Assembly (NCBI GenBank): GCA_017307375.1
Contig: JAFKFH010000005.1
Location: 62,001-126,000, forward strand
Length of the DNA: 64,000 nt
Direction: 5' to 3'
Source: Alphaproteobacteria bacterium
GTDB taxonomy: Bacteria > Pseudomonadota > Alphaproteobacteria > Ferrovibrionales > Ferrovibrionaceae
Positions 1-64,000 of the stretch are shown piece by piece. The number at the start of each line of letters is the position of its first letter. Within the stretch, counting starts at the first letter, position 1. The position numbers were made by a program, and so were the translations under genes. Under the pieces are notes generated by a model. That model had not been told where the DNA came from, searched no databases, and worked only from the letters and a program-made list of their open reading frames with translations.

Positions 1-2742
1 GCCGCCCCGACCGACGCCGCCCCGACCGCCGCCGAGACGGCCCCGGCCGCCGAACCTGCGCCGCCGATCGAAGCGACAACCGAAGAATCCGCCCCGGCCC
101 CGCACGCCGAAGCACAGCCGGCCGAGCCCATCGCCGAAGCGCAGGCTGCCGAGGACCAGCAAGCGGGTGATACCGCAATCGAAGCCGGCGAAGCCGAGGC
201 GATCGACGCCGAAGGGGAAACCGCGGAAACCACCGAAGCGCGCGAAGGCGGTGAACCGCGCCAGCGCGAGGGCCGCGAAGGTGGCCGGCGCGGCCGGCGC
301 CATGGCCGTCGCGGCGATCGGCATGAGCGCGGCGGCCGCCATGGCGACCGCGGCGATCGTGGCGGAGATCGTGGCGGCGACCGCCGCGAGAGCAGCGAAC
401 GTCATGCCGCCACGGCCGGCGGCGAGGCCCCGGCAGGCGCCGACGGCATCACCTCGATCGGCGGCGACGCGATCGATGAAGTGCGCCGCCCGCGCCGCTT
501 CTCGCCGCAGCGCCACTACAAGATCCAGGAAGTCATCAAGCGCCGCCAGATCCTGCTCGTTCAGGTCGTCAAGGAGGAGCGCGGCAACAAGGGTGCCGCC
601 CTGACCACCTTCCTGTCGCTGGCCGGCCGCTACTGCGTGCTGATGCCGAATACCGCGCGCGGCGGCGGGATCAGCCGCAAGATCGTCTCGGCGACCGACC
701 GCAAGCGGCTGAAGAGCATCGCTGCCGAACTGGACATGCCCGAAGGCATGGGCATGATCGTGCGCACCGCCGGCATGGAGCGCACGAAGCCCGAGATCAA
801 GCGCGACTTCGAATTCCTGCTGCGGACCTGGGATTCGATCCGCGAGCTGACCTTGCGCTCGACCGCGCCCTGCCTGGTCTATGAAGAAGCCAACCTGATC
901 AAGCGGGCGATCCGCGATCTCTACTCGAAGGACATCGACGAAGTCCTGGTCGAAGGCGACGACGGCTACCGCGCCGCCAAGGACTTCATGAAGATGCTGA
1001 TGCCCTCGCATGCCAAGCGGGTGCAGCCGTATCGCGATCCGGTCCCGCTGTTCCATCGCTTCCAGGTCGAGACCCAGCTCGACGCGATGTACTCCTCGAC
1101 CGTCCAGCTCCGGTCGGGCGGCTATATCGTGATCAATCCGACCGAGGCGCTGGTCTCGGTCGACGTCAACTCGGGCCGTGCGACCAAGGAGCACAACATC
1201 GAGGAGACGGCCTACAAGACCAACCTGGAAGCGTCGGAAGAGCTGGCGCGCCAGCTGCGCCTGCGCGACCTGGCCGGGCTGATCGTGATCGACTTCATCG
1301 ACATGGAGGATCACCGCAACGCCCGCAACGTCGAGCGCCGGCTGAAGGAATGCCTCAAGGCCGATCGTGCCCGCATCCAGGTCGGACGCATCTCGGGCTT
1401 CGGCCTGCTGGAGATGTCGCGCCAGCGCCTGCGGCCTAGCCTGCTGGAAGCCTCGACCCAGGTCTGCCCGCACTGCCAGGGCCAGGGCGTCGTGCGCTCG
1501 ACCGAATCGACCGCGCTGCACGTGCTGCGCGCCATCGAGGACGAGGGCATCCGCGACCGCGCGGCCGAGATCACCGTCGCGGTGTCGACCAAGGTCGCCA
1601 TCTACCTGCTCAATCACAAGCGCGACGACGTCGCCAAGATCGAGCAGCGCTACCAGATGAAGGTGATCATCGCCGCCGACGACACGCTGGTGCCGCCGGC
1701 CCACCGGATCGAGCGCACCAAGCCGCGCCTGCCCGACGCCGCGCGCCAGCCGGTCGCCTTGACGTCGATGCGCCCGATCGTCTCGGAGACCGCGATGGCC
1801 GACGAGGAATCGGCGGACGAGGCGGAGGTCGAGGAGGATGTCGCCGAGGAGGCGGCGGAAGCCCCGGCGACGGCCCCTCAGGAAGAGGAGGAAGGCGATC
1901 GTGGCGCGCGCGGCCGCTCCCGCCGCCGGCGCCGTCGCGGTGGCCGAGACCGGGACGAAGCGCGCGAGACGCAGGATGCCGAGGCCGAGACCGCCGCACC
2001 GGTGGCCGACAGCCCGGCGGAAATCGAAGATGCGCCCGCCGAGGGGCGGGCCGATGACGGCGACGAGACCAACGGCGATGCCGACGGCGAGGATGCCGAT
2101 GCCCAGCGCAAGCGCCGTCGCCGCGGTCGCCGCGGCGGCCGCCGTCGGCGTCGCGATGCCGACGGCAACGAAATCCTCGGCGAGGGCGACGACGAGGCTC
2201 CCGCCCAGGCCGCGACGCCGCAGACCCTGATCTGGGAGGTGCCGCTGGACGGCGGCCTGCCGGTCGAGACTGCGGCGGACGAGGCGGCGCCGTTCGCGGT
2301 CCCGCTGGGGTTCGCCCCGGAAGCGGCCTTTGCGCCGGAAGCATCGCTTGACGCCATCGAGCCCGTCGCCGCCGACGTGGTGCCCGAAACGGCGAGTGAG
2401 CCGGCGAGCGAAACCGAGGTTGGTGCCGTCACCGCCCCTGCCCCGCAACCCGCGGCGCCGGTCGTCGCGGCCGAACCGGTGTCCGTGCCGCAGGCAGCCC
2501 AGCCGGTGGCCGGCGAAATCTCGCTCACCAGCGTGAAGATCGAGGCGCCGGCCACATCGGCCCCGACCCCGGTTCCGCCGCCGGCCCCCACGCCCGAGCC
2601 CGAGCCTGCCGCACCGAGCGGTCTGGCCCTGCCGGCGACCCAGACCAAGGTCGAGGCGATCGCCTCGGAAGTGGTTCTGGTCTCCCCGACCGCCGGGACG
2701 GATGAGGAAAAGCCCAAGCGTGGCGGCTGGTGGAAGCGCTGA
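1..2742 (+). CDS. rne: Ribonuclease E/G family protein (RNase E), 5' end outside window
   Basis: This is the endoribonuclease of mRNA decay and rRNA processing. The frame is open from base 1, so 913 residues are visible and the start lies upstream. The first ~150 residues are Ala/Glu-rich, then an Arg/Gly tract (about residues 80-130), then the second part of the S1 domain resumes near KIQEVIKRRQ. This fits the low-complexity insertion known inside the S1 domain of alphaproteobacterial RNase E. The catalytic core follows, with SVDVNSGRAT and IDFIDM (the Mg-binding Asp region) and the zinc-link motif CPHCQGQG. The C-terminal ~300 residues are acidic and Ala/Pro-rich with two arginine blocks near bases 1918 and 2113, the usual degradosome and RNA-binding scaffold. 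The protein ends GGWWKR and is followed by a strong terminator. Confidence 0.95.
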   Translation, partial: AAPTDAAPTAAETAPAAEPAPPIEATTEESAPAPHAEAQPAEPIAEAQAAEDQQAGDTAIEAGEAEAIDAEGETAETTEAREGGEPRQREGREGGRRGRRHGRRGDRHERGGRHGDRGDRGGDRGGDRRESSERHAATAGGEAPAGADGITSIGGDAIDEVRRPRRFSPQRHYKIQEVIKRRQILLVQVVKEERGNKGAALTTFLSLAGRYCVLMPNTARGGGISRKIVSATDRKRLKSIAAELDMPEGMGMIVRTAGMERTKPEIKRDFEFLLRTWDSIRELTLRSTAPCLVYEEANLIKRAIRDLYSKDIDEVLVEGDDGYRAAKDFMKMLMPSHAKRVQPYRDPVPLFHRFQVETQLDAMYSSTVQLRSGGYIVINPTEALVSVDVNSGRATKEHNIEETAYKTNLEASEELARQLRLRDLAGLIVIDFIDMEDHRNARNVERRLKECLKADRARIQVGRISGFGLLEMSRQRLRPSLLEASTQVCPHCQGQGVVRSTESTALHVLRAIEDEGIRDRAAEITVAVSTKVAIYLLNHKRDDVAKIEQRYQMKVIIAADDTLVPPAHRIERTKPRLPDAARQPVALTSMRPIVSETAMADEESADEAEVEEDVAEEAAEAPATAPQEEEEGDRGARGRSRRRRRRGGRDRDEARETQDAEAETAAPVADSPAEIEDAPAEGRADDGDETNGDADGEDADAQRKRRRRGRRGGRRRRRDADGNEILGEGDDEAPAQAATPQTLIWEVPLDGGLPVETAADEAAPFAVPLGFAPEAAFAPEASLDAIEPVAADVVPETASEPASETEVGAVTAPAPQPAAPVVAAEPVSVPQAAQPVAGEISLTSVKIEAPATSAPTPVPPPAPTPEPEPAAPSGLALPATQTKVEAIASEVVLVSPTAGTDEEKPKRGGWWKR

Positions 2743-2763
2743 TACCGGTCACCCGGACCTGAC

Positions 2764-2797
2764 GGAAAAAGGGCAGCCCGGCGGCTGCCCTTTTTTT
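2764..2797 (+). terminator. Intrinsic terminator of rne, probably bidirectional
   Basis: A perfect 8-bp stem (2771-2778 with 2783-2790, gggcagcc/ggctgccc) has a 4-base loop and is followed by seven T. Five A precede the stem, so it can also serve the convergent PagL-like gene on the minus strand. Confidence 0.93.
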
Positions 2798-2801
2798 GTC
2801 G

Positions 2802-3323
2802 TCAGGGCCAGCGCACCGGTATCGCCAGAGTGACCATCAACTCGTTCTCGCCGGGATTGCGGTCGTGGATGCCGGCGTTCGAGATATGGGCGAAACCGAC
2901 GCCCAACCGGATATCGTTGTCGAAGCGATAGGCCAGTTCGGCCCCGAGGCGAAACTGGAAACCGCCGCCCAGATCCTTCGACGAGCCGCGGCTATACCCG
3001 CCGATTGCCGCGGTCGGGGTGAGGATCAAGCGGTCGATGGCGATGTCGGCATAGAGCCCGCCATAGCCGTAGACGCCGCCCCGGCCGTTTGCCATCACCC
3101 CGGCCATCGGCCCGATGCGGAAGAACTTCTCGCCCAGGCGGAATTCCAGGCGCCCCATGCCGGAAGTCGGGTCGCCGTGATCGCGGCCGAGATTGAAGAC
3201 GCCGACGCCGAAATCGACATGGCTGGGCCCGTCGTCGAGGACTTCCACCTGGGCCTGGACCGGCCCCGCGACCAGCCCGCCGGCCAGCGCCGCTACCACG
3301 ATCAGCCACCAAAATCGATGCAT
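2802..3323 (-). CDS. Acyloxyacyl hydrolase, PagL-type lipid A 3-O-deacylase
   Basis: This is a predicted outer-membrane enzyme that removes an ester-linked acyl chain from lipid A. The 173 residues start with a Sec signal peptide (MHRFWWLIVVAALAGGLVAG to about PVQAQ). The mature part alternates like a small beta-barrel. Near the C-terminus is the PagL signature GFAHISNAGIHDRNPGENE, containing the catalytic His and Ser (H-x-S-N) and a downstream Glu. The chain ends in hydrophobic residues typical of beta-barrels (VTLAIPVRW). Length matches the family (about 170-190). It converges on rne and shares its terminator. The family call is firm. The actual lipid A position attacked is inferred from the family. 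Confidence 0.85.
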   Translation of the reverse strand: MHRFWWLIVVAALAGGLVAGPVQAQVEVLDDGPSHVDFGVGVFNLGRDHGDPTSGMGRLEFRLGEKFFRIGPMAGVMANGRGGVYGYGGLYADIAIDRLILTPTAAIGGYSRGSSKDLGGGFQFRLGAELAYRFDNDIRLGVGFAHISNAGIHDRNPGENELMVTLAIPVRWP

Positions 3324-3394
3324 CCGCCGCTCCCTTGCCGCTCGTTACACGCCGACAAGCGCGCACAAGGGAATTTGTTCCTCCAAAAGACAAT

Positions 3395-3417
3395 CGCCCC
3401 GGCCTGAGGCCGGGGCG
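3395..3417 (-). terminator. GC-rich hairpin, probable terminator after the 3442-4293 gene
   Basis: A 10-bp perfect stem (cgccccggcc with ggccggggcg) closes a 3-base loop. On the minus strand it lies 25 bases after the stop of the membrane-protein gene and is followed by attgtctttt, a weak T tract. Confidence 0.6.
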
Positions 3418-3441
3418 AATTTAGTCATCTGGCCGAAGGGA

Positions 3442-4293
3442 TCAGTCGTCGCGCAGACGCCCGCCCAGCGCCGCCGACACGCTGGCGATGAAGGCCCCGA
3501 TCAGCAGCGAGATAAAGGTGACGAACGCCATGACGATCCCGGCCTTGCGGGCGTTGTCTGCCTGATCCTTGATCTTGGCCTTGGCGGCCGCAAGCTGGAC
3601 CAGCACTTCATCGACGCGCCGCTCGGCATCGGCCTGGGCCAATCCGGTCCGCGCCGAGATCACCTGCGCCACATAGGTACGGTCGGCCGGGGTCAACCGG
3701 CCATCGGTCAGGCCGTCGGCGAGAATGCGCGCGACTTCGCCGCGCGCCTCGTTGGCGCTGGCTTGCGCGGTACCGCCCGTCGTCGGCCGGAACATCATGT
3801 CGATGAAATAGTCGGCCTGTCCCTGCGCCATGCCCGCAGTTCCGGCCGCGGCACCGCCGGCCACCGTCGCCGTCGCCTGAACCGCCCGCGAAGCGGTGCC
3901 GGTCGCCGCGCCGATGGCGATGCAGGCGACGATCAGCGTCGACAGGCTCCAGGTCAGGAAACCGTGCGCGGTGTCGCGGAAGAACACCTCGTCGGTATGG
4001 ACGTCGGTCCAGCGGGTGCGCAGTCGCCCGGCAATGTAGCCGCCAAGCGCTGAAGACACCCATTGCATGACCACCAGCCAGATGGCCGTCGACACCGCGA
4101 AGGTAGTCGCGACGGCCGAGGCCTGTGACCATGGCGACAGCACGCTCAGTCCCAGCGCGGAGCCCAGGATCATCAAGGCAAACGACGTTGCGGTGGCGAC
4201 GACCGCGCCAGCGATGACGGCCGCCCAGGAAACGCTGGAAATCCGGGATTCGGTCGCAACCGGCCGGGCGGAACTATAGACGACGCTGGTCAT
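3442..4293 (-). CDS. Four-helix inner-membrane protein of unknown function
   Basis: The 283-residue protein has two hydrophobic segments near the N-terminus (VSWAAVIAGAVVATATSFAL and VSTAIWLVVMQWVSSALGGY), one in the middle (WSLSTLIVACIAIGAATG) and one at the C-terminus (MAFVTFISLLIGAFIASVSA). Between helices 3 and 4 is an Ala-rich charged region that may be coiled coil. The resemblance is to a family of alphaproteobacterial membrane proteins that databases often call PhnA-like without functional support. The ATG at 4293 was chosen over an upstream in-frame start because GGAGGA (4301-4306) sits just before it. That ribosome-binding site overlaps the stop of the microprotein gene upstream, so the two are probably co-translated. 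Confidence 0.75.
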   Translation of the reverse strand: MTSVVYSSARPVATESRISSVSWAAVIAGAVVATATSFALMILGSALGLSVLSPWSQASAVATTFAVSTAIWLVVMQWVSSALGGYIAGRLRTRWTDVHTDEVFFRDTAHGFLTWSLSTLIVACIAIGAATGTASRAVQATATVAGGAAAGTAGMAQGQADYFIDMMFRPTTGGTAQASANEARGEVARILADGLTDGRLTPADRTYVAQVISARTGLAQADAERRVDEVLVQLAAAKAKIKDQADNARKAGIVMAFVTFISLLIGAFIASVSAALGGRLRDD

Positions 4294-4307
4294 TGGCCGG
4301 TCCTCCG

Positions 4308-4385
4308 TCAACGGAACAGGAGGAAAAGAAGGATGATCACCGGGATCGGCACACCAAGCAGCCAAAGCAGAATTCCGCGACCCAT
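4308..4385 (-). CDS. 25-residue membrane microprotein
   Basis: This short frame reads MGRGILLWLLGVPIPVIILL and ends FLLFR. It is almost wholly hydrophobic, with a central Gly-x-Pro-x-Pro break and a terminal Arg, so it should form one helix or a helical hairpin in the inner membrane. A ribosome-binding site (GGGAG, 4394-4398) precedes the ATG. Its stop lies directly next to the ribosome-binding site of the membrane-protein gene that follows. Proteins of this look recur in alphaproteobacteria as unnamed small proteins. Function is unknown. A role as a partner of the downstream membrane protein is inference from the tight spacing. Confidence 0.6.
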   Translation of the reverse strand: MGRGILLWLLGVPIPVIILLFLLFR

Positions 4386-4451
4386 GTCGATACTCCCATT
4401 GCTCAAAGATGGGGCAGAAACGGTGTCGGGAAGCTTTTGTTCCTGATCTTC

Positions 4452-5009
4452 CTACTCGACGAGGCGGGCGCGGGGCCAGCGCCGCAGCCAGCCCTTCACC
4501 GCGATCCGCTCGTCGAAGGCCCCACGCCGCTCGCGCCCACGCGGTGTGGGCCTGATCACCAGGGCAAAGAGATCGGCCAAGCCAAAGGGCGCGATAACGG
4601 TAACCCTGCCATCGGCCCCGAGGCTCAGCGCCACGCAGGTCGGCGTCTCGAGCCAGTGGCGCAGCGCATGGTCGAGATCGCGATAGGGGGCGTCGTCGTT
4701 GCGCAGATGCATTCTTGCCTGGTTGCGTACCGACCAGGGCAGCCCGGGCAGCATGCGGGCCAACCGTGCCTCATGCTCGGTTTCCCGGCGCGGATCGATG
4801 TCGGCCGGATCATGATAGAGCACGTCGACGTCCTCGACGGCGCTGCGCGTCGCGAACCCCGACAGATGGTCCCAGACCAGGGCCCGCACGAAGCCCGCGC
4901 CGATCGCCCCCTGGGGGAGCCCGAGATCGCGCACCGCCGTCAGCGCCGCCATCATGACGGCATCCCCGCGGACCAGCCCGATCAGCGCCGGTTCAAGGTC
5001 GCGATCCAT
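4452..5009 (-). CDS. Nucleotidyltransferase family protein (DUF925)
   Basis: The 185-residue protein matches the DUF925 type of predicted nucleotidyltransferase. It has ALVWDHLSGF followed by EDVDVLYHDP (the paired acidic residues expected to bind metal) and a C-terminal region with VTVIAPFGLADLFALVIRPT. The ATG at 5009 lies inside the 3' end of the aminotransferase gene upstream, giving a 28-base overlap that implies translational coupling. The long in-frame extension upstream of this ATG is Arg-rich antisense-type sequence and was rejected. The substrate is unknown. Confidence 0.85.
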   Translation of the reverse strand: MDRDLEPALIGLVRGDAVMMAALTAVRDLGLPQGAIGAGFVRALVWDHLSGFATRSAVEDVDVLYHDPADIDPRRETEHEARLARMLPGLPWSVRNQARMHLRNDDAPYRDLDHALRHWLETPTCVALSLGADGRVTVIAPFGLADLFALVIRPTPRGRERRGAFDERIAVKGWLRRWPRARLVE

Positions 5010-6139
5010 GTCTCCAGCCGGTCGCAGGCGGCAATCATCGTCTCGGTTGCGCCGGCGAAGGAGAACCGGATGTAGCGATGGCCGCGATGCGGATCGAAAT
5101 CGATCCCGGGCGTCGCCGCGATCCCGGTTTCCGCCAGCAGGCGACGGGCGAAGGCGTCGGCATCGTCGGTCAGATGGCTGACATCGGCGTAGACGTAGAA
5201 GGCGCCGTCGGCGGGGGCCAGTCGGTCCAGGCCTGCGCGCGGCAGCCGGTCCAGCAGGATCCGGCGATTCTCGGCATAGCGGGCGACATTGGCGTCGCAT
5301 TCGTCATAGGCGTCCAGCGCGCCCAGTGCCGCCACCTGGCTTGCGGCCGGCGGCGAGATGAACAGGTTCTGGGCCAGGCATTCGACCGGACGGATCAGCG
5401 CCTCGGGCACCACCATCCAGCCGATGCGCCAGCCGGTCATCGAGAAGTACTTCGAGAACGAATTGACGACGACGATGTCGGGTGACAGGGCGGCCGCGGT
5501 CTGCGGCCGGCCGCCATAGGTGATGCCGTGATAGATCTCGTCGACGATCAGCCAGCGGCCGCGCGCCGCACAGTCGGCCGCGAGCGCAGCCAGCACCTGC
5601 GGCTCGATCATCGTGCCCGTCGGGTTGGCGGGACTTGCGACCAGCACGCCGGCAAGCGGTCCGTCGACGCCCGCGACAAGGCCGGTGTCGAGCTGGAAGC
5701 GCGTCTCGGGCCCGCAGGGCACGCCGACCGGCGTCACGCCCAGCCCGGAGAGAATGTTGCGATAGGCCGGATAGCCGGGCTCGGCCAGCGCGACGCGATC
5801 GCCATGGTCGAACGCGGCAAGGAAGGCCAGCAGGAAGGCGCCCGACGCCCCGATCGTCACCACGATGCGCTCGGCCGGCACATCGACGCCGTAGAAGCGC
5901 CGGTAGTGTCGCGAGATACCGGCCCGCAGGTCGGGCGTGCCGAAGGCGTCGGTATAGCCCAGCGGCCCGGCGGCCATTGCGGTGGTCAGCGCCTCGATCG
6001 CCTGGCGCGGCGCCCCGGTCGCGGGCTGGCCGACCTCCATATGCAGCACTTCCGCGCCGGACTCCTCGCGCGCGGCGGCCGCCTTCATCACTTCCATCAC
6101 ATGGAACGGATCGATCGCTCCGCGTCGCGACGCCTTCAT
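4982..6139 (-). CDS. PLP-dependent aminotransferase, class I/II
   Basis: This is a fold-type I aminotransferase of 385 residues, a normal family length. Visible motifs are GPLGYTDAFGTPDLR near the N-terminus, VASPANPTGT (substrate and cofactor pocket), WLIVDEIYHGI (the Asp that contacts the pyridine nitrogen) and NSFSKYFSMTGWRIGW, where Lys230 should form the Schiff base with PLP. The C-terminus has HRYIRFSFAG with the carboxylate-binding Arg. Substrate specificity cannot be read from the sequence. Aspartate or an aromatic amino acid is plausible. It is followed by an overlapping nucleotidyltransferase gene. The start at 6139 has an AGGATT-type ribosome-binding site. Confidence 0.9.
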   Translation of the reverse strand: MKASRRGAIDPFHVMEVMKAAAAREESGAEVLHMEVGQPATGAPRQAIEALTTAMAAGPLGYTDAFGTPDLRAGISRHYRRFYGVDVPAERIVVTIGASGAFLLAFLAAFDHGDRVALAEPGYPAYRNILSGLGVTPVGVPCGPETRFQLDTGLVAGVDGPLAGVLVASPANPTGTMIEPQVLAALAADCAARGRWLIVDEIYHGITYGGRPQTAAALSPDIVVVNSFSKYFSMTGWRIGWMVVPEALIRPVECLAQNLFISPPAASQVAALGALDAYDECDANVARYAENRRILLDRLPRAGLDRLAPADGAFYVYADVSHLTDDADAFARRLLAETGIAATPGIDFDPHRGHRYIRFSFAGATETMIAACDRLETWIATLNRR

Positions 6140-6205
6140 CGGCCAATCCTCATCTAAAAAGCCCTGTCGATCGGGCGGCCAAGATACCCGGGCGCTGGCG
6201 TTTGT

Positions 6206-8137
6206 CTACTCGACGGCCGCCGCCCTCTCGGCCCGCCCGCAAAGGAAGGCGAGAAACTCGTCGGGAGGCAGCGCGGCAGAGACCAGGAACCCCTGCATCA
6301 CGTTGCAATGCCGGCGACGCAGCCAATCGGCCTGGGCCGCGGTCTCGACGCCTTCGGCCACGACGGAGAGGTCGAGTTGCCGGGCCAGCGCAATCGCCCC
6401 CCGCACCAGCCGGCAGGTCGCCGGGTCATCGGGCAGGTCGCGCACGAAGCTGCGATCGAGCTTGACGCTACGCACCGGCAGGCGCGTCAGCCGCGACAGC
6501 GACGAATGGCCGACCCCGAAGTCGTCGATGGCCAGGGTCACGCCGAGCAGCCTGATCCCGGCAAGGGTGCGGCGCAGCGGCTCGCTCTCGGACAGATAGA
6601 GGCTCTCGGTGATCTCGAGTTCCAGGGCGTGCCCGGGCAACCCGGTTTCCGTCAGCACGGTCTCGACGATGCCGAGAAAATCCGGCGCCTCAATCTGAGC
6701 AACCGACACATTCACGGCGATGCGCAGGTCGAAGCCGCCAGCGCGCCACCCTGCCGCCGCCCGCACGGCAGCGCGCAGCACCGACGCGCCGATGGCGGCG
6801 ATCAGGCCCTCCTCCTCGGCCACCGGAATGAACTCGTCCGGCGACATCATCTGCCCGCCGCGCTGCCAGCGCAGCAGGGCCTCGGCGCCAATCAGGGCCC
6901 CGTCGGTCAGGCGGATCTGGGGCTGGAACCAGACCTGCAAGGCGTCGGCCGCCATGGCGGCGCGCAGATCCTCGATCAGGCGCCGCCGGCTGCGCAGCGC
7001 GTCGTCGAGGAAGGGGGTGTAGTGGGTCGGCCCCGCATCGCCGCGGGCGCGGCCGTCGACCAGGGCGGCCCGCGCCCGCGACAGCAGGGTTGCGGCGTCG
7101 CGCCCGTCGTCGGGATAGCGGGCGACGCCGGCGGCCACCACCACATGGATGCCGCCGATCTCGACCTGGCCGAGCATGCCGGCCGCCCGCAATCTGGCCT
7201 CCAGCGCCTCGACGGTCGGGGTCACCAGGGCCAGGGCGAATTCGTCGCCGCCGATCCGCGCCCCCAGATCGACCAGCTGGTTCAACGCCCCGACCCTGGC
7301 AGCGAGGGCGCGCAGCGCGGCATCGCCGGCGGCCTGCCCGTGGGTTGCATTGACGGCGTTGAACCCCTCGATATCGAAACAGACGATCTCGATCGGGCGC
7401 CCGGCCCCGGCAGCGATCATCTGGTCGAGACGTCGACAGAAGGTGGGCCGGTTGGCCAGCCCGGTCAGCCCGTCGAAGTCCCGCTCGTAGCGCGCCCGAT
7501 CGATTTCGGCGGCCACCAGCGCCTTCTCGGCCGCCGTCAGTTCGTCGCGCAGCCGCATCGCGCGCTGGCGCCGCCGCTCGGTACAGCCGGTGTAGGTGAG
7601 GGTCAGCGCCAGGGTGAGCAGCATGTAGTTGACGTGGAAGGCCGCGAATTCCGCCGATGCGGAGGCGGCGACCAGGCCGAAGCAGGAAATCGCCATGACG
7701 ATGGCAGCCAGCAGCAGGTGGGTGCCGAAATTCGGGCTGACGGCGATCAGCCCGACCAGGATCGCCATGAAGGTAGGGGTCGTCGCCGGGTAGTCGCCGT
7801 GCCGGATGAAGATATTGCCCTCGACGGCCAGTACCGAAAAACCGACACAGAGCGCCACCAGCGCCAGCAGCAACCGTTGCCGCGACGGCGTGCCGGCCAG
7901 CAACGGCATGACCAGCAGCGGCCAGGCGATCCCGGCCAGGAAGATCAGGTCGCCCTCGACCTGCAGGATGTTGCCGAAGATCACTTCGCGCAGATAGAGC
8001 GTCAGAACCGCAATGCTGGCCAGCACCACCAGCACGCGGGTCAGTGTCCAGACCTCGACCAGGCGCATCGCGGCATAGCGGCGCGCCTGGTCGGGATCGA
8101 GCGGCGAGCGCAGCAGTCCCGTCACGCGCATCGGCAT
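6206..8137 (-). CDS. Membrane-bound GGDEF-EAL cyclic-di-GMP enzyme
   Basis: The 643-residue protein starts with about six transmembrane segments (residues ~20-205), then a GGDEF diguanylate cyclase domain (~225-375) and an EAL phosphodiesterase domain (~385-635). The cyclase signature is intact (ARIGGDEFAL). The inhibitory I-site that normally reads RxxD five residues before it is QLVD here, so product inhibition is probably lost. The EAL domain keeps its expected catalytic set: EALLRW, VNVS, ITES, DDFGVG, KLDRSF, VVAEGVET and the late Gln. Both activities are therefore possible. It starts 32 bases after a gamma-glutamyltransferase-like lipoprotein gene on the same strand and may be co-transcribed with it. 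Confidence 0.92.
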   Translation of the reverse strand: MPMRVTGLLRSPLDPDQARRYAAMRLVEVWTLTRVLVVLASIAVLTLYLREVIFGNILQVEGDLIFLAGIAWPLLVMPLLAGTPSRQRLLLALVALCVGFSVLAVEGNIFIRHGDYPATTPTFMAILVGLIAVSPNFGTHLLLAAIVMAISCFGLVAASASAEFAAFHVNYMLLTLALTLTYTGCTERRRQRAMRLRDELTAAEKALVAAEIDRARYERDFDGLTGLANRPTFCRRLDQMIAAGAGRPIEIVCFDIEGFNAVNATHGQAAGDAALRALAARVGALNQLVDLGARIGGDEFALALVTPTVEALEARLRAAGMLGQVEIGGIHVVVAAGVARYPDDGRDAATLLSRARAALVDGRARGDAGPTHYTPFLDDALRSRRRLIEDLRAAMAADALQVWFQPQIRLTDGALIGAEALLRWQRGGQMMSPDEFIPVAEEEGLIAAIGASVLRAAVRAAAGWRAGGFDLRIAVNVSVAQIEAPDFLGIVETVLTETGLPGHALELEITESLYLSESEPLRRTLAGIRLLGVTLAIDDFGVGHSSLSRLTRLPVRSVKLDRSFVRDLPDDPATCRLVRGAIALARQLDLSVVAEGVETAAQADWLRRRHCNVMQGFLVSAALPPDEFLAFLCGRAERAAAVE

Positions 8138-8169
8138 GCCCTGCCGCTGCCCGTCCGATCCATCGGGCG

Positions 8170-9600
8170 CTACATCTGCCCGCCGTCGGCAAGGCCGAAA
8201 CCACGCCGGTCGGCCGCAAACCCGCAGGTGCCCGGCGAAGAATTGGCACCATTCGGGCAGCCGATCAGCCCGACCCGGCCCAATGCCGGCACTTCACGCG
8301 TGGCAAAGCCCTGGAAGCCGACCTGGGCACCTTGCTCGTACATCAGCGCACCGGTAGGCGAAGGCCGGAACAGCCGGGGCGCCGCGACCGCCGCGGCCGG
8401 GGCCTGACGCTGGATCAGCATCTGCCCCAGGACCTCGATCGCCGCCGCCGGGGCGGTCTCGCCGCCCGAACCGGCGGCGACGGCAAAGACCTGGTAGTCG
8501 CCGCGCCGCACCGAGGTGACGATGGCCGGCGCCAGGAAGCGGCCTTCGTCGCCGCTGTCCGACGGTGGGGCCGAGACGAGGATCCCGCCCGCTGCGGTCT
8601 TGATGCCGAAAGGCTGGCCCATCGACACGGCGCAGGCGACCGCGCGGCCGGCACGGTCCATGGTGACGAACCCGGTCGAGCCGACCGAGGCGAGCGGCGC
8701 CGGCGCCCCCTCGACGCCATAGGCACGGCCCAGCGCGGCGATCAGCCGGTCGTTGACGGCCGGGCCGCCCGGGGCGATCGCCTGCCACAGCTGGGTCGCG
8801 ATACCGCCGACCGGCCCGGCCGGCACGAACACGGCCCGTTCGCCCGGCCCGTCGATGCGCGCCGCCTGGGTCCAGCGCGGCCCGGTCGTACGCATTTCCT
8901 CGGCACTGATGCGGCCCCCCTTGGCGTTGGCCCCCTCGATGAACCGGCGCGCGGTCTGGCCGACGTAGAATTCGCCGGCACCGCCGGCCCGGATTGCCGC
9001 CAGCACGGTGCCGACGCCATCCTGGCGCATCGGCTGGCCTTCCTGGCGCGGCTGACGGTCCTGGCCGTAGATATAGTCGGCCATGTCGGGTTCGGAACCG
9101 ATGACGCCCGCCACTTCCTCGAGCGCGCGGACATAGGCGCGCGATACGGGAAATCCGGCGCGCGCCAGTTGTTCGCCCGGCGTCACCACGTTTTCCCAGC
9201 GCATCTTGCCGTATTTGGCGTGCAGGACGCCCATGCCCCGAATATTGCCGGGGATTGCGATGGTGCCGCCGTCGCGCGGCATGACCCGAGGAAACTCGAG
9301 AAGTTCGGGGACCGCATTGGCCTTGTCGGGGTCGTGCACCAGGCAAACCCCGCCGCCGCCCACGCCTGCGGCGCTCGGATAGGTCACCGCCAGCGCGAAA
9401 TAGGCCGCGACGGCAGCATCGGCAGCGGTTCCCCCGGCCGAGAGGACATCCAGCCCGATCATCGTCGCCCGCGGCTCGTCGGTCACAATCCCGCCACCGA
9501 AACCGCGGACCATGCCGGGGACCCCCGGCTTTTCCGTCTCGGACTTGCCGCAACCGGCCAGGGTGAGGACGATCGACAGCGCGGCCGCGACGGCGCGCAT
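8170..9600 (-). CDS. Gamma-glutamyltransferase-family lipoprotein
   Basis: The 476-residue protein begins with a lipoprotein signal (MRAVAAALSIVLTLAGCGKS, lipobox LAGC), so it should be lipid-anchored in the periplasm or outer membrane. The N-terminal half has the gamma-glutamyltransferase pattern DVLSAGGTAADAAVAAYFAL and YPSAAGVGGGG. The C-terminal half has VGSTGFVTMDRAGRAVACAV and GSGGETAPAAAIEVLGQML, which correspond to the small subunit. Thr near residue 310 sits where the autoprocessing nucleophile is expected, but the usual TTHxS is replaced by STGF. The chain is shorter than the usual ~550 residues. The family is clear; glutathione hydrolysis activity is uncertain. Divergent from bepA across a 55-bp gap. 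Confidence 0.8.
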   Translation of the reverse strand: MRAVAAALSIVLTLAGCGKSETEKPGVPGMVRGFGGGIVTDEPRATMIGLDVLSAGGTAADAAVAAYFALAVTYPSAAGVGGGGVCLVHDPDKANAVPELLEFPRVMPRDGGTIAIPGNIRGMGVLHAKYGKMRWENVVTPGEQLARAGFPVSRAYVRALEEVAGVIGSEPDMADYIYGQDRQPRQEGQPMRQDGVGTVLAAIRAGGAGEFYVGQTARRFIEGANAKGGRISAEEMRTTGPRWTQAARIDGPGERAVFVPAGPVGGIATQLWQAIAPGGPAVNDRLIAALGRAYGVEGAPAPLASVGSTGFVTMDRAGRAVACAVSMGQPFGIKTAAGGILVSAPPSDSGDEGRFLAPAIVTSVRRGDYQVFAVAAGSGGETAPAAAIEVLGQMLIQRQAPAAAVAAPRLFRPSPTGALMYEQGAQVGFQGFATREVPALGRVGLIGCPNGANSSPGTCGFAADRRGFGLADGGQM

Positions 9601-9655
9601 GGATTGACGAGGCCCGGACCTCTCCTTAGCGTGGACGTGAACTGGAGAAAATTCG

Positions 9656-11014
9656 TTGCTCGTCGCCCGGATCATTGCAGGCGTCATCACTCTTTCCCTG
9701 ATTTTCAACGCGAACCTCGGGTGGGGACAGTCGCGAGGGCCGTCATTCGTTCGCGACGCGGAGACGGAAGCTATCATCCGGCGGATCGCCTTGCCAATCT
9801 TCGAGGCGGCGGGGCTGAGCCCGGGGGCCGTCCAGGTCTTCCTGATCAATGACCGGCAGATCAACGCCTTTGTCGCCGGCGGCCAGCGCATCTTCATCTT
9901 CACCGGTCTTCTGCTGCGCGCCCAGACGCTGAACCAGGTCGCGGGCGTGCTGGCCCATGAAACCGGCCATATCGCCGGCGGCCACCTCGTGCGCAGCGAG
10001 GAAGCGATCCGCCAGGCCACCGCGCTGCAGATCGCCGGGCTGCTGCTGGGCATCGCCGCCGCGGCGGCCGGCGGCGGCGGCGCTGGCATGGGCCTGGTCA
10101 TGGGCGGGCAGAGCATGGCCCAGCGCTCGTTCCTCGCCTTCAGCCGAACCCAGGAAAGCTCAGCCGACCAGGCCGCCATCGGCTTTCTCGGCAAGGCGGG
10201 GGAAAGCCCCGAAGGGCTGGTCCAGTTCCTCAAGATCCTGGGCACCGAGGAATCGGTGATGGTCGGCCGCCAGGATCCCTATCTGCGCTCGCACCCGGTC
10301 TCGGCCGACCGCATTGCGGCGCTGGAGAGCCGGGTGGCGCTCGGCCGCGCCAGGGATCCGGCGCGCGACAAGGCCCTGAACGACGAGTTCCTTCGGGTAC
10401 AGGCCAAGCTGTTTGCCTTCACCGAACCGCTGACCCAGACCCTGCGGCGTTATCCGGCAACCGACCTGTCGGTGCCGGCACGCTATGCGCGTGCGGTTGC
10501 CTACTACCGCGTGGCCGATCTCAATCGCGCGCTGCCCGAGATCGACGGCCTGCTGAAGGACGAGCCGAAGAACCCCTATTTTCTCGAACTGAAGGGCCAG
10601 ATGCTGCTCGAATCGGGACGGATCAACGAGGCCGAACCGCCGCTGGCCGAGGCCGTGCGGCTGGCGCCGACCGAACCGCTGCTGCAACTGATGCTGGGCC
10701 AGATCCTGGTCGAGAAGGGCGATATCCCCGACCTCGGCCGCGCGGTCGACGTGCTCAAGCAGGTCACGGCGCGCGAGCCCGAGAACCCCGATGCCTGGCG
10801 CCTGCTGTCGCAGGCCTATGGTCGCCAGGACAAGATCGGCGAGGCATCCGCCGCGGCAGCCGAATGGTACTATCAGTCCGGCGACAACAAAGGGGCCAAG
10901 CTGCAGGCCGACCGCGCCATCCGGCTGCTGCCGGAGGGATCACCGGGCTGGATGCGGGCCAACGACATCGCCAACGACGTCTCCAACCAGCGCGACGACA
11001 AGAAGAAGAACTGA
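9656..11014 (+). CDS. bepA: M48 metalloprotease with TPR repeats (BepA/YfgC-like)
   Basis: This is a periplasmic zinc protease of outer-membrane protein quality control. The 452-residue chain has a signal peptide (to about LGWGQS), a peptidase M48 domain with the zinc motif [12 protein letters not shown] and a downstream third-ligand region ([12 protein letters not shown]), then C-terminal tetratricopeptide repeats from about residue 280 to 440. Length fits BepA (about 490) slightly short. The start is TTG at 9656, preceded by GGAG (9644-9647). Upstream GTG codons are out of frame. glpK begins 4 bases after the stop. Confidence 0.9.
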
Positions 11015-11018
11015 AATC

Positions 11019-12509
11019 GTGACCGCACCGCGACATCTGCTCGCCCTCGACCAGGGCACCACATCGAGCCGCGCCATCGTCTTCGACCTGGCCGGTGCCA
11101 TCAAGGGCGTCGGGCAGATCGAGCTGCCGCAGATCTACCCGGCCCCCGGCTGGGTCGAACACGACCCCGAAAGACTGTTTGCCGACAGCATCGCGGCCGC
11201 ACGCCAGGCGCTGGCCGCCGCCGGGCTGGAAGCGCGCGATATCGCCGCGATCGGCATCACCAACCAGCGCGAGACCACCGTGCTGTGGGAGCGGTCGACC
11301 GGCCGGCCGCTGCACAATGCCATCGTCTGGCAGGACCGGCGAACCGCGCCGCTCTGCGAGAAGCTGCGGCGCGACGGCCACGAGGACCTGGTCGGCAAGC
11401 GCACGGGGCTTCTGCTCGATCCCTATTTCTCGGCGACCAAACTTGCCTGGCTGCTGGACCACGTGCCCGGCGTGCGCGAACGCGCCCGGCGGGGCGAGCT
11501 GGCTGCCGGCACGGTCGATTCCTGGCTGCTGTGGCGGCTGACGGGGGGGCGGGTGCATGCGACCGATGCGACCAACGCGGCCCGCACCATGCTGTTCGAC
11601 ATCCATCGCCAGCGCTGGGACGACGATCTGCTGGCGCTGTTCGACATCCCGGCGACCTTGCTGCCCGAAGTCCGCGACAGCGCGGCCGATTTCGGCTGGA
11701 CGGCCCCCGACCTGCTGGGCGCGGCCCTGCCGGTGCGCGGCATTGCCGGCGACCAGCAGGCGGCAACCTTCGGCCAGGCCGCCTTCGAACCCGGCATGGG
11801 CAAGGCGACCTACGGCACCGGCTGCTTCGCCCTGGTCAATACCGGCGACAAGCCGGTCGCATCCCGCAACCGGTTGCTGACCACGGTCGCCTGGCGGCTG
11901 CAGGGCAAGGTGACCTACGCGCTGGAAGGGGCGATCTTCATCGCCGGCGCCGCCGTGCAATGGCTGCGCGACGGCCTCGGCCTGGTCGGCCATGCGGCCG
12001 AGACCGAAGAATTGGCGGCGGCCGTCGCGGATACCGGGGGCGTCTACCTTGTGCCGGCCTTCGCCGGGCTGGGGGCGCCATACTGGGATGCCGAGGCGCG
12101 CGGGGCGCTGATCGGCCTGACCCGCGCATCGGGCCGCCATGAGATCGCGCGCGCCTGTCTCGAGGCGATCGGCTACCAGACGCGCGACCTGATCGCCGCC
12201 ATGACCGCGGACGGCATGGCCGAACCGGCGCGGCTGCGGGTCGACGGCGGGCTGACCGCCAACGGATTCGCGATGCAATTCCTGGCCGACCAGCTGGATG
12301 TCGCCGTCGAACGCCCGATCGTGACGGAGACTACGGCGCTGGGCGCCGCCTTTCTGGCAGGTATCGGAATCGGTGCGATCGATGGCCCGGCTGCCGCGGC
12401 GGCTGCCTGGACACTCGACCGCGCGTTCAAGCCGGCAATGGCAGCCGACCGGCGCGAAGTGCTATATGCAGGGTGGCGCGACGCCGTCGCCCGCGTCCGC
12501 AGTCACTGA
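11019..12509 (+). CDS. glpK: Glycerol kinase
   Basis: This cytoplasmic kinase makes sn-glycerol 3-phosphate from glycerol and ATP. The 496-residue length is typical. FGGY-kinase motifs are present: [17 protein letters not shown] at the N-terminus, [33 protein letters not shown] and [12 protein letters not shown] (adenine pocket). The start is GTG at 11019, four bases after the stop of the protease gene, so the genes are probably co-transcribed. A much longer in-frame extension overlapping the protease gene was rejected. No glpF, glpD or glpR is adjacent, which is unusual for a glp locus. Confidence 0.95.
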
Positions 12510-12549
12510 CGGCCAGCCCGCGACCGTCATTCGTTCAGGAGATCTTCCG

Positions 12550-13326
12550 ATGCCCGTCTTCTCCCTGCCCCGCCTCGCCGCCGCCATGGTCCTGGGCCTG
12601 GCGCTGGTCGGCGCCGCCACCCCGACCGTGACCGCCCAGGCGCAGGCGGTCGACGCCGAGACGGCCAAGATCGAAAAGATCGTGCGCGACTACCTGCTGC
12701 GCAATCCGGAAGTGCTGCTCGAGGCGATGCAGGCGCTGAAGGAAAAGCAGCAGGACGAACAGGAGCGTGTCGCCCAGGCGGCGATCCGCACCAACCGCGA
12801 CTCGTTGTTCAAGGACCCGAACTCGTTCGTCGCCGGCAATCCGAACGGGAACTTCACCGTGGTCGAGTTCTTCGACTACCGCTGCGGCTATTGCAAACAG
12901 GCCCGGCCGGCGGTGGCCGAGATGCTGAAGCGCGATCCGAACGTGCGGCTGGTGCTGAAGGAATTCCCGATCCTGGGGCCGGACAGCCTGACCGCGAGCC
13001 GCGCGGCGGTGGCCGCGCTGATCGGCCAGAAGGACAAGTACTACGCGTTCCATCAGGCGCTCTATGACTACAAGGCAGCGTTGAGCGAGGACGCGGTGCT
13101 CTCGATCGCCAAGTCGACCGGCCTCGACGTCGACAAGCTGAAGCAGGACATGAAAAGCCCGAAGGTCGACCAGATCCTGGCCGACAACCGCGCGCTGGGC
13201 GACAAGCTCGCCATCAACGGCACACCCGCCTTCATCATCGGCAACCAGCTGCTGCCCGGCGCGGCCCCGGTCGAAAGCCTGATGGCCGCCGTGTCGCAGG
13301 CGCGCCAGAGCTGCGATTTCTGCTGA
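12550..13326 (+). CDS. DsbA-family thiol:disulfide oxidoreductase with ScsC-like N-terminus
   Basis: This is a periplasmic disulfide oxidoreductase or isomerase of 258 residues. A signal peptide (to about TVTAQA) is followed by a helical segment (KIEKIVRDYLLRNPEVLLEA) like the oligomerising N-terminal domain of ScsC/DsbG-type proteins. The thioredoxin fold follows, with active site FDYRCGYCKQ (Cys112 and Cys115) and the cis-Pro loop NGTPAFIIG. Two extra cysteines close the chain (CDFC). The ATG at 12550 follows an AGGAGA ribosome-binding site. In many alphaproteobacteria this gene stands beside bepA and aroQ; here aroQ is 33 kb away. Confidence 0.88.
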   Translation: MPVFSLPRLAAAMVLGLALVGAATPTVTAQAQAVDAETAKIEKIVRDYLLRNPEVLLEAMQALKEKQQDEQERVAQAAIRTNRDSLFKDPNSFVAGNPNGNFTVVEFFDYRCGYCKQARPAVAEMLKRDPNVRLVLKEFPILGPDSLTASRAAVAALIGQKDKYYAFHQALYDYKAALSEDAVLSIAKSTGLDVDKLKQDMKSPKVDQILADNRALGDKLAINGTPAFIIGNQLLPGAAPVESLMAAVSQARQSCDFC

Positions 13327-13337
13327 CGATCGCGGCA

Positions 13338-13364
13338 GGCGACCTGGACATGGTCCGGGTCGCC
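13338..13364. terminator. Strong hairpin between convergent genes
   Basis: GGCGACC pairs with GGTCGCC and GGAC with GTCC around a 3-base loop, with one T-G wobble, giving a 12-bp stem. It lies in the 48-bp gap between the DsbA-family gene and the deaminase gene, which converge. There is no T tract, so Rho-independent action is uncertain. Confidence 0.5.
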
Positions 13365-13374
13365 CGCGACGGCA

Positions 13375-14727
13375 TTATCCGCTGACCAGCCGCGCCGCCA
13401 GCCGGTTGTGACGCTCGATCACCCGCGGCAGATCGATCGTCCCGAGCTGGCCGTCGCGCACCACGACCCGGCCGTTGATGACGCTCAGCGCGACCGGGCC
13501 GGGATTGCAGAACACCAGCGCCGCGACCGGATCGTGCAGCGCGCCGGCCATGCCGATCCCGCCGGTTCGGAAAGCCACGAAATCGGCAGCCATGCCGGGC
13601 GCCAGCGCCCCGATGTCGTCGCGGTTCAGGACCCGCGCGCCACCGAGCGTCGCGATCTCGAGAGCCTGACGCGCCGACATCGCATCGGGGCCGTAGCCCA
13701 CGCGCTGCAGCAACAGCGCCTGCCGCATCTCGGCCATCATGTTTCCCGAATCATTCGAGGCCGAGCCGTCGACGCCCAGCCCGACCGGCACGCCGGCGGC
13801 ACGCATCCGGCCGACCGGCGCGATGCCGGAAGCCAGCCGCATGTTCGAGCACGGGCAATGGGCGACGCCGGTGCCGCTGCGCCCGAACAGCGCGATCCCG
13901 GGATCGTCGAGCTGGACACAATGGGCATGCCAGACATCAGGGCCGATCCAGCCGAGATCTTCGGCATATTCGGCCGGGGTCATCCCGAACTTCTCGCGGC
14001 TGTAGGCGACGTCGTTGACGTTCTCGGCCAGATGCGTGTGCAGCGAGACGCCGTAGCTGCGGGCCAGGGCGGCTGCCTCGCGCATCAGATCGCGGCTGAC
14101 CGAGAACGGCGAACACGGGGCGACCGCAATCCGGGTCATCGCGAATCGGGACGCATCGTGATGGGTTTCGATCACCCGCCGGGTATCGGCGAGAATCCTT
14201 GACTCGTCCTCGACCACGGCATCGGGCGGCAGTCCGCCCTGGCTCTCGCCGACGCTCATCGAACCGCGGCAGGCATGAAAGCGCATGCCGACGCCGGCCG
14301 CCGCCTCGATCGAATCGTCGAGGCGGCAGCCGTTCGGATAGATGTAGAGGTGGTCGCTCGACGTCGTGCAGCCCGACAGCAGCAGTTCGGCCATCGCGAC
14401 CTGGGTCGAAACCCCGATCATCTCCGGCGTCAGCCGCGCCCAGATCGGATAGAGCGCCCTGAGCCAGCCGAACAGTTCGGCGTCCTGTGCAGCGGGCACC
14501 GCCCGGGTCAGACTCTGGTACATGTGGTGATGGGTATTGATCAGCCCGGGGATCACGACATGTCCGGTCAGGTCGATCACGTCGTCGGCGGTATCCGGCA
14601 AGTTGGCGCCGACACCGACGGCGACGATGCGATTGCCTTCGGCATAGAGGCCACCGCCACGGATCTCGCGCCGGGCGCCGTCCATCGTCACCAGCATGTC
14701 GGCATTGCGCACCAGCAGCGTCTTCAT
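13375..14727 (-). CDS. 8-oxoguanine deaminase (amidohydrolase)
   Basis: The 450-residue protein belongs to the cytosine deaminase-like amidohydrolases and most resembles 8-oxoguanine deaminase, which turns 8-oxoguanine into uric acid. Metal-binding motifs are visible: GLINTHHHMYQSLTRA (HxH), SLHTHLAEN, VWHAHCVQLDD and VGLGVDGSASND (final Asp). CTTSSDHLYIYPNG is characteristic of the hydroxyatrazine/8-oxoguanine deaminase group. Its ribosome-binding site (GAGGT) overlaps the stop of the histidine kinase gene 4 bases upstream, so it is the last gene of a maiA-kinase-deaminase operon. An s-triazine or other purine substrate is the alternative. Confidence 0.82.
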   Translation of the reverse strand: MKTLLVRNADMLVTMDGARREIRGGGLYAEGNRIVAVGVGANLPDTADDVIDLTGHVVIPGLINTHHHMYQSLTRAVPAAQDAELFGWLRALYPIWARLTPEMIGVSTQVAMAELLLSGCTTSSDHLYIYPNGCRLDDSIEAAAGVGMRFHACRGSMSVGESQGGLPPDAVVEDESRILADTRRVIETHHDASRFAMTRIAVAPCSPFSVSRDLMREAAALARSYGVSLHTHLAENVNDVAYSREKFGMTPAEYAEDLGWIGPDVWHAHCVQLDDPGIALFGRSGTGVAHCPCSNMRLASGIAPVGRMRAAGVPVGLGVDGSASNDSGNMMAEMRQALLLQRVGYGPDAMSARQALEIATLGGARVLNRDDIGALAPGMAADFVAFRTGGIGMAGALHDPVAALVFCNPGPVALSVINGRVVVRDGQLGTIDLPRVIERHNRLAARLVSG

Positions 14728-14731
14728 CGAT

Positions 14732-17700
14732 CTACCTCAGAATGGTCGCAAGCAGCTGCCGCAGCCTGCCGAAATCGAGCGGCTTGGCCAACATCGCGGT
14801 AAAGCCGGCGCGCCGGCCATCCTCGGCCGCCGACACCGCCTCGGCCGCCGACAGCGCGACCACCGGGATTTCCATGGTTGCCGGCGAGCCCTTGAGCCGG
14901 CGCAGGATCTGCCAACCGGTTTCGCCGGTCAGATTCAGGTCGAGCAGGATGAGGTCCGGACGGCGCTCGCAGGCGAGATGGTAACCGGCAACGCCGTCGG
15001 CGATGGCCAGCAGGTCATAGCCAGGCTCGCCGGCGATGAAGTCCTGCATCAGCCCGCGGCTTTGCGGATTGTCGTCGACATAGAGCAGCAGCGGCCGTTC
15101 CCGCGCGGGAATGGCGGCGACGCCGTCGGTGGCCGGCAGGTCGCAGGGTATCAGTCGGGCTGGATCCGCCGCCTCGACCGGCAGCTCGAACCAGAAGACC
15201 GAGCCGGCGCCCGCCTCGGAAGAGACGCCGATCCGTCCGCCCATCAGGTCGATGAGCCGCTTGGTCAGCGACAGCCCGATGCCGGTACCCTCGATCGCGC
15301 GGGCATCCGCGCCGAGGCGCGAGAAAGGGACGAACAGCTCGCGCAGACGGTCGGCCGGAATGCCCTGGCCGGTATCGGCGACATCCAGGCGCACGCAGCC
15401 CTGCCCGACGCTTGCCGACAAGGTCACCTGACCGCCCTCGCGGTTGTACTTGATCGCGTTGGACACGAGGTTGAGCACTGCCTGGCGCACCCGGGTGCGG
15501 TCGGCCAGGGCGCGCGGCAGGTCCAGCCCCGGCAGCTGGTTGACCATCGTCACCTGGCGCTTCTCGGCCTGCGCCTCCATCAGCGACAGGCATTCTTCGA
15601 CCACCTCGGCGATATCGACCGGCTCGATCGACAGCTCCATCTTGCCGGCTTCGATGCGCGAAAGGTCCAGCACCTCGTTGATCAGGCTCAGCAGATGCTC
15701 GCCGCTCTTCAGGATCAGCCGGATATATTCCTGCTGCTTGTCCGACAGCGGATCCTTGCGGTTGAACAGCATGAGCTGGCCGAAACCGAGCACGGAATTG
15801 AGCGGCGTGCGCAGTTCGTGGCTCATGCGCGACAGGAATTCCGACTTGGCAAGATTCGCCGCCTCGGCCAGGGCACGGGCCTCGGATGCTTCGACCTGGA
15901 CGCGCTTGATCTGGGTCACGTCGGTCAGGACGCTGACGATAAAGCCTTCCGAGGTACGGCGTTCGACCATGCGGAACCAGCGACCGTCGAAATGCAGCAT
16001 CTCCCGCGCCTCGCCGTCGCAGGCCTGGTGCAGGGCGATCCGTTCGCGCCGCCATAGTGCCGAATCGAAGCCGTCGAAACGCTCGGCCAGGCGGCCGGCG
16101 ACATGGTCGACGACGGCCGAGAACGGCAGGCCCGGCACGACGTCCAGTCCGGGATAGAGCGCCGCGTAGTCGGCATTGCACATCATCAGCCGGTCTTGCG
16201 GGTCCCACATGACGAAGCAGTCGAGCAGCACGTTGATCGATTCGAACAGGCGCTCGCGCGCCGATCGTGCCTCGCGCTCGGCTTCGACCTGCGCGGTAAT
16301 GTCGCTGCCCGCGCCGCGATAACCGAGGAACCTGCCATCCGGACCGAACCGCGGCAGGCCGGATACGCGGACGATCCGTGGTCCGGTCGCCGTTGCGATC
16401 GTGTAGACGAAATCGCGGAACGGCCGGTGCTCGGCCATCTGCTCGCGCTGGGCGGCCCAGCGCGGCGTGCTGGTGTCCTCGGCCGCGAGTTCATGCCGGC
16501 GCTTGCCGTAGGTCTTGGCATAGTCCGGGCCGTAGCAGAGCGCAAATCGCTCGGAATGATAGACGAACCGGTCTTCCTCGTCGGTCTCCCAGACCCAATC
16601 GGAGGCGGCGTCGGCAACGTCGCGGAAACGACGCTCGCTTTCCTCGAGCCTGGCCCGCGCCTCCTCGGCCTCGGTGATGTCCTGATAGATCTGCACCGCG
16701 GTTCCGTCCGGCAGGATGTTGCGGTGGATCTCGATGACGCGACTGCCCATGCGCCGCTTCCATCGGCGCATGTGCGGCGCCATCGCGGTGGCCATCACCA
16801 TCCGGGTCAGCTGTTCGGGATCGCCGGGCCCGAAATCGCCTCGTTCCGCCTGGTGCCTTACCGCAAGATCGACCGGCGTGCCCGGTTCGTGCAGCACCTC
16901 GGGCACGCCGGTCAGGATGCCCAGGCGGCGATTGGTGGCGATCACGCGGCAATCGGCATCGTAGATCATGAGGCCGAGATCGACGCCGTCCAGCGCGGTT
17001 TCCAGGACTGCCCGGGCGCGCGCCGCTTCCATCTCGGCCCTGCGGGCCGCCGTAATGTCGGTACCCGCACCGCGATAGCCGAGGAAGACGCCGTCCGGTC
17101 CGAACATCGGCACGCCGGAGAAGCGGATGTAGCGGACCCCCGCCGGCGTGCGCAGCGCCGAGACGAAGTCACGGAACGGCCGGCGCGCGAAGATGTCGGC
17201 CTCGTGCGCATTCCATTCCGGCGTATCGCGCTCGTTGACGCTCATTTCGTCGATGCGTTGGCCGAGCACGTCGAGGTAGTTGGGACCGTAACTGTCGGCG
17301 AAGCGCTCCGACACGTAGGACAGCCGGCGATCGGCATCGGTTTCATAGACCCAGTCGGAAACCGAAGCCGCGACATCCCGGAATCGGCGCTCGCTTTCGG
17401 CGAGGCGCGCCCGCGCCCGTTCCTCCTCGGTGACATCGCTGTAGATATGGACGACGTTGCCGTCGGGCAGGACGCTGCGATGAATCTCGATCACCCTGCC
17501 GTTGGTCAGGCGCCTGCGCCACAGGCGCGCCTGCAGCCGCTCGGCGTCGCCAAGCGCCTCGCGCGCCCGCTCGACCGGATCGCCCGGGCCGAAATCGCCG
17601 CGCTTGGCCTGATACAGGATGCCGTCGATCAGCGACGCGCCGGGCTCCATCAACTGCGGCGGCATGTCGAACATCTCGATGACCGGCCGGTTCACCGCCA

Positions 17701-19159
17701 GGACGCGCCGGTCGCTGTCGAACACCAGGAACCCCAGCGCCATCCGGTCGAGTGCCGCCTCGATCAGCGCGCGAGCGCGCGCCAGCTCAGTTTCCGCCAG
17801 GTGCCGCTGGGTCAGGTCGGCGACCGAACCGACAAAGCCGGTCAACTCGCCGTCGGCGTCGCGCAACGGCGCCCCGGCGATATGGAACCACGCCTCGGTG
17901 CCGTCGCGGCGCAAGGCCCGCTGGTCGAACGAGAACGACTGGCCGGTGGCCAGCCGGCTGGTCCAGGCGACCAGCGCCCGGTCGCGCTGGCCGGGATGCA
18001 GCCCATCGAGCCAGCCGACGCCCAGCACCTCGGCCGGCGCGAGGTAGAGCATGTTGGCGAAGGCTTCGTTGGCGAAGGTGACATGGCCATCGCGACCGGC
18101 CATGAAGATGCCGATCGGGGCAAGATTGGTCAGGCTGTGCAGCATCGCCTGGCTGCGGGCGCGCCTCGTCGATTCGGCGACCAGGAAGGTCGTCGCGGCT
18201 CCCAGTGCCAGCACGGCGATCAGCGTGCCGATGGCGATGATCGCGGCATCGCGGCGCCACTCGGCCAGGGCCGCGGTCTCGCCCAGCGCCGTATAGACCA
18301 CCAGCGGATAGTCGGGCAGCGCCCGATAGGCGATCAGGCGGGCGGGCTGGTCGAAGGTCTCGGCCTCGCGGTAGCTGCCAGACGAGCGTTCGATCAGATG
18401 GCGACGGAACAGGTCGGTGTCGGCCATGTTCTCCTCGAACATGGTCGTCGTGCCGGGATAGCGTGCCATCGCCGTCCCGTCCCGCCGCAGCAGCGAGACG
18501 GTCATGCCCTCGCGCGCCGCGACGGCCCGATAGAGATTGATGAAATAGGCGGGATCGATGGCGGCGACCAGGGTGCCGACGGCATTGCCGTCGCGATCGA
18601 CGATGACGCGGCTGACGACGTTGACCCAGCTGCGCAACAGGCCGACATAGCGCGGGCGATCGATGTAGAGCCCCGAGGGCGAGACGATCGTATGCAAGGT
18701 GAAATAGGGTGCCTCGCTGCCCGGCCGGTCCGGCCCCGGCGCATCGTGCGAGGCGTTCAGCACCGTGCCCTGGATGTCCAGCACGGCCAGGGCGCGAACC
18801 TGGCCCAGCACGCGGACGCGCTCGGCCAGGAAGTCACGCATCGCCTGGGGGTCGTTCTGGACCGAGGCCGGCAAGGCCAGAAGGCGGTCGATGGTCCCGT
18901 CGAGCAGCAGGTCGATGCCTTCGACCGCCCGTGCCGTCTGCTCGGCCAGCACGAGGTCGAGGGTGACGATCTCGCGCTCGGCCGCCGCCAGGGCGCGATC
19001 ATGCGATTGCGCGATGAGGAAGGCGGCCCCGGCGATCAGGCCGACGATCAGTGCCACCCCGAACAGCAGCAGCGCCTGGCCCAGCCGGAATGGTTCGACG
19101 GCGCCGAATTGCCGTCCGGCGGCGCGACGTTCGCTGTGGACGTCGACCGCCACGCGCAC
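14732..19159 (-). CDS. Hybrid sensor histidine kinase with periplasmic Cache domain and six PAS domains
   Basis: This is an inner-membrane sensor kinase of about 1475 residues. Helix 1 (~28-50) and helix 2 (~303-330) flank a double-Cache-type periplasmic domain. In the cytoplasm come six PAS-type domains (~338-1080), a HisKA domain with SHELRTPLN (phosphoacceptor His1114), an HATPase domain (~1220-1330, DTGQGI and EGTGIGLSL) and a receiver domain (~1356-1473) with Asp1407. PAS domains 2-3 (460-711) and 4-5 (712-965) are near-copies of each other. The start is uncertain: GTG at 19159 lies one base after the maiA stop, and GTG at 19153 is an alternative. No DNA-binding output is present, so an unlinked partner is likely. 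Confidence 0.88.
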   Translation of the reverse strand: MRVAVDVHSERRAAGRQFGAVEPFRLGQALLLFGVALIVGLIAGAAFLIAQSHDRALAAAEREIVTLDLVLAEQTARAVEGIDLLLDGTIDRLLALPASVQNDPQAMRDFLAERVRVLGQVRALAVLDIQGTVLNASHDAPGPDRPGSEAPYFTLHTIVSPSGLYIDRPRYVGLLRSWVNVVSRVIVDRDGNAVGTLVAAIDPAYFINLYRAVAAREGMTVSLLRRDGTAMARYPGTTTMFEENMADTDLFRRHLIERSSGSYREAETFDQPARLIAYRALPDYPLVVYTALGETAALAEWRRDAAIIAIGTLIAVLALGAATTFLVAESTRRARSQAMLHSLTNLAPIGIFMAGRDGHVTFANEAFANMLYLAPAEVLGVGWLDGLHPGQRDRALVAWTSRLATGQSFSFDQRALRRDGTEAWFHIAGAPLRDADGELTGFVGSVADLTQRHLAETELARARALIEAALDRMALGFLVFDSDRRVLAVNRPVIEMFDMPPQLMEPGASLIDGILYQAKRGDFGPGDPVERAREALGDAERLQARLWRRRLTNGRVIEIHRSVLPDGNVVHIYSDVTEEERARARLAESERRFRDVAASVSDWVYETDADRRLSYVSERFADSYGPNYLDVLGQRIDEMSVNERDTPEWNAHEADIFARRPFRDFVSALRTPAGVRYIRFSGVPMFGPDGVFLGYRGAGTDITAARRAEMEAARARAVLETALDGVDLGLMIYDADCRVIATNRRLGILTGVPEVLHEPGTPVDLAVRHQAERGDFGPGDPEQLTRMVMATAMAPHMRRWKRRMGSRVIEIHRNILPDGTAVQIYQDITEAEEARARLEESERRFRDVADAASDWVWETDEEDRFVYHSERFALCYGPDYAKTYGKRRHELAAEDTSTPRWAAQREQMAEHRPFRDFVYTIATATGPRIVRVSGLPRFGPDGRFLGYRGAGSDITAQVEAEREARSARERLFESINVLLDCFVMWDPQDRLMMCNADYAALYPGLDVVPGLPFSAVVDHVAGRLAERFDGFDSALWRRERIALHQACDGEAREMLHFDGRWFRMVERRTSEGFIVSVLTDVTQIKRVQVEASEARALAEAANLAKSEFLSRMSHELRTPLNSVLGFGQLMLFNRKDPLSDKQQEYIRLILKSGEHLLSLINEVLDLSRIEAGKMELSIEPVDIAEVVEECLSLMEAQAEKRQVTMVNQLPGLDLPRALADRTRVRQAVLNLVSNAIKYNREGGQVTLSASVGQGCVRLDVADTGQGIPADRLRELFVPFSRLGADARAIEGTGIGLSLTKRLIDLMGGRIGVSSEAGAGSVFWFELPVEAADPARLIPCDLPATDGVAAIPARERPLLLYVDDNPQSRGLMQDFIAGEPGYDLLAIADGVAGYHLACERRPDLILLDLNLTGETGWQILRRLKGSPATMEIPVVALSAAEAVSAAEDGRRAGFTAMLAKPLDFGRLRQLLATILR

Positions 19160-19160
19160 C

Positions 19161-19808
19161 CTACTCGGCGTCGGGCTGCCGGTCGGGAGCCGCGTCGGCG
19201 AAGGCCGGCAGCTGGTTGCAGGCGTCGACGATCGAGACGACCGTCGGATAGCCGCCAAGGTCGCAGTCGAAGCGGCGGGCGTTGAACACCTGCGGCACCA
19301 GGCAGATATCGGCAAGCGTCGGCTGGTCGCCATGGCAGAACAGGCCGGTCGCCGGATTCTCGACCAGCAGCGCCTCGACCGCGGCGAGGCCGGCGGCAAC
19401 CCAGTGGCGATACCAGCGCAGCTTGTCGGCCTCCGACAGCCCGAGATCCTTGGTCAGGTAGCTCAGGACCCGCAGATTGTTCAGCGGGTGGACGTCGCAG
19501 GCGATGGTCAGCGCGATCGACCGCACCCGGCCGCGCCCGACCGGATCGGCAGGCAGCAGCGGCGGATTGGGCCTGACCTCGTCGAGATATTCGAGGATCG
19601 CCAGGCTCTGCGTCAGGATGGTTTCGCCGTGGACCAAGGTCGGAACCACGCCGAGGGGGTTGAGCTTGCGGTAATCGGGCCGGTGCTGCTGGCCGCCGTC
19701 GCGGGTCAGGTGAATGAACGACTGTTCGTGTTCGATCCCCTTGAGCGCCAGCGCGATCCGCACCCGATAGGCGGCCGAGGAGCGGAAATACCCATAAAGC
19801 TGCATCAT
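19161..19808 (-). CDS. maiA: Maleylacetoacetate isomerase (zeta-class GST), copy 1
   Basis: This isomerase converts maleylacetoacetate to fumarylacetoacetate with glutathione in the homogentisate pathway. The 215-residue chain starts MMQLYGYFRSSAAYRVRIAL; SSAAYRVR is the catalytic Ser/Ser/Cys-like region of the zeta class. QSLAILEYLDE (glutathione-binding), ACDVHPLNNLRV and TLADICLVPQVFNARRF also fit. A second copy is at 42618. The gene heads an operon with the hybrid kinase (1-base gap) and 8-oxoguanine deaminase, not the hpd operon 8 kb away. Upstream is an operator-like palindrome between candidate -35 and -10 boxes. The ATG at 19808 or 19805 may be the start. Confidence 0.88.
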   Translation of the reverse strand: MMQLYGYFRSSAAYRVRIALALKGIEHEQSFIHLTRDGGQQHRPDYRKLNPLGVVPTLVHGETILTQSLAILEYLDEVRPNPPLLPADPVGRGRVRSIALTIACDVHPLNNLRVLSYLTKDLGLSEADKLRWYRHWVAAGLAAVEALLVENPATGLFCHGDQPTLADICLVPQVFNARRFDCDLGGYPTVVSIVDACNQLPAFADAAPDRQPDAE

Positions 19809-19829
19809 CGTGCCGGCCTCCCGCCTCTA

Positions 19830-19859
19830 CTTATACACTTGTTCAACAGTGTGCCATCA
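19830..19859 (-). promoter_or_regulatory. Candidate maiA promoter with internal operator palindrome
   Basis: On the minus strand a TATAAG -10 (19835-19830) lies 19 bases after TTGATG (19859-19854). The spacer holds ACACTGTTGAACAAGTGT (19835-19852), an inverted repeat of TGTT-C-AACA flanked by ACAC/GTGT with one bulge. A repressor bound there would block the operon promoter. Confidence 0.45.
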
Positions 19860-19878
19860 AGGCCATGGCTCGCCAAGA

Positions 19879-21447
19879 TCACCACTCGCCGTAAAACACC
19901 CCCGCCTGCTTGTAGCGATGGGTGCCGGCGGCGACGTCGTCCAGGGTCTGGGTCGTCCGCCGCTTCAGGCCGGTGAACCAGTCGAGCAGCCGCTGGCGCA
20001 GCTCGGCCCGCACGGATTCGTGGCCGGGATCGCGTCCCAGATCGAAGAATTCGGCCGGATCGGCCGCCAGGTCGAACAGTTGCGGCGGCAGGTCCTGCCA
20101 GTGGACATACTTCCACCTCGCGGTCCGCACCATCCAGGCGCGGCAGCGATCGGCCGGGCGCCCGAGGATCAGCCGGGCCTGGCGATAGGCGTAATCGAGT
20201 TCGGAGAACACCGCATCGCGCCATGCGTCGTTGGCGCCCGGCCGGGTCAGCGTCAGCAGCGACCGCCCCTCGACTACGTGGCGCGCGGGATCGAGCGCCA
20301 GGGCGTCGAGCGCTGTCGGCACCACGTCGATCGCCTCGACGAAGGCGTCGGATACGGTGCCGCGCGTCGCATCGGCCTGCGGCGCCGGATCATACAGGAT
20401 GAACGGCACACGCTGGACGGTGTCGTGAAACTGTTCCTTCTCGCCAAGCCAGTGATCGCCGAGATAGTCGCCGTGATCGGCGGTGAACACGATCAGCGTG
20501 TCCCGAAAGCGGCCGGACCGGTCCAGCGTCTCGAACAGCCGGCCGAGATGGGCATCGAGCTGGGCGATCAACCCCTGATAGGCCGGCCGCACCTTGTCGG
20601 ACACTTCAGCACGCATGAAGTTCGCGCATTCCTCCTGCTGGCGATAGGCGGCCAGCACCGGATGCTGATCTTCCAGCTCGGCCCCGTGGCGCTGCAGGGG
20701 CAGGCACTGATCCAGCGTGTAGGCGCGGTGATAGGGCGCCGGCGCCATGTAGGGCCAGTGCGGCTTGACATAGGAGAGATGAAGGACCCAGGGGGTATCG
20801 CCCTGCCGCTCGATGAAGTCGATGGCGCGGTCGGTCGTGTAGGCGGTTTCCGAATGCTCCTCCCGCACCCGCGCCGGCAGGTGGACATTGCGCATCTTCC
20901 AGCCGGAGACGACCTCGCCCTGCTCGTCGATCGCGGAGATGACGTAGTCGGTCCAGGGATCGGGGCTGTCGTAGCCCTGGGCGCGCAACCAGGCGGCATA
21001 GGCGCCGTGGGTTTCGGCGTGATGGCCGTCATAGCGGTCGAGCTCGTCGAACCCGCCGCGGCGCAGCAGGGTTTCCAGCTCGCTGTCGCCCTCCATCCGC
21101 AATCGGGCCAGACCGCGCTTGTCGACCATCACATGCGTCTTGCCCGCCAGCGTCAGGCCGAGGCCGGCGGCGCGCAGATGGTCGCCGAAAGTCAGCTCGC
21201 CGACCGGCAATGGCACGCGGTTCCAGGTGGCGCCGTGACTGGAGACGTAACGCCCGGTATAGAACGACATGCGCGACGGGCCGCAGACCCCGGACTGGAC
21301 GAAGGCATTGGCAAAGCGCACGCCCCGGGCGGCCAGGGCATCGAGGTTGGGGGTTTTCAGGTAAGGATGGCCGGCACAGCCGAGATGATCGGCACGCAAC
21401 TGGTCGGCCATGATGAACAAGACGTTGCGCGCACTGGCCTTACGCAT
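19879..21447 (-). CDS. Type I sulfatase (alkaline phosphatase superfamily)
   Basis: This is a formylglycine-dependent sulfatase of 522 residues. NVLFIMADQLRADHLGC carries the metal-binding Asp pair near the N-terminus. QSGVCGPSRMSFYTGRY contains the C-x-P-S-R motif, in which Cys55 would be oxidised to formylglycine. AGKTHVM and FTADHGDYLGDHWLGEKEQF supply the other expected metal and sulfate ligands. There is no signal peptide, so it should be cytoplasmic. It follows the two permease genes and the binding-protein gene on the same strand, which suggests desulfation of an imported sulfated sugar or related ester. A phosphonate or phosphate monoester substrate is an alternative in this superfamily. 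Confidence 0.87.
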   Translation of the reverse strand: MRKASARNVLFIMADQLRADHLGCAGHPYLKTPNLDALAARGVRFANAFVQSGVCGPSRMSFYTGRYVSSHGATWNRVPLPVGELTFGDHLRAAGLGLTLAGKTHVMVDKRGLARLRMEGDSELETLLRRGGFDELDRYDGHHAETHGAYAAWLRAQGYDSPDPWTDYVISAIDEQGEVVSGWKMRNVHLPARVREEHSETAYTTDRAIDFIERQGDTPWVLHLSYVKPHWPYMAPAPYHRAYTLDQCLPLQRHGAELEDQHPVLAAYRQQEECANFMRAEVSDKVRPAYQGLIAQLDAHLGRLFETLDRSGRFRDTLIVFTADHGDYLGDHWLGEKEQFHDTVQRVPFILYDPAPQADATRGTVSDAFVEAIDVVPTALDALALDPARHVVEGRSLLTLTRPGANDAWRDAVFSELDYAYRQARLILGRPADRCRAWMVRTARWKYVHWQDLPPQLFDLAADPAEFFDLGRDPGHESVRAELRQRLLDWFTGLKRRTTQTLDDVAAGTHRYKQAGVFYGEW

Positions 21448-21505
21448 GGCTGACCTGCCCTCCCCCAGGCATCGAGTCGGATACCCGGAAGGAGACTAGC
21501 GCAGT

Positions 21506-22360
21506 TCAGCCCTTGGTGGCACCCGCCGTCAGCCCTGCGACGATGTGCTTTTGCGCGGCAAAGAACATGACGATCGCAGGCAGCACCGTCAGGGTGATGA
21601 AGGCGAGCACGAGGTTCCAGTCGGTCGAGTATTCCCCCTGGTAGACCATGATGCCGAGCGGCCAGGGATAGAGCCCGTCGCGGTTCAGCATGATCAGCGG
21701 CACGAGATAGGCGTTCCAGGAATGGACGAAGACGATCACCGCCGTGGTCGCCAGGATCGGCCGCGACAGCGGCAGGGTCACGTACCAGAAGAACCGGACA
21801 TAGCCGCAGCCGTCGATCGTCGCCGCCTCGAACAGCTCGGCCGGCAACTGGCGAAAATAGTTGCGGAACAACAGCACGCTCATCGCCAGGCCGAAGGCGA
21901 CCTGGGGCAGCACGACGCCCCAGTAGCTGTCGAGCAGGCCCAGGTCGCGAACCCGGATGAACAGCGGCAGGATCGCGGTCGCCGCCGGAAACATCAGCCC
22001 GAGCAGCAGGTAGTTGAGCAGGAAGGTCGCCCCGAAGAACCTGACATGGACGAAGACGAACGCGGCCATCGCGGCGGCCGCGACCGTCAGGATCACGGTA
22101 AGGCCGGCGATGATCAGCGAATTGCCCATCAGCTGCCAGTAGCGCGACGAGGCGAGGATGCCCCAGTAGTTCTCCCACTCCCATGCGGCGGGCAGGCCGA
22201 ACGGGTTGACGCGCAATTCGCCGAGCGACTTGAAGCCGCCGAGCGCGGTGGCGACGAGCGGCACCAGCACGACGCCGGCGACGAGGAACAGGACGCCATA
22301 CCGCAGCACCGGGGCGATCGTCACCGGCGTCTCGTAGGGGCTGGGCGCGTCGTCAGTCAT
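21506..22360 (-). CDS. Carbohydrate ABC transporter permease, MalG type
   Basis: The 284-residue protein has six predicted membrane helices and the permease loop FEAATIDGCGYVRFFWYVTL (the EAA motif that docks on the ATPase). It resembles MalG/UgpE-type sugar permeases (CUT1 family). Its start overlaps the preceding permease gene by 8 bases (22353-22360), so the pair is translationally coupled. It is followed by the sulfatase gene 58 bases downstream. The cognate ATPase is not encoded in this locus. Confidence 0.92.
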   Translation of the reverse strand: MTDDAPSPYETPVTIAPVLRYGVLFLVAGVVLVPLVATALGGFKSLGELRVNPFGLPAAWEWENYWGILASSRYWQLMGNSLIIAGLTVILTVAAAAMAAFVFVHVRFFGATFLLNYLLLGLMFPAATAILPLFIRVRDLGLLDSYWGVVLPQVAFGLAMSVLLFRNYFRQLPAELFEAATIDGCGYVRFFWYVTLPLSRPILATTAVIVFVHSWNAYLVPLIMLNRDGLYPWPLGIMVYQGEYSTDWNLVLAFITLTVLPAIVMFFAAQKHIVAGLTAGATKG

Positions 22361-23297
22361 GGCGCATCGCGACCCGCTTGTAGTCGAAGGCGAAGGCGAC
22401 GCAGATCACGAACAGGACGACGCCGACGGCCGAGCCGAACCCGATGCGCATCCGGGTGACGCCGTAGCTGTAGAGATAGGTCACCATCGTCTGTGTCGAA
22501 TCCGACGGACCGCCCTTGGTCAGCGGCATGATCAGGTCGAACAGCTGGATCGATCCGAGGATGGCGAAGAAGACCGACAGCCTGATCGTCGGGCCGAGCA
22601 GCGGCACGGTGACCCGCGAAAAGATCTGCCAGCCGGTCGCGCCGTCCATATGGGCGGCTTCGTACAGGTTGCGGTCGATCTGCTGCAGCCCGGCGATGTA
22701 GAGCATCATGTGGAAGCCGAAATACTTCCAGACGATGACGCCGAGGATGGCATGGATCGCGAGATCCGGATCGGCCAGCAGATGCGGCGCCTCGACCCCG
22801 AACAGGCCCCAGATCTGCGCGATCAGGCCGTAATCGCCGTCATAGACGAACCGCCAGATCAGTCCGGCCGCGACCTCGGCCAGGATATAGGGCATGAAAA
22901 AGATCAGCCGGAACGTCGTCGCCCCGCGCACCCGGTCGGCCAGCAGCATGGCAAGCCCCAGGGCCAGCGGCAGTTGGACCAGCAGCGACACGGCGATGAT
23001 CAGGCCATTGTTGGTCAGCGCGATCCGGAACGCCCGGTTGGCGAACAGGAGGTCGAAGTTGCGCCAGCCGACGAACTGCGTCGGACTGCCGAAACCGTTC
23101 CAGTTGTAGAACGAATACCACGCCGCCTCGCCCATCGGCAGCGCCACGAACAGCGTGAACAGGAACAGGGCCGGCGGCAGGAACAGCAGGGCGACGCCGG
23201 CCTTCGGCCCGACCCGCCCCGTGACGAAACGCAGCCACGGCGGGGCCTGGAACGCCATGCGCCCCTGCCCCGCCGCCGGTCCGCTCGCGACCGTCAA
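22353..23297 (-). CDS. Carbohydrate ABC transporter permease, MalF type
   Basis: The 314-residue protein has six predicted helices after a short cytoplasmic N-terminus, a CUT1 permease layout. The EAA loop reads YEAAHMDGATGWQIFSRVTV. The first possible start is TTG at 23297, overlapping the binding-protein stop by 4 bases. ATG at 23258 (MAFQAPPWL) with a GGGG-type ribosome-binding site is an equally good start. It pairs with the MalG-type permease that overlaps its 3' end. Confidence 0.9.
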   Translation of the reverse strand: MTVASGPAAGQGRMAFQAPPWLRFVTGRVGPKAGVALLFLPPALFLFTLFVALPMGEAAWYSFYNWNGFGSPTQFVGWRNFDLLFANRAFRIALTNNGLIIAVSLLVQLPLALGLAMLLADRVRGATTFRLIFFMPYILAEVAAGLIWRFVYDGDYGLIAQIWGLFGVEAPHLLADPDLAIHAILGVIVWKYFGFHMMLYIAGLQQIDRNLYEAAHMDGATGWQIFSRVTVPLLGPTIRLSVFFAILGSIQLFDLIMPLTKGGPSDSTQTMVTYLYSYGVTRMRIGFGSAVGVVLFVICVAFAFDYKRVAMRHD

Positions 23298-24565
23298 TTG
23301 GCCAGGACCCAGGCCTGCTGCACTGCCTCGGCCGCCTCGGCCGGCTTCATCCTGCCGGCGGCGATGTCGGTCGACACGTCGTTGACGGTCGCCCCGACGG
23401 CCGGCCCGAGGGCCTGGTCATAGAAGATCTGGTGATACTTCGACCTGGCGACGTTCTGGGCGATCTGGCGCAGGAACGGATTGGCGATCGCATCCTGCGT
23501 GCCGTTGACGACGGGGATATAGAAGCCCCGCTCGGCAGCGATGCGCTGGTTGGCCGCCTCCGAGAAGAAGCGCAGATAGCCGGCAGCGGCCTTGGGTGCG
23601 CCCTTGGTCACCAGCCAGCCGTTCAGCCCGCCCAGCGTGTCGCTGGGATCGCCCTTGCCGCCCGGCACTGTGGGGAAGGCGAACCAGCCGAGCTTGTCGT
23701 CGGGCAGGCCTTTCTTGTCGGCCGCGTTCACCCGCATCGAGTTCAGGACAAAATTGCCCTGCAGCACCATCGCCGCCTTGCCGTCGCCGAACTGACCGGA
23801 GGATTGCGGATAGGTCGTACCGAGGAAACCTGCCTGGAACGGTTTCAGATCGACCAGTTGCTGGAACACCGCGCCGGCCTGCACGAAGGTTTCATCGGCA
23901 AAGCCCTTGCCCTTGCCGGCAATCGCCGCGTCGAAGGCGGGCTTGCCGCCCAGCCGCACGGCCAGGTGGGTCCAGTAGAAATGCAGCGGCCATTTGTCGG
24001 CACCGCCGGCGGTGATCGGGGTGATGCCCGCCGCCTGCAGCTTCTTCACCGCGGTCAGCAGGTCATCCCAGGTCTTGATGCCGTCGGCGTCGACGCCGGC
24101 CTTGGCGAAGAGCTCGCGATTGTAGAAGAAGCCGACCTGCGAGGTGTGCATCGGCACGCCGTAGACCTTGCCGTCGATCGTGTAGGCCTGTACGGCCGCG
24201 GGGATGAACCGGCCGCGCCAGTCGGCATCCATCGCAGGCGTCAGATCCTCGATGACGCCCGCCTTGACCTGCTCGCGCAGCACGCCGCCGCCCCAGGAAT
24301 AGATGATGTCGGGCTTGTCCGACGATTGCAGCAGCGTCGTCAGCTTCTTCTTGTAGGCCTCGTTCTCGAGATACTGCAGTTCGACTTTCGTCCCGGGATT
24401 TGCCGATTCGTAGGCGCGGGCGATGTCGTTCCAATAAGCGACGATCGTCGGGTTCTGCTCGACATGCAGCACGCGGACGGTGGTGGTCTGGGCGCCGGCG
24501 GCACCGGCCAGCATCGCGGCAAGGAACGCGGCCGCGGGCAACGCCCGGCGGGTCAGGTGGGGCAT
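23294..24565 (-). CDS. Sugar ABC transporter periplasmic binding protein
   Basis: The 423-residue protein has a signal peptide (MPHLTRRALPAAAFLAAMLA, cut near AGAQ) and the family 1 solute-binding fold, with VRVLHVEQNPTIVAYWNDIA at the N-terminus, DIIYSWGGGVLREQ and GDGKAAMVLQGNFVL. This family binds mono- and oligosaccharides or glycerol derivatives. The ATG at 24565 follows AAGGAGG. It is the first gene of the arm that includes two permeases and a sulfatase, and is divergent from a ROK regulator. Its ligand cannot be read from the sequence. Confidence 0.92.
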   Translation of the reverse strand: MPHLTRRALPAAAFLAAMLAGAAGAQTTTVRVLHVEQNPTIVAYWNDIARAYESANPGTKVELQYLENEAYKKKLTTLLQSSDKPDIIYSWGGGVLREQVKAGVIEDLTPAMDADWRGRFIPAAVQAYTIDGKVYGVPMHTSQVGFFYNRELFAKAGVDADGIKTWDDLLTAVKKLQAAGITPITAGGADKWPLHFYWTHLAVRLGGKPAFDAAIAGKGKGFADETFVQAGAVFQQLVDLKPFQAGFLGTTYPQSSGQFGDGKAAMVLQGNFVLNSMRVNAADKKGLPDDKLGWFAFPTVPGGKGDPSDTLGGLNGWLVTKGAPKAAAGYLRFFSEAANQRIAAERGFYIPVVNGTQDAIANPFLRQIAQNVARSKYHQIFYDQALGPAVGATVNDVSTDIAAGRMKPAEAAEAVQQAWVLAN

Positions 24566-24598
24566 GGGGCCTCCTTGGTGTTTCCTCGGTTTATTTTT

Positions 24599-24731
24599 TT
24601 CGTTATGCGAATTAAATGATCAAGCCCGATAGCCCGGCAAGTCAAGAGACAATCTGCAGCAGCCGATTTTTTGGCGGCTCCGCCCATTGACAGCCGGACG
24701 ATCCGGCAAATAACTTCGCTATCCGCATTAA
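24599..24731. promoter_or_regulatory. Divergent promoter region with paired operator-like repeats for the ROK regulator
   Basis: The 188-bp gap between the divergent arms holds a 17-base direct repeat: ttcgttatgcgaattaa (24599-24615) and ttcgctatccgcattaa (24715-24731), identical at 14 of 17 positions. The first includes the inverted repeat TTCG-N5-CGAA. A plus-strand TTGACA (24687-24692) with a -10 near 24711 reads toward the regulator gene. Its spacer contains the perfect palindrome GCCGGAcgaTCCGGC (24693-24707). The second repeat abuts the -10. The first lies between the binding-protein start and its presumed promoter. This placement fits repression of both arms by the ROK protein. Confidence 0.55.
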
Positions 24732-24753
24732 TTAGCCGGGTCCGCGATATCAG

Positions 24754-25971
24754 ATGAAGACAGCCGATCCCGAACTGATGCGTGCGATCAACCGCTTCCA
24801 CGTGATGGATGCGATCCGCCGTTCGGGGCCGATCAGCCGGGTGGAAATCTGCGAACAGACCGAACTGAGCCCGACCACGGTCTCGGCGATCACCGCCGCC
24901 CTGCTGGACGACGGGCTGATCACGGCAAGCCCGGTGGCCCCGGCGGCCGACCAGCCTCGCGGCCGGCCCCGGGTGATGCTGAGCCTGAACCCGCAGGCAG
25001 CGGCGGTGTGCGGCGCCAAGCTCGCCCCCAACCAGATCACCATCGCGGTCACCAATTTCCAGGCCGACCTGCTGGCGGGGTTGAGCCTGCCGATCCGGGT
25101 CGATCGCCAGCCGGTGCCGGTCATCCTCGACATCGTCGAGGACGGCGTGCGCCGCTGCGTCGACGATGCCGGGCTGGCGCTCACCGATCTCTCGGGGCTG
25201 TGCATCGGCCTGCCCGGCGTCATCGAGCGCGCGACCGGCATCTGCCGGCAGAGCCCGCTGTTCCGCGAGCGCGACCATGACTTCGGCGCCGACCTGCAGG
25301 CGCGGCTGCAACTGCCCGCGACGATCGATGCCGACGTCAATCTGATCACCCAGGCCGAACACTGGTTCGGCCATGGCCGCGGCCTGAATGATTTCCTGGT
25401 CGTCTCGGTCGAGCATGTCATCGGGCTCGGCATCATCCATGGCGGCGAGCTGTTCCGCGGTGCCGGCGGGCTCAGCCCGGATCTCGGCGATCTCGTGGTC
25501 TGGCCTGGGGCGACACCCGGCCGGCTGTCGGCGACCGCCTCGACCACGGCGATCGCGGCAGCCGCGGCACAGCGCGTCGACGACGCCGCCCTGCGCGGCA
25601 GCCGCGGGCTGGAGCGCGCCGTTCAACTCGCCCGCGACGGCGGCGCCACAGCGCCGGTCTTCGCCCTGGCGGGCCAGGCCCTTGGCGTCGCCATCGCCAA
25701 CCTGATCACGCTGTTCGCGCCACCGCGGGTGATCCTGACCGGATCGGGCCTGCAGGCCGGCGACCTGCTGCTCGGCCCGCTGCGCCAGGCCTTGCGCGAC
25801 GCCCTGCCCGTCGCGCTCGCCGACGTGGCCGAGGTGGTGGTGCACGAAACCGACGATGCGCTGTGGGCACGCGGTGCCGCGGCGCTTTCGCTGCGCGATC
25901 TGTATGGCGCACCGTGGAACACCACGGGGCCGGTGAAGAAATCAAGAAATGGGGGAAGCGACGATGGATAG
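24754..25971 (+). CDS. ROK-family transcriptional regulator (NagC/XylR type)
   Basis: The 405-residue protein has an N-terminal winged helix (NRFHVMDAIRRSGPISRVEI with LSPTTVSAITAALLDDGLI as the recognition region) and a C-terminal sugar-kinase-like ROK domain. ROK repressors bind a sugar or sugar phosphate that releases DNA. The usual zinc site and CxCGxxGCxE motif after the GxGG loop are absent: the equivalent stretch reads GGLSPDLGDLVVWPGATPGR and has no cysteine. It is divergent from the transporter operon and overlaps the oxidoreductase gene downstream, so it probably controls both arms. Confidence 0.88.
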   Translation: MKTADPELMRAINRFHVMDAIRRSGPISRVEICEQTELSPTTVSAITAALLDDGLITASPVAPAADQPRGRPRVMLSLNPQAAAVCGAKLAPNQITIAVTNFQADLLAGLSLPIRVDRQPVPVILDIVEDGVRRCVDDAGLALTDLSGLCIGLPGVIERATGICRQSPLFRERDHDFGADLQARLQLPATIDADVNLITQAEHWFGHGRGLNDFLVVSVEHVIGLGIIHGGELFRGAGGLSPDLGDLVVWPGATPGRLSATASTTAIAAAAAQRVDDAALRGSRGLERAVQLARDGGATAPVFALAGQALGVAIANLITLFAPPRVILTGSGLQAGDLLLGPLRQALRDALPVALADVAEVVVHETDDALWARGAAALSLRDLYGAPWNTTGPVKKSRNGGSDDG

Positions 25972-27049
25972 AGTCGGCGTCGGCATCATCGGCTGCGGCA
26001 ATATCAGCGAGGCCTATCTGAAAGCCGCGCGCGACTTCCCGATCCTCGACATCCGCGGCCTTGCCGATCTCAAACCCGAGGCGGCCGAGGCGCGCGCCAG
26101 CCAGTTCGGACTGCGCGCCCGCGCCATCGACGACCTGCTGGCCGATCCCGCGATCGACATCATCATCAACCTGACGATCCCGGCCGTCCATGTCGCCGTC
26201 GGACTGCAGGCGATCGCGGCGGGCAAGCACGTCCATTCCGAAAAGCCGCTGGGCCTGCGCCTGGCGGAGGCGCGCAGGCTGCTCGACGCGGCGGCGGCGC
26301 GGGGCTTGCGCGTCGGCTGCGCGCCCGACACCTTCCTGGGCGGCGGGCACCAGGCCTGCCGCCGGCTGGTCGACGACGGCGCGATCGGACGGCCGGTGGC
26401 GGGCTCGGCCTTCTTCATGTGCCCCGGCCACGAACGCTGGCACCCGGCGCCCGCCTTCTACTATGCCGAAGGCGGCGGCCCGATGCTCGACATGGGCCCC
26501 TACTACATCACCGCGCTGGTCAACCTGATCGGCCCGGTGGCGCGGGTTTCGGGTTCGACGGCCCGGGCCCGGCCGGAACGGCTGATCACGTCGGAACCGC
26601 TGAAGGGCCAGACCATCCAGGTCGCCGTCGCGACCCATGTCGCCGGCACGCTCGAATTCGCCTGCGGTGCCGTCGTCTCGATCGCGATGTCGTTCGACGT
26701 TCCACGGCATCGGCACGCGCCGATCGAGCTCTACGGAACCGAGGCGAGCCTGATGGTACCCGATCCGAACCGCTTCGGCGGTACCGTCGAAATCGCCAGG
26801 GCCGGCCAGGACTGGGAGACGCAGCCGGTCGAGCACGGCTACGCCGAGGGCAACCACCGCATCATCGGCGCCGCCGACATGGCCCTGGCGATCCGTGAAA
26901 ACCGGCCGCATCGCGCCTCGGGCGACCTGGCGCTGCATGTGCTCGAGGTGATGGAGGCCTTCCAGGTCTCGTCCGACGCAGGCCGCCACGTCACCATAGC
27001 CAGCCGGCCGGATCGGCCGGCGGCGATGCCCGTCGCCGGGTTCGCATGA
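25964..27049 (+). CDS. Gfo/Idh/MocA-family oxidoreductase
   Basis: The 361-residue NAD(P)-dependent dehydrogenase starts with a Rossmann motif (VGVGIIGCGNISEAYLKAA). The conserved EKPLGLRLAEAR carries the catalytic Lys of this family. DMGPYYITALVNLIGPV marks the C-terminal substrate domain. These enzymes oxidise or epimerise sugars and inositols. ATG at 25964 was chosen because GGGGGAAG lies just upstream; an in-frame ATG at 25949 is less well placed. The start overlaps the ROK stop by 8 bases, showing tight coupling. With the ThuA gene that follows it forms a pair common in sugar catabolic operons. Confidence 0.9.
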   Translation: MDRVGVGIIGCGNISEAYLKAARDFPILDIRGLADLKPEAAEARASQFGLRARAIDDLLADPAIDIIINLTIPAVHVAVGLQAIAAGKHVHSEKPLGLRLAEARRLLDAAAARGLRVGCAPDTFLGGGHQACRRLVDDGAIGRPVAGSAFFMCPGHERWHPAPAFYYAEGGGPMLDMGPYYITALVNLIGPVARVSGSTARARPERLITSEPLKGQTIQVAVATHVAGTLEFACGAVVSIAMSFDVPRHRHAPIELYGTEASLMVPDPNRFGGTVEIARAGQDWETQPVEHGYAEGNHRIIGAADMALAIRENRPHRASGDLALHVLEVMEAFQVSSDAGRHVTIASRPDRPAAMPVAGFA

Positions 27050-27062
27050 GGGAGGAAAGAAG

Positions 27063-27713
27063 ATGCGGGAAGCGCTGATCGTCTGGGGCGGCTGGAGCGG
27101 GCATGAGCCCGAGCAATGCGCCGCCATCGTCGCCGGCATGCTGGAAGAGGAAGGCTTCCGGGTCTATGTCGAGAACTCGACCGAAGCCTTCGCCGACCCG
27201 GCCCTCGGCCAGATGAGCCTGGTCGTGCCGATCTGCACGATGTCGAAGATCGAGAAGGAGGAGATCGACAACCTGTCGCGTGCGGTGAAAGGCGGCGTCG
27301 GGCTGGCCGGCTTTCATGGCGGCATGGGCGACGCCTTCCGCGAGGCGGTCGAATACCAGTTCATGTGCGGCGGCCAATGGGTGGCGCATCCCGGCAACGT
27401 CATCGACTACCGCGTTAACGTGACCAGGCCCGACGACCCGATCATGCGGGGGATCGAGGATTTCGCCTACCGGTCGGAACAGTACTACATGCATGTCGAC
27501 CCGTCGAACGAGGTGCTGGCGACCACCCGCTTCGGCGGCGAGCACGCACCCTGGATCGAGGGCGTGGTGATGCCGGTGGTGTGGAAGCGCCACCACGCCA
27601 AGGGCCGGGTGTTCTATTCGTCGCTCGGCCATGTCGCCGCCGAATTCGACGTACCGCAGATGAAGACCATCCTGCGCCGCGGCATGCAGTGGGCGGCGCG
27701 GGAGGCGGCGTAG
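27063..27713 (+). CDS. ThuA domain protein (trehalose-utilisation type)
   Basis: The 216-residue cytoplasmic protein has the glutamine-amidotransferase-like ThuA fold. Visible landmarks are EALIVWGGWSGHEPEQ, GLAGFHGGMGDAF and the C-terminal GRVFYSSLGHVAAEFD. ThuA proteins occur in trehalose and other sugar or sugar-alcohol catabolic operons; in rhizobia ThuAB carries out an oxidation of trehalose or related disaccharides. The exact reaction here is unknown. It begins 13 bases after the oxidoreductase gene with a GGAGGAAAG ribosome-binding site and ends the operon. Confidence 0.87.
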   Translation: MREALIVWGGWSGHEPEQCAAIVAGMLEEEGFRVYVENSTEAFADPALGQMSLVVPICTMSKIEKEEIDNLSRAVKGGVGLAGFHGGMGDAFREAVEYQFMCGGQWVAHPGNVIDYRVNVTRPDDPIMRGIEDFAYRSEQYYMHVDPSNEVLATTRFGGEHAPWIEGVVMPVVWKRHHAKGRVFYSSLGHVAAEFDVPQMKTILRRGMQWAAREAA

Positions 27714-27747
27714 ACATCGACTGCGCCGCCTCTGCGCGCCTCGGGCG

Positions 27748-28752
27748 TCAGTCCGCCTCGACCCCGCCGGACGGCTGGTAGCGAACGACCTGCTGGTCGA
27801 TGGCGCCGAAGATCGAGCGGCCTTGCGCGTCGAGCATCTCGATGCGGATGCGGTCGCCGAACTTCATGAACGGGGTTTTCGGCGCGCCGTGATCGATCGT
27901 CTCGATCATCCGGATCTCGGCAAAGCACGACCAGCCCTTCGAGCGGTCGTAGTTCGAGATCGTGCCGGAGCCGACGATCGTGCCGGCCCGCAGGTTGCGG
28001 GTCTTGGCCGCATGCGCCACCAGCTGCCCGAAGTCGAACTGCATGTCGGCGCCGCAATCGGGCTGTCCGACCAGCGTGTCGTTGTAGGTCGACAGCAGCG
28101 GCCGATGCACCTTGGCCCCGGCCCAGGCCTGGCCCAGTTCGTCAGGGGTCACCGCGACAGGCGAGAAGGCCGAGGACGGCTTGGCATGGAAAAAGCCGAA
28201 GCCCTTGGCCAGCTCGGCCGGGATCAGCCCGCGCAGCGAGACATCGTTGACCAGCATCAGGAGCTTGATGTGGTCGCGCGCCGGCCCGGCGCTGATGCCC
28301 ATCGGCACGTCGTCGGTGATCACCGCGACCTCGCCCTCGAAATCGATGCCGTAGGATTCCGACGCGACCGGGATATCGTCGCGGGGGCCGAGGAAATCGT
28401 CCGACCCGCCCTGGTACATCAGCGGATCGTGCAGGAATTCCGGCGGCATCACCGCGCCGCGTGCCTTGCGCACCAGCTCGACATGATTGAGATAGGCCGA
28501 GCCGTCGCACCACTGATAGGCCCGCGGCAGCGGCGAGGCGCAGGCGGCCTGGTCGAAATCGAAGTCACCCCGCAGGCTGCCTTCGTTCAGCAGGCGATAG
28601 ACCGCATTCAGTTCCGGGGCCGCCGTCGCCCAATCGTCGAGCGCGGCCTGCAGCGTCGCGGCGATGCCGGGTACCGCGACGGCGCGGGTCAGGTCGCGGC
28701 TGACGACGACCAGGCGGCCGTCGCGGCCGTGACGCAGGGAGGCAAGCTTCAT
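27748..28752 (-). CDS. fahA: Fumarylacetoacetase (FAH family)
   Basis: This hydrolase splits fumarylacetoacetate into fumarate and acetoacetate, the last step of tyrosine breakdown through homogentisate. The 334-residue chain has the metal-binding Glu region (GIDFEGEVAVITDD), MLVNDVSLRGLIPAELAKGF and LRAGTIVGSGTISN, typical of the FAH fold. It lies 6 bases after the homogentisate dioxygenase gene and is the last gene of the hpd-hmgA-fahA operon. The context makes this family assignment specific. Confidence 0.92.
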   Translation of the reverse strand: MKLASLRHGRDGRLVVVSRDLTRAVAVPGIAATLQAALDDWATAAPELNAVYRLLNEGSLRGDFDFDQAACASPLPRAYQWCDGSAYLNHVELVRKARGAVMPPEFLHDPLMYQGGSDDFLGPRDDIPVASESYGIDFEGEVAVITDDVPMGISAGPARDHIKLLMLVNDVSLRGLIPAELAKGFGFFHAKPSSAFSPVAVTPDELGQAWAGAKVHRPLLSTYNDTLVGQPDCGADMQFDFGQLVAHAAKTRNLRAGTIVGSGTISNYDRSKGWSCFAEIRMIETIDHGAPKTPFMKFGDRIRIEMLDAQGRSIFGAIDQQVVRYQPSGGVEAD

Positions 28753-28758
28753 CGCACC

Positions 28759-29916
28759 CTACTCCGCCGCCTGGGCCGGATAGGCCGACGGCCCACCCCA
28801 GGATTGCACATAGCCGGTGAACTCGACCTGGGCGGCGGCATCGCCGATCTCCAGCGCGTCGCGGGTATCGATCATCACCGCCACCTCGTCGGTCTCCTTG
28901 CGGCCCGATTTGGCGCCGGTCGCGAATGCCTTGGGATGCGGCCCGTGGGGAAAGCCGCAGGGATGCAGCGAGATCATGCCGGGATGAATGTTGTCGCGGC
29001 TGAAGAAATTCCCGGCGTGATAGAAGATCACCTCGTCATAGTCGTCGTTGTTATGGAAGAACGGCACCTTCAGCGCCTCCGGATCGGATTCGATCGGGCG
29101 CGGGCAGAAGGTGCAGATGACGAAGCGCTGCGACAGGAATGTCGTATGCGCCGACGGCGGCAGGTGGAAGCGATGGCTCATCAGCGGGCGGATGTCGCGC
29201 CAGTTCAGCCGCACCGGCGCCAGCGTGCCCTTCCAACCCACCGCGTCGAGCGGATTGAACGGGTAGGTCACGGTCGAAATCGCGTTGCGCCGCTTGATGC
29301 GCACCGCCCAGTTGCCCGGCCCCTGCTGGGCCCGGAACGCCTCGTCGAGGCGCGGAATGTCGAGGACGCCGGGATCGAAGATCGCATGGTCGCCGACGAT
29401 GCCCTTCTCGGGCAGGAAATAGCTGTCGTTCGTCGCCTCGATCAGCAGGGCGACCAGTGGCTCGGACGGTTCGATCCGCCACATCGTGCCGCGCGGCAGC
29501 ATGACGTAGTCGCCTTCGCCGATCGTCAGGTGGCCGTAGTCGCAATAGAGCTCGGCACGACCCGAATGGACGAAGATCATGTCGTCGCCGTCGCCGTTGC
29601 GCACCAGGTGGCGCATCGCCCGGGTGGCGCGCCAGTGGCGCAACCGGACCGCGGCATTGTGCAGCAGCACCGGGGCGGCAAACGGGCACTCGTCGTCCGG
29701 GGCGGGCAGCTTGACGGTATCGAAGGCGCGCGGCTTCAGCGGGCCTTCCCAGTCGGTCCAGGCCGTCGGCGGGTTGGCGTGGTACATGTGGGCCGACGGC
29801 CCGAAGAAACCTTCCTTGCCCAGTTCCCGCTCATAGGTGCCGGCGGGCAGCGCGACATGGGCCTGGCGCGACGCCAGGCCCTCGACATGCGGCAGATGGA
29901 TCCAGCTCTTGGCCAT
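28759..29916 (-). CDS. hmgA: Homogentisate 1,2-dioxygenase (short form)
   Basis: This iron enzyme opens the ring of homogentisate to give maleylacetoacetate. The cupin-like chain has PFFHNNDDYDEVIFYHAGNF (Fe ligands His and Glu) and SLHPCGFPHGPHPKAFATG (further His residues). At 385 residues it is shorter than the classical ~430-450. The ATG at 29916 follows AAGGAT. Upstream in-frame starts are inside the hpd gene and lack a ribosome-binding site. It is flanked by hpd (25 bases upstream) and fahA (6 bases downstream) on the same strand. Confidence 0.9.
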   Translation of the reverse strand: MAKSWIHLPHVEGLASRQAHVALPAGTYERELGKEGFFGPSAHMYHANPPTAWTDWEGPLKPRAFDTVKLPAPDDECPFAAPVLLHNAAVRLRHWRATRAMRHLVRNGDGDDMIFVHSGRAELYCDYGHLTIGEGDYVMLPRGTMWRIEPSEPLVALLIEATNDSYFLPEKGIVGDHAIFDPGVLDIPRLDEAFRAQQGPGNWAVRIKRRNAISTVTYPFNPLDAVGWKGTLAPVRLNWRDIRPLMSHRFHLPPSAHTTFLSQRFVICTFCPRPIESDPEALKVPFFHNNDDYDEVIFYHAGNFFSRDNIHPGMISLHPCGFPHGPHPKAFATGAKSGRKETDEVAVMIDTRDALEIGDAAAQVEFTGYVQSWGGPSAYPAQAAE

Positions 29917-29941
29917 GGCGCATCCTTCCCCTTTGCTTGTT

Positions 29942-31015
29942 TTAGGCCGCCGGCGCTTCGAGAACGCCGCGGCGGATCTGGTCCAGCTCGATCGATTCGA
30001 ACAGGGCGCGGAAATTGCCCTCGCCGAAGCCGTCATTGCCCTTGCGCTGGATGATTTCGAAGAAGATCGGCCCGATCACCGTATTGGTGAAGATCTGCAG
30101 CAGCAGGCCCTGGCCTTCGGTCGGGGCGCCATCGATCAGAATCCGCAGCTTGCGCAGCCGTTCGACATCTTCGCCATGGCCCGGCAGGCGCTTGTCGACC
30201 AGGTCGAAATAGGTGTCGATCGTGTCCTGGAACGGCACGCCGTTGGCCATCATGCCCTCGACCGCCTCGTAGATGTCGGACGCACCCAGCGCCACGTGCT
30301 GGATGCCTTCGCCATGATAGGCATCGAGATATTCGGCGATCTGCGACTTGTCGTCGGAGGATTCATTGATCGGAATGCGGATCTTGCCGCAGGGGCTGGT
30401 CATCGCCTTCGACTTCAGGCCGGTCAGCTTGCCCTCGATGTCGAAGTACTTGATCTCGCGGAAATTGAACAGCCGCTCGTAGAAATCCGCCCACTCCTTC
30501 ATCCGCCCGCGATGGACGTTGTGGGTGAGATGATCGAGGTAGCTGAGGCCCGCGCCCTTGGGGTTCTGGTCGACGCCGGGGATCGGCTGGAAATCGACGT
30601 CGTAGATCGTACCCTTGTCGCCATAGCGGTCGACCAGATAGATCAGGCTGTCGCCGATGCCCTTGATGGCCGGGATGTTCAGTTCCATCGGCCCGACCTT
30701 GTTGGCCACGCCCCAGGCGCCCAGTTCGACCGCGCGCTTGTAGGCGAAGGCCGCATCCTTGACCCGGAAGGCCATCGCGCAGATGCAGGGTCCGTGGATG
30801 CGGGCGAAGGCCTGGGCGAAGCTGTCCGGTTCCTCGTTGATGATGAAGTTGATGTCGCCCTGGCGGAACAGCGTCACCCGCTTCGAGCGGTGCCGCGCCA
30901 CGGCGACGAACCCCATCTGCTCGAACAATGCCGCCAGCGCCGCCGGATCCGGCGCGGCGTATTCGACGAATTCGAAGCCGTCGGTGCCCATCGGGTTTTC
31001 GAACAAGTCAGCCAT
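29942..31015 (-). CDS. hpd: 4-hydroxyphenylpyruvate dioxygenase
   Basis: This iron dioxygenase converts 4-hydroxyphenylpyruvate to homogentisate. The 357-residue chain has the two-domain extradiol-type fold. The Fe ligands are recognisable in YLDHLTHNV, GIQHVALG and IFFEIIQRKG, and the C-terminal FGEGNFRALFESIELDQIRRG is highly characteristic. The ATG at 31015 was chosen for its GGAGGA ribosome-binding site over an extension that starts in low-quality coding sequence. It is the first gene of the tyrosine-degradation operon, behind a MarR-type operator palindrome. Confidence 0.95.
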   Translation of the reverse strand: MADLFENPMGTDGFEFVEYAAPDPAALAALFEQMGFVAVARHRSKRVTLFRQGDINFIINEEPDSFAQAFARIHGPCICAMAFRVKDAAFAYKRAVELGAWGVANKVGPMELNIPAIKGIGDSLIYLVDRYGDKGTIYDVDFQPIPGVDQNPKGAGLSYLDHLTHNVHRGRMKEWADFYERLFNFREIKYFDIEGKLTGLKSKAMTSPCGKIRIPINESSDDKSQIAEYLDAYHGEGIQHVALGASDIYEAVEGMMANGVPFQDTIDTYFDLVDKRLPGHGEDVERLRKLRILIDGAPTEGQGLLLQIFTNTVIGPIFFEIIQRKGNDGFGEGNFRALFESIELDQIRRGVLEAPAA

Positions 31016-31130
31016 GTCTTCCTCCGTCTGTCGGGAGGCGCACGGGGCCTGCCACTTGCCGCCCGGGGGGCGGGGCAAACCGGCGCCAGCGTGCCCCGCG
31101 CAGTGCACGGGGCCGTTATGGCGCTCAGTT

Positions 31131-31148
31131 TAGTTACAAATGAAACTA
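31131..31148. promoter_or_regulatory. MarR-type operator palindrome upstream of hpd
   Basis: tagttacaaatgaaacta is an 18-bp inverted repeat of the form TAGTTnCAnnTGnAACTA, symmetric at 14 of 18 positions. It lies between hpd and the MarR gene, 116 bases upstream of the hpd ATG, and ends 2 bases before the marR stop codon. It is the likely repressor site for the operon. Confidence 0.6.
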
Positions 31149-31150
31149 TT

Positions 31151-31666
31151 TCAAGCAGATTCCCGCAGCTCGACATCCTCGGGCGCCGGGCCGCCCAGCT
31201 TGGCCAGCAGCCGCAGCAGTTGGGCCGATTCGGACTGGGTCAGCCGCCCGGCGATCGCCTGGTCGAGCGCGCCGGTCAGGACCGGGCCGGGATTGGCCGC
31301 GCCCGGCTTGGCGTAGAGGCTGTGACGGCGCCGGTCGCCGGGGGTGATGGTGCGTTCGGTCAGTGCCTGGCGCTCCAGCCGGTCGACGATCGCGACGACG
31401 CTGGCCCGGTCGAGGCCCAGGCTGACCGACAGGCAGGCCTGGCTGATGCCGGGGTTCGACGAGATCAGCGCATGGGCGGCTGCGGCCGATGCGGTCAGGC
31501 CGACATCGGTCGCCTCGATTGCGTCCTCCAGGCCGGCGGCGGCACGACGCAGGCCGGTCAGGATCCGCCAGTTGTCGCCGCCGAAGCGCGGCGTGCCCTG
31601 GCGGACCGATCCGCAACCTTCCGGGTGGGTGGTGCAGCGGCAATGGGCGTTGCCAAGTTCACGCAT
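31151..31666 (-). CDS. MarR-family regulator with Cys-rich N-terminal extension
   Basis: The 171-residue protein has a winged-helix MarR domain (GISQACLSVSLGLDRASVVA recognition region, then LERQALTERTITPGDRRRHS as the wing). It sits directly upstream of hpd on the same strand and probably represses the homogentisate operon, as known for other HPPD-linked MarR proteins. The first 20 residues contain Cys9, Cys11, His14 and Cys18 (HCRCTTHPEGCG), an unusual extension that could hold a metal or sense redox state. The ATG at 31666 follows GGGGAG, so the extension is probably translated. Confidence 0.87.
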   Translation of the reverse strand: MRELGNAHCRCTTHPEGCGSVRQGTPRFGGDNWRILTGLRRAAAGLEDAIEATDVGLTASAAAAHALISSNPGISQACLSVSLGLDRASVVAIVDRLERQALTERTITPGDRRRHSLYAKPGAANPGPVLTGALDQAIAGRLTQSESAQLLRLLAKLGGPAPEDVELRESA

Positions 31667-31805
31667 GGGATGCTCCCCTGTAAGTCCCGATCAATTGACA
31701 ATCCGATAATCCGTCACCCGTGCGCGGCCGCCCAGGCGACAGCCCGCCGCGCGACAATTCGGCGCAGGGGTCGACTTCTGCGCCCGCCCGCCCTAGAACC
31801 GCCCG

Positions 31806-32999
31806 ATGAAGCAGATTGCGATCATCGGGGCAGGCCCTGCCGGGCTGATGGCAGCCGACCAATTGGCCGGGCACGGGCATCGCGTGACGGTCTACGACCG
31901 CATGCCGTCGCCGGCGCGCAAGCTTCTCATAGCCGGGCGCGGCGGGCTGAACCTGACCCATGGCGAACCGCTCGATCGCTTCCTCGATCGCTACGGCCCT
32001 GCCCGCCCCCGGCTCGAAGCCGCGATCAGCGCCTTCCCGCCCGATGCGTTGCGCGCCTGGTGCGAAGGCCTGGGGCAGGAAACCTTCGTCGGCTCGTCGG
32101 GCCGCGTCTTTCCCCGCGCCTTCAAGGCCTCGCCGCTGCTGCGCGCCTGGCTGTCGCGGCTCGCCGCGCTGGGCGTGGTCCTGAGGACGAGGCAGGCTTG
32201 GCACGGCTGGGACGATCGGGGCCGGTTGCGCCTGGGCGAGGAGACGGTCGCCGCCGATGCCACCGTGCTGGCGCTGGGCGGGGCAAGCTGGCCGCGGCTG
32301 GGCAGCGATGGGGGCTGGGCGCCGATCCTGGCGGCACGCGGCATCGCCGTGACGCCGCTGTTGCCCGCCAACTGCGGCTTCCTCTCGCCGTGGTCGCCGG
32401 TCTTCGCCGATCGCGCCCAGGGCCAGCCGCTGAAGCGCATTGCGCTGAGCTTCGCGGGACGCACGGTGCGCGGCGAGGCGATGATCACCGCCACGGGCAT
32501 CGAGGGGGGCGCGATCTATGCGCTGTCGTCGGTGCTGCGCGATGCGATCGTGGCAAGCGGCGAGGCGATCGCGCATGTCGACCTGCGGCCAGATCACGAC
32601 GTGGCCGATCTGGCCGGCCGCCTGGGCCGGTTGCGCGGCGGCCAATCCCTGTCGTCGCATCTGCGCAAGGCGCTCAATCTCGACCCCGCGGCCATCGGGC
32701 TGATGCGCGAAGGGCTCGGGGCCACGCTGCCCGCGGCGGCGCGCGATCTCGCCGCGCTGGTCAAGGCCGTGCCCCTGCGGCTGACCGGGATCGCACCGAT
32801 CGGCCGGGCAATTTCCACCGCCGGCGGCATCGCCTTCGACGAGGTCGACGACCGCTTCATGCTGAAGCGGCTGCCGGGCGTCTTCGTCGCCGGCGAGATG
32901 CTCGACTGGGAGGCGCCGACCGGTGGCTACCTGCTGCAAGCCTGCTTTGCCACGGCGGTCGCGGCGGCCGCGGGCGTCGACCACCACCTCAGGGGTTAG
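31806..32999 (+). CDS. HI0933-type flavoprotein (TIGR03862-like)
   Basis: The 397-residue protein binds FAD: IAIIGAGPAGLMAADQL is the N-terminal Rossmann dinucleotide motif, and ARKLLIAGRGGLNLTHGE is the signature of the HI0933/YhiN-like family. The C-terminal FVAGEMLDWEAPTGGYLLQA is the second FAD-contact region. Family members are soluble oxidoreductases of unknown substrate. It is divergent from the MarR gene (139 bp gap) and followed 12 bases later by a YccF gene. Confidence 0.9.
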   Translation: MKQIAIIGAGPAGLMAADQLAGHGHRVTVYDRMPSPARKLLIAGRGGLNLTHGEPLDRFLDRYGPARPRLEAAISAFPPDALRAWCEGLGQETFVGSSGRVFPRAFKASPLLRAWLSRLAALGVVLRTRQAWHGWDDRGRLRLGEETVAADATVLALGGASWPRLGSDGGWAPILAARGIAVTPLLPANCGFLSPWSPVFADRAQGQPLKRIALSFAGRTVRGEAMITATGIEGGAIYALSSVLRDAIVASGEAIAHVDLRPDHDVADLAGRLGRLRGGQSLSSHLRKALNLDPAAIGLMREGLGATLPAAARDLAALVKAVPLRLTGIAPIGRAISTAGGIAFDEVDDRFMLKRLPGVFVAGEMLDWEAPTGGYLLQACFATAVAAAAGVDHHLRG

Positions 33000-33011
33000 G
33001 AGGCCCCGGCC

Positions 33012-33470
33012 ATGCTCGTCACCCTTCTCAACGTCGTCTGGTTCATCCTCGGCGGCTTCCTCGCGGCCCTGCTCTGGATCGTCGCCGGCGTGATCATGGC
33101 GATCACCATCGTCGGCCTGCCCTGGGCGCGCTCCTGCTTCGTGATCGCCGGCTACACCGCCTGGCCGTTCGGCCGCGAACTGATCTCGCGCAAGGTGCTC
33201 ACCGGCCAGGACGACCTCGGCACCGGGGCGCTGGGCACGATCGGCAACGTCCTCTGGTTCGTGCTGGCCGGCATCTGGCTGGCGATCTCGCATCTGTGCA
33301 CGGCCGTTGCCTTCGCCATCACGCTGATCGGCATTCCCTTCGCCTGGGCCCATCTGAAACTTGCGGCCGCCTCGCTCGCCCCGGTCGGCAAGACCGTCGT
33401 GACGACCGAAGAGGCCGAGGAGGCCCGCCGGCGCGACGCGGTAGCGGCAGTCGACCGCTATCGCACCTGA
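33012..33470 (+). CDS. YccF-domain inner-membrane protein
   Basis: The 152-residue protein has two repeats of the YccF domain, each with hydrophobic helices: LLNVVWFILGGFLAALLWIV with GLPWARSCF, and IGNVLWFVLAGIWLAISHL with GIPFAWAHLKL. The function of the family is unknown. The C-terminal tail is charged and cytoplasmic. It follows the flavoprotein gene by 12 bases with an AGGAGG ribosome-binding site and is probably co-transcribed. Confidence 0.9.
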   Translation: MLVTLLNVVWFILGGFLAALLWIVAGVIMAITIVGLPWARSCFVIAGYTAWPFGRELISRKVLTGQDDLGTGALGTIGNVLWFVLAGIWLAISHLCTAVAFAITLIGIPFAWAHLKLAAASLAPVGKTVVTTEEAEEARRRDAVAAVDRYRT

Positions 33471-33504
33471 TCCGGGCGCCGATCCGCTCCGACAGGCGCA
33501 TCTC

Positions 33505-34446
33505 TCAGCCGAGCAACCTTCCCTTCAGCATCAGGCGCAGCGTGGCACCGGCCACCAGCACGACGACGAGATTGGCGGCAGCGAACAGACCGGGAGCCAG
33601 AATCGCGATGGCCCCGGTATCGCCGCGCTCGACCAGCAGCATCGGGGCCGAGGCCAGCGCCGTGGCGCCGAAGGTGAAGCCCCAGTAGGAGGGGGTGAAA
33701 GGCTGCTGCCTGATCCAGGGCAGCAGCCGCAGCAGCAGCACCGCCTGCAGGATGCCGTAGCCGAGCAGCGCATGGACGACGATGTCGGGGCCGCCCGGTC
33801 CGACGCTCAGATAGGCGACGGCACCGACGACCGGCGGGGCCAGCTGGATGCCGAGCGCTGGGCGCAGCGGCGGCGGCATCATCGGCGCGGTATAGAGCCG
33901 GTGCAGCAGCACCGATTCGATCGCCAGCCAGGAGAACAGCCCGGCACCGAAGGCCAACTGACCCCAATCCTTCAGGCCCAGCGCCGCCAGCGCGGTCGCG
34001 GTGACGAAGCCGCCCGCGACCGACGGCAGATACAGCACCGGCGTCGTCGCGCCGGGGTCACGGTCGCCCTGCCACAGCATCCCGGTCCGCCAGAGTGCGA
34101 AGGCCAGGGTGAACAGCGCGCCGGCAGCGATCAGGATCGTGGCCGCGGTCTTCGAATAAGGCAGTGCGCCCAGCCCGACCAGCATGGTGGCGACGCCGGC
34201 AAGACCGATGAAGCAGCATTGCACGGGATGGCCGGCTTCGGCGCGTGCCGCCTCGGCCGCCTGTACCCATTTCGCCGCATAGAGGACGGCGACGACCAGC
34301 CAGACGGCCGCGGCGATCAGCATCACGACCTCGCCGACGACCGCCGGCAGGCCCCAGAGCCGGGCCCCCAGGCGCCAGATGCCGCCGAGCCCGGCCAGGC
34401 CGAGGACCATGCCGAAGAAGGCGGCGGGAACGACGGGCAGTCGCAT
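33505..34446 (-). CDS. tehA: TehA-type transporter of the TDT family
   Basis: The 313-residue membrane protein has about ten hydrophobic helices. It shows TehA/SLAC1-family patterns: PAAFFGMVLGLAGLGGIWR at the N-terminus, TTPVLYLPSVAGGFVTA, FGAGLFSWLAIESVLLHRLY and PPLRPALGIQLAPPVVGAVA. TehA proteins are anion channels; the gene name comes from tellurite resistance when overexpressed. The ATG at 34446 follows GGGGGA. Upstream in-frame sequence is antisense to the neighbouring ycaQ frame and was rejected. It begins 17 bases after the ycaQ stop, so the pair may be an operon. Confidence 0.88.
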   Translation of the reverse strand: MRLPVVPAAFFGMVLGLAGLGGIWRLGARLWGLPAVVGEVVMLIAAAVWLVVAVLYAAKWVQAAEAARAEAGHPVQCCFIGLAGVATMLVGLGALPYSKTAATILIAAGALFTLAFALWRTGMLWQGDRDPGATTPVLYLPSVAGGFVTATALAALGLKDWGQLAFGAGLFSWLAIESVLLHRLYTAPMMPPPLRPALGIQLAPPVVGAVAYLSVGPGGPDIVVHALLGYGILQAVLLLRLLPWIRQQPFTPSYWGFTFGATALASAPMLLVERGDTGAIAILAPGLFAAANLVVVLVAGATLRLMLKGRLLG

Positions 34447-34463
34447 GCGATTTCCCCCAGGGA

Positions 34464-35660
34464 TCAATGCAGAATGGCGCTCAAGGCCGGGGCCAGTTCG
34501 CCCGACTGCTTGACGGTGATCTTTTCCAGGCCGAGCCAGGCCGCCATGTCGCGCAATTCGGCGGCGAGCGCCGCGGCCGTTTCGGACGGTGCCGCCGCTT
34601 CGCGATGGGCGGACTGCACCAGCAGGGTCGAGGCGGCGCGATCGGCCTTCAGGTCGACACGCGCCACCAGCGCGTCGCCGAGCAGGAAGGGCAGCACGTA
34701 GTAGCCATGCACCCGCTTCTCGGCAGGGGTGTAGATCTCGATGCGATAGCGGAAGCCGAACAGCCGCTCGGTCCGCGACCGTTCCCACACCAGCGGATCG
34801 AACGGGGCGAGCAGCGCGCGGGCCTCGATACGGCGCGGACGGCGCGCCTCGGCATGGACGTAGGCGACCTTGGGCCAGCCTTCGACCGCGACCGGGATCA
34901 GTTCGCCGGCCTCGACCAGTTCGGGCAGGCGCGGCTTTACGTCCTCCGGGTCGAGGCGGAAATAGTCGCGCAGGTCCGAGGCGGTCGCGACCCCGAGCGC
35001 GCGGGCCGACAGCCGCAGCAGCTCGCGATGCGCGTCGGCCGCTTCCGGCACCGGCAGCGCCATGATTTCCGGCGGCAGGACCCGCTCGGGCAGGTCGTAG
35101 ACGCGCTCGAAGCCGCGGCGGGTCGCAGTGGTGATATGGCCGGCCCAGAACAGCCATTCCAGCGCATGCTTGGCTTCCGACCAGCCCCACCAGCCGCCGG
35201 CGCCCTTGGTACCCTCGATGGCGGACGCGACCAGCGGACCTTCGCTCGCCACCCGCGCCAGGATCGCCTCGGCATAGCCGCGGCGGTCGGCGATATAGCG
35301 GGCCAGGCCGCCATAGATGCCTTCCAGCCGGTCGGCACGCTGCATCCGCCAGCGCAGCAGCGGCCAGCTTTCCAGCGGCAGCAGCGAGGCCTCGTGCGCC
35401 CAGTACTCGAACAGGCTGCGCGGCTTGCCCCACGCCGCCGCCTCGAGCAGCGTCGGCGCGTAGGGTCCGAGGCGCGAGAACAGCGGCAGGTAGTGGGCCC
35501 GGGCCAGCACGTTGACCGAATCGATCTGCAGCAGCCCGATCCGGCCCAGCACGCGGCGCAGATGCCGGCGATCGACCGGCCGCTGCGGACGCGGGTCGCC
35601 CAGGCCTTGCGCGGCGATCGCGATGCGGCGCGCGGCGCTCAGCGACAGTTTGTCCATCAC
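34464..35660 (-). CDS. YcaQ/AlkZ-family DNA glycosylase (winged-helix, HTH_42)
   Basis: The 398-residue protein is a winged-helix glycosylase of the type that unhooks interstrand crosslinks or removes bulky alkylated bases. The catalytic Q-x-D motif is present (LLQIDSVNVLARAHYLPLFS, Gln45 and Asp47). GLARYIADRRGY and WWGWSEAKHALEWLFWAGHI are also family landmarks, as is the C-terminal RIEARALLAPFDPLVWERSR. The start is ATG at 35660 or 35657. It is divergent from the MgtC gene. Confidence 0.9.
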   Translation of the reverse strand: MMDKLSLSAARRIAIAAQGLGDPRPQRPVDRRHLRRVLGRIGLLQIDSVNVLARAHYLPLFSRLGPYAPTLLEAAAWGKPRSLFEYWAHEASLLPLESWPLLRWRMQRADRLEGIYGGLARYIADRRGYAEAILARVASEGPLVASAIEGTKGAGGWWGWSEAKHALEWLFWAGHITTATRRGFERVYDLPERVLPPEIMALPVPEAADAHRELLRLSARALGVATASDLRDYFRLDPEDVKPRLPELVEAGELIPVAVEGWPKVAYVHAEARRPRRIEARALLAPFDPLVWERSRTERLFGFRYRIEIYTPAEKRVHGYYVLPFLLGDALVARVDLKADRAASTLLVQSAHREAAAPSETAAALAAELRDMAAWLGLEKITVKQSGELAPALSAILH

Positions 35661-35699
35661 AGTTTGTTCCCGTTTCGAACCCGCAACCTTTATGCTTCC

Positions 35700-35721
35700 T
35701 TACCGGTTTGACAATCGGTAA
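35700..35721. promoter_or_regulatory. Inverted repeat in the ycaQ/mgtC divergent gap
   Basis: ttaccg and cggtaa frame a 22-bp repeat with inner TT/AA pairs (TTACCGnTTnnnnAAnCGGTAA, 16 of 22 positions symmetric). TTGACA falls inside it (35708-35713). It lies in the 77-bp gap between the divergent genes, close to the mgtC ATG, and may be an operator. Confidence 0.35.
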
Positions 35722-35737
35722 TTGGCGGGACCGCCCA

Positions 35738-37000
35738 ATGACGGAATTCGAGCTGCTGCATCGCCTCGGGGCGGCCCTGGCCATCGGCCTGCTGGTCGGG
35801 CTGGAGCGCGGCTGGCGCCAGCGCGACGAGAAGGAGGGACAGCGCACCGCCGGGCTGCGGACCTATGCACTGTCAGGCCTGCTGGGCGGTGTCGCCGGCA
35901 TCCTGTCGCCGCTCACCTCGGGCCTCGCCGTGCCGGTCACCATCGCCGCCTATACCGTCGCGATCAGCGCATTCCAGTGGCTGGAATCGCGGGCCGACGG
36001 CAATGTCAGCGTCACCGGCGTCGTGGCCGGCATCGTCACCGTGGCGCTGGGCGCCTATGCCGCGCTGGGCGACCTGACGGTCGCGGCGGCGGGCGCGGCT
36101 GCGACCGCGGGGCTACTGGCCCTCAGGGAACCGCTGCACGCGTGGCTGAAGACCCTGTCCTGGCCCGAGATCCGGGCGGCGATGATCCTGGTGGCGATGA
36201 CATTCCTGTTGCTGCCCGTGCTGCCCGATCGCAGCCTCGATCCCTGGCAGGCGGTGAACCCGAAGGAAGTCTGGTTGCTGGCAATCGTCATCGCCGCCGT
36301 TTCCTTCGCCGGCTATGTCGCGATCAAGATGATGGGCAGCAAGGCCGGCATTGCCGCCGCCGCGCTGGCCGGCGGCCTCGCCTCCTCCACCGCGGCGACG
36401 CTGACCTTCGCCCGAATGGCGCGGGAGGGCCGCGGCGACGGCATCAGCCTGCTGGCCGGCGGCGTGCTGATCGCGGGCACGGTGATGATCGCACGCGTGC
36501 TGGCGGTGGCCGGCGCCTTGAACCCGCCGCTGGTCCCGACGCTCGGCCTGCCGCTGGGTGCGGCAGCTGCCGTCATGGCCGCAAGCGGCGCGCTGTTGCT
36601 GCTGCGCCGGCCTCGCCGACCGGGCGACGAGCCGAAACTGGCAATGAAGACGCCGTTCGAATTCGGCACGGTGCTGAAATTCGCCGCCCTGCTCGCCGTC
36701 GTCACGCTGTTCGCCAAACTGGCGCTGGCAAAGGCCGGCCAGGGCGGCCTCTACGCCGTCGCAGCCCTGTCGGGCATTGCCGATGTCGACGCCCTGACCC
36801 TGTCGGTCGCCCGCATGCCCGACGGCATCGGCCATCAGGTGGCGGCGATCGCAATCGGCATCGCCGTCGCGGTGAACACCGTCTCGAAAGCCGTGATGTG
36901 CGGCCTGTTCGGCAGCAGGGCACTGGCGATGATCGTCGGCGGCGTCAGCGCCGCCGCGATCGCGGCCGGGGGCATTGCCCTGGCCTTCGCGCCGGAATGA
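35738..37000 (+). CDS. MgtC/SapB-DUF4010 membrane protein
   Basis: The 420-residue inner-membrane protein joins an N-terminal MgtC/SapB domain (LGAALAIGLLVGLERGWRQR, then GLRTYALSGLLGGVAG) to a C-terminal DUF4010 domain (from about residue 190, with GGLASSTAATLTFARMAREG and LSGIADVDALTLSVARM). About eleven hydrophobic helices are visible. Function is unknown; MgtC is linked to magnesium stress and virulence elsewhere. The ATG at 35738 starts the conserved domain; an earlier in-frame start at 35708 falls within the inverted repeat and has no ribosome-binding site. Confidence 0.88.
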   Translation: MTEFELLHRLGAALAIGLLVGLERGWRQRDEKEGQRTAGLRTYALSGLLGGVAGILSPLTSGLAVPVTIAAYTVAISAFQWLESRADGNVSVTGVVAGIVTVALGAYAALGDLTVAAAGAAATAGLLALREPLHAWLKTLSWPEIRAAMILVAMTFLLLPVLPDRSLDPWQAVNPKEVWLLAIVIAAVSFAGYVAIKMMGSKAGIAAAALAGGLASSTAATLTFARMAREGRGDGISLLAGGVLIAGTVMIARVLAVAGALNPPLVPTLGLPLGAAAAVMAASGALLLLRRPRRPGDEPKLAMKTPFEFGTVLKFAALLAVVTLFAKLALAKAGQGGLYAVAALSGIADVDALTLSVARMPDGIGHQVAAIAIGIAVAVNTVSKAVMCGLFGSRALAMIVGGVSAAAIAAGGIALAFAPE

Positions 37001-37011
37001 TCGGTCGACAA

Positions 37012-37045
37012 TAGTTATTGCCGTTATTGATTATACAAGATAACT
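37012..37045. promoter_or_regulatory. Repeat-rich operator region before the feruloyl-CoA synthase operon
   Basis: The 85-bp gap holds an AT-rich block in GC-rich surroundings. AGTTATTG (37013-37020) is mirrored by CAAGATAACT (37036-37045) with one bulged base. GTTATTG is repeated directly (37014-37020 and 37023-37029). An outer pair TCGGTC (37001-37006) and GACCGA (37052-37057) encloses it. The MarR protein at the end of the operon is the likely binder. Confidence 0.45.
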
Positions 37046-37085
37046 TTCTCGGACCGACAGCAAGATCGGCACGAGGGAGGAATTC

Positions 37086-38864
37086 ATGCGCGACCACCGC
37101 GCCACCGGTCTGTTTGCCCCCTGCATCGTCGAACGCCGCCCAACGGCGGACGGCATGGTGCTGACCTCGGGTCTGGAACCCGGCCAGCCCGCCGACACCG
37201 TGATCGACCTGCTCGAAGCCGCCGCGACGGCCGCGCCCGACCGCGCATTCCTGGCCGAACGCGACGGCCATGGATGGCGCCGCGTCGCCTACGGCGACGC
37301 CGCCCGCACGGTGGGGGACATCGCCCGCAATCTCGTCGCCCGCGGCCTGACCGCGGAACGGCCGCTGGCCATCCTTTCCGACAATGCGATCAACCACGCG
37401 CTGCTCGCGCTCGGTGCGATGGCCGCCGGGGTTCCGGTCGCACAGGTTTCGCCGGCCTATTCGCGGTTCGCCGACCAGGCCAAGCTCGAGCACATCTTCG
37501 CCGCGTTGACCCCGGGACTGGTCTACGCCGCCGACGGGACGGCCTATGGCGCGGCACTGACGCTGGCCGTGCGGCTCGGCATTGCGACCGCAACCGATGC
37601 CGATTTCGCGGCTCTGGCGGCACCGGCGCCGGGACCGTTGCCGACGATCGGCCCGGATACCGTTGCCAAGGTCCTGTTCACCTCCGGCTCGACCAACCTG
37701 CCCAAGGGAGTGATCACGACCCACCGGATGATGTGCTCGAACCAGGAAGCGCTGGCCCGGATCTGGCCGTTCCTGGCAGAGGAACCGCCGATCATGGTCG
37801 ACTGGCTGCCCTGGAACCATGTCTTCGGCGGCAGCTTCGTCACCAACCTCGTCTTGCGTCACCAGGGCACGCTGCATATCGATGCCGGTCGCCCGGTGGC
37901 GGCGCTGATCGACAAGACGCTGGACAACCTGCGCGAGATCGCCCCGACCATCTATTGCAACGTCCCGCGCGGCTTCGACCTGCTGGTGCGGGCGCTCGAC
38001 CACGACGACGAGCTTGCCCGCCGCTTCTTCTCGCACCTGCGGCTGATCTTCTCGGCCGGCGCCGCCTTGCCCGAAAACCTGTGGCAGCGCCTGACCGCGC
38101 TGGCCGAGCGCCATGCCGGCAAGCCCGTTCCGATCATCTCCGGCTGGGGCGCGACCGAGACGGCGCCCTGCGTCACGGCGATCCACTTCGACGGCGCCGG
38201 CCCGGGCAATATCGGCGTGCCGCTGCCGGGGGCCGAACTGAAGTTCCGCCCGTCGGGCGACCGCTGGGAAATGCGGGTGCGCGGCCCGATGGTCAGTCCG
38301 GGCTATTGGCGGCGACCTGACCTGACGGCGGCCGCCTTCGACGAGGATGGTTTCTATCGGATCGGCGATGCCGGCAAGCTGGCCGACCCGCAGGATCCCG
38401 CCCGCGGTATCCTGTTCGACGGGCGGGTGGTCGAGGATTTCAAGCTGTCGAGCGGCACCTGGGTCAATGTCGGCAAGCTGCGGCTTGCCGCCATCGCCGC
38501 CGCCAGCCCGGCGATCGAGGATGCGGTGGTGACCGGCCATGACCGCGACGAGATCGGCCTGCTGCTGTTCCCGAGCCTGGCGGGCTGCCGGCGGCTATGC
38601 GACGCGCCGGCGGCAGAGCTGGCCGAGCTTGCCGGCCACCCGGCGCTGCGCGACCACCTGCGCACCGCGCTGGCGCGGCTGGGCCGCGACGGCGGCAGTT
38701 CGACCCGCGTGGCCCGCGCCCTGATCCTGACCGAACCGCCGTCGGTCGAGCGCGGCGAGATCACCGACAAGGGCTATCTGAACCAGCGGATCATCCTGAC
38801 CGGCCGGGCGGAGGCGGTCGAACGCCTCTACGCCGGCCAGGACATCATCGAAATCAAGCAATAA
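37086..38864 (+). CDS. fcs: Feruloyl-CoA synthase-type acid-CoA ligase
   Basis: The 592-residue adenylate-forming ligase activates a hydroxycinnamic acid, probably ferulate or a relative, to its CoA thioester. The ATP motif is VLFTSGSTNLPKGVITTHRM (~197-216), followed by WLPWNHVFGG and IISGWGATETAP. The C-terminal GRVVEDFKLSSGTWVNVGKL and TDKGYLNQRIILTGR are diagnostic of the Fcs branch over other AMP-dependent ligases. The ATG at 37086 follows GAGGGAGGAA. It is the first gene of an operon with a periplasmic binding protein and a MarR regulator. No feruloyl-CoA hydratase/lyase is nearby. Confidence 0.87.
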   Translation: MRDHRATGLFAPCIVERRPTADGMVLTSGLEPGQPADTVIDLLEAAATAAPDRAFLAERDGHGWRRVAYGDAARTVGDIARNLVARGLTAERPLAILSDNAINHALLALGAMAAGVPVAQVSPAYSRFADQAKLEHIFAALTPGLVYAADGTAYGAALTLAVRLGIATATDADFAALAAPAPGPLPTIGPDTVAKVLFTSGSTNLPKGVITTHRMMCSNQEALARIWPFLAEEPPIMVDWLPWNHVFGGSFVTNLVLRHQGTLHIDAGRPVAALIDKTLDNLREIAPTIYCNVPRGFDLLVRALDHDDELARRFFSHLRLIFSAGAALPENLWQRLTALAERHAGKPVPIISGWGATETAPCVTAIHFDGAGPGNIGVPLPGAELKFRPSGDRWEMRVRGPMVSPGYWRRPDLTAAAFDEDGFYRIGDAGKLADPQDPARGILFDGRVVEDFKLSSGTWVNVGKLRLAAIAAASPAIEDAVVTGHDRDEIGLLLFPSLAGCRRLCDAPAAELAELAGHPALRDHLRTALARLGRDGGSSTRVARALILTEPPSVERGEITDKGYLNQRIILTGRAEAVERLYAGQDIIEIKQ

Positions 38865-38882
38865 ACCGGGAGGAATATCGTC

Positions 38883-40097
38883 ATGCAGTCACTCGTCAGC
38901 CTCAAGGCCGGGGCGCTGGGCCTCGCCCTGCTGCTCGGCGCCGGTCCGGCGCTGGCCCAGAATGCGCCGCTGCGCATCGGCGTGATGAACGACATGTCCA
39001 GCGTCTATGCCGATTTCCAAGGCCGCGGCTCGGTCCTGGCCGCCCAGATGGCGATCGAAGACTACGGCGGCAAGGCCGCCGGCCGCACGCTCGAGGTGGT
39101 TTCGGCCGATCATCAGAACAAGCCGGATGTCGGCTCGGTCATCGCCCGCCGCTGGCTCGACACCGACGGTGTCGAGGTGATCGTCGATCTGCCGAACTCG
39201 GCCGTGGCGCTTGCCGTCAACGACCTGGTACGCGATCGCAACAAGGTCATGATCGGCTCGGGCGCCGGCACCGCCGCGCTCACCGGCGACAAATGCTCGC
39301 CCAATACCGTCCACTGGACCTACGACACCTGGTCGCTCGGCCATGCGTTGGCCCGCGCCGTGATGCAGCGCGGCGGCAAGACCTGGTTCTTCATCACCGC
39401 CGACTACGCCTTCGGCCACGACCTTGAAAAGCAGGCGGGCGACGAGGTGACGGCCGGCGGCGGCAAGGTCGTGGGCGCCGTGCGCCATCCGCTGGGTACG
39501 CCCGACTTCGCCTCGTTCCTGGTGCAGGCGCAAAGCTCGCGGGCCGAAGTCGTGGCCTTCGCCAATGCCGGTGGCGACCAGACCAACGTGCTGAAGCAGG
39601 CGGCCGAATTCAACCTGGGGGCCAGCCAGAAGCTGGTCGGGCTGATCTTCGGCATCAACAACGTGCCGGCGCTGGGCCTGGCCGCGACGCAGGGGCTCCT
39701 GACCGTCAATGCCTTCTACTGGGACATGAACGACCAGACCCGCACCTGGTCGCGCCGCTTCCAGGAACGCCATCCCAGTCGCAACATGCCCAACGACATG
39801 CAGGCCGGCGTCTATGCCGGGGTCATGCACTATCTGAAGGCCGTCGACAAGACGGGCCAGGCCCAGGACGGCCGCGCCGTGGTCGCCGAAATGAAGGCGA
39901 TGCCGACCGACGATCCGCTGTTCGGCAAGGGCGCGATCCGGCCCGACGGCCGCAAGATCCACCCGATGTACCTGCTGGAGGCCAAGACGCCGGCACAATC
40001 GAAGGGCAACTGGGACTACTTCAACGTGCTGGCGACCGTACCGGCCGACGAAGCCTTCCGCCCGCTGGCCCAGGGCGGCTGCCCGCTGGTCAAATAA
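38883..40097 (+). CDS. Branched-chain-amino-acid-type periplasmic binding protein
   Basis: The 404-residue protein has a signal peptide (cut after about PALAQ) and the type I periplasmic binding fold of LivJ-like proteins ([40 protein letters not shown]). Members next to CoA ligases often bind aromatic acids rather than amino acids, so a hydroxycinnamate ligand is a reasonable inference. No permease or ATPase gene accompanies it. The ATG at 38883 follows GGAGGAATA and lies 18 bases after the ligase stop. Confidence 0.9.
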   Translation: MQSLVSLKAGALGLALLLGAGPALAQNAPLRIGVMNDMSSVYADFQGRGSVLAAQMAIEDYGGKAAGRTLEVVSADHQNKPDVGSVIARRWLDTDGVEVIVDLPNSAVALAVNDLVRDRNKVMIGSGAGTAALTGDKCSPNTVHWTYDTWSLGHALARAVMQRGGKTWFFITADYAFGHDLEKQAGDEVTAGGGKVVGAVRHPLGTPDFASFLVQAQSSRAEVVAFANAGGDQTNVLKQAAEFNLGASQKLVGLIFGINNVPALGLAATQGLLTVNAFYWDMNDQTRTWSRRFQERHPSRNMPNDMQAGVYAGVMHYLKAVDKTGQAQDGRAVVAEMKAMPTDDPLFGKGAIRPDGRKIHPMYLLEAKTPAQSKGNWDYFNVLATVPADEAFRPLAQGGCPLVK

Positions 40098-40159
40098 TCG
40101 CCCTCGACCGGGGCGGGTCTTTCCGACACCCTGCCCGCCCCCGTCACGCCGGAGTGAGC

Positions 40160-40657
40160 ATGCCCGTCAACCCATCTTCCCGCCCTCGGCGCAAGCCACC
40201 CGCACAGACCGGGCCAGCCGCTTCCGAACAGGTCGATACCAGCGGCCTCGGCGACTTCGTCGGTTATGCGATCAGGCGGGCACAGCTTGCCGTCTTCCAG
40301 GAGTTCAAGACCTGGATGGCCGAGTTCGAGGTGACGACCGCGCAATTCTCGGTCCTGCTGCTGGTGCGCGACAATCCCGGTCTGAACCAGAAGACGCTGG
40401 CCGGCACGCTGGGCGTGGAGACGCCGCGGATGGTTTTGATCGTCGACTATCTGGAAAATCGCGGGCTGGTGACCCGCCTGGCCTCGACCGTCGACCGGCG
40501 GGCGCGGGCCATCTTCCTGACGGCGCCGGGGCGCAAGCTGCTCCGCCAGCTCGACAGACGCTCGGCCGAGTACGAACGACGCATCGTCGAACGCCTGCGC
40601 GGCGACGACAAGGAAACCCTGATGCGCATGCTGCGGCATCTGGCCGAGCCGGTCTGA
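40160..40657 (+). CDS. MarR-family regulator of the feruloyl-CoA synthase operon
   Basis: The 165-residue protein has a MarR winged helix (QFSVLLLVRDNPGLNQKTLA, LGVETPRMVLIVDYLENRGL, then the wing STVDRRARAIFLTAPG). The first ~35 residues are basic and Pro-rich. MarR proteins of hydroxycinnamate operons respond to the CoA thioester, which fits its position after the ligase gene. ATG at 40160 was preferred over GTG at 40154 because the GGAG ribosome-binding site overlaps that GTG. It probably binds the repeats upstream of the operon. Confidence 0.87.
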   Translation: MPVNPSSRPRRKPPAQTGPAASEQVDTSGLGDFVGYAIRRAQLAVFQEFKTWMAEFEVTTAQFSVLLLVRDNPGLNQKTLAGTLGVETPRMVLIVDYLENRGLVTRLASTVDRRARAIFLTAPGRKLLRQLDRRSAEYERRIVERLRGDDKETLMRMLRHLAEPV

Positions 40658-40669
40658 CCGAATCGCAGC

Positions 40670-42484
40670 TCAATTGCGGCAGGGATTGCCCTCGGCAATC
40701 GGGGCGAGATCGGGGCCGAGCTTGACGACGGCGGTTTCGTAGGGCGCCACCGCCGCCACCGTCGTCGGCGCCACATGTGGATCGTCGAGCCTGCCGCTGA
40801 CCCGCAGCGGGACGTCGAGCGCAAAGAAGCTCGTCGAAGCACGTTCGGTGCGCAGGACCACGTCGAGGCGTCGCCTGACCAGGTCGATCTGCCCGCCGCC
40901 GATCGCAACACCCTCGGTCGCACGCAGCCGCAACGGTGCGAGGCGCGCGATGCCGTCGCCCAGCACGACGACACCGAGCAGGCAGGAAATCTGCGTCCGC
41001 CCCTCGCCCTTTCTCAGCAGCGTGCGCAAGTCTCCCGACAATTTTTCCAGCAGATCGCGGGCGATCAGGCCGCCCTCCATGCCGATGATGGCCTGGCCCT
41101 GGGCCGCCTTGATCAGCCCTTCTGTGGTGGCCGCCACGCCCCGGACGCTGGCCCGCGCATCGAAGCGCCCGGCGATCTGGCCAGGCGCCGCGCCGAGGCG
41201 CCGCGCCAGCACGTCGGCATCGGCACCCGACCAGGCCAGATCGGCCGAAACACTGACCCCGCCCTCGACATTGGCGGCGCTGGCCGACGCCGTCACCCGC
41301 CCGCCGCCGAGCGCGAAGTTCAAGGCATCGATGGCCGCTTCGTCCTTGCCGACCCGCATCACCAGTTCGGCGTCTTCCGCACGCAAGCGGCCGTAATCGG
41401 CCTCGTTGGCGGTGACGCGGGCGCGAATGCGGGCGGCATCGGCCTCGGCCGGCAGGCCCAGGTCACCCTGGCCACCGGTGCCGGCCAGCAGCGGGGCCAA
41501 GTCGAGATGCGGAAAATCGAGGTTCAGCGCGATATCGTCGGCCTGTCCGCGGCCCCCTTCGTGCAAGGTGATCGTGCCTTCGAACACATCTTCGCCCAGG
41601 CGGCCACCCGCCTCATCGAGATGCCAGCGATTGCCATCGCGGGTCAGGTCGCCGACCAGCTTGAGGCCCGGTTCGATCGATGTCCGGGCGCCGAAGACGC
41701 GGGTGAGGTCGCCAAGCTTGCGGGCGACGATGTCGAGCCGGCCCCGTGCGCCGTCGATATCGAGCGGCCGGGTGAAGCTGCCGTCGAACGCAATGCGGAC
41801 GCCGGCATTGGCCAGGGTAAAATTGGCGCCATAGGGCTTTGCGCCGTCGCGCAGCGCGGTGAACGATTGCAACGTCGCATCGAGCTTGGCCGGAATGTCG
41901 TTGTAGCTGCCGACGGCGTCGAGCTTGATCGGCTGATCGTCGCCACCGGCACGCAAGTTGAGATCGGTCAGCGCGATATCGAGAAACCGGCCCGACGAGG
42001 TGCGGTAGCGGATCAACGCGTCCCGCAGCACGGCTTTCAGCACGGTCGGAACGCTTGCGCGATCCTGCGCGCCGCTCTCGCCGTTCTGCCAGTTCCCCCG
42101 GCCCGCACCGTCGCGTTCCATCACCAGCCGAACACCGACCGCCTCGACCCACTGATAACGCATCTCGCCCCGCATCAGTGCCGCGGGGTCGAGCTGGCCG
42201 GCCAAGCGCCCGAGGCGCAGCATCTCGGGCGCCGATCCCCAGGGCGCATTGGCGACGGTCACATCGCGCAGTTCGATCGTCAACGGATTGTCCCAGTCGA
42301 GACGCAGGGCGCCGATCGCCACCTCTCGCCCTAAAGACGCCGCCAGCCAGCTTTGGGCCAGCGGCCGCAAGTCGACGAATGCCAGGGCCAGCCCCGCGCC
42401 GGCAACGAGGATCGCGAGCATGGCGAGCAGCCCCGCCAGCACTGCCGGCACCCGTCGTCCACCCATTGCGTCGAAGCCCTCCAA
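40670..42484 (-). CDS. AsmA-family envelope protein
   Basis: The 604-residue protein has one N-terminal membrane helix (VPAVLAGLLAMLAILVAGAG) and a long periplasmic part rich in beta strands. AsmA-type features are the early LRLDWDNPLTIELRDVTVAN region and the C-terminal AsmA_2 domain with QAIIGMEGGLIARDLLEKLS and GGGQIDLVRRRLDVVLRT. Members are bridge-like proteins implicated in phospholipid transport or outer-membrane assembly. The start may be ATG at 42484 or 42466. The 3' end converges on the MarR gene with a 12-base gap. Confidence 0.88.
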   Translation of the reverse strand: MEGFDAMGGRRVPAVLAGLLAMLAILVAGAGLALAFVDLRPLAQSWLAASLGREVAIGALRLDWDNPLTIELRDVTVANAPWGSAPEMLRLGRLAGQLDPAALMRGEMRYQWVEAVGVRLVMERDGAGRGNWQNGESGAQDRASVPTVLKAVLRDALIRYRTSSGRFLDIALTDLNLRAGGDDQPIKLDAVGSYNDIPAKLDATLQSFTALRDGAKPYGANFTLANAGVRIAFDGSFTRPLDIDGARGRLDIVARKLGDLTRVFGARTSIEPGLKLVGDLTRDGNRWHLDEAGGRLGEDVFEGTITLHEGGRGQADDIALNLDFPHLDLAPLLAGTGGQGDLGLPAEADAARIRARVTANEADYGRLRAEDAELVMRVGKDEAAIDALNFALGGGRVTASASAANVEGGVSVSADLAWSGADADVLARRLGAAPGQIAGRFDARASVRGVAATTEGLIKAAQGQAIIGMEGGLIARDLLEKLSGDLRTLLRKGEGRTQISCLLGVVVLGDGIARLAPLRLRATEGVAIGGGQIDLVRRRLDVVLRTERASTSFFALDVPLRVSGRLDDPHVAPTTVAAVAPYETAVVKLGPDLAPIAEGNPCRN

Positions 42485-42617
42485 TGGCGCACCAGCGTCC
42501 TTAACCCGCTATCGCGAAGGCAGGTTCCGGACGAGAGATCGCAACCCAAATGGTTTGACATACAATCTATAGCTGCGGATGATGCCGTCCGCCTTTTCGC
42601 GATCACCGGAGATTCCA

Positions 42618-43262
42618 ATGGCCGCGCCGCTGCATCTGTTTTCCGCCGCCCGTTCGTCCGCCTCCTATCGCGTGCGCATCGCGCTGAACCTCAAAGGCCT
42701 GGCCTACGATCAGACCCCGATCGATCTGCGCGCCGGCGAACAGCGTTCGCCTGCCTTCAAGGCCCATAATCCGCAAGGCTTGGTGCCTGCCCTGATCGCC
42801 GGCAACCTGACGCTGACCCAATCGCCGGCGATCATCGAATGGCTGGACGAAACCTACCCCCAGCCGGCCTTGCTGCCGGCGGACCGTGACGGGCGCGCAC
42901 GTGTCCGCGCGCTGGCCGCGATCATCGCCTGCGACATCCATCCGATCAACAACCTGCGGATCCTGGGCTACCTTCAGCACCAGCTTGGCCTCGACGAAGC
43001 GACCCGCAACACCTGGTATCGCCACTGGGTCAACGAAGGCTTTGCCGCACTGGAGACCTTGCTGGAGCAAGGCGGCAGCGGTGATTTCTGCCATGGCGAA
43101 GCGCCCGGTCTCGCCGATCTGCATCTGGTACCGCAAGTGTTCAATGCCTTGCGCTACGACGTCGACCTGGCGCCCTATCCGCGGATCCGCCGCATCGATG
43201 CGGCTTGCCGCGCCCTGCCCGCCTTCATCGCCGCCGCGCCCGAACGCCAACCCGGGTTCTGA
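42618..43262 (+). CDS. maiA: Maleylacetoacetate isomerase (zeta-class GST), copy 2
   Basis: The 214-residue protein carries the zeta-class active-site pattern FSAARSSASYRVRIALNLKG, then NPQGLVPALI, QSPAIIEWLDETYP, ACDIHPINNLRILGYL and a C-terminal domain ending PERQPGF. It is clearly homologous to the copy at 19161. The ATG at 42618 was chosen for the GGAG ribosome-binding site; an in-frame ATG at 42579 has none. A MarR gene follows 71 bases later on the same strand. Which copy serves the homogentisate pathway cannot be told from sequence alone. Confidence 0.88.
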   Translation: MAAPLHLFSAARSSASYRVRIALNLKGLAYDQTPIDLRAGEQRSPAFKAHNPQGLVPALIAGNLTLTQSPAIIEWLDETYPQPALLPADRDGRARVRALAAIIACDIHPINNLRILGYLQHQLGLDEATRNTWYRHWVNEGFAALETLLEQGGSGDFCHGEAPGLADLHLVPQVFNALRYDVDLAPYPRIRRIDAACRALPAFIAAAPERQPGF

Positions 43263-43270
43263 CCCGGGTT
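43249..43270 (+). terminator. Hairpin spanning the maiA copy 2 stop codon
   Basis: aacccgggt (43249-43257) pairs perfectly with acccgggtt (43262-43270) around tctg. The TGA stop (43260-43262) lies at the loop. There is no T tract, so it may be an mRNA 3'-end or attenuator rather than a classical terminator. Confidence 0.4.
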
Positions 43271-43333
43271 GACCGCCCGGAAGCCGCGGCGGATAATGGT
43301 TTCCGTTGCAACTTTTTGGCCGTCCTGCCCGTC

Positions 43334-43798
43334 ATGAACCCATCTCCGGATGCGCCGGCCACCGGTTTCGATCTCGAAGAGTTTCTTCCCTACCGACTGT
43401 CGGTACTGTCCAACCGTGTCTCGGACGCTTTCGCGCGCCTCTACGAAACCCGCTTCGGCATCACCATTCCGGAATGGCGGGTGATCGCCAATGTCGGACG
43501 CTTCGGCCCGATCTCGGCCAACGGCGTCTGCGAGCGGTCGGCGATGGACAAGGTCACGGTCAGCCGTGCGGTGCAGCGGCTGGTCGACAAGGGGCTGCTC
43601 GACCGGCGCACCGATGCCCATGACCGCCGTCGATCGTCGCTGACCCTGTCGGCCGAGGGTGCGACGATCTACGGCGAGATCGTGCCGCTGGCCCTGCAGA
43701 TCCAGGCCGCGCTGGTCGCCGATCTCGACGAGGCCGAGCGGCGCTCGCTCGACCGTCTGATGGACAAGCTGGACCGACAGATCGCCAAGCTGCCTTGA
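43334..43798 (+). CDS. MarR-family regulator
   Basis: The 154-residue protein has a MarR winged helix (FGITIPEWRVIANVGRFGPI, RSAMDKVTVSRAVQRLVDKG, wing RRTDAHDRRRSSLTLSAEG). The sequence resembles MarR proteins linked to aromatic degradation. It follows the second maiA gene on the same strand, so it may control that gene or the homogentisate pathway. The ATG at 43334 begins the conserved chain; longer in-frame starts overlap maiA. It converges on the ampR-like gene with a 12-base gap. Confidence 0.88.
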   Translation: MNPSPDAPATGFDLEEFLPYRLSVLSNRVSDAFARLYETRFGITIPEWRVIANVGRFGPISANGVCERSAMDKVTVSRAVQRLVDKGLLDRRTDAHDRRRSSLTLSAEGATIYGEIVPLALQIQAALVADLDEAERRSLDRLMDKLDRQIAKLP

Positions 43799-43810
43799 CG
43801 GATTCTTTTC

Positions 43811-44686
43811 CTATCCCATCGCCGCGGCACCGGCCAGCAGCCAGTCGCGGAAAGCCTGCATCGCCGCCGTCTCGCGCTTCGACTTGAGCGACGTCAGCCA
43901 GTACTGGCCCAGGGCGATATCGACGCGGAACGGCTGCACCAGCCGGCCGGCATCGAGTTCCCGGCTGAACATTCGCACCGGCAGCAGTGCCACGCCGATA
44001 CCCTGGGCCGCCGCCTCGGCCATCGTCACCGACGAATCGAATACCGCGCCGCGGATCGTCGGACAGGCCGCATTCGCGGCATCGAACCAGCGCGCCCATT
44101 CGTCCGCCCGATAGGAGCGCAGCAGCGTCTCGCCGGCAACATCCGCCGGCGCGCGCAACCGCGCGGCGATCGCCGGGGTGCAGACGGCGGAAAGCGGCGC
44201 GGGAAACAGCGGCGCCGCCTCGACCCCATGCCACGACCCGTCGCCGAAACGTATCGCGTAATCCAGGCCCTCGCCGGCGAGATCGACGCGGTTGTTGTTG
44301 GTCAGCAGGCGCAGGTCGATATAGGGATGCGCCGCACAGAAGTTCTGCAGCCGCGGCAACAGCCAGCCGGTGGCGAAGGTGCCGACCGCCCCGACCGTCA
44401 CGACGTCGCGGTAATGGCCGTTCTCGAAGCGGTCGAGCGTCGCGCGGATCCGGGCGAACGAATCCGCCAGTACCGGCAACAGGGCCTGCCCCTCGTCGGT
44501 CAGGGCAAGCCCGCGGGACAACCGGCGGAACAGCCTGACCCCCAAGATTTCCTCTAGGCTGTTGACCTGATGACTGACCGCGGCCTGGGTGACGCGCAGT
44601 TCCAGACCGGCGCGAGTGAAGCTGAGATGACGGGCCGATGCCTCGAAGGCACGCAGCGCATTGAGCGGCAGATGATTGATCGACAT
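43811..44686 (-). CDS. ampR: AmpR/GcvA-type LysR regulator of beta-lactamase
   Basis: The 291-residue LysR regulator opens with HLPLNALRAFEASARHLSFT and the recognition helix VTQAAVSHQVNSLEEILGVR. Its effector domain contains VGTFATGWLLPRLQNF, LRLLTNNNRVDLAGEGLDYA and LLRSYRADEWARWFDAAN, a close match to AmpR/PenR-type activators that sense cell-wall muropeptides. It is divergent from a class A beta-lactamase gene, the classical arrangement. ATG at 44686 gives the normal AmpR length; an upstream TTG at 44698 in frame is a weaker start. Confidence 0.87.
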   Translation of the reverse strand: MSINHLPLNALRAFEASARHLSFTRAGLELRVTQAAVSHQVNSLEEILGVRLFRRLSRGLALTDEGQALLPVLADSFARIRATLDRFENGHYRDVVTVGAVGTFATGWLLPRLQNFCAAHPYIDLRLLTNNNRVDLAGEGLDYAIRFGDGSWHGVEAAPLFPAPLSAVCTPAIAARLRAPADVAGETLLRSYRADEWARWFDAANAACPTIRGAVFDSSVTMAEAAAQGIGVALLPVRMFSRELDAGRLVQPFRVDIALGQYWLTSLKSKRETAAMQAFRDWLLAGAAAMG

Positions 44687-44802
44687 CGGTTGATCCAAAT
44701 TTTTCTAATGGCTCGCCCGATTTATCGTCGTTTGTCAAGGACCTGGACCGGCGGCAGTCTGCGGCTCGCGACGAGATCGCCGAACAGGATCTGAGGAACG
44801 AC
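44687..44802. promoter_or_regulatory. ampR/bla divergent control region
   Basis: The 116-bp gap between the divergent regulator and beta-lactamase starts is AT-rich at its regulator end (aaatttttctaatgg near 44697-44711). This is where an AmpR-type LysR site would be expected. I could not match it base for base to a known AmpR box, so only the location is supported. Confidence 0.35.
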
Positions 44803-45699
44803 ATGACGATGAACCGACGTGGGCTGCTGATCGCAGCCGCGACCATGACGACTGTGCCCGCGCTGACCGCAACCTTCGGCCGGCAGGCGCGGGCCGCGGC
44901 CGGCTGGCCCGCCAAGCTGCCCCAGGCCTTCGCCAGGATCGAGAAGGAGTCGCAGGGGCGCCTCGGCATCTATGTGCTCGACACCGGCGACGGCGCGGCA
45001 GCCGGCCTGCGGGCGGGCGAGCGCTTCCCGATGTGTTCGACCTTCAAGCTGGTGCTGGCCGCCCGGATCCTGGCCCGGGTCGACCAGCGCAAGGAACAAC
45101 TGGATCGGCGGCTGCCGGTCGCCAAGTCGGACATCGTGTCGCATTCGCCGGCGGTCGAGAAACGGGTCGGCGGCGACATCTCGATCCGCGAACTGTGCGA
45201 GGCCACCGTCACCTTGAGCGACAATGCGGCGGCAAACCTGTTGCTCGAGACGTTCGGCGGGCCGCCGGCGATGACCGAGTATGCCCGCTCGATCGGCGAC
45301 GCGACCTTCCGCCTGGACCGCATGGAAACGATGATGTCCGAGGCAAAGCCGGGCGACGTCCGCGACACGACCTCGCCGCAGGCGATGGCCCAGACCCTGC
45401 GCCGGCTGGCGCTGGGCGACGCCCTGATGCCGGCATCGCGGGGCCAACTGGTCGCCTGGCTCAAGGCCAACAAGACCGGCGACACCCGGATCCGTGCCGG
45501 CCTGCCGAAGGACTGGATCGTCGGCGACAAGACCGGCGCCGGCGGCCACGGCACCAACAACGATGTCGCGATCTTCTGGCCGAAGGACCGGGCGCCGGTG
45601 ATCCTGTCGGTCTACCTGAACGGCAGCAAGCTGCCGGCGGACAAGCGCGACGGCATCATCGCCGCCATCGCCGCCGAGGTTGCCCGGGCAATAGGCTGA
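44803..45699 (+). CDS. bla: Class A beta-lactamase with Tat signal
   Basis: The 298-residue serine beta-lactamase begins with a twin-arginine signal (NRRGLLIAAAT to about QARA), so it should be exported folded. The active-site motifs are intact: S79-T-F-K82 (Ambler 70-73, with Cys78 before it), S139-D-N141 (130-132), Glu175 (166) and K243-T-G (234-236). The omega loop reads LDRMETMMSEAKPGD, so Ambler 170, normally Asn, is Ser. Position 238 is not Cys, so the carbapenemase-type Cys69-Cys238 bridge is absent. It is divergent from ampR. The ATG at 44803 follows GAGGA. The substrate spectrum cannot be predicted with confidence. Confidence 0.95.
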   Translation: MTMNRRGLLIAAATMTTVPALTATFGRQARAAAGWPAKLPQAFARIEKESQGRLGIYVLDTGDGAAAGLRAGERFPMCSTFKLVLAARILARVDQRKEQLDRRLPVAKSDIVSHSPAVEKRVGGDISIRELCEATVTLSDNAAANLLLETFGGPPAMTEYARSIGDATFRLDRMETMMSEAKPGDVRDTTSPQAMAQTLRRLALGDALMPASRGQLVAWLKANKTGDTRIRAGLPKDWIVGDKTGAGGHGTNNDVAIFWPKDRAPVILSVYLNGSKLPADKRDGIIAAIAAEVARAIG

Positions 45700-45718
45700 C
45701 AGCCTTCGCTTGACCTCG

Positions 45719-45735
45719 GCGCGGCAGCGCCGCGC
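45719..45735. terminator. GC hairpin between convergent bla and dedA genes
   Basis: gcgcggc pairs perfectly with gccgcgc around a 3-base loop in the 67-bp gap between the converging stops. No T tract follows on either strand. Confidence 0.35.
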
Positions 45736-45766
45736 GAGCCACCTCCGAGCCAGCCCGAACCGGCCC

Positions 45767-46426
45767 TTACCCCTGGGGCTCGGCCGGCTCGATCTCGCGC
45801 GGCGCGACCGGCTTAAGCTTGTCGGCGGCGGTCGCGGCGGCGTTGCTTTCGGCCACGCGCTGCTTGGTCTGGCGATGGACGAACCACATGATCGCAAAGA
45901 CCAGGACGAAGACGCCGAGCATCACCAGCAGGAAGTTTTCCGCGACCGACGAGACGGCGCGGCCCAGCAGGTAACCGGCCGAGGCGAACGAGATCGCCCA
46001 GATGCCGGCGGCTATGAAGTTGAGCACGGCAAAGCGCGGCCAGGACAGCCCGGACATCCCCATGGCGAAGGACGAGAAGTTGCGCACGCCGTAGATGAAG
46101 CGGAAACTGAGGATGAAACCGACGTGGTATTTCGTCAGCAGCCGCAGCGCCGTATCGACGCCACCCTGCCATCGCGGGAAACGGGCCAGCAGGCGGGCCC
46201 CCCAACGGCGGCCGATGTAGAAATAGCACTGGTCGCCGCAGAACGAACCGAGCCAGGCGGCGGCGATCAGGAAAGGCAGGTGCAGGAGACCCTGGCTTGC
46301 CGCCGCGCCGGCGAAGATGACGAAGGTCTCGCCTTCGAGGAACGCCCATATGAACGTGATCGGATAGAACCATTCGCCGTGGTTTTGGATCACCTGGTAG
46401 ATGTCGAACGATGCGATCGCGTCCAC
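45767..46426 (-). CDS. DedA-family membrane protein
   Basis: The 219-residue inner-membrane protein belongs to the DedA/VTT family of putative flippases for undecaprenyl phosphate or phosphatidylethanolamine. It shows FIWAFLEGETFVIFAGAAAS with the acidic re-entrant region, GDQCYFYIGRRWGARLLARF, and the signature FILSFRFIYGVRNFSSFAMG (F-x-x-R-x-x-x-G-x-R). The last ~35 residues are a charged cytoplasmic tail. The ATG at 46426 is divergent from aroQ across a 203-bp gap. Confidence 0.92.
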   Translation of the reverse strand: MDAIASFDIYQVIQNHGEWFYPITFIWAFLEGETFVIFAGAAASQGLLHLPFLIAAAWLGSFCGDQCYFYIGRRWGARLLARFPRWQGGVDTALRLLTKYHVGFILSFRFIYGVRNFSSFAMGMSGLSWPRFAVLNFIAAGIWAISFASAGYLLGRAVSSVAENFLLVMLGVFVLVFAIMWFVHRQTKQRVAESNAAATAADKLKPVAPREIEPAEPQG

Positions 46427-46629
46427 GGTCCTGGCGTCTCCCTGGGGGCGGCGGTGGCCCCTTCTATCATGACCGCCCGCCGCTGGCGAGGCGACGAAGG
46501 GTCATTTCTCGTGAAGTAATTGTAACCACCCGCTGCAGGAGGCGCGTCCACCCGATCTGCGCGGCGGGCTTCCACCCGCCCCGGTGAGCCTATATATAGG
46601 GGCGCGCAGCAGCGAACGACAGGTATTAA
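46427..46629. promoter_or_regulatory. dedA/aroQ divergent gap with TATA-like palindrome
   Basis: The perfect palindrome cctatatatagg (46589-46600) lies 29 bases before the aroQ GTG and is a likely -10 region for the aroQ-accB-accC operon. A 6-bp hairpin (ggcggg 46563-46568 with cccgcc 46575-46580) lies just upstream. No gene was seen in the gap. Confidence 0.45.
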
Positions 46630-47067
46630 GTGACGAAAGCCATCTACATCCTGAACGGCCCCAATCTGAACATGCTGGGGAAGCGCGAACCGCAGATCTA
46701 TGGCACCACGATGCTCGGCGATGTCGAGGCCTTGTGCCGTCGCGCGGGCGGGCGCCTGGGGCTCGACGTCGTGTTCCGCCAATCGAACCACGAGGGGCAG
46801 CTGATCGACTGGATCCACGAAGGCCGTGATGCGGCCGCGGGGTTCATCGTCAATGCCGGGGCGCTGACCCACACCTCGATCGGCCTGCTCGATGCCCTCC
46901 AGGCGGCGGAAAAGCCGGTGATCGAAGTGCACCTTTCCAACATCTTCCGGCGAGAGAGCTTTCGCCACCACTCCTATGTCAGCCTGACGGCCCGCGGCGT
47001 GATCTGCGGGCTGGGGGCGAAGGGCTACGAACTGGCGCTCGAAGCGCTGGCCGAGATCCTGGCGTAG
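46630..47067 (+). CDS. aroQ: Type II 3-dehydroquinate dehydratase
   Basis: This dodecameric enzyme of the shikimate pathway makes 3-dehydroshikimate. The 145-residue chain has the type II landmarks [19 protein letters not shown] (flexible lid with catalytic Arg and Tyr), [31 protein letters not shown] and [20 protein letters not shown] with the catalytic His. The start is GTG at 46630. It heads the conserved aroQ-accB-accC-aat series. Confidence 0.95.
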
Positions 47068-47101
47068 TTCGATGCCCACATCCGACGAGAAGGACCGCTC
47101 G

Positions 47102-47572
47102 ATGACCAAACTGTCCGTCGACAAGAAGCTTATCCGCGACCTCGCGAAGATCCTGCAGGACACCGGCCTGGCCGAGGTTGAATGGAGCGAGGGCGACGTC
47201 AAGCTTCGTGTGTCGCGCGGGGCCATGGCCACCGCCTACGCCGCCCCGATGGCCTATGCCCCGGCCCCGGTCGCCGCCGCGGCACCGGTCCCCGCACCCG
47301 TCGCCGCGCCAGCGGCCGAGGCGCCGGCCGCAGCCCATCCGGGTACCGTCAAGTCGCCGATGGTCGGCACCGTCTATGTCGCGCCGGAACCGGGCGCCGC
47401 CCCGTTCGTCAAGGTCGGCGACACCGTCAAGGAAGGGCAGACGCTGGTGATCGTCGAGGCGATGAAGACGATGAACCCGATCCCGTCGCCCCGGGCCGGC
47501 AAGGTCACCCGCATCCTCGTCGAGAACCAGCAGCCGGTCGAGTTCGACCAGCCGCTGATGATCGTCGAGTAA
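47102..47572 (+). CDS. accB: Biotin carboxyl carrier protein of acetyl-CoA carboxylase
   Basis: The 156-residue protein carries biotin between the carboxylase and transferase of acetyl-CoA carboxylase, the first step of fatty-acid synthesis. It has an N-terminal helical region ([20 protein letters not shown]), a ~45-residue Ala/Pro linker, and a C-terminal biotinyl domain whose VEAMKTMN contains the modified Lys. The ATG at 47102 follows GAAGGA; an upstream in-frame ATG at 47072 lacks one. accC begins 13 bases after the stop. Confidence 0.95.
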
Positions 47573-47585
47573 GGCGGCCATCCCA

Positions 47586-48929
47586 GTGTTCGACAAGGTC
47601 CTGATCGCCAATCGCGGCGAAATCGCGCTGCGCATCCATCGCGCCTGCAAGGAGATGGGCATCGCGACCGTGGCCGTGCATTCGACGGCCGATTCCGAAG
47701 CCATGCACGTGCGGCTGGCGGATGAAAGCGTCTGCATCGGCCCACCGCCCTCGCCGCAAAGCTACCTGAACATCCCGGCGCTGATCGCCGCCGCCGAGAT
47801 CACCGGCGCCGACGCGATCCATCCGGGCTACGGTTTCCTGTCCGAGAATGCCGGCTTCGCCGACATCGTCACCGCCCACGGCATCACCTTCATCGGCCCC
47901 AAGGCCGACCATATCCGCCTGATGGGCGACAAGATCGCGGCCAAGGCGGCGATGAAGAAGCTGGGCGTGCCGGTGGTGCCGGGTTCCGACGGCGGCGTCA
48001 CGTCGGACGACGAGGCACGCGCGATCGCCAACGCCATGGGCTATCCCGTGCTGATCAAGGCGGCCGCGGGCGGCGGCGGGCGCGGCATGAAGGTCGTGCG
48101 GTCGGATGACGAGCTGGCCTCGGCCTTGAGCCAGGCCCGCACCGAAGCGCGGCTCGCCTTCGGCGACGATGCCGTCTACATCGAGAAGTATCTGGCACGG
48201 CCCCGGCATATCGAGATCCAGGTCATCGCCGACTCCCATGGCAATGTCGTGCATCTCGGCGAACGCGACTGCTCGTTCCAGCGGCGCCACCAGAAGGTGC
48301 TGGAAGAGGCGCCGTCGCCGGCACTGAACGCCGCCGAGCGCGACCAGCTCGGCCGGACGGTGACCTCGGCGCTGAAACAGCTCGGCTATCTCGGTGTCGG
48401 CACGATCGAATTCCTCTACGAGAACGGCCAGTTCTTCTTCATCGAGATGAACACCCGCCTGCAGGTCGAACACCCGGTGACCGAGGCGATCACCGGCCTC
48501 GACCTCGTGCGCGAACAGATCCGCATCGCCGACGGCGCGCCGCTCGGCTACACGCAGGAGGACGTGACCTTCAACGGGCACGCCATCGAATGCCGGATCA
48601 ACGCCGAGAATCCGCGCACCTTCGCGCCCTCGCCCGGCCGCATCGGCAACTACCATGCCCCGGGCGGGCTGGGCGTGCGTGTCGATTCCGCCGTCTATGC
48701 CGGCTACCGCGTGCCGCCCAACTACGACAGCCTGGTCGCCAAGCTGATCGTCCATGGCCAGAACCGCAATGAGTGCATCATGCGGTTGCGCCGGGCGCTG
48801 AACGAGATGGTGATCTCGGGCATCGAGACGACGATCCCGCTGCACCTCGCCCTGACGGCGCAGAACGACTTCATCAACGGCGCCTACGACATCCACTGGC
48901 TGGAAGAATTCATCGCCAACCAGGGATGA
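47586..48929 (+). CDS. accC: Biotin carboxylase subunit of acetyl-CoA carboxylase
   Basis: This ATP-grasp enzyme carboxylates the biotin on AccB. The 447-residue length is standard. Motifs seen are [51 protein letters not shown] (ATP lid), [20 protein letters not shown] and [18 protein letters not shown] with the catalytic Glu, Asn and Arg residues. The start is GTG at 47586. It is coupled to accB upstream and aat downstream (8-base gap). Confidence 0.96.
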
Positions 48930-48936
48930 CGGCAAG

Positions 48937-49590
48937 ATGTCGGCCCGGCTGACCCCGGAACTGCTGGTCCGCGCCTATGCGCGCGGACTGTTCCCGATGG
49001 CCGAGGAACGCGACGACCCGGATATCTTCTGGGTCGAGCCCGAGCGGCGGGGCATCCTGCCGCTCGAGCATTTTCACGTGCCGCGGCGCCTCGCCCGCAC
49101 CGTGCGGCAGGAGCGGTTCCGGGTGACCGCCGATCGTGCCTTCGGCCAGGTCATCGCCGCCTGCGCCGAGCCCAAGCCGGGCCGCACCCGGACCTGGATC
49201 AACGATGCGATCGAGCAGGCCTATGGTGAACTGGCCCGCCATCGCCTAGCCCATTCGATCGAATGCTGGTCGGGCGACAAGCTTGTCGGCGGGCTTTACG
49301 GCGTCTCGCTCGGCGCCGCGTTCTTCGGCGAAAGCATGTTCAGCCGCGAGACCGATGCCTCGAAGGTCGCACTGGTCCACCTGGTGTCACGCTTGCGCAT
49401 CGGCGGCTACCGGCTGCTCGACTGCCAGTTCATCACCGATCACCTGGCCCAGTTCGGCACGATCGAGATCGAGCGCGACACCTACATGCAGCTGCTCTTG
49501 CCGGCACTGGCGGGGGCCGGCGACTTCTACTTGGCCGGGGCCGGCTTGGCCGGTTCGGCCGTCTTGCAGTCGGTCACCCAGATATCATAG
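48937..49590 (+). CDS. aat: Leucyl/phenylalanyl-tRNA--protein transferase
   Basis: This N-end rule enzyme adds Leu or Phe to proteins with N-terminal Arg or Lys, marking them for ClpSP. The 217-residue chain shows [55 protein letters not shown] and [20 protein letters not shown], all diagnostic. The last 64 bases overlap the 3' end of the convergent DUF2155 gene. It is the last gene of the aroQ-accB-accC-aat operon. Confidence 0.94.
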
Positions 49591-49919
49591 ACCGGATGCT
49601 CGAGCGGGTTCAGCGCCGGGCTCGACGCAAACATCCAGCCGGAAAACAGCGCCTTCGGCGCCTCGCCCGGCAACTGCTCGATGATCTCGATGAAAGCGGC
49701 CGATTCCGGCGTCTCCTCGACCGGGCGCTTGTTGCAGGCGCGCACGACGATATCGAGCGACCCGAACTTGACCGGCTGGTTGATCGGCGCCTCGAAGGTC
49801 GAGATACGCGCCGTCACCTTGTCCAGGCCCTGCAGGATCGCGGCCTGGCCGGGGATCGAGGCGGCACTGGCAGGCAGGGCGAAGACGGACAGCAACAGGC
49901 CCAGTCCGAGGCGGCGCAT
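49527..49919 (-). CDS. DUF2155 periplasmic protein
   Basis: The 130-residue protein has a signal peptide ([20 protein letters not shown]) and the conserved C-terminal pattern [20 protein letters not shown] with DIWVTDC. Two mature cysteines may pair (RACNKRP and the terminal TDC). The family is alphaproteobacterial and of unknown function, and it commonly sits opposite aat. The ATG at 49919 follows GGAG. Its 3' end overlaps aat by 64 bases. A longer in-frame start upstream is antisense-type sequence and was rejected. Confidence 0.88.
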
Positions 49920-49924
49920 GACGG

Positions 49925-50692
49925 TTACTCCGGCAGATGGGCAGCAAAACGCAAACGGACGTAGTCGACCGTCCAGGCACCGGTCTCGTCGCGCAAGAGC
50001 GGCGCCAGCAGGTCGATCACGCGGTCCTGGGCGGCAACGCGGACCCGTGGGCTCAGGGCGTGGAAGAACACCTGGGCGAAGTTGTCCAGCCAGGCGGCGA
50101 GGCTGGTGCCGATCGGCGTCGGCCGTCCGATCAGCGCGATCTGGTCGACGATGAAACCGCCTCGCTCCAGCCGGGCCTTGTAGTCGGCCGCAGTCGGGAA
50201 GTACCACGGGCTGATTTCGTTGCCGTCGATGCCGTAATCGGCCAGCACGATATTGAGCGCGACGCGAACGGCCGCGACATTGCCGAAGCCACCCATCTCG
50301 CCGACGAACCGCCCGCCGCGCTTGAGGTTGCGGGCGACCGCCGCGATGACCCGATCGGGCCGGGTCATCCAATGCAGCGCGGCATTCGAGAACACCGCAT
50401 CGAACGGGCGTTCGAAGGCGAGGTCCTCGGCGTCCATCAGCCGGGCGGTCAGGCCGCGACGCAACGAGGCGGCGATCATGTCGGGGGCGGCATCGATGCC
50501 GATGACACGCGCGCCGCCGTCGACGATCTTGCGGGTCAGCGCGCCGTCGCCGCAGCCGAGATCAAGGATGTCGAGCCCGGCCAGCGGCCCGAGCAGGTCG
50601 AGGACCGGGGCGCCGAGATCCGCCACGAAGCCGCATTGCGCGGCATAGGCGGCGGCGTTCCAGTTGTGGCCCGGCTTTTCCTCGGCCGACAT
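49925..50692 (-). CDS. SAM-dependent class I methyltransferase
   Basis: The 255-residue enzyme has the Rossmann motif I LDILDLGCGDGALTRKI, motif II VIGIDAAPDM and a post-II FDAVFSNAALHWMTRPDRVI, which resembles trans-aconitate methyltransferase-type enzymes. The substrate is unknown. It lies between mlaD (16-base gap) and DUF2155 (5-base gap) on the same strand, so all are likely one transcript. Confidence 0.85.
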   Translation of the reverse strand: MSAEEKPGHNWNAAAYAAQCGFVADLGAPVLDLLGPLAGLDILDLGCGDGALTRKIVDGGARVIGIDAAPDMIAASLRRGLTARLMDAEDLAFERPFDAVFSNAALHWMTRPDRVIAAVARNLKRGGRFVGEMGGFGNVAAVRVALNIVLADYGIDGNEISPWYFPTAADYKARLERGGFIVDQIALIGRPTPIGTSLAAWLDNFAQVFFHALSPRVRVAAQDRVIDLLAPLLRDETGAWTVDYVRLRFAAHLPE

Positions 50693-50708
50693 CGCGACCG
50701 GCTGCCGG

Positions 50709-51164
50709 CTACGGCGCCGGCTTGGCGGCGCCGAACACCGCCTGCCCGATCAGATCCATCAGATTGACCGAACCCTGCGTGTGCTTGATCTCGCCGCCGG
50801 CAGCCAGGTTCTTCTCGCTCCCGCCCGGCTCCAGCGCCAGGTAATTGGCGCCGAGCAGACCGGAAGAGGTAACCTTGGCCGAGCTGTCCTCGGGCAGCTT
50901 GACGTCGTTTGCGATCGTCATGGTGACGATCGCCGAATAGCTCTGCGGATCGAGCCGCTGATTGGTGACCGTGCCGATCTTGATGCCCGAAAGCCGCACG
51001 TCGGCACCGACGTTCAGGCCATCGACGCTCGCAAACCGGGCATTGAGCTGATAGCCCGCCATGCTGCCGCCGACATGGGCGGTGGTATAGGCAAAGCCGA
51101 GGAAAACGGCAGCGACGGCAATCACCACCGCCCCGATCAGGGTTTCGACGACGTTTCCGGCCAT
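50709..51164 (-). CDS. mlaD: MlaD-type MCE lipid-transport protein
   Basis: The 151-residue protein has an N-terminal membrane helix (VETLIGAVVIAVAAVFLGFA) and one MCE domain (GYQLNARFASVDGLNVGADV, RLSGIKIGTVTNQRLDPQSY, GLLGANYLALEPGGSEKNL). MlaD binds phospholipid in the periplasm as part of the MlaFEDB transporter that keeps the outer membrane asymmetric. No mlaE or mlaF is nearby. It stands between NDUFA12 and a methyltransferase gene on the minus strand. Confidence 0.92.
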   Translation of the reverse strand: MAGNVVETLIGAVVIAVAAVFLGFAYTTAHVGGSMAGYQLNARFASVDGLNVGADVRLSGIKIGTVTNQRLDPQSYSAIVTMTIANDVKLPEDSSAKVTSSGLLGANYLALEPGGSEKNLAAGGEIKHTQGSVNLMDLIGQAVFGAAKPAP

Positions 51165-51197
51165 GGTGCTGATATCCGCCTGAACGCTTCGGCCGCC

Positions 51198-51542
51198 TTA
51201 CTCGGGCGACCAGGCCTCGTAATCGCCGGTCGCCTGCTGGCGCCGCGCCCCGCGGCTCAGCCCGCCGGGCGGACGATACGCATAGTCGGTGCCGGTGAGG
51301 TTCGGGAGATGTTCCTTCTCCCACTTCTGGCGCGGCGGCTCGGCCGGCGGGATTTCCTCGGTGATGTGATGCAGCCAGCGGTGCCAGGCCGGCGGGACCT
51401 TCGAGGCTTCGGGCTCGCCCTGGTAGTAGACGAGGCGACGCTTCGGATCGTCCTTGAGGCGGTAGTACTTGTTGCCGAACTGGTCGGATCCGACCAGTTC
51501 GCCCTTCCACCACAACATGAACCGGGTTCCCAACGCACTCAT
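51198..51542 (-). CDS. NDUFA12-family complex I accessory subunit
   Basis: The 114-residue protein matches the alphaproteobacterial NDUFA12/B17.2 subunit of NADH:ubiquinone oxidoreductase. MLWWKGELVGSDQFGNKYY and RRLVYYQGEPEASKVPPAWH with WLHHITEE are diagnostic. The basic C-terminal tail (GLSRGARRQQATGDYEAWSP) is also family-typical. The ATG at 51542 starts the conserved domain; an upstream in-frame start at 51617 adds 25 poorly conserved residues and was rejected. Its presence places the organism in Alphaproteobacteria. Confidence 0.92.
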   Translation of the reverse strand: MSALGTRFMLWWKGELVGSDQFGNKYYRLKDDPKRRLVYYQGEPEASKVPPAWHRWLHHITEEIPPAEPPRQKWEKEHLPNLTGTDYAYRPPGGLSRGARRQQATGDYEAWSPE

Positions 51543-51671
51543 GGGCGAATCCTTAGGGTCGAAATCCTCGAGGGGCTGAACGCGCCGGACTATGGCACTG
51601 CGGCGCGACCGTGACAAGAAGTGAACATTTCGTCGGGGTCTGCGACGGCAAAATGCCCGATCATGATACCT

Positions 51672-52394
51672 ATGACCCGACTGGCCCCCCTCCTGGTACT
51701 GCTGATGCTGGCGGCAGGTTTCGCCCCCGCGCGTGCCGCACCACAGATCCTGCCGGTATTCGGCTCCGACTTCCCGCCCTACGCCTATGAGGACAATGGC
51801 CGCGCGGCAGGCAGCGCTACCGATCGGGTGCGCGGCATCCTCCAGGCGGCGGGCCTCACCGCCGTGATCGAGATCTATCCCTGGGCGCGGGCCTACCGCG
51901 CCGCAAGGGCAACCCCGGACGCCCTGCTCTATCCGGTCGCCCGGACGCCCGAGCGCGAGGATGAATTCATCTGGCTCGGCGAACTTGTCGACTACGATGT
52001 CCGGCTATGGCGGCTCGCCGATCGCCGGGACATCGTGCTGACCTCGCTTGCCGATGCCGAGGGATTCTCGTTCGGCGGCTTGCCCGACGACGCCAAGACC
52101 GGGTACCTGCGGGAACAGGGGATGACTGTCAGCCTCCAGTCGAACGAGGACATCCTGCTGACCATGCTGATCAACGGCCGTATCGATCTGATGCCGGCCG
52201 ATCGGGTCTCGTTCCTGGCGCGGCTGCAGCGCGATGGCCTCGACTCCCGCGGCTTCGTCGCGGCCTTGGCGCTGCCCGCGGTGTCCCGCCCGCTTTACCT
52301 GGCGATCAGCCGCGGGGCCGACCCCGATCTGGTCGCCAGGCTCGCTGCGGCATTCGGCCCCACTGCCAAGCCTGAATCCCTTAAATCCCAGTAA
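51672..52394 (+). CDS. Periplasmic substrate-binding protein, family 3
   Basis: The 240-residue protein has a signal peptide (MTRLAPLLVLLMLAAGFAPA, cut near ARA) and a type II periplasmic binding fold of the amino-acid/HisJ kind (VFGSDFPPYAYEDNGRAAGS, YPWARAYRAARATPDALLYP). No transporter genes accompany it. Such single proteins often act as sensors or as partners of unlinked systems. In-frame starts at 51621 and 51663 exist; the ATG at 51672 gives the cleanest signal peptide, but no strong ribosome-binding site marks any of them. Confidence 0.78.
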   Translation: MTRLAPLLVLLMLAAGFAPARAAPQILPVFGSDFPPYAYEDNGRAAGSATDRVRGILQAAGLTAVIEIYPWARAYRAARATPDALLYPVARTPEREDEFIWLGELVDYDVRLWRLADRRDIVLTSLADAEGFSFGGLPDDAKTGYLREQGMTVSLQSNEDILLTMLINGRIDLMPADRVSFLARLQRDGLDSRGFVAALALPAVSRPLYLAISRGADPDLVARLAAAFGPTAKPESLKSQ

Positions 52395-52461
52395 TTTCAA
52401 CAAGCTGCACGGGCGTGCTGCGATCTTAATCTAGAATCTCATATTGACCGCCCCAGACGCC

Positions 52462-52508
52462 TTGCTAACCTTGGTGGCAGGAGCGGCGGGGAACACAAAA
52501 TCTTGTGG
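52462..52508. promoter_or_regulatory. NrdR-box-like pair upstream of nrdJ
   Basis: acacaaaatcttgtgg (52493-52508) fits the NrdR-box pattern ACAC-N8-GTGT with one base off. A weaker copy, ttgctaaccttggtgg (52462-52477), lies exactly 31 bases upstream, the usual spacing of paired NrdR boxes. NrdR represses ribonucleotide reductase genes. The 212-bp gap shows no recognisable cobalamin riboswitch. Confidence 0.55.
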
Positions 52509-52606
52509 AAAACGTCGTTTCGCCCCGGATTTTCCAGGCCGTGCGGGCGGCGACTCGGGGCAGCGAATCGGCGGATCATTTTCTTCAAGGCAGGGGAGAT
52601 CGCTTC

Positions 52607-55600
52607 ATGCGCGTCGAGCGTCTGTTCACCATGGCCCATGGCTCGCCTTACGACGGGCTGGAGTTCCGACGCGCCACCTCCGAGATCCGCAATCCGGACG
52701 GCTCGGTGGTCTTCCGCATGGACGACATCGAGGTTCCCGGCGCCTGGTCGCAGGTCGCCGTCGACGTGCTGGCCCAGAAGTATTTCCGCCGCGCCGGCGT
52801 GCCCGCGGTGCTGAAGCCGGTCGAGGAAGACGCGGTGCCGGCATGGTTGTGGCGACACGAGGCCGACCAGGCCGCGATCGCCCAGATCGATCCGAAACTG
52901 CGCAGCGGCGGCGAACGCTCGGCCAAGGCGGTGTTCGATCGGCTGGCCGGGACCTGGACCTACTGGGGCTGGAAGGGCGGCCATTTCGATTCGGAAGACG
53001 ACGCCCGCGCCTGGTACGACGAGATGCGCTACATGCTGGCCGCCCAGATGGGCGCGCCGAACTCGCCGCAATGGTTCAACACCGGCCTGCACTGGGCCTA
53101 TGGCATCGACGGCCCCGCGCAGGGCCATTGGTATGTCGACTACCGGACCGGCGAGATGACCCGCTCGGCCTCGGCCTACGAACATCCCCAGCCCCATGCC
53201 TGCTTCATCCAGTCGGTCGAGGACGACTTGGTCAACGAGAACGGCATCATGGACCTCTGGGTTCGCGAGGCGCGGCTGTTCAAGTACGGCTCGGGCACCG
53301 GCACCAATTTCTCGCGCCTGCGCGGCGACGGCGAGAAGCTGGCCGGCGGCGGGCGTTCGTCGGGGCTGATGAGCTTCCTGAAGATCGGCGACCGCGCGGC
53401 GGGCGCGATCAAGTCGGGCGGCACCACCCGGCGCGCCGCCAAGATGGTGATCGTCGATGCCGACCATCCCGATATCGAGGCCTTCATCGACTGGAAGGTG
53501 ATCGAGGAACAGAAGGTGGCGGCGCTGGTCACCGGCTCGCGCCTCAACCAGCAGCATCTGCAGGCGGTGATGGCGGCCTGCCATGTCGATACCGCCGGCG
53601 GCGATGCGCGTTTCGATCCGAAGCGCAACGACCGTCTGAAGCAGGCGGTGCGGGCGGCGCGGCGGGCGCTGGTGCCCGACAACTACATCCAGCGCACCAT
53701 CGAATTCGCCCGCCAGGGCTTCCGCGAGATCGAATTCCCCGCCTATGACACCGATTGGGACGGCGAGGCCTATCGCACGGTCGCGGGCCAGAACTCGAAC
53801 AACTCGGTCCGCCTGACCGACGCCTTCCTGCGCGCCGTCGAGCGGGATGCCGACTGGCAGCTGGTGCGCCGCACCGACGGCACCGTCGCCAGGACGCTGA
53901 AGGCTTCGGCGCTGTGGGACAAGATTTCCTATGCCGCCTGGGCCTCGGCCGACCCCGGGCTGCAGTTCGACACGACGATCAACGCCTGGCACACCTGCCC
54001 GAACGACGGTCGCATCAACGCGTCGAACCCGTGTTCGGAATACATGTTCCTCGACGATACCGCCTGCAACCTGGCGTCGTTGAACCTGATGACGTTCCGG
54101 CAGGCCGACGGCTCGGTCGACGTCGCGGCCTTCTCGCATGCCGTGCGGCTGTGGACCGTCGCGCTCGAGATCGCGGTCCTGATGGCCCAGTTCCCGTCGC
54201 GCGCCATCGCCGAGCGTTCCTACCGCTTCCGCACGCTGGGCCTGGGCTATGCCAATATCGGCGCCCTGCTGATGGCCAACGGCCTGCCCTACGATTCGGA
54301 CGCCGGCCGCGCCCTGTGCGGCGCGATCACCGCGCTGATGACCGGCGTCGCCTATGCGACTTCGGCCGAGATGGCCGAGGCGCTGGGCCCCTTCCCCGGC
54401 TATGCCGCCAATGCCAGGGCGATGCTGGCCGTGATCCGCAATCACCGCCGCGCCGCCCACGGCCATGACGCCGGCTATGAAGGCGGCGTGTCCCCCGTGC
54501 CGCTCGATCATCGCGCCTGCCCCGACCAGGCGCTGGTCGCGGCCGCCACCGCCGCCTGGGATCGCGCCCTGGCACGCGGCGAAGCGCACGGCTATCGCAA
54601 CGCCCAGGTGTCGGTGATCGCGCCGACCGGCACGATCGGCCTGGTGATGGATTGCGACACCACCGGCATCGAGCCCGATTTTGCGCTGGTGAAGTACAAG
54701 AAGCTCGCCGGCGGCGGCTATTTCAAGATCATCAACCGCACCGTCCCCTCGGCGCTGGCGACCCTCGGCTACAGCCCGGCCGAGATCGATGCCATCGTCG
54801 GCTATGCGGTCGGCCACGGCACGCTGGCCGGCGCCCCCGGCGTCGGTCACGACGCGCTGCGCGCCCGGGGGTTTACCGACGAGGCGATCGACCGGATCGA
54901 GGAAGCGCTGGCCGGCGCCTTCGACATTCGCTTCGTCTTCAACAAATGGACGCTGGGCGAAGAATTCTGCGTCGACACGCTGGGCCTCGATCCCGACGCG
55001 CTCGACGCCGTCGGCTTCGACATGCTGGCGACCCTCGGCTTCGACAACGAGGCGATCGAGGCCGCGAACCTGCATGTCTGCGGCGCCATGACGCTCGAAG
55101 GCGCGCCCGGGCTGCGCGACGAGCACCTGCCGGTGTTCGACTGCGCCAACCCCTGCGGCAAGCGGGGCGTGCGCTTCCTCGCTTGGGACAGCCATATCCG
55201 GATGATGGCAGCGGCGCAGCCGTTCATCTCGGGCGCCATCTCCAAGACCATCAACATGCCGAACCACGGCACCGTGGCCGACTGTGCCGCGGCCTACATG
55301 CTGTCCTGGCGGCTCGGCCTCAAGGCGATCGCGCTCTATCGCGACGGCTCGAAGCTGTCGCAGCCGCTGGCGGCCTCGATCGTCGAGGACGATCCGGCCG
55401 AGGCGGCCGAAAAGACCGAGGCGCTGGTCGAAGCGATCACCCGCGCCGCCACCGCCGAGCGTGCCCAGATCGTGGCCGAACGCGTAGTCGAGCGCATCGT
55501 GGAACGCCACGTCGCCGGCCGCCAGAAGATGCCGCAGCGCCGCAAGGGCTATACCCAGAAGGCGGCGGTCGGCGGGCACAAGGTCTATCTGCGCACCGGC

Positions 55601-56311
55601 GAATACGAGGACGGCAAGCTCGGCGAGATCTTCATCGACATGCACAAGGAAGGCGCCGCCTTCCGCAGCCTGATGAACAACTTCGCCATCGCCATCTCGA
55701 TCGGCCTGCAATACGGCGTGCCGCTCGAGGAATTCGTCGAGGCGTTCGTGTTCACCCGCTTCGAGCCGCAGGGCATCGTCGAGGGCAACGACGCCATCCG
55801 CATGGCGACGTCGATCCTCGACTACGTCTTCCGCGAACTCGCCGTCTCCTATCTCGGCCGTACCGACCTGGCCCATGCCGAGCCCGACGACCTGCGCCAT
55901 GATGCGCTGGGCCGCGGCACCGGCCAGGCCAGCCTGCCCGCCCAGGCCGCGCCCGAACAGCCGGCGGAGGTCGAGCCCGCCGTGCTGGCACTGGCTTCGA
56001 ACGGCTATATCCGGTCCAACCTCTACGTTCTGAAAGGCGGTCGCCAGGCGACCGCCAGCGCCGCGGCGGCGGTATCTGCCGCCCCGTCGGCCGCGGCGAT
56101 GGGGGCGGCCGCGGTGGCGGTCGAAACGGTCCTGCGCAGCGCCGCCGGCGGCGGCGGATCGACCGGCGATACCCGGCGCGACCGGGCGATGCAGGCGCGG
56201 CTGAAAGGCTATGAAGGCGACAATTGCCCGGAATGCGGCAACTTCACCCTGGTCCGCAACGGCACCTGCCTGAAATGCGATACCTGCGGCGGCACCACCG
56301 GCTGTAGCTGA
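52607..56311 (+). CDS. nrdJ: Adenosylcobalamin-dependent (class II) ribonucleotide reductase
   Basis: This enzyme reduces ribonucleotides to deoxyribonucleotides using vitamin B12. The 1234-residue chain starts [20 protein letters not shown], close to known NrdJ N-termini. Active-site features are [11 protein letters not shown] (Cys199), [15 protein letters not shown] (the thiyl-radical Cys476 region), and a C-terminal zinc-finger-like [20 protein letters not shown] with a final GGTTGC thiol pair. [20 protein letters not shown] is a nucleotide-site motif. The ATG at 52607 follows GGGGAG (52593-52598); an in-frame GTG at 52505 has no support. A 70-residue Ala/Gly linker separates the core from the Cys tail. 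Confidence 0.96.
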
Positions 56312-56332
56312 GCCGGTGGCGCCGCCTGCCGG

Positions 56333-57475
56333 TCAGGCGTAGGCGGCGCGCTCGAAGGCGTCGTAGGTCGCCATGAAGCGCGGTTCGGCGAAGGGCAGGC
56401 TCTGGGTCATCAGCACGGCGGCGAGGTCGGCCGCCGGGTCGAACCAGTAATGCGAGTTCAGCACGCCGGCCCACCCTTGCGCGCCGGCGTGGCGCATGCC
56501 CGGCACGTCTTCCTCCATCCGCATGAAGCCGAAGGAATGGCTCTTCTGCAGGCCGGGGAAGAATTCGGCATCGGCAGTGACCGGCGGTGCGGTCGTGACC
56601 AGCCGGCCGAGCCGCAGGTCGCCGATCGCATTGGCCAGCATCGCCTCGACGCCGGCTTCGCTGAGCACCCGCCGGCCATCGAGCGCACCACGATTGAGGA
56701 ACATGCGCAGGAAGCGCAGGTAGTCGGGCGCGGTCGAATAGAGCGCATGGCCCATGCCGTAGAATTCGGGCCGTGACGGCGGCGCCAGGTCGAAATCGAC
56801 GAACTGCCCCTCCTCGCCGCGCGCCTTGACCCCGGCAAGCCGCGGGGCCATGTCGGCTGATACTTCGAAACCGGTATCGACCATGCCCAAGGGCTGGAAT
56901 ATCTCCTCGGCGCAGAACTGGTCGATCCGCCGGCCGTCGACGGCTTCGACCGCGCGGCCCAGCCAGTCGATGCCGATGCCGTAGTCCCAGCGTGCGCCGG
57001 GGTCGAAGACCAGCGGATAGTTCATCGACGCTTTCAGGCCGGAAATGACGGTCGGATGGCCGGTCGCCGCCATGTAGCGGGGAATATCGGCGTTCCAGAA
57101 TTCATAGACGAACCCGGAGGTATGCGTCGCCAGGTGGCGCAGCGTTGCCTGCGTCCGGGGCGCCCGCAGCCGCGGCATCTCGCCGTCGAACCCGTCCAGT
57201 ACCTTGATCCCGGCAAACTCGGGCAGAATCTCGGCAACCGGCGTATCCATCGCGAACTTGCCGCGATCGATCATGATCATCGCCGCGGTCGAGCCGACCG
57301 CCTTGGTCATCGAGAATATGCGGAACACGGTATCGAGGGTGGCCGCCTGGCCCGCCGACCGCTCGCCGGCGACACCCGACCAGGTGATGCCGCGCGCATT
57401 GGCGGTCATCGCGACGGCGAACGGCACGTCACCCTGCGCCACCGCTCGGTCAAGCACGGTCTGCAACTGCTTCAT
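56333..57475 (-). CDS. Class C beta-lactamase-fold serine hydrolase (EstB-like esterase)
   Basis: The 380-residue protein has the penicillin-binding fold of family VIII esterases. The nucleophile motif is FRIFSMTKAVGS (Ser55 and Lys58). The second motif has Tyr in GARWDYGIGIDWLG. RHLATHTSGFVYEFWNADIP is typical of the EstB branch. There is no signal peptide, so it is more likely a cytoplasmic ester hydrolase than a resistance enzyme. The ATG at 57475 follows AGGAGGA. Its 3' end converges on nrdJ with a 21-base gap. Confidence 0.88.
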   Translation of the reverse strand: MKQLQTVLDRAVAQGDVPFAVAMTANARGITWSGVAGERSAGQAATLDTVFRIFSMTKAVGSTAAMIMIDRGKFAMDTPVAEILPEFAGIKVLDGFDGEMPRLRAPRTQATLRHLATHTSGFVYEFWNADIPRYMAATGHPTVISGLKASMNYPLVFDPGARWDYGIGIDWLGRAVEAVDGRRIDQFCAEEIFQPLGMVDTGFEVSADMAPRLAGVKARGEEGQFVDFDLAPPSRPEFYGMGHALYSTAPDYLRFLRMFLNRGALDGRRVLSEAGVEAMLANAIGDLRLGRLVTTAPPVTADAEFFPGLQKSHSFGFMRMEEDVPGMRHAGAQGWAGVLNSHYWFDPAADLAAVLMTQSLPFAEPRFMATYDAFERAAYA

Positions 57476-57600
57476 CGTTTCCTCCTGAGTTTCTTTTTTA
57501 CTGGGCACGGCAACATTTTAGGCGGTCACGGCAAGATAGGTCTAGGCGCCGGCCGGCGAATTCACGATCTTTCGGATAACAACGACGGGAGGGCGAGGGC

Positions 57601-58269
57601 TTGCGCATACTGGTCGTGGAAGATGACGCGGTCCTGCGCGACGGCATTGTCCGCCTGCTGACCGCGCAGGGTTACGCGGTCGATTGCGCCGGCTGCGGGG
57701 CGGAGGCGCTGGAACTGGCAGCGCTGACCCGCCCCGACCTGCTCGTCCTCGATCTGAGCCTCCCCGACCTCGACGGCTTCGAGGTGCTGAAGACCCTGCG
57801 CGACGGGCGCGACCGCACGCCGGTGCTGATCCTGTCGGCCCGGTCCGAACTGTCCTCGCGGGTCGCCGGGCTCGATCTCGGCGCCGACGATTTCCTCGCG
57901 AAGCCCTTCGCGACCGAGGAACTGGTGGCACGCTGCCGTGCGTTGATCCGCCGCGCCCATGGCGGCGGCGATACCGTGCTGGTCAACGGTCGGCTTGCCT
58001 ACGACCTCGCCACCGGATCGGTCACGTTGGGCGACGCGCCGCTGATGCTGCGCCGGCGCGAGCGCGAGGTGCTGGAAGCACTGATGCGCCGGGCCGGCAA
58101 GGTCGTGGCCAAGGAACAGTTGGTCGGCCTCCTCTCGGGCGGCGCCGACGACCCGGCCGGGCCCAATGCGGTCGAGATCCATGTCGGGCGGCTGCGCCGC
58201 CGGCTCGAGCCCGCCGGTCTCGTGATCCGGACGATCCGTGGCCTCGGCTATCTGATGGACCGGGCATGA
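57601..58269 (+). CDS. OmpR-family response regulator (TctD-like)
   Basis: The 222-residue regulator has an N-terminal receiver domain (ILVVEDDAVLRDG, phospho-acceptor Asp51 in LVLDLSLPDLDGF, and FLAKPF with the conserved Lys) and a C-terminal winged helix (LMLRRREREVLEALMRRAGK, EIHVGRLRRRLEP, VIRTIRGLGYLMD). The start is TTG at 57601 behind GGGAGGGCGAGGG. It overlaps its sensor kinase gene by 4 bases. Related TctD regulators control carboxylate or other transporters, which suits the ABC transporter downstream. Confidence 0.92.
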   Translation: MRILVVEDDAVLRDGIVRLLTAQGYAVDCAGCGAEALELAALTRPDLLVLDLSLPDLDGFEVLKTLRDGRDRTPVLILSARSELSSRVAGLDLGADDFLAKPFATEELVARCRALIRRAHGGGDTVLVNGRLAYDLATGSVTLGDAPLMLRRREREVLEALMRRAGKVVAKEQLVGLLSGGADDPAGPNAVEIHVGRLRRRLEPAGLVIRTIRGLGYLMDRA

Positions 58270-59678
58270 CCTGGCGGCCGCGCTCGCTGCGCGGGCTGCT
58301 GGCCGCGTTCGTGCTGGCGCCGCTGCTCGGGCTGGGCGCCGCCATGGTCTGGCTGTCGGTCGTCCAGGTCTACGAGGCGACCCAGGCCGCCTATGACCGG
58401 GCACTCGCCGGCTCGCTGCTGACCCTTGCGGATCGGGTGGTGTTCGAGCAGGACATGCTGACGGTCGACCTGCCCTATGTCGCGCTGCAGTTGCTCGGCA
58501 TCGGCGGCGAGGACACCGCCTACTACCGGGTCGCGGCCCAGGACCATTGGAACGCCTGGGGCTTCCTCGACTTGCCCCAGCCGCCGCAGCGGCCGGAGAC
58601 GCTGGCAAAGCCGATCTTCTTCTCGGCTTCCTATCGCGGCGAGAGCGTGCGGATCGCCGCGATGGGCCGCCAGGTGATGGATCGCGACCGGCCGCGCTGG
58701 GTGCTGATCGAGGTGGCCGAGACCGAACGCCAGCGCCGCGCCGCCGCCCGCCAGATCGGCTTCGACGAGGCGGCCCGGCAACTTGCGCTCGTCCTGCTGG
58801 CTGCCGGGCTTGCCTGGGCCGGCGTGCTGGTGGCGCTGCGCCCGCTCGGCCAGATCAGCGCCGGTATCGCGGGGCGCGGCCCGCGCGATCTGACGCCGCT
58901 ATCGACCGAGGCGGCACCGACCGAACTGCGCCCGCTGCTCGACAGCTTCAACGGCCTGCTCGACCGGGCGCGCGGCCTGGTCGCGCTGATCGAACGCTTC
59001 ACCGCCGATGCCGCCCATCAGCTGCGCAGCCCGGTCGCCGGGCTCCGGGCGCAGAGCGAACTGGCCCTGCGCCTCGACGATCCGGCGGAATGGCGCCGCT
59101 CGCTCGAACAGGCATCGACCTCGGCGCAGCGGCTGGAACGGCTGGTCGACCAGTTGCTGGCGCTGAGCCGGGCCGAGGCCCAGCGCACGGTGCCGGAGCC
59201 GCCGGCCGTCACCGACATCGCCAGGCTGGCCCGCGAGATCACGGCGGACAATGTCCCGCGGGCGCTGGGGCGCGGCATCGACCTCGGCTATGACGGTCCC
59301 GCCGACGGTGTCACGGTGCCCGGCGGCGCGGAATTGCTGGGCGAGGCGCTGCGCAACCTCGTCGACAATGCGCTGCGCTATTGCCCGGCAGGTGCCGTTG
59401 TCACCGTCCGGGTGGCCCGGAACGGCGAGGCGATCGGCCTGACCGTCGAGGATGATGGGCCGGGAATTCCTGTCGACCTGCGCGCGCGCGCCATCGATCG
59501 CTTCTACCGCCTGCCCGGCAGCCCCGACGGCGGCTCGGGCCTGGGATTTGCCATCGCCCGGGAAATCGCCGGCTATTGCGGCGGCGCGCTGACACTTGCC
59601 GAAGGCGCCGGCGGCCGCGGGCTGGCGGCGACGTTGACGTGGCCCGGCTTCGTGGCGGCCGACGACGCGCAGCGGTGA
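58266..59678 (+). CDS. Sensor histidine kinase (TctE-like)
   Basis: The 470-residue membrane kinase has a helix at ~10-35, a periplasmic TctE_N-type sensor region to ~165, a second helix (~180-200), then HisKA with FTADAAHQLRSPVAGLRAQS (phosphoacceptor His251) and an HATPase domain (NLVDNALRYCPAGA, DDGPGIP, GGSGLGFAIAREI). It partners the response regulator upstream through an ATGA overlap. The likely signal is the substrate or binding protein of the downstream transporter. Confidence 0.92.
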   Translation: MTWRPRSLRGLLAAFVLAPLLGLGAAMVWLSVVQVYEATQAAYDRALAGSLLTLADRVVFEQDMLTVDLPYVALQLLGIGGEDTAYYRVAAQDHWNAWGFLDLPQPPQRPETLAKPIFFSASYRGESVRIAAMGRQVMDRDRPRWVLIEVAETERQRRAAARQIGFDEAARQLALVLLAAGLAWAGVLVALRPLGQISAGIAGRGPRDLTPLSTEAAPTELRPLLDSFNGLLDRARGLVALIERFTADAAHQLRSPVAGLRAQSELALRLDDPAEWRRSLEQASTSAQRLERLVDQLLALSRAEAQRTVPEPPAVTDIARLAREITADNVPRALGRGIDLGYDGPADGVTVPGGAELLGEALRNLVDNALRYCPAGAVVTVRVARNGEAIGLTVEDDGPGIPVDLRARAIDRFYRLPGSPDGGSGLGFAIAREIAGYCGGALTLAEGAGGRGLAATLTWPGFVAADDAQR

Positions 59679-59733
59679 GCCGGGGTCCAGGGAAGCCTGT
59701 CGCGGGAGCCACGTTCGGCGCTGTTCTGAGGCC

Positions 59734-60059
59734 ATGCGGCCTTGCGTCTATATCCTGGCAAGCAAACGTAACGGCACGCTGTATGTCGGCATGACGAGCG
59801 ACCTGATGCGCCGGATATGGGAAAGACGGATGCAGCCGAGGGCTTCACCAGGCGGCATGATGTCCATACCCTCGTCTACGCCGAGTTCCACGAGACGATG
59901 GAGAGTGCGATCCATCGCGAGAAACAGATCAAAGGCTGGCGTCGGGCCTGGAAGCTCACCCTGATCGAGAGCGACAACCCGCTTTGGGCCGATCTCACTG
60001 AATTGGGCGTCACATGGGCCATCGCCCCGCTGCGACGCGAGGCCATGACAGGTACGTGA
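59734..60059 (+). pseudogene. Frameshifted GIY-YIG endonuclease-family gene (YhbQ/COG2827-like)
   Basis: The first frame reads MRPCVYILASKRNGTLYVGM then TSDLMRRIWE, the start of a GIY-YIG domain (here VYI...YVG). Translation leaves frame at about 59821-59824. The rest of the domain continues in the -1 frame as KTDAAEGFTRRHDVHTLVYA and AIHREKQIKGWRRAWKLTLI. Joined, the two halves make a standard ~90-residue protein, except that a codon or so is missing at the joint. The local sequence gggaaag is not a classical slippery site. A small deletion or a sequencing error is the simplest reading. Confidence 0.8.
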
Positions 60060-60104
60060 CAGCTTGAACCGCTAACCTCCCGACAACATCGATGGGAGGA
60101 AACG

Positions 60105-61211
60105 ATGATGCGACGCCGTTCGCTCGCGCTGCTTTTCGGCGCGGCCCTGGTCATGGCCAGCCCGCTTGCCCGCGCCCAGGATCTGCCGACCTATTACCCT
60201 GCCAGCTACAAGGAAACGATCGCCGCCGCCGAGAAGGAAGGCAAGCTGATCATCTATTCGGCGACCGACGCCCAGGCCGCCTCGCCGCTGCTGAAGGATT
60301 TCGGCAAGCTCTATCCGAAGATCAGCGTCGAGTACAACGACCTGAACTCGACCGAGCTCTACAATCGACTGATCTCGGAAATCGCGGCCGGCGCCGGCTC
60401 GGGCGATCTCGCCTGGAGTTCGGCGATCGACCTGCAGATCAAGCTGATCCAGGATGGCTACGGCCAGGCCTACACCTCGCCGGAAAAGGAAAAAATTCCT
60501 TCCTGGGCCAACTACAAGGACCTGGCCTACGGCTCGACCTTCGAGCCGATCGTCTTCGTCTACAACAAGCGCCTGCTGCCGGCCGATCAGGTGCCGAAGA
60601 ACCACAAGGCCTTCGCCACCTACCTGAATGCGAACGCCGCGGCGCTCAAGGGCAAGGTCACGACCTACGACCCTGAGCGCAGCGGCACCGGCTTCGTCTA
60701 CGTCACCCAGGACGACCGTAACGATCCGGCGTTCTGGGATCTGGTCAAGGCGCTGGGCCGGGTCGACGTCAAGCTCTACACCTCGACCGGCACGATGCTG
60801 GAGCGGATCGGATCGGGCGAACATACGCTCGGCTTCAACATGATCGGTTCCTACGCCGTCAACCGCATGCGCAAGGATCCGTCGATCGCGATCCAGTATC
60901 CGGAGGATTACATCACCGTCGTCAGCCGGGCGATGTTCATTCCCAAAGGTGCCCGCAACCCCAATGCGGCAAAGCTGTTCATCGACTACATCCTGTCCCA
61001 TCGCGGCCAGAAGATCATCGCCGACCAGTCCGGCCTCTATTCGATGCGGCAGGACGTCGACGGCAGCTATACGGCCCAGGCCCTGACCAAGACCTATGGC
61101 GAGAAACTCAAGCCGATCCCGCTGAACGACGACGTGACCGCCTATCTCGACCAGCAGAAGCGGCTGGGTTTCCTCAAATCCTGGCGCGACAATCTGCAGG
61201 CCGGCAAATGA
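60105..61211 (+). CDS. Fe(3+)/AfuA-type ABC transporter binding protein
   Basis: The 368-residue periplasmic protein has a signal peptide (MMRRRSLALLFGAALVMASP, cut near ARAQ) and the fold of ferric-iron, hexose-phosphate and phosphonate binding proteins (EGKLIIYSATDAQAASPLLK, NRLISEIAAGAGSGDLAWSS, DPERSGTGFVYVTQDD). Ligand assignment within this family is unreliable from sequence. The ATG at 60105 follows GGGAGGAAACG. It forms an operon with the permease (4-base overlap) and ATPase (8-base overlap), downstream of the TctDE-like pair. Confidence 0.92.
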   Translation: MMRRRSLALLFGAALVMASPLARAQDLPTYYPASYKETIAAAEKEGKLIIYSATDAQAASPLLKDFGKLYPKISVEYNDLNSTELYNRLISEIAAGAGSGDLAWSSAIDLQIKLIQDGYGQAYTSPEKEKIPSWANYKDLAYGSTFEPIVFVYNKRLLPADQVPKNHKAFATYLNANAAALKGKVTTYDPERSGTGFVYVTQDDRNDPAFWDLVKALGRVDVKLYTSTGTMLERIGSGEHTLGFNMIGSYAVNRMRKDPSIAIQYPEDYITVVSRAMFIPKGARNPNAAKLFIDYILSHRGQKIIADQSGLYSMRQDVDGSYTAQALTKTYGEKLKPIPLNDDVTAYLDQQKRLGFLKSWRDNLQAGK

Positions 61212-62881
61212 GGCAAGGCAACGCCTGGCGGATCGCGGTAATTACCGCGACCGCCATTGCGGTGTTCACGCCGCTGGCGCTGATCCTCTACCAGAGCATC
61301 CTGAACGCGCCGTTCTTCATGCCGGCGGCCAGGCCGAGCCTCGATGCCGTGGTCTTCGTCTTTACCGACACCGATTTCTGGCATGCGGCCGGCAACACCT
61401 TTGCCATCGCCATCGGCATGACGCTGATCGCGGTGCCGCTGGGCGGCATCCTCGCGTTCCTGATGGTGCGCACCGACCTGCCCGGCCGCCGCTGGCTGGA
61501 ACCGCTGCTGCTGGCGCCGGTCTTCGTTTCGCCGATGGTGCTGGCCTTCGGTTTCGTGGTGACGCTGGGGCCGGCCGGCTTCGTCTCGACCACGATACGC
61601 GAAATCTTCGGCGGCGTGCCCTGGACGATCTATACGGTGCCCGCGATCCTGGTGATCGCCGGCCTGACCCATGTACCGCACAGCTACCTCTACTGCTCGG
61701 CCGCGCTGCGTGCGCTGGGTTCGGACGTCGAGGAAGCGGCCCGCATCGCCGGTGCCGGGCCCTGGCGCGTCGCGCTCGGCGTCAGCCTGCCGCTGATCTG
61801 GCCGGCCATCGCCTATTCGGGCGTGCTGATCTTCTTCCTCGGCTTCGAGATGTTTGCCCTGCCGCTGGTGCTCGGCGACCCCGAGCGCATCCTGGTGCTG
61901 ACCAGCTATCTGTTCAAGCTGACCAATCGCTTCGGCGTGCCCTCCTACCAGCTGATGGCCGTCGTCGTCGTGGCGCTGGTCTGCGTCACCTTCCCGCTTG
62001 TCTACCTGCAGCGCCGCATGCTGCGCGGCACCGAGCGTTATGTCGCGGTCAAGGGCAAGGGGGCGAGGCTGCGGCCGCTCAAGCTCGGCGCCTGGCGCTG
62101 GGTCGCGTTCGTCGTGGTCATGGCCTGGCTGATCGGCTCGGTCGGCATGCCGCTCGTCGGAATCACGCTCCGTTCCTTCGTCTCGACCTGGGGCATCGGC
62201 GTCGAGCTGATGGAGGTGCTGACGCTGGACCACTATGTCGAGGTCTTCGACTACGAACCGCTGATCCACGGTATCGTCAACACGCTGCTGGTCGGCACGA
62301 TCGGCGGGGCGATCGCGGTGGCGGTCTACACCGTGATCTGCCTGGCCGCCCATCGCTGGCCGTCGGGCTGGTCGCGGTTCCTCGACTATCTCGTGCTGAT
62401 CCCGCGCGCCATGCCGGGCCTGGTCGCGGGCCTCGCGATCTTCTGGGTCTTCCTGTTCGTCAAGCCGCTGACCCCGCTGAAATCGACCCTGTTCTCAATC
62501 TGGCTGGCCTATTCGGTGGTCTGGCTCGCCTACGGCATGCGCATGATCTCGTCGGCGCTGTTGCAGGTCGGGCGCGAACTGGAGGAGGCGGCGCGCGTCG
62601 CCGGTGCCTCGCTGCTGCGCGTCAATTGGCAGATCACCGTGCCGCTGATCCGCTTCGGCCTGGTGTCGTCGTGGATGCTGGTCTTCATGATCTTCGTGCG
62701 GGAATACTCGACCGGCATCTACCTGCTCGGCCCCGGCACCGAGGTCATCGGCGCCCAGCTCGTCTCGCTCTGGGGTACCGGCGCGGTCGACGTCGTCGCT
62801 GCCCTTTCCGTCATCAATGTCGCAATCGTCGGCCTCGGCATGACGCTTGCGCTGCGCTTTGGGGTGAAACTCCGTGACTAA
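61208..62881 (+). CDS. Fe(3+)/AfuB-type ABC transporter permease, fused two-domain form
   Basis: The 557-residue inner-membrane protein holds two six-helix permease domains in one chain, as in FbpB and AfuB. Each has an EAA docking loop: EEAARIAGAGPWRVALGVSL in the first half and EEAARVAGASLLRVNWQITV in the second. The start overlaps the binding-protein stop (ATGA). It ends 8 bases inside the ATPase gene. Confidence 0.94.
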   Translation: MRQGNAWRIAVITATAIAVFTPLALILYQSILNAPFFMPAARPSLDAVVFVFTDTDFWHAAGNTFAIAIGMTLIAVPLGGILAFLMVRTDLPGRRWLEPLLLAPVFVSPMVLAFGFVVTLGPAGFVSTTIREIFGGVPWTIYTVPAILVIAGLTHVPHSYLYCSAALRALGSDVEEAARIAGAGPWRVALGVSLPLIWPAIAYSGVLIFFLGFEMFALPLVLGDPERILVLTSYLFKLTNRFGVPSYQLMAVVVVALVCVTFPLVYLQRRMLRGTERYVAVKGKGARLRPLKLGAWRWVAFVVVMAWLIGSVGMPLVGITLRSFVSTWGIGVELMEVLTLDHYVEVFDYEPLIHGIVNTLLVGTIGGAIAVAVYTVICLAAHRWPSGWSRFLDYLVLIPRAMPGLVAGLAIFWVFLFVKPLTPLKSTLFSIWLAYSVVWLAYGMRMISSALLQVGRELEEAARVAGASLLRVNWQITVPLIRFGLVSSWMLVFMIFVREYSTGIYLLGPGTEVIGAQLVSLWGTGAVDVVAALSVINVAIVGLGMTLALRFGVKLRD

Positions 62882-63935
62882 GCTGTCGGTCGACAATCTC
62901 CGCCTGCGCTATGGCGACGTCGAAGTCCTGAAAGGCGTCTCGATGACGCTGGCCCCCGGCGAGGTCGTGGCGCTGCTCGGCGCCTCCGGCTCGGGCAAGA
63001 CCACGCTGCTGCGCGCCATCGCCGGGCTGGAGGAACCCCATGACGGCCGCATCGACATCGCCGGGCGGACCGTGTTCGACGGCGCCGCAGGCATCGACCT
63101 GGCGGTCGAGGAACGCAACCTGGGGCTGGTGTTCCAGTCCTATGCGCTGTGGCCGCATCGCACGGTGGCGCAGAACGTGGCCTTCCCGCTGACCCTGCGC
63201 CATCGGCCGGCCGGCGAGGTGAAGGAGAAGGTGCAGGCGGCGCTCGACCAGCTCGGCCTCGGCCATCTCGGCGAACGCTTCCCCCATCAGCTCTCCGGCG
63301 GTCAGCAGCAGCGTGTCGCCATCGCCCGGGCGCTGGTCTACAACCCGCCGGTCGTGCTGCTCGACGAACCGCTGTCGAACCTCGATGCCAAACTGCGCGA
63401 GGAAGCGCGACTGTGGCTGCGGCGGCTGATCACCTCGCTCGGCCTGTCCGCGATCTGCGTCACCCACGATCAGGTCGAGGCGATGGCCATCGCCGACCGC
63501 ATCCTGCTGCTCGATCAGGGCCGCATCGAACAGGAGGGCAGCCCGCAGGAGATGTACGGCGCGCCGCGCACGTTGATCGCGGCCGAATTCATGGGCTCGA
63601 ACAACCGCCTGGCCGGGCGGCTGGTCCGCCGCGACGGCGAGCGCGGCTGGCTCGATCTCGGCGACGGACGGGTGGTCGAGGGGGTCGTGCGCGACGCCGC
63701 GCGGCGCGAGGGCGACGATGCCGTGGGGCTGATCCGGCTGGAACAGGTGGGGGTGGCGGCGGAACCCGGCGGCAACAGCCTCGCCCTGTCGCTGGCCGCC
63801 CAGCTCTATCTCGGCGATCGCTGGGAACTGGCCTTCGAGACCGGCGGACAGCCGCTGCGCGCCTTCACCGCCGGCCCGGCGCCGGCGGGCGTGCTGCATG
63901 TCGACTTCCCGCCACGAGCGCTGTGGATCTTCTGA
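62874..63935 (+). CDS. ABC transporter ATPase for the Fe(3+)/AfuABC-type system
   Basis: The 353-residue ATPase has a Walker A motif (LLGASGSGKTTLLRAIAGLE), Q-loop (GLVFQSYALWPH), signature (LSGGQQQRVAIARALVY), Walker B (VVLLDEPLSNLD) and H-loop (CVTHDQVEA). The last ~110 residues form a TOBE domain. The start is GTG at 62874, overlapping the permease by 8 bases. It completes the only full ABC transporter in the window. Confidence 0.95.
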   Translation: MTKLSVDNLRLRYGDVEVLKGVSMTLAPGEVVALLGASGSGKTTLLRAIAGLEEPHDGRIDIAGRTVFDGAAGIDLAVEERNLGLVFQSYALWPHRTVAQNVAFPLTLRHRPAGEVKEKVQAALDQLGLGHLGERFPHQLSGGQQQRVAIARALVYNPPVVLLDEPLSNLDAKLREEARLWLRRLITSLGLSAICVTHDQVEAMAIADRILLLDQGRIEQEGSPQEMYGAPRTLIAAEFMGSNNRLAGRLVRRDGERGWLDLGDGRVVEGVVRDAARREGDDAVGLIRLEQVGVAAEPGGNSLALSLAAQLYLGDRWELAFETGGQPLRAFTAGPAPAGVLHVDFPPRALWIF

Positions 63936-63953
63936 ACAAGGGCCGCAACATCT

Positions 63954-63982
63954 CTGTCACATAACGGAAAGGAGTCCGTCAC
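63954..63982 (+). promoter_or_regulatory. Possible Pho-box-like direct repeat at the window edge
   Basis: ctgtcac (63954-63960) and ccgtcac (63976-63982) are 22 bases apart, which is two 11-base units, the spacing of PhoB binding repeats. The middle unit (cggaaag) is poor. It follows the transporter stop by 18 bases, so it may belong to a gene beyond the window. Confidence 0.25.
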
Positions 63983-64000
63983 ACCGCGGTCCTAGTGTTC

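Follow-up and report, generated by a model that had tools for sequence, protein, structure and literature searches.

Two helically phased operator-like motifs at a divergent sugar-transport locus suggest a repression loop for a ROK regulator lacking the cysteine motif

The window (the whole stretch of DNA analyzed here, 64 kb in length) contains a divergent sugar locus, in which a CUT1 transporter arm on the minus strand is separated from a ROK arm on the plus strand by an intergenic gap of 188 bp (24566–24753). The transporter arm starts with the gene of a CUT1-type sugar ABC transporter solute-binding protein (SBP; 23294–24565; PF01547, 146 bits) and continues, on the same strand, with the genes of two ABC transporter permeases assigned by Pfam-level annotation and synteny (permease 1, 22353–23297; permease 2, 21506–22360) and of a sulfatase-type hydrolase (19879–21447; PF00884, 163 bits). 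The ROK arm comprises the genes of a ROK-family repressor of 405 amino acids (24754–25971), a Gfo/Idh/MocA oxidoreductase (25949–27049) and a ThuA-domain protein (27063–27713), the latter two assigned by Pfam and synteny. No ABC ATPase gene was found in the transporter arm of the window (19879–22360), where the sulfatase-type hydrolase gene stands after the permease genes, unlike the rhizobial and Roseinatronobacter loci, which bear a ugpC-like ABC ATPase gene beside the permease genes. Fumarylacetoacetate-hydrolase-like and homogentisate-dioxygenase-like genes lie on the opposite strand after the ROK arm (27748–31108), and an HPPD-like reading frame, judged by eye only, is located beyond the homogentisate-dioxygenase-like gene; all three are outside the conserved locus.

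A contig scan retrieved 36 loci with genes for ROK protein relatives, and further loci were collected from the plasmid records of Rhizobiaceae and Rhodobacterales and from two whole-genome searches. The arrangement of an SBP-permease-permease arm transcribed away from a ROK-Gfo/Idh-ThuA arm, with the divergent SBP start upstream of the ROK gene, was retained in nearly all of the relatives, at a protein identity of about 45–86%. This synteny was found in the records of Microvirga, Kaistia, Beijerinckiaceae-like members, Rhizobiaceae, Rhodospirillales-like members and Roseinatronobacter, of which the ROK proteins were 48–70% identical to that of the window. The sulfatase-type hydrolase gene was absent from all of the relatives' loci as fetched and belongs only to the version of the locus in the window. 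Our search of the open literature found no specific report on a ROK/ThuA/Gfo cluster.

As judged from its domain content, the window protein is a bona fide ROK regulator, with a ROK domain (PF00480, 96.1 bits against a cut-off of 22.9) preceded by an N-terminal winged helix-turn-helix (HTH_24, PF13412, 28.3 bits against a cut-off of 21.9; MarR, 25.0 bits against a cut-off of 24.6). The usual signature of ROK proteins, albeit not a universal one, is a C-x-C-G-x-x-G-C zinc-binding motif together with E-x-G-H. Neither element is present in the window protein, in which the corresponding region (residues 240–265, encoded by 25471–25548) shows a gap and DLGD against CHCGQKGC and EFGH in Lmo0178; the family assignment is based on the ROK domain matches and not on the cysteine motif. 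The cysteine motif and the histidine of E-x-G-H were missing from the relatives compared as well, while both elements (CRCGQxGC and EFGH) were kept in the more distant Inquilinus proteins (L037–L041) and in the paralogue encoded in the window's own genome (L010, 46%). By the NCBIfam equivalog cut-offs, the window protein is an orthologue of neither NagC (120 bits against 650) nor Mlc (125.6 bits against 530). As the clade lacks both the cysteine motif and the E-x-G-H histidine, its effector, or the mode by which the effector is bound, is probably different from that of NagC/Mlc.

The intergenic gap contains two copies of a 17-base repeat, ttcgttatgcgaattaa (24599–24615) and ttcgctatccgcattaa (24715–24731), which are identical at 14 of the 17 positions, lie in the same orientation and are 116 bp apart, precisely as a sequence-only reading of this DNA had described. 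That reading had also placed the repeats as flanking the gap; they are indeed near its two ends, but both lie inside it. A 17-mer pattern allowing up to three mismatches matched only these two repeats in the 64 kb, with 0.14 matches expected by chance. This test is circular, the pattern having been derived from the two copies themselves, and we therefore turned to the relatives for an independent test. A scoring matrix trained on the relatives, with the window and its nearest clade, Microvirga, excluded, ranked the two sites first (35.2 bits) and second (24.5 bits) in the 64 kb, and the next-best place received 9.1 bits when one-base-shifted copies of the first site were set aside. The functional unit delineated by motif matrix and conservation is a pseudo-palindrome of 23 bp, larger than the repeats noted earlier, which correspond to its right two thirds. 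Operator 1 (24594–24616, minus strand; TTTTTTTCGTTATGCGAATTAAA on the plus strand; centre 24605) contains the first repeat and covers the promoter (start region) of the SBP operon, and operator 2 (24710–24732, plus strand; ATAACTTCGCTATCCGCATTAAT; centre 24721) contains the second repeat and covers the -10/start region of the ROK promoter. The two centres are 116 bp apart.

De novo motif discovery by EM was carried out once on the SBP-side halves and once on the ROK-side halves of 30 representative syntenic gaps, and the two runs converged on a single motif (TTTtTT.CG..AtGCGgATTAAAT and AtTaAaT.Cg..tcCCG.AtaAAA). Combined and symmetrised, the motif reads TTTAATnCG-N5-CGnATTAAA over 23 bp, with a correlation of 0.80 to its own reverse complement and the best symmetry axis at the exact centre. 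Furthermore, a matrix made from the left sites only and one made from the right sites only each recovered both of the sites in the window. Both operators occur at the corresponding positions in syntenic loci from several orders of Alphaproteobacteria and track the ROK gene in the relatives, while several of the right-hand sites were weak in the Beijerinckiaceae-like loci. The sequence-only reading had proposed the repeats as candidate operators of the ROK protein and had named their lack of conservation in syntenic loci as what would refute the proposal; the conservation observed here, together with the co-occurrence with the ROK gene, argues for the proposal, and the adjacent ROK protein would be the presumed ligand of both sites. 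Typical sites of ROK proteins have a T-rich 5' end and an A-rich 3' end (PMC4856308), and so does the motif found here. In the five Inquilinus loci (L037–L041), we observed one operator-like site, ATTTTTTTGGTTTACGAATTTAT, beside a TTGACAGG box, and a short AAAATTCGGATC element at the ROK gene in place of a clear second copy of the motif. One of these loci (L041, NZ_VCCH02000017.1) is titled Mycobacterium sp. KBS0706 but clusters inside Inquilinus limosus, and its species label looks wrong.

A genome-wide search with a profile built from 24 sites, in which 150 candidates per genome were scored after a pre-filter, matched exactly two places in the 7.5 Mb genome of the window, namely the two operators, with operator 1 being the best. 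Across 11 genomes, 20 of the 22 matches reported by the same search were at this locus, and the remaining two were the two strands of one place in a single genome (G399). Plain pattern counts elsewhere, in the genome of the window and in others, did not exceed those of reversed controls. We thus rejected a wider regulon, as the pattern searches performed no better than the controls and the profile search of the window's genome matched this locus alone. With no other site in the genome-wide profile search, the two sites look like a local pair of operators dedicated to the ROK gene beside them.

Each of the operators covers the -10/start region of its own promoter, which is the classical place for a repressor. 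The ROK promoter has a -35 box TTGACA at 24687–24692 (plus strand) and a -10-like AATAAC at 24709–24714 with a spacer of 16 bp, so that the second repeat adjoins the -10 of a TTGACA promoter as noted earlier. A point missing from that account is that the first site adjoins a promoter as well: on the minus strand, the promoter scan and conservation indicated a -35 box TTGACT (24640–24645) for the SBP operon, of which the -10-like GATCAT (24621–24616) is next to operator 1. Among the relatives, 49 of 60 loci had a perfect TTGACA 33–39 bases from the operator centre on the ROK side, and all 60 had TTGACA, with one mismatch or none, 36–40 bases from the operator centre on the SBP side. The inverted repeat GCCGGA-CGA-TCCGGC in the spacer of the ROK promoter (24693–24707), which had been singled out in the sequence-only reading, is present and perfect, but the emphasis placed on it was not borne out. 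Any 6-bp inverted repeat was found in this spacer in only 2 of 61 loci, one being the window; we thus rejected the palindrome as a regulatory element and regard it as probably a product of chance.

The distance between the operator centres varied among about 60 relatives in discrete classes of 95, 105–107, 115–120, 127–129, 137–140, 147–149 and 178 bp, with a periodicity of about 10.4 bp (best period of 10.3–10.4 bp in a scan from 5 to 25 bp). When each of the 20 distinct spacings was counted once, the resultant length R was 0.62 at 10.3–10.8 bp, and Monte Carlo p ranged from 0 in 4000 to 0.0018 over five score thresholds under a simple null of uniform distinct integers. In a test on tree-independent pairs, path-disjoint pairs of loci with a spacing difference of at least 5 bp were taken on the maximum-likelihood tree of the ROK proteins; the pairs differed mostly by 9–12, 20–22, 32 or 41–44 bp (V = 0.55–0.79, p from 0.0011 to <0.00002, likewise under a simple null). 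The control distances in the same loci, namely gap length, operator-to-SBP and operator-to-ROK, displayed no such period (p = 0.45–0.87). In two pairs of close relatives (L055/L059 and L108/L051), the difference was one block of 11 bp situated between the -35 boxes. The spacing of 116 bp in the window corresponds to 11.05 turns at 10.5 bp, and this value and those of Microvirga (118–120 bp) together leave about 4 bp of phase spread. The operators thus remain on one face of the helix although their distance drifts by whole turns, as a repression loop predicts; DNA looping, which had been offered earlier as a possibility, gains quantitative support from this phasing.

Several loci fitted the periodicity poorly: L060 (123 bp) has weak sites and is out of phase, L107 and L035 differ by 60 bp, and L097 (175 bp) has a degenerate second site and is out of phase. 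The last of these belongs to a small clade with longer gaps (L095–L097), in which the second operator is degenerate (about 7–8 bits) while a good first operator is present in L095 and L097; this lineage is perhaps losing the loop. The three loci were left out by hand from the first phasing and control tests, of which only L097 would pass the score cut. A retest including them gave the same period, with p of 0.0005–0.0018 at the two lowest thresholds against <0.0002 before.

The operators and promoters move together across the loci, and the phasing could in principle reflect another contact between the two promoters. One could suppose that two ROK operators act independently, each occluding its own promoter with no loop, and that the phase preference has some other origin. 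The overlap of each operator with the -10/start region of its promoter would suffice for steric repression, and paired sites acting independently are common in the divergons of transcription factor genes according to a study on the GntR family (PMC4494728). That study describes independent sites as keeping their distances to the genes while the inter-site distance grows with the gap, whereas in the present loci a period of about 10.4 bp is seen in the spacing of the two sites but neither in the gene distances nor in the gap length. We consider independent occlusion unlikely.

A central third protein, such as CRP or IHF, might instead contact both promoters or both repressors and thereby impose the phasing with no direct ROK-ROK loop, and a helical-phase-dependent pair of repressor and activator in a divergent sugar operon has a precedent in SiaR/CRP of Haemophilus influenzae (PMC2946308). 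EM on the central segments returned a score of 60 against 39–47 for shuffled segments, a signal which may be explained by the shared ancestry of close relatives and which falls far below the 319–399 obtained for the operators. We rejected the central motif on account of this weak signal; moreover, multi-turn changes in the central length would need two separate phases to be preserved, and we regard the involvement of a third protein as very improbable. Finally, the AT-rich ends of the motif overlap the -10 positions and the TTGACA boxes are conserved at a fixed distance, as would be expected if the conserved elements were merely the -10/start regions of the divergent promoters and not operators. 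Promoter parts would hardly take the form of a 23-bp pseudo-palindrome with conserved internal CG dinucleotides, nor keep a single orientation on both sides when the promoters face away from each other, nor would a promoter element match at this locus alone in a genome. We give this interpretation almost no credence.

Altogether, we consider it likely that the operator pair is bound by the neighbouring ROK repressor, which would close a loop over both of the divergent promoters. The comparison shows two conserved copies of one motif, positioned on the promoters, confined to this locus and helically phased; from these we infer the ROK protein as the ligand, its action as a repressor, the looping of the DNA and the induction by a sugar. 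The ROK repressor would bind one 23-bp operator over the start of the transporter operon and the other over the start of its own operon (ROK, Gfo/Idh and ThuA). Without inducer, the bound repressor would contact itself over a distance of about 11 helical turns, and the small DNA loop enclosing the back-to-back promoters would silence transport, catabolism and the repressor together, until the repressor is released by a ligand, either a sugar taken up by the cell or one that has been partly oxidised (a keto-sugar). On balance, we lean toward a ROK clade without the zinc motif that runs an autoregulatory loop, of which the size has drifted from 9 to about 17 turns with the phase fixed.

Repression loops are normally demonstrated promoter by promoter with designed insertions. 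In the loci compared, separate lineages have fixed indels amounting to roughly one, two or four turns, and these expose the phase constraint directly, providing a worked case of DNA looping read from comparative genomics. If the loop is true, the locus represents a natural helical-twist experiment conducted genus by genus, with looping evident from sequence alone. In addition, an uncharacterised clade of ROK proteins, which may control the genes for a sugar ABC transporter, Gfo/Idh and ThuA in soil- and plant-associated alphaproteobacteria, is given a defined operator motif and regulon.

Among the known systems, Mlc of E. coli (PDB 1z6r, 3bp8, 9srt) and Lmo0178 (PDB 5f7p-r) are ROK repressors with an N-terminal winged HTH and resemble the window protein, which is related to further ROK structures as well, over nearly the full length (86–120 bits), but they carry C-x-C-G-x-x-G-C and EIGH/EFGH, both of which are missing from the window protein and the rest of its clade. 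The GntR-family divergons (PMC4494728) are similar in that comparative genomics pointed to paired sites that can act together in divergons containing transcription factor genes; they involve another protein family, the clue there was a near-constant spacing, and the section consulted gave no report of a helical periodicity. SiaR/CRP at nan-siaPT (PMC2946308) shares the helical-phase-dependent control of divergent sugar operons, but a non-ROK regulator and CRP have one operator each there, in contrast to the two sites for one repressor proposed here.

The architecture of the locus and, by analogy, its putative mechanism match the NagC repression loop between nagE and nagB of E. coli. The loop formed by NagC at nagE-nagBACD was reportedly described by Plumbridge and Kolb in 1993. 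Most operons controlled by NagC need two sites and looping (PMC5401889), and altering the phase between the NagC operators derepresses both of the divergent operons, as the loop cannot form (PMC2946308). The two systems have in common a ROK repressor, two operators of the same motif over divergent promoters for sugar uptake and catabolism, and a centre spacing of whole turns with a conserved phase, the sensitivity to which was established by experiment for NagC and is deduced from evolution here. They differ in that one arm of the present locus opens with the repressor gene, so that the loop would also be autoregulatory, and that transport relies on a CUT1 ABC system in place of a PTS. The sequence of the operator, the missing cysteine zinc motif and E-x-G-H histidine in the window protein, and the variation in loop length between species further distinguish the present locus from that of NagC. 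Thus, with the NagC loop itself already known, what is new here is a candidate for a loop of the NagC kind in a ROK clade without the zinc-binding cysteine motif.
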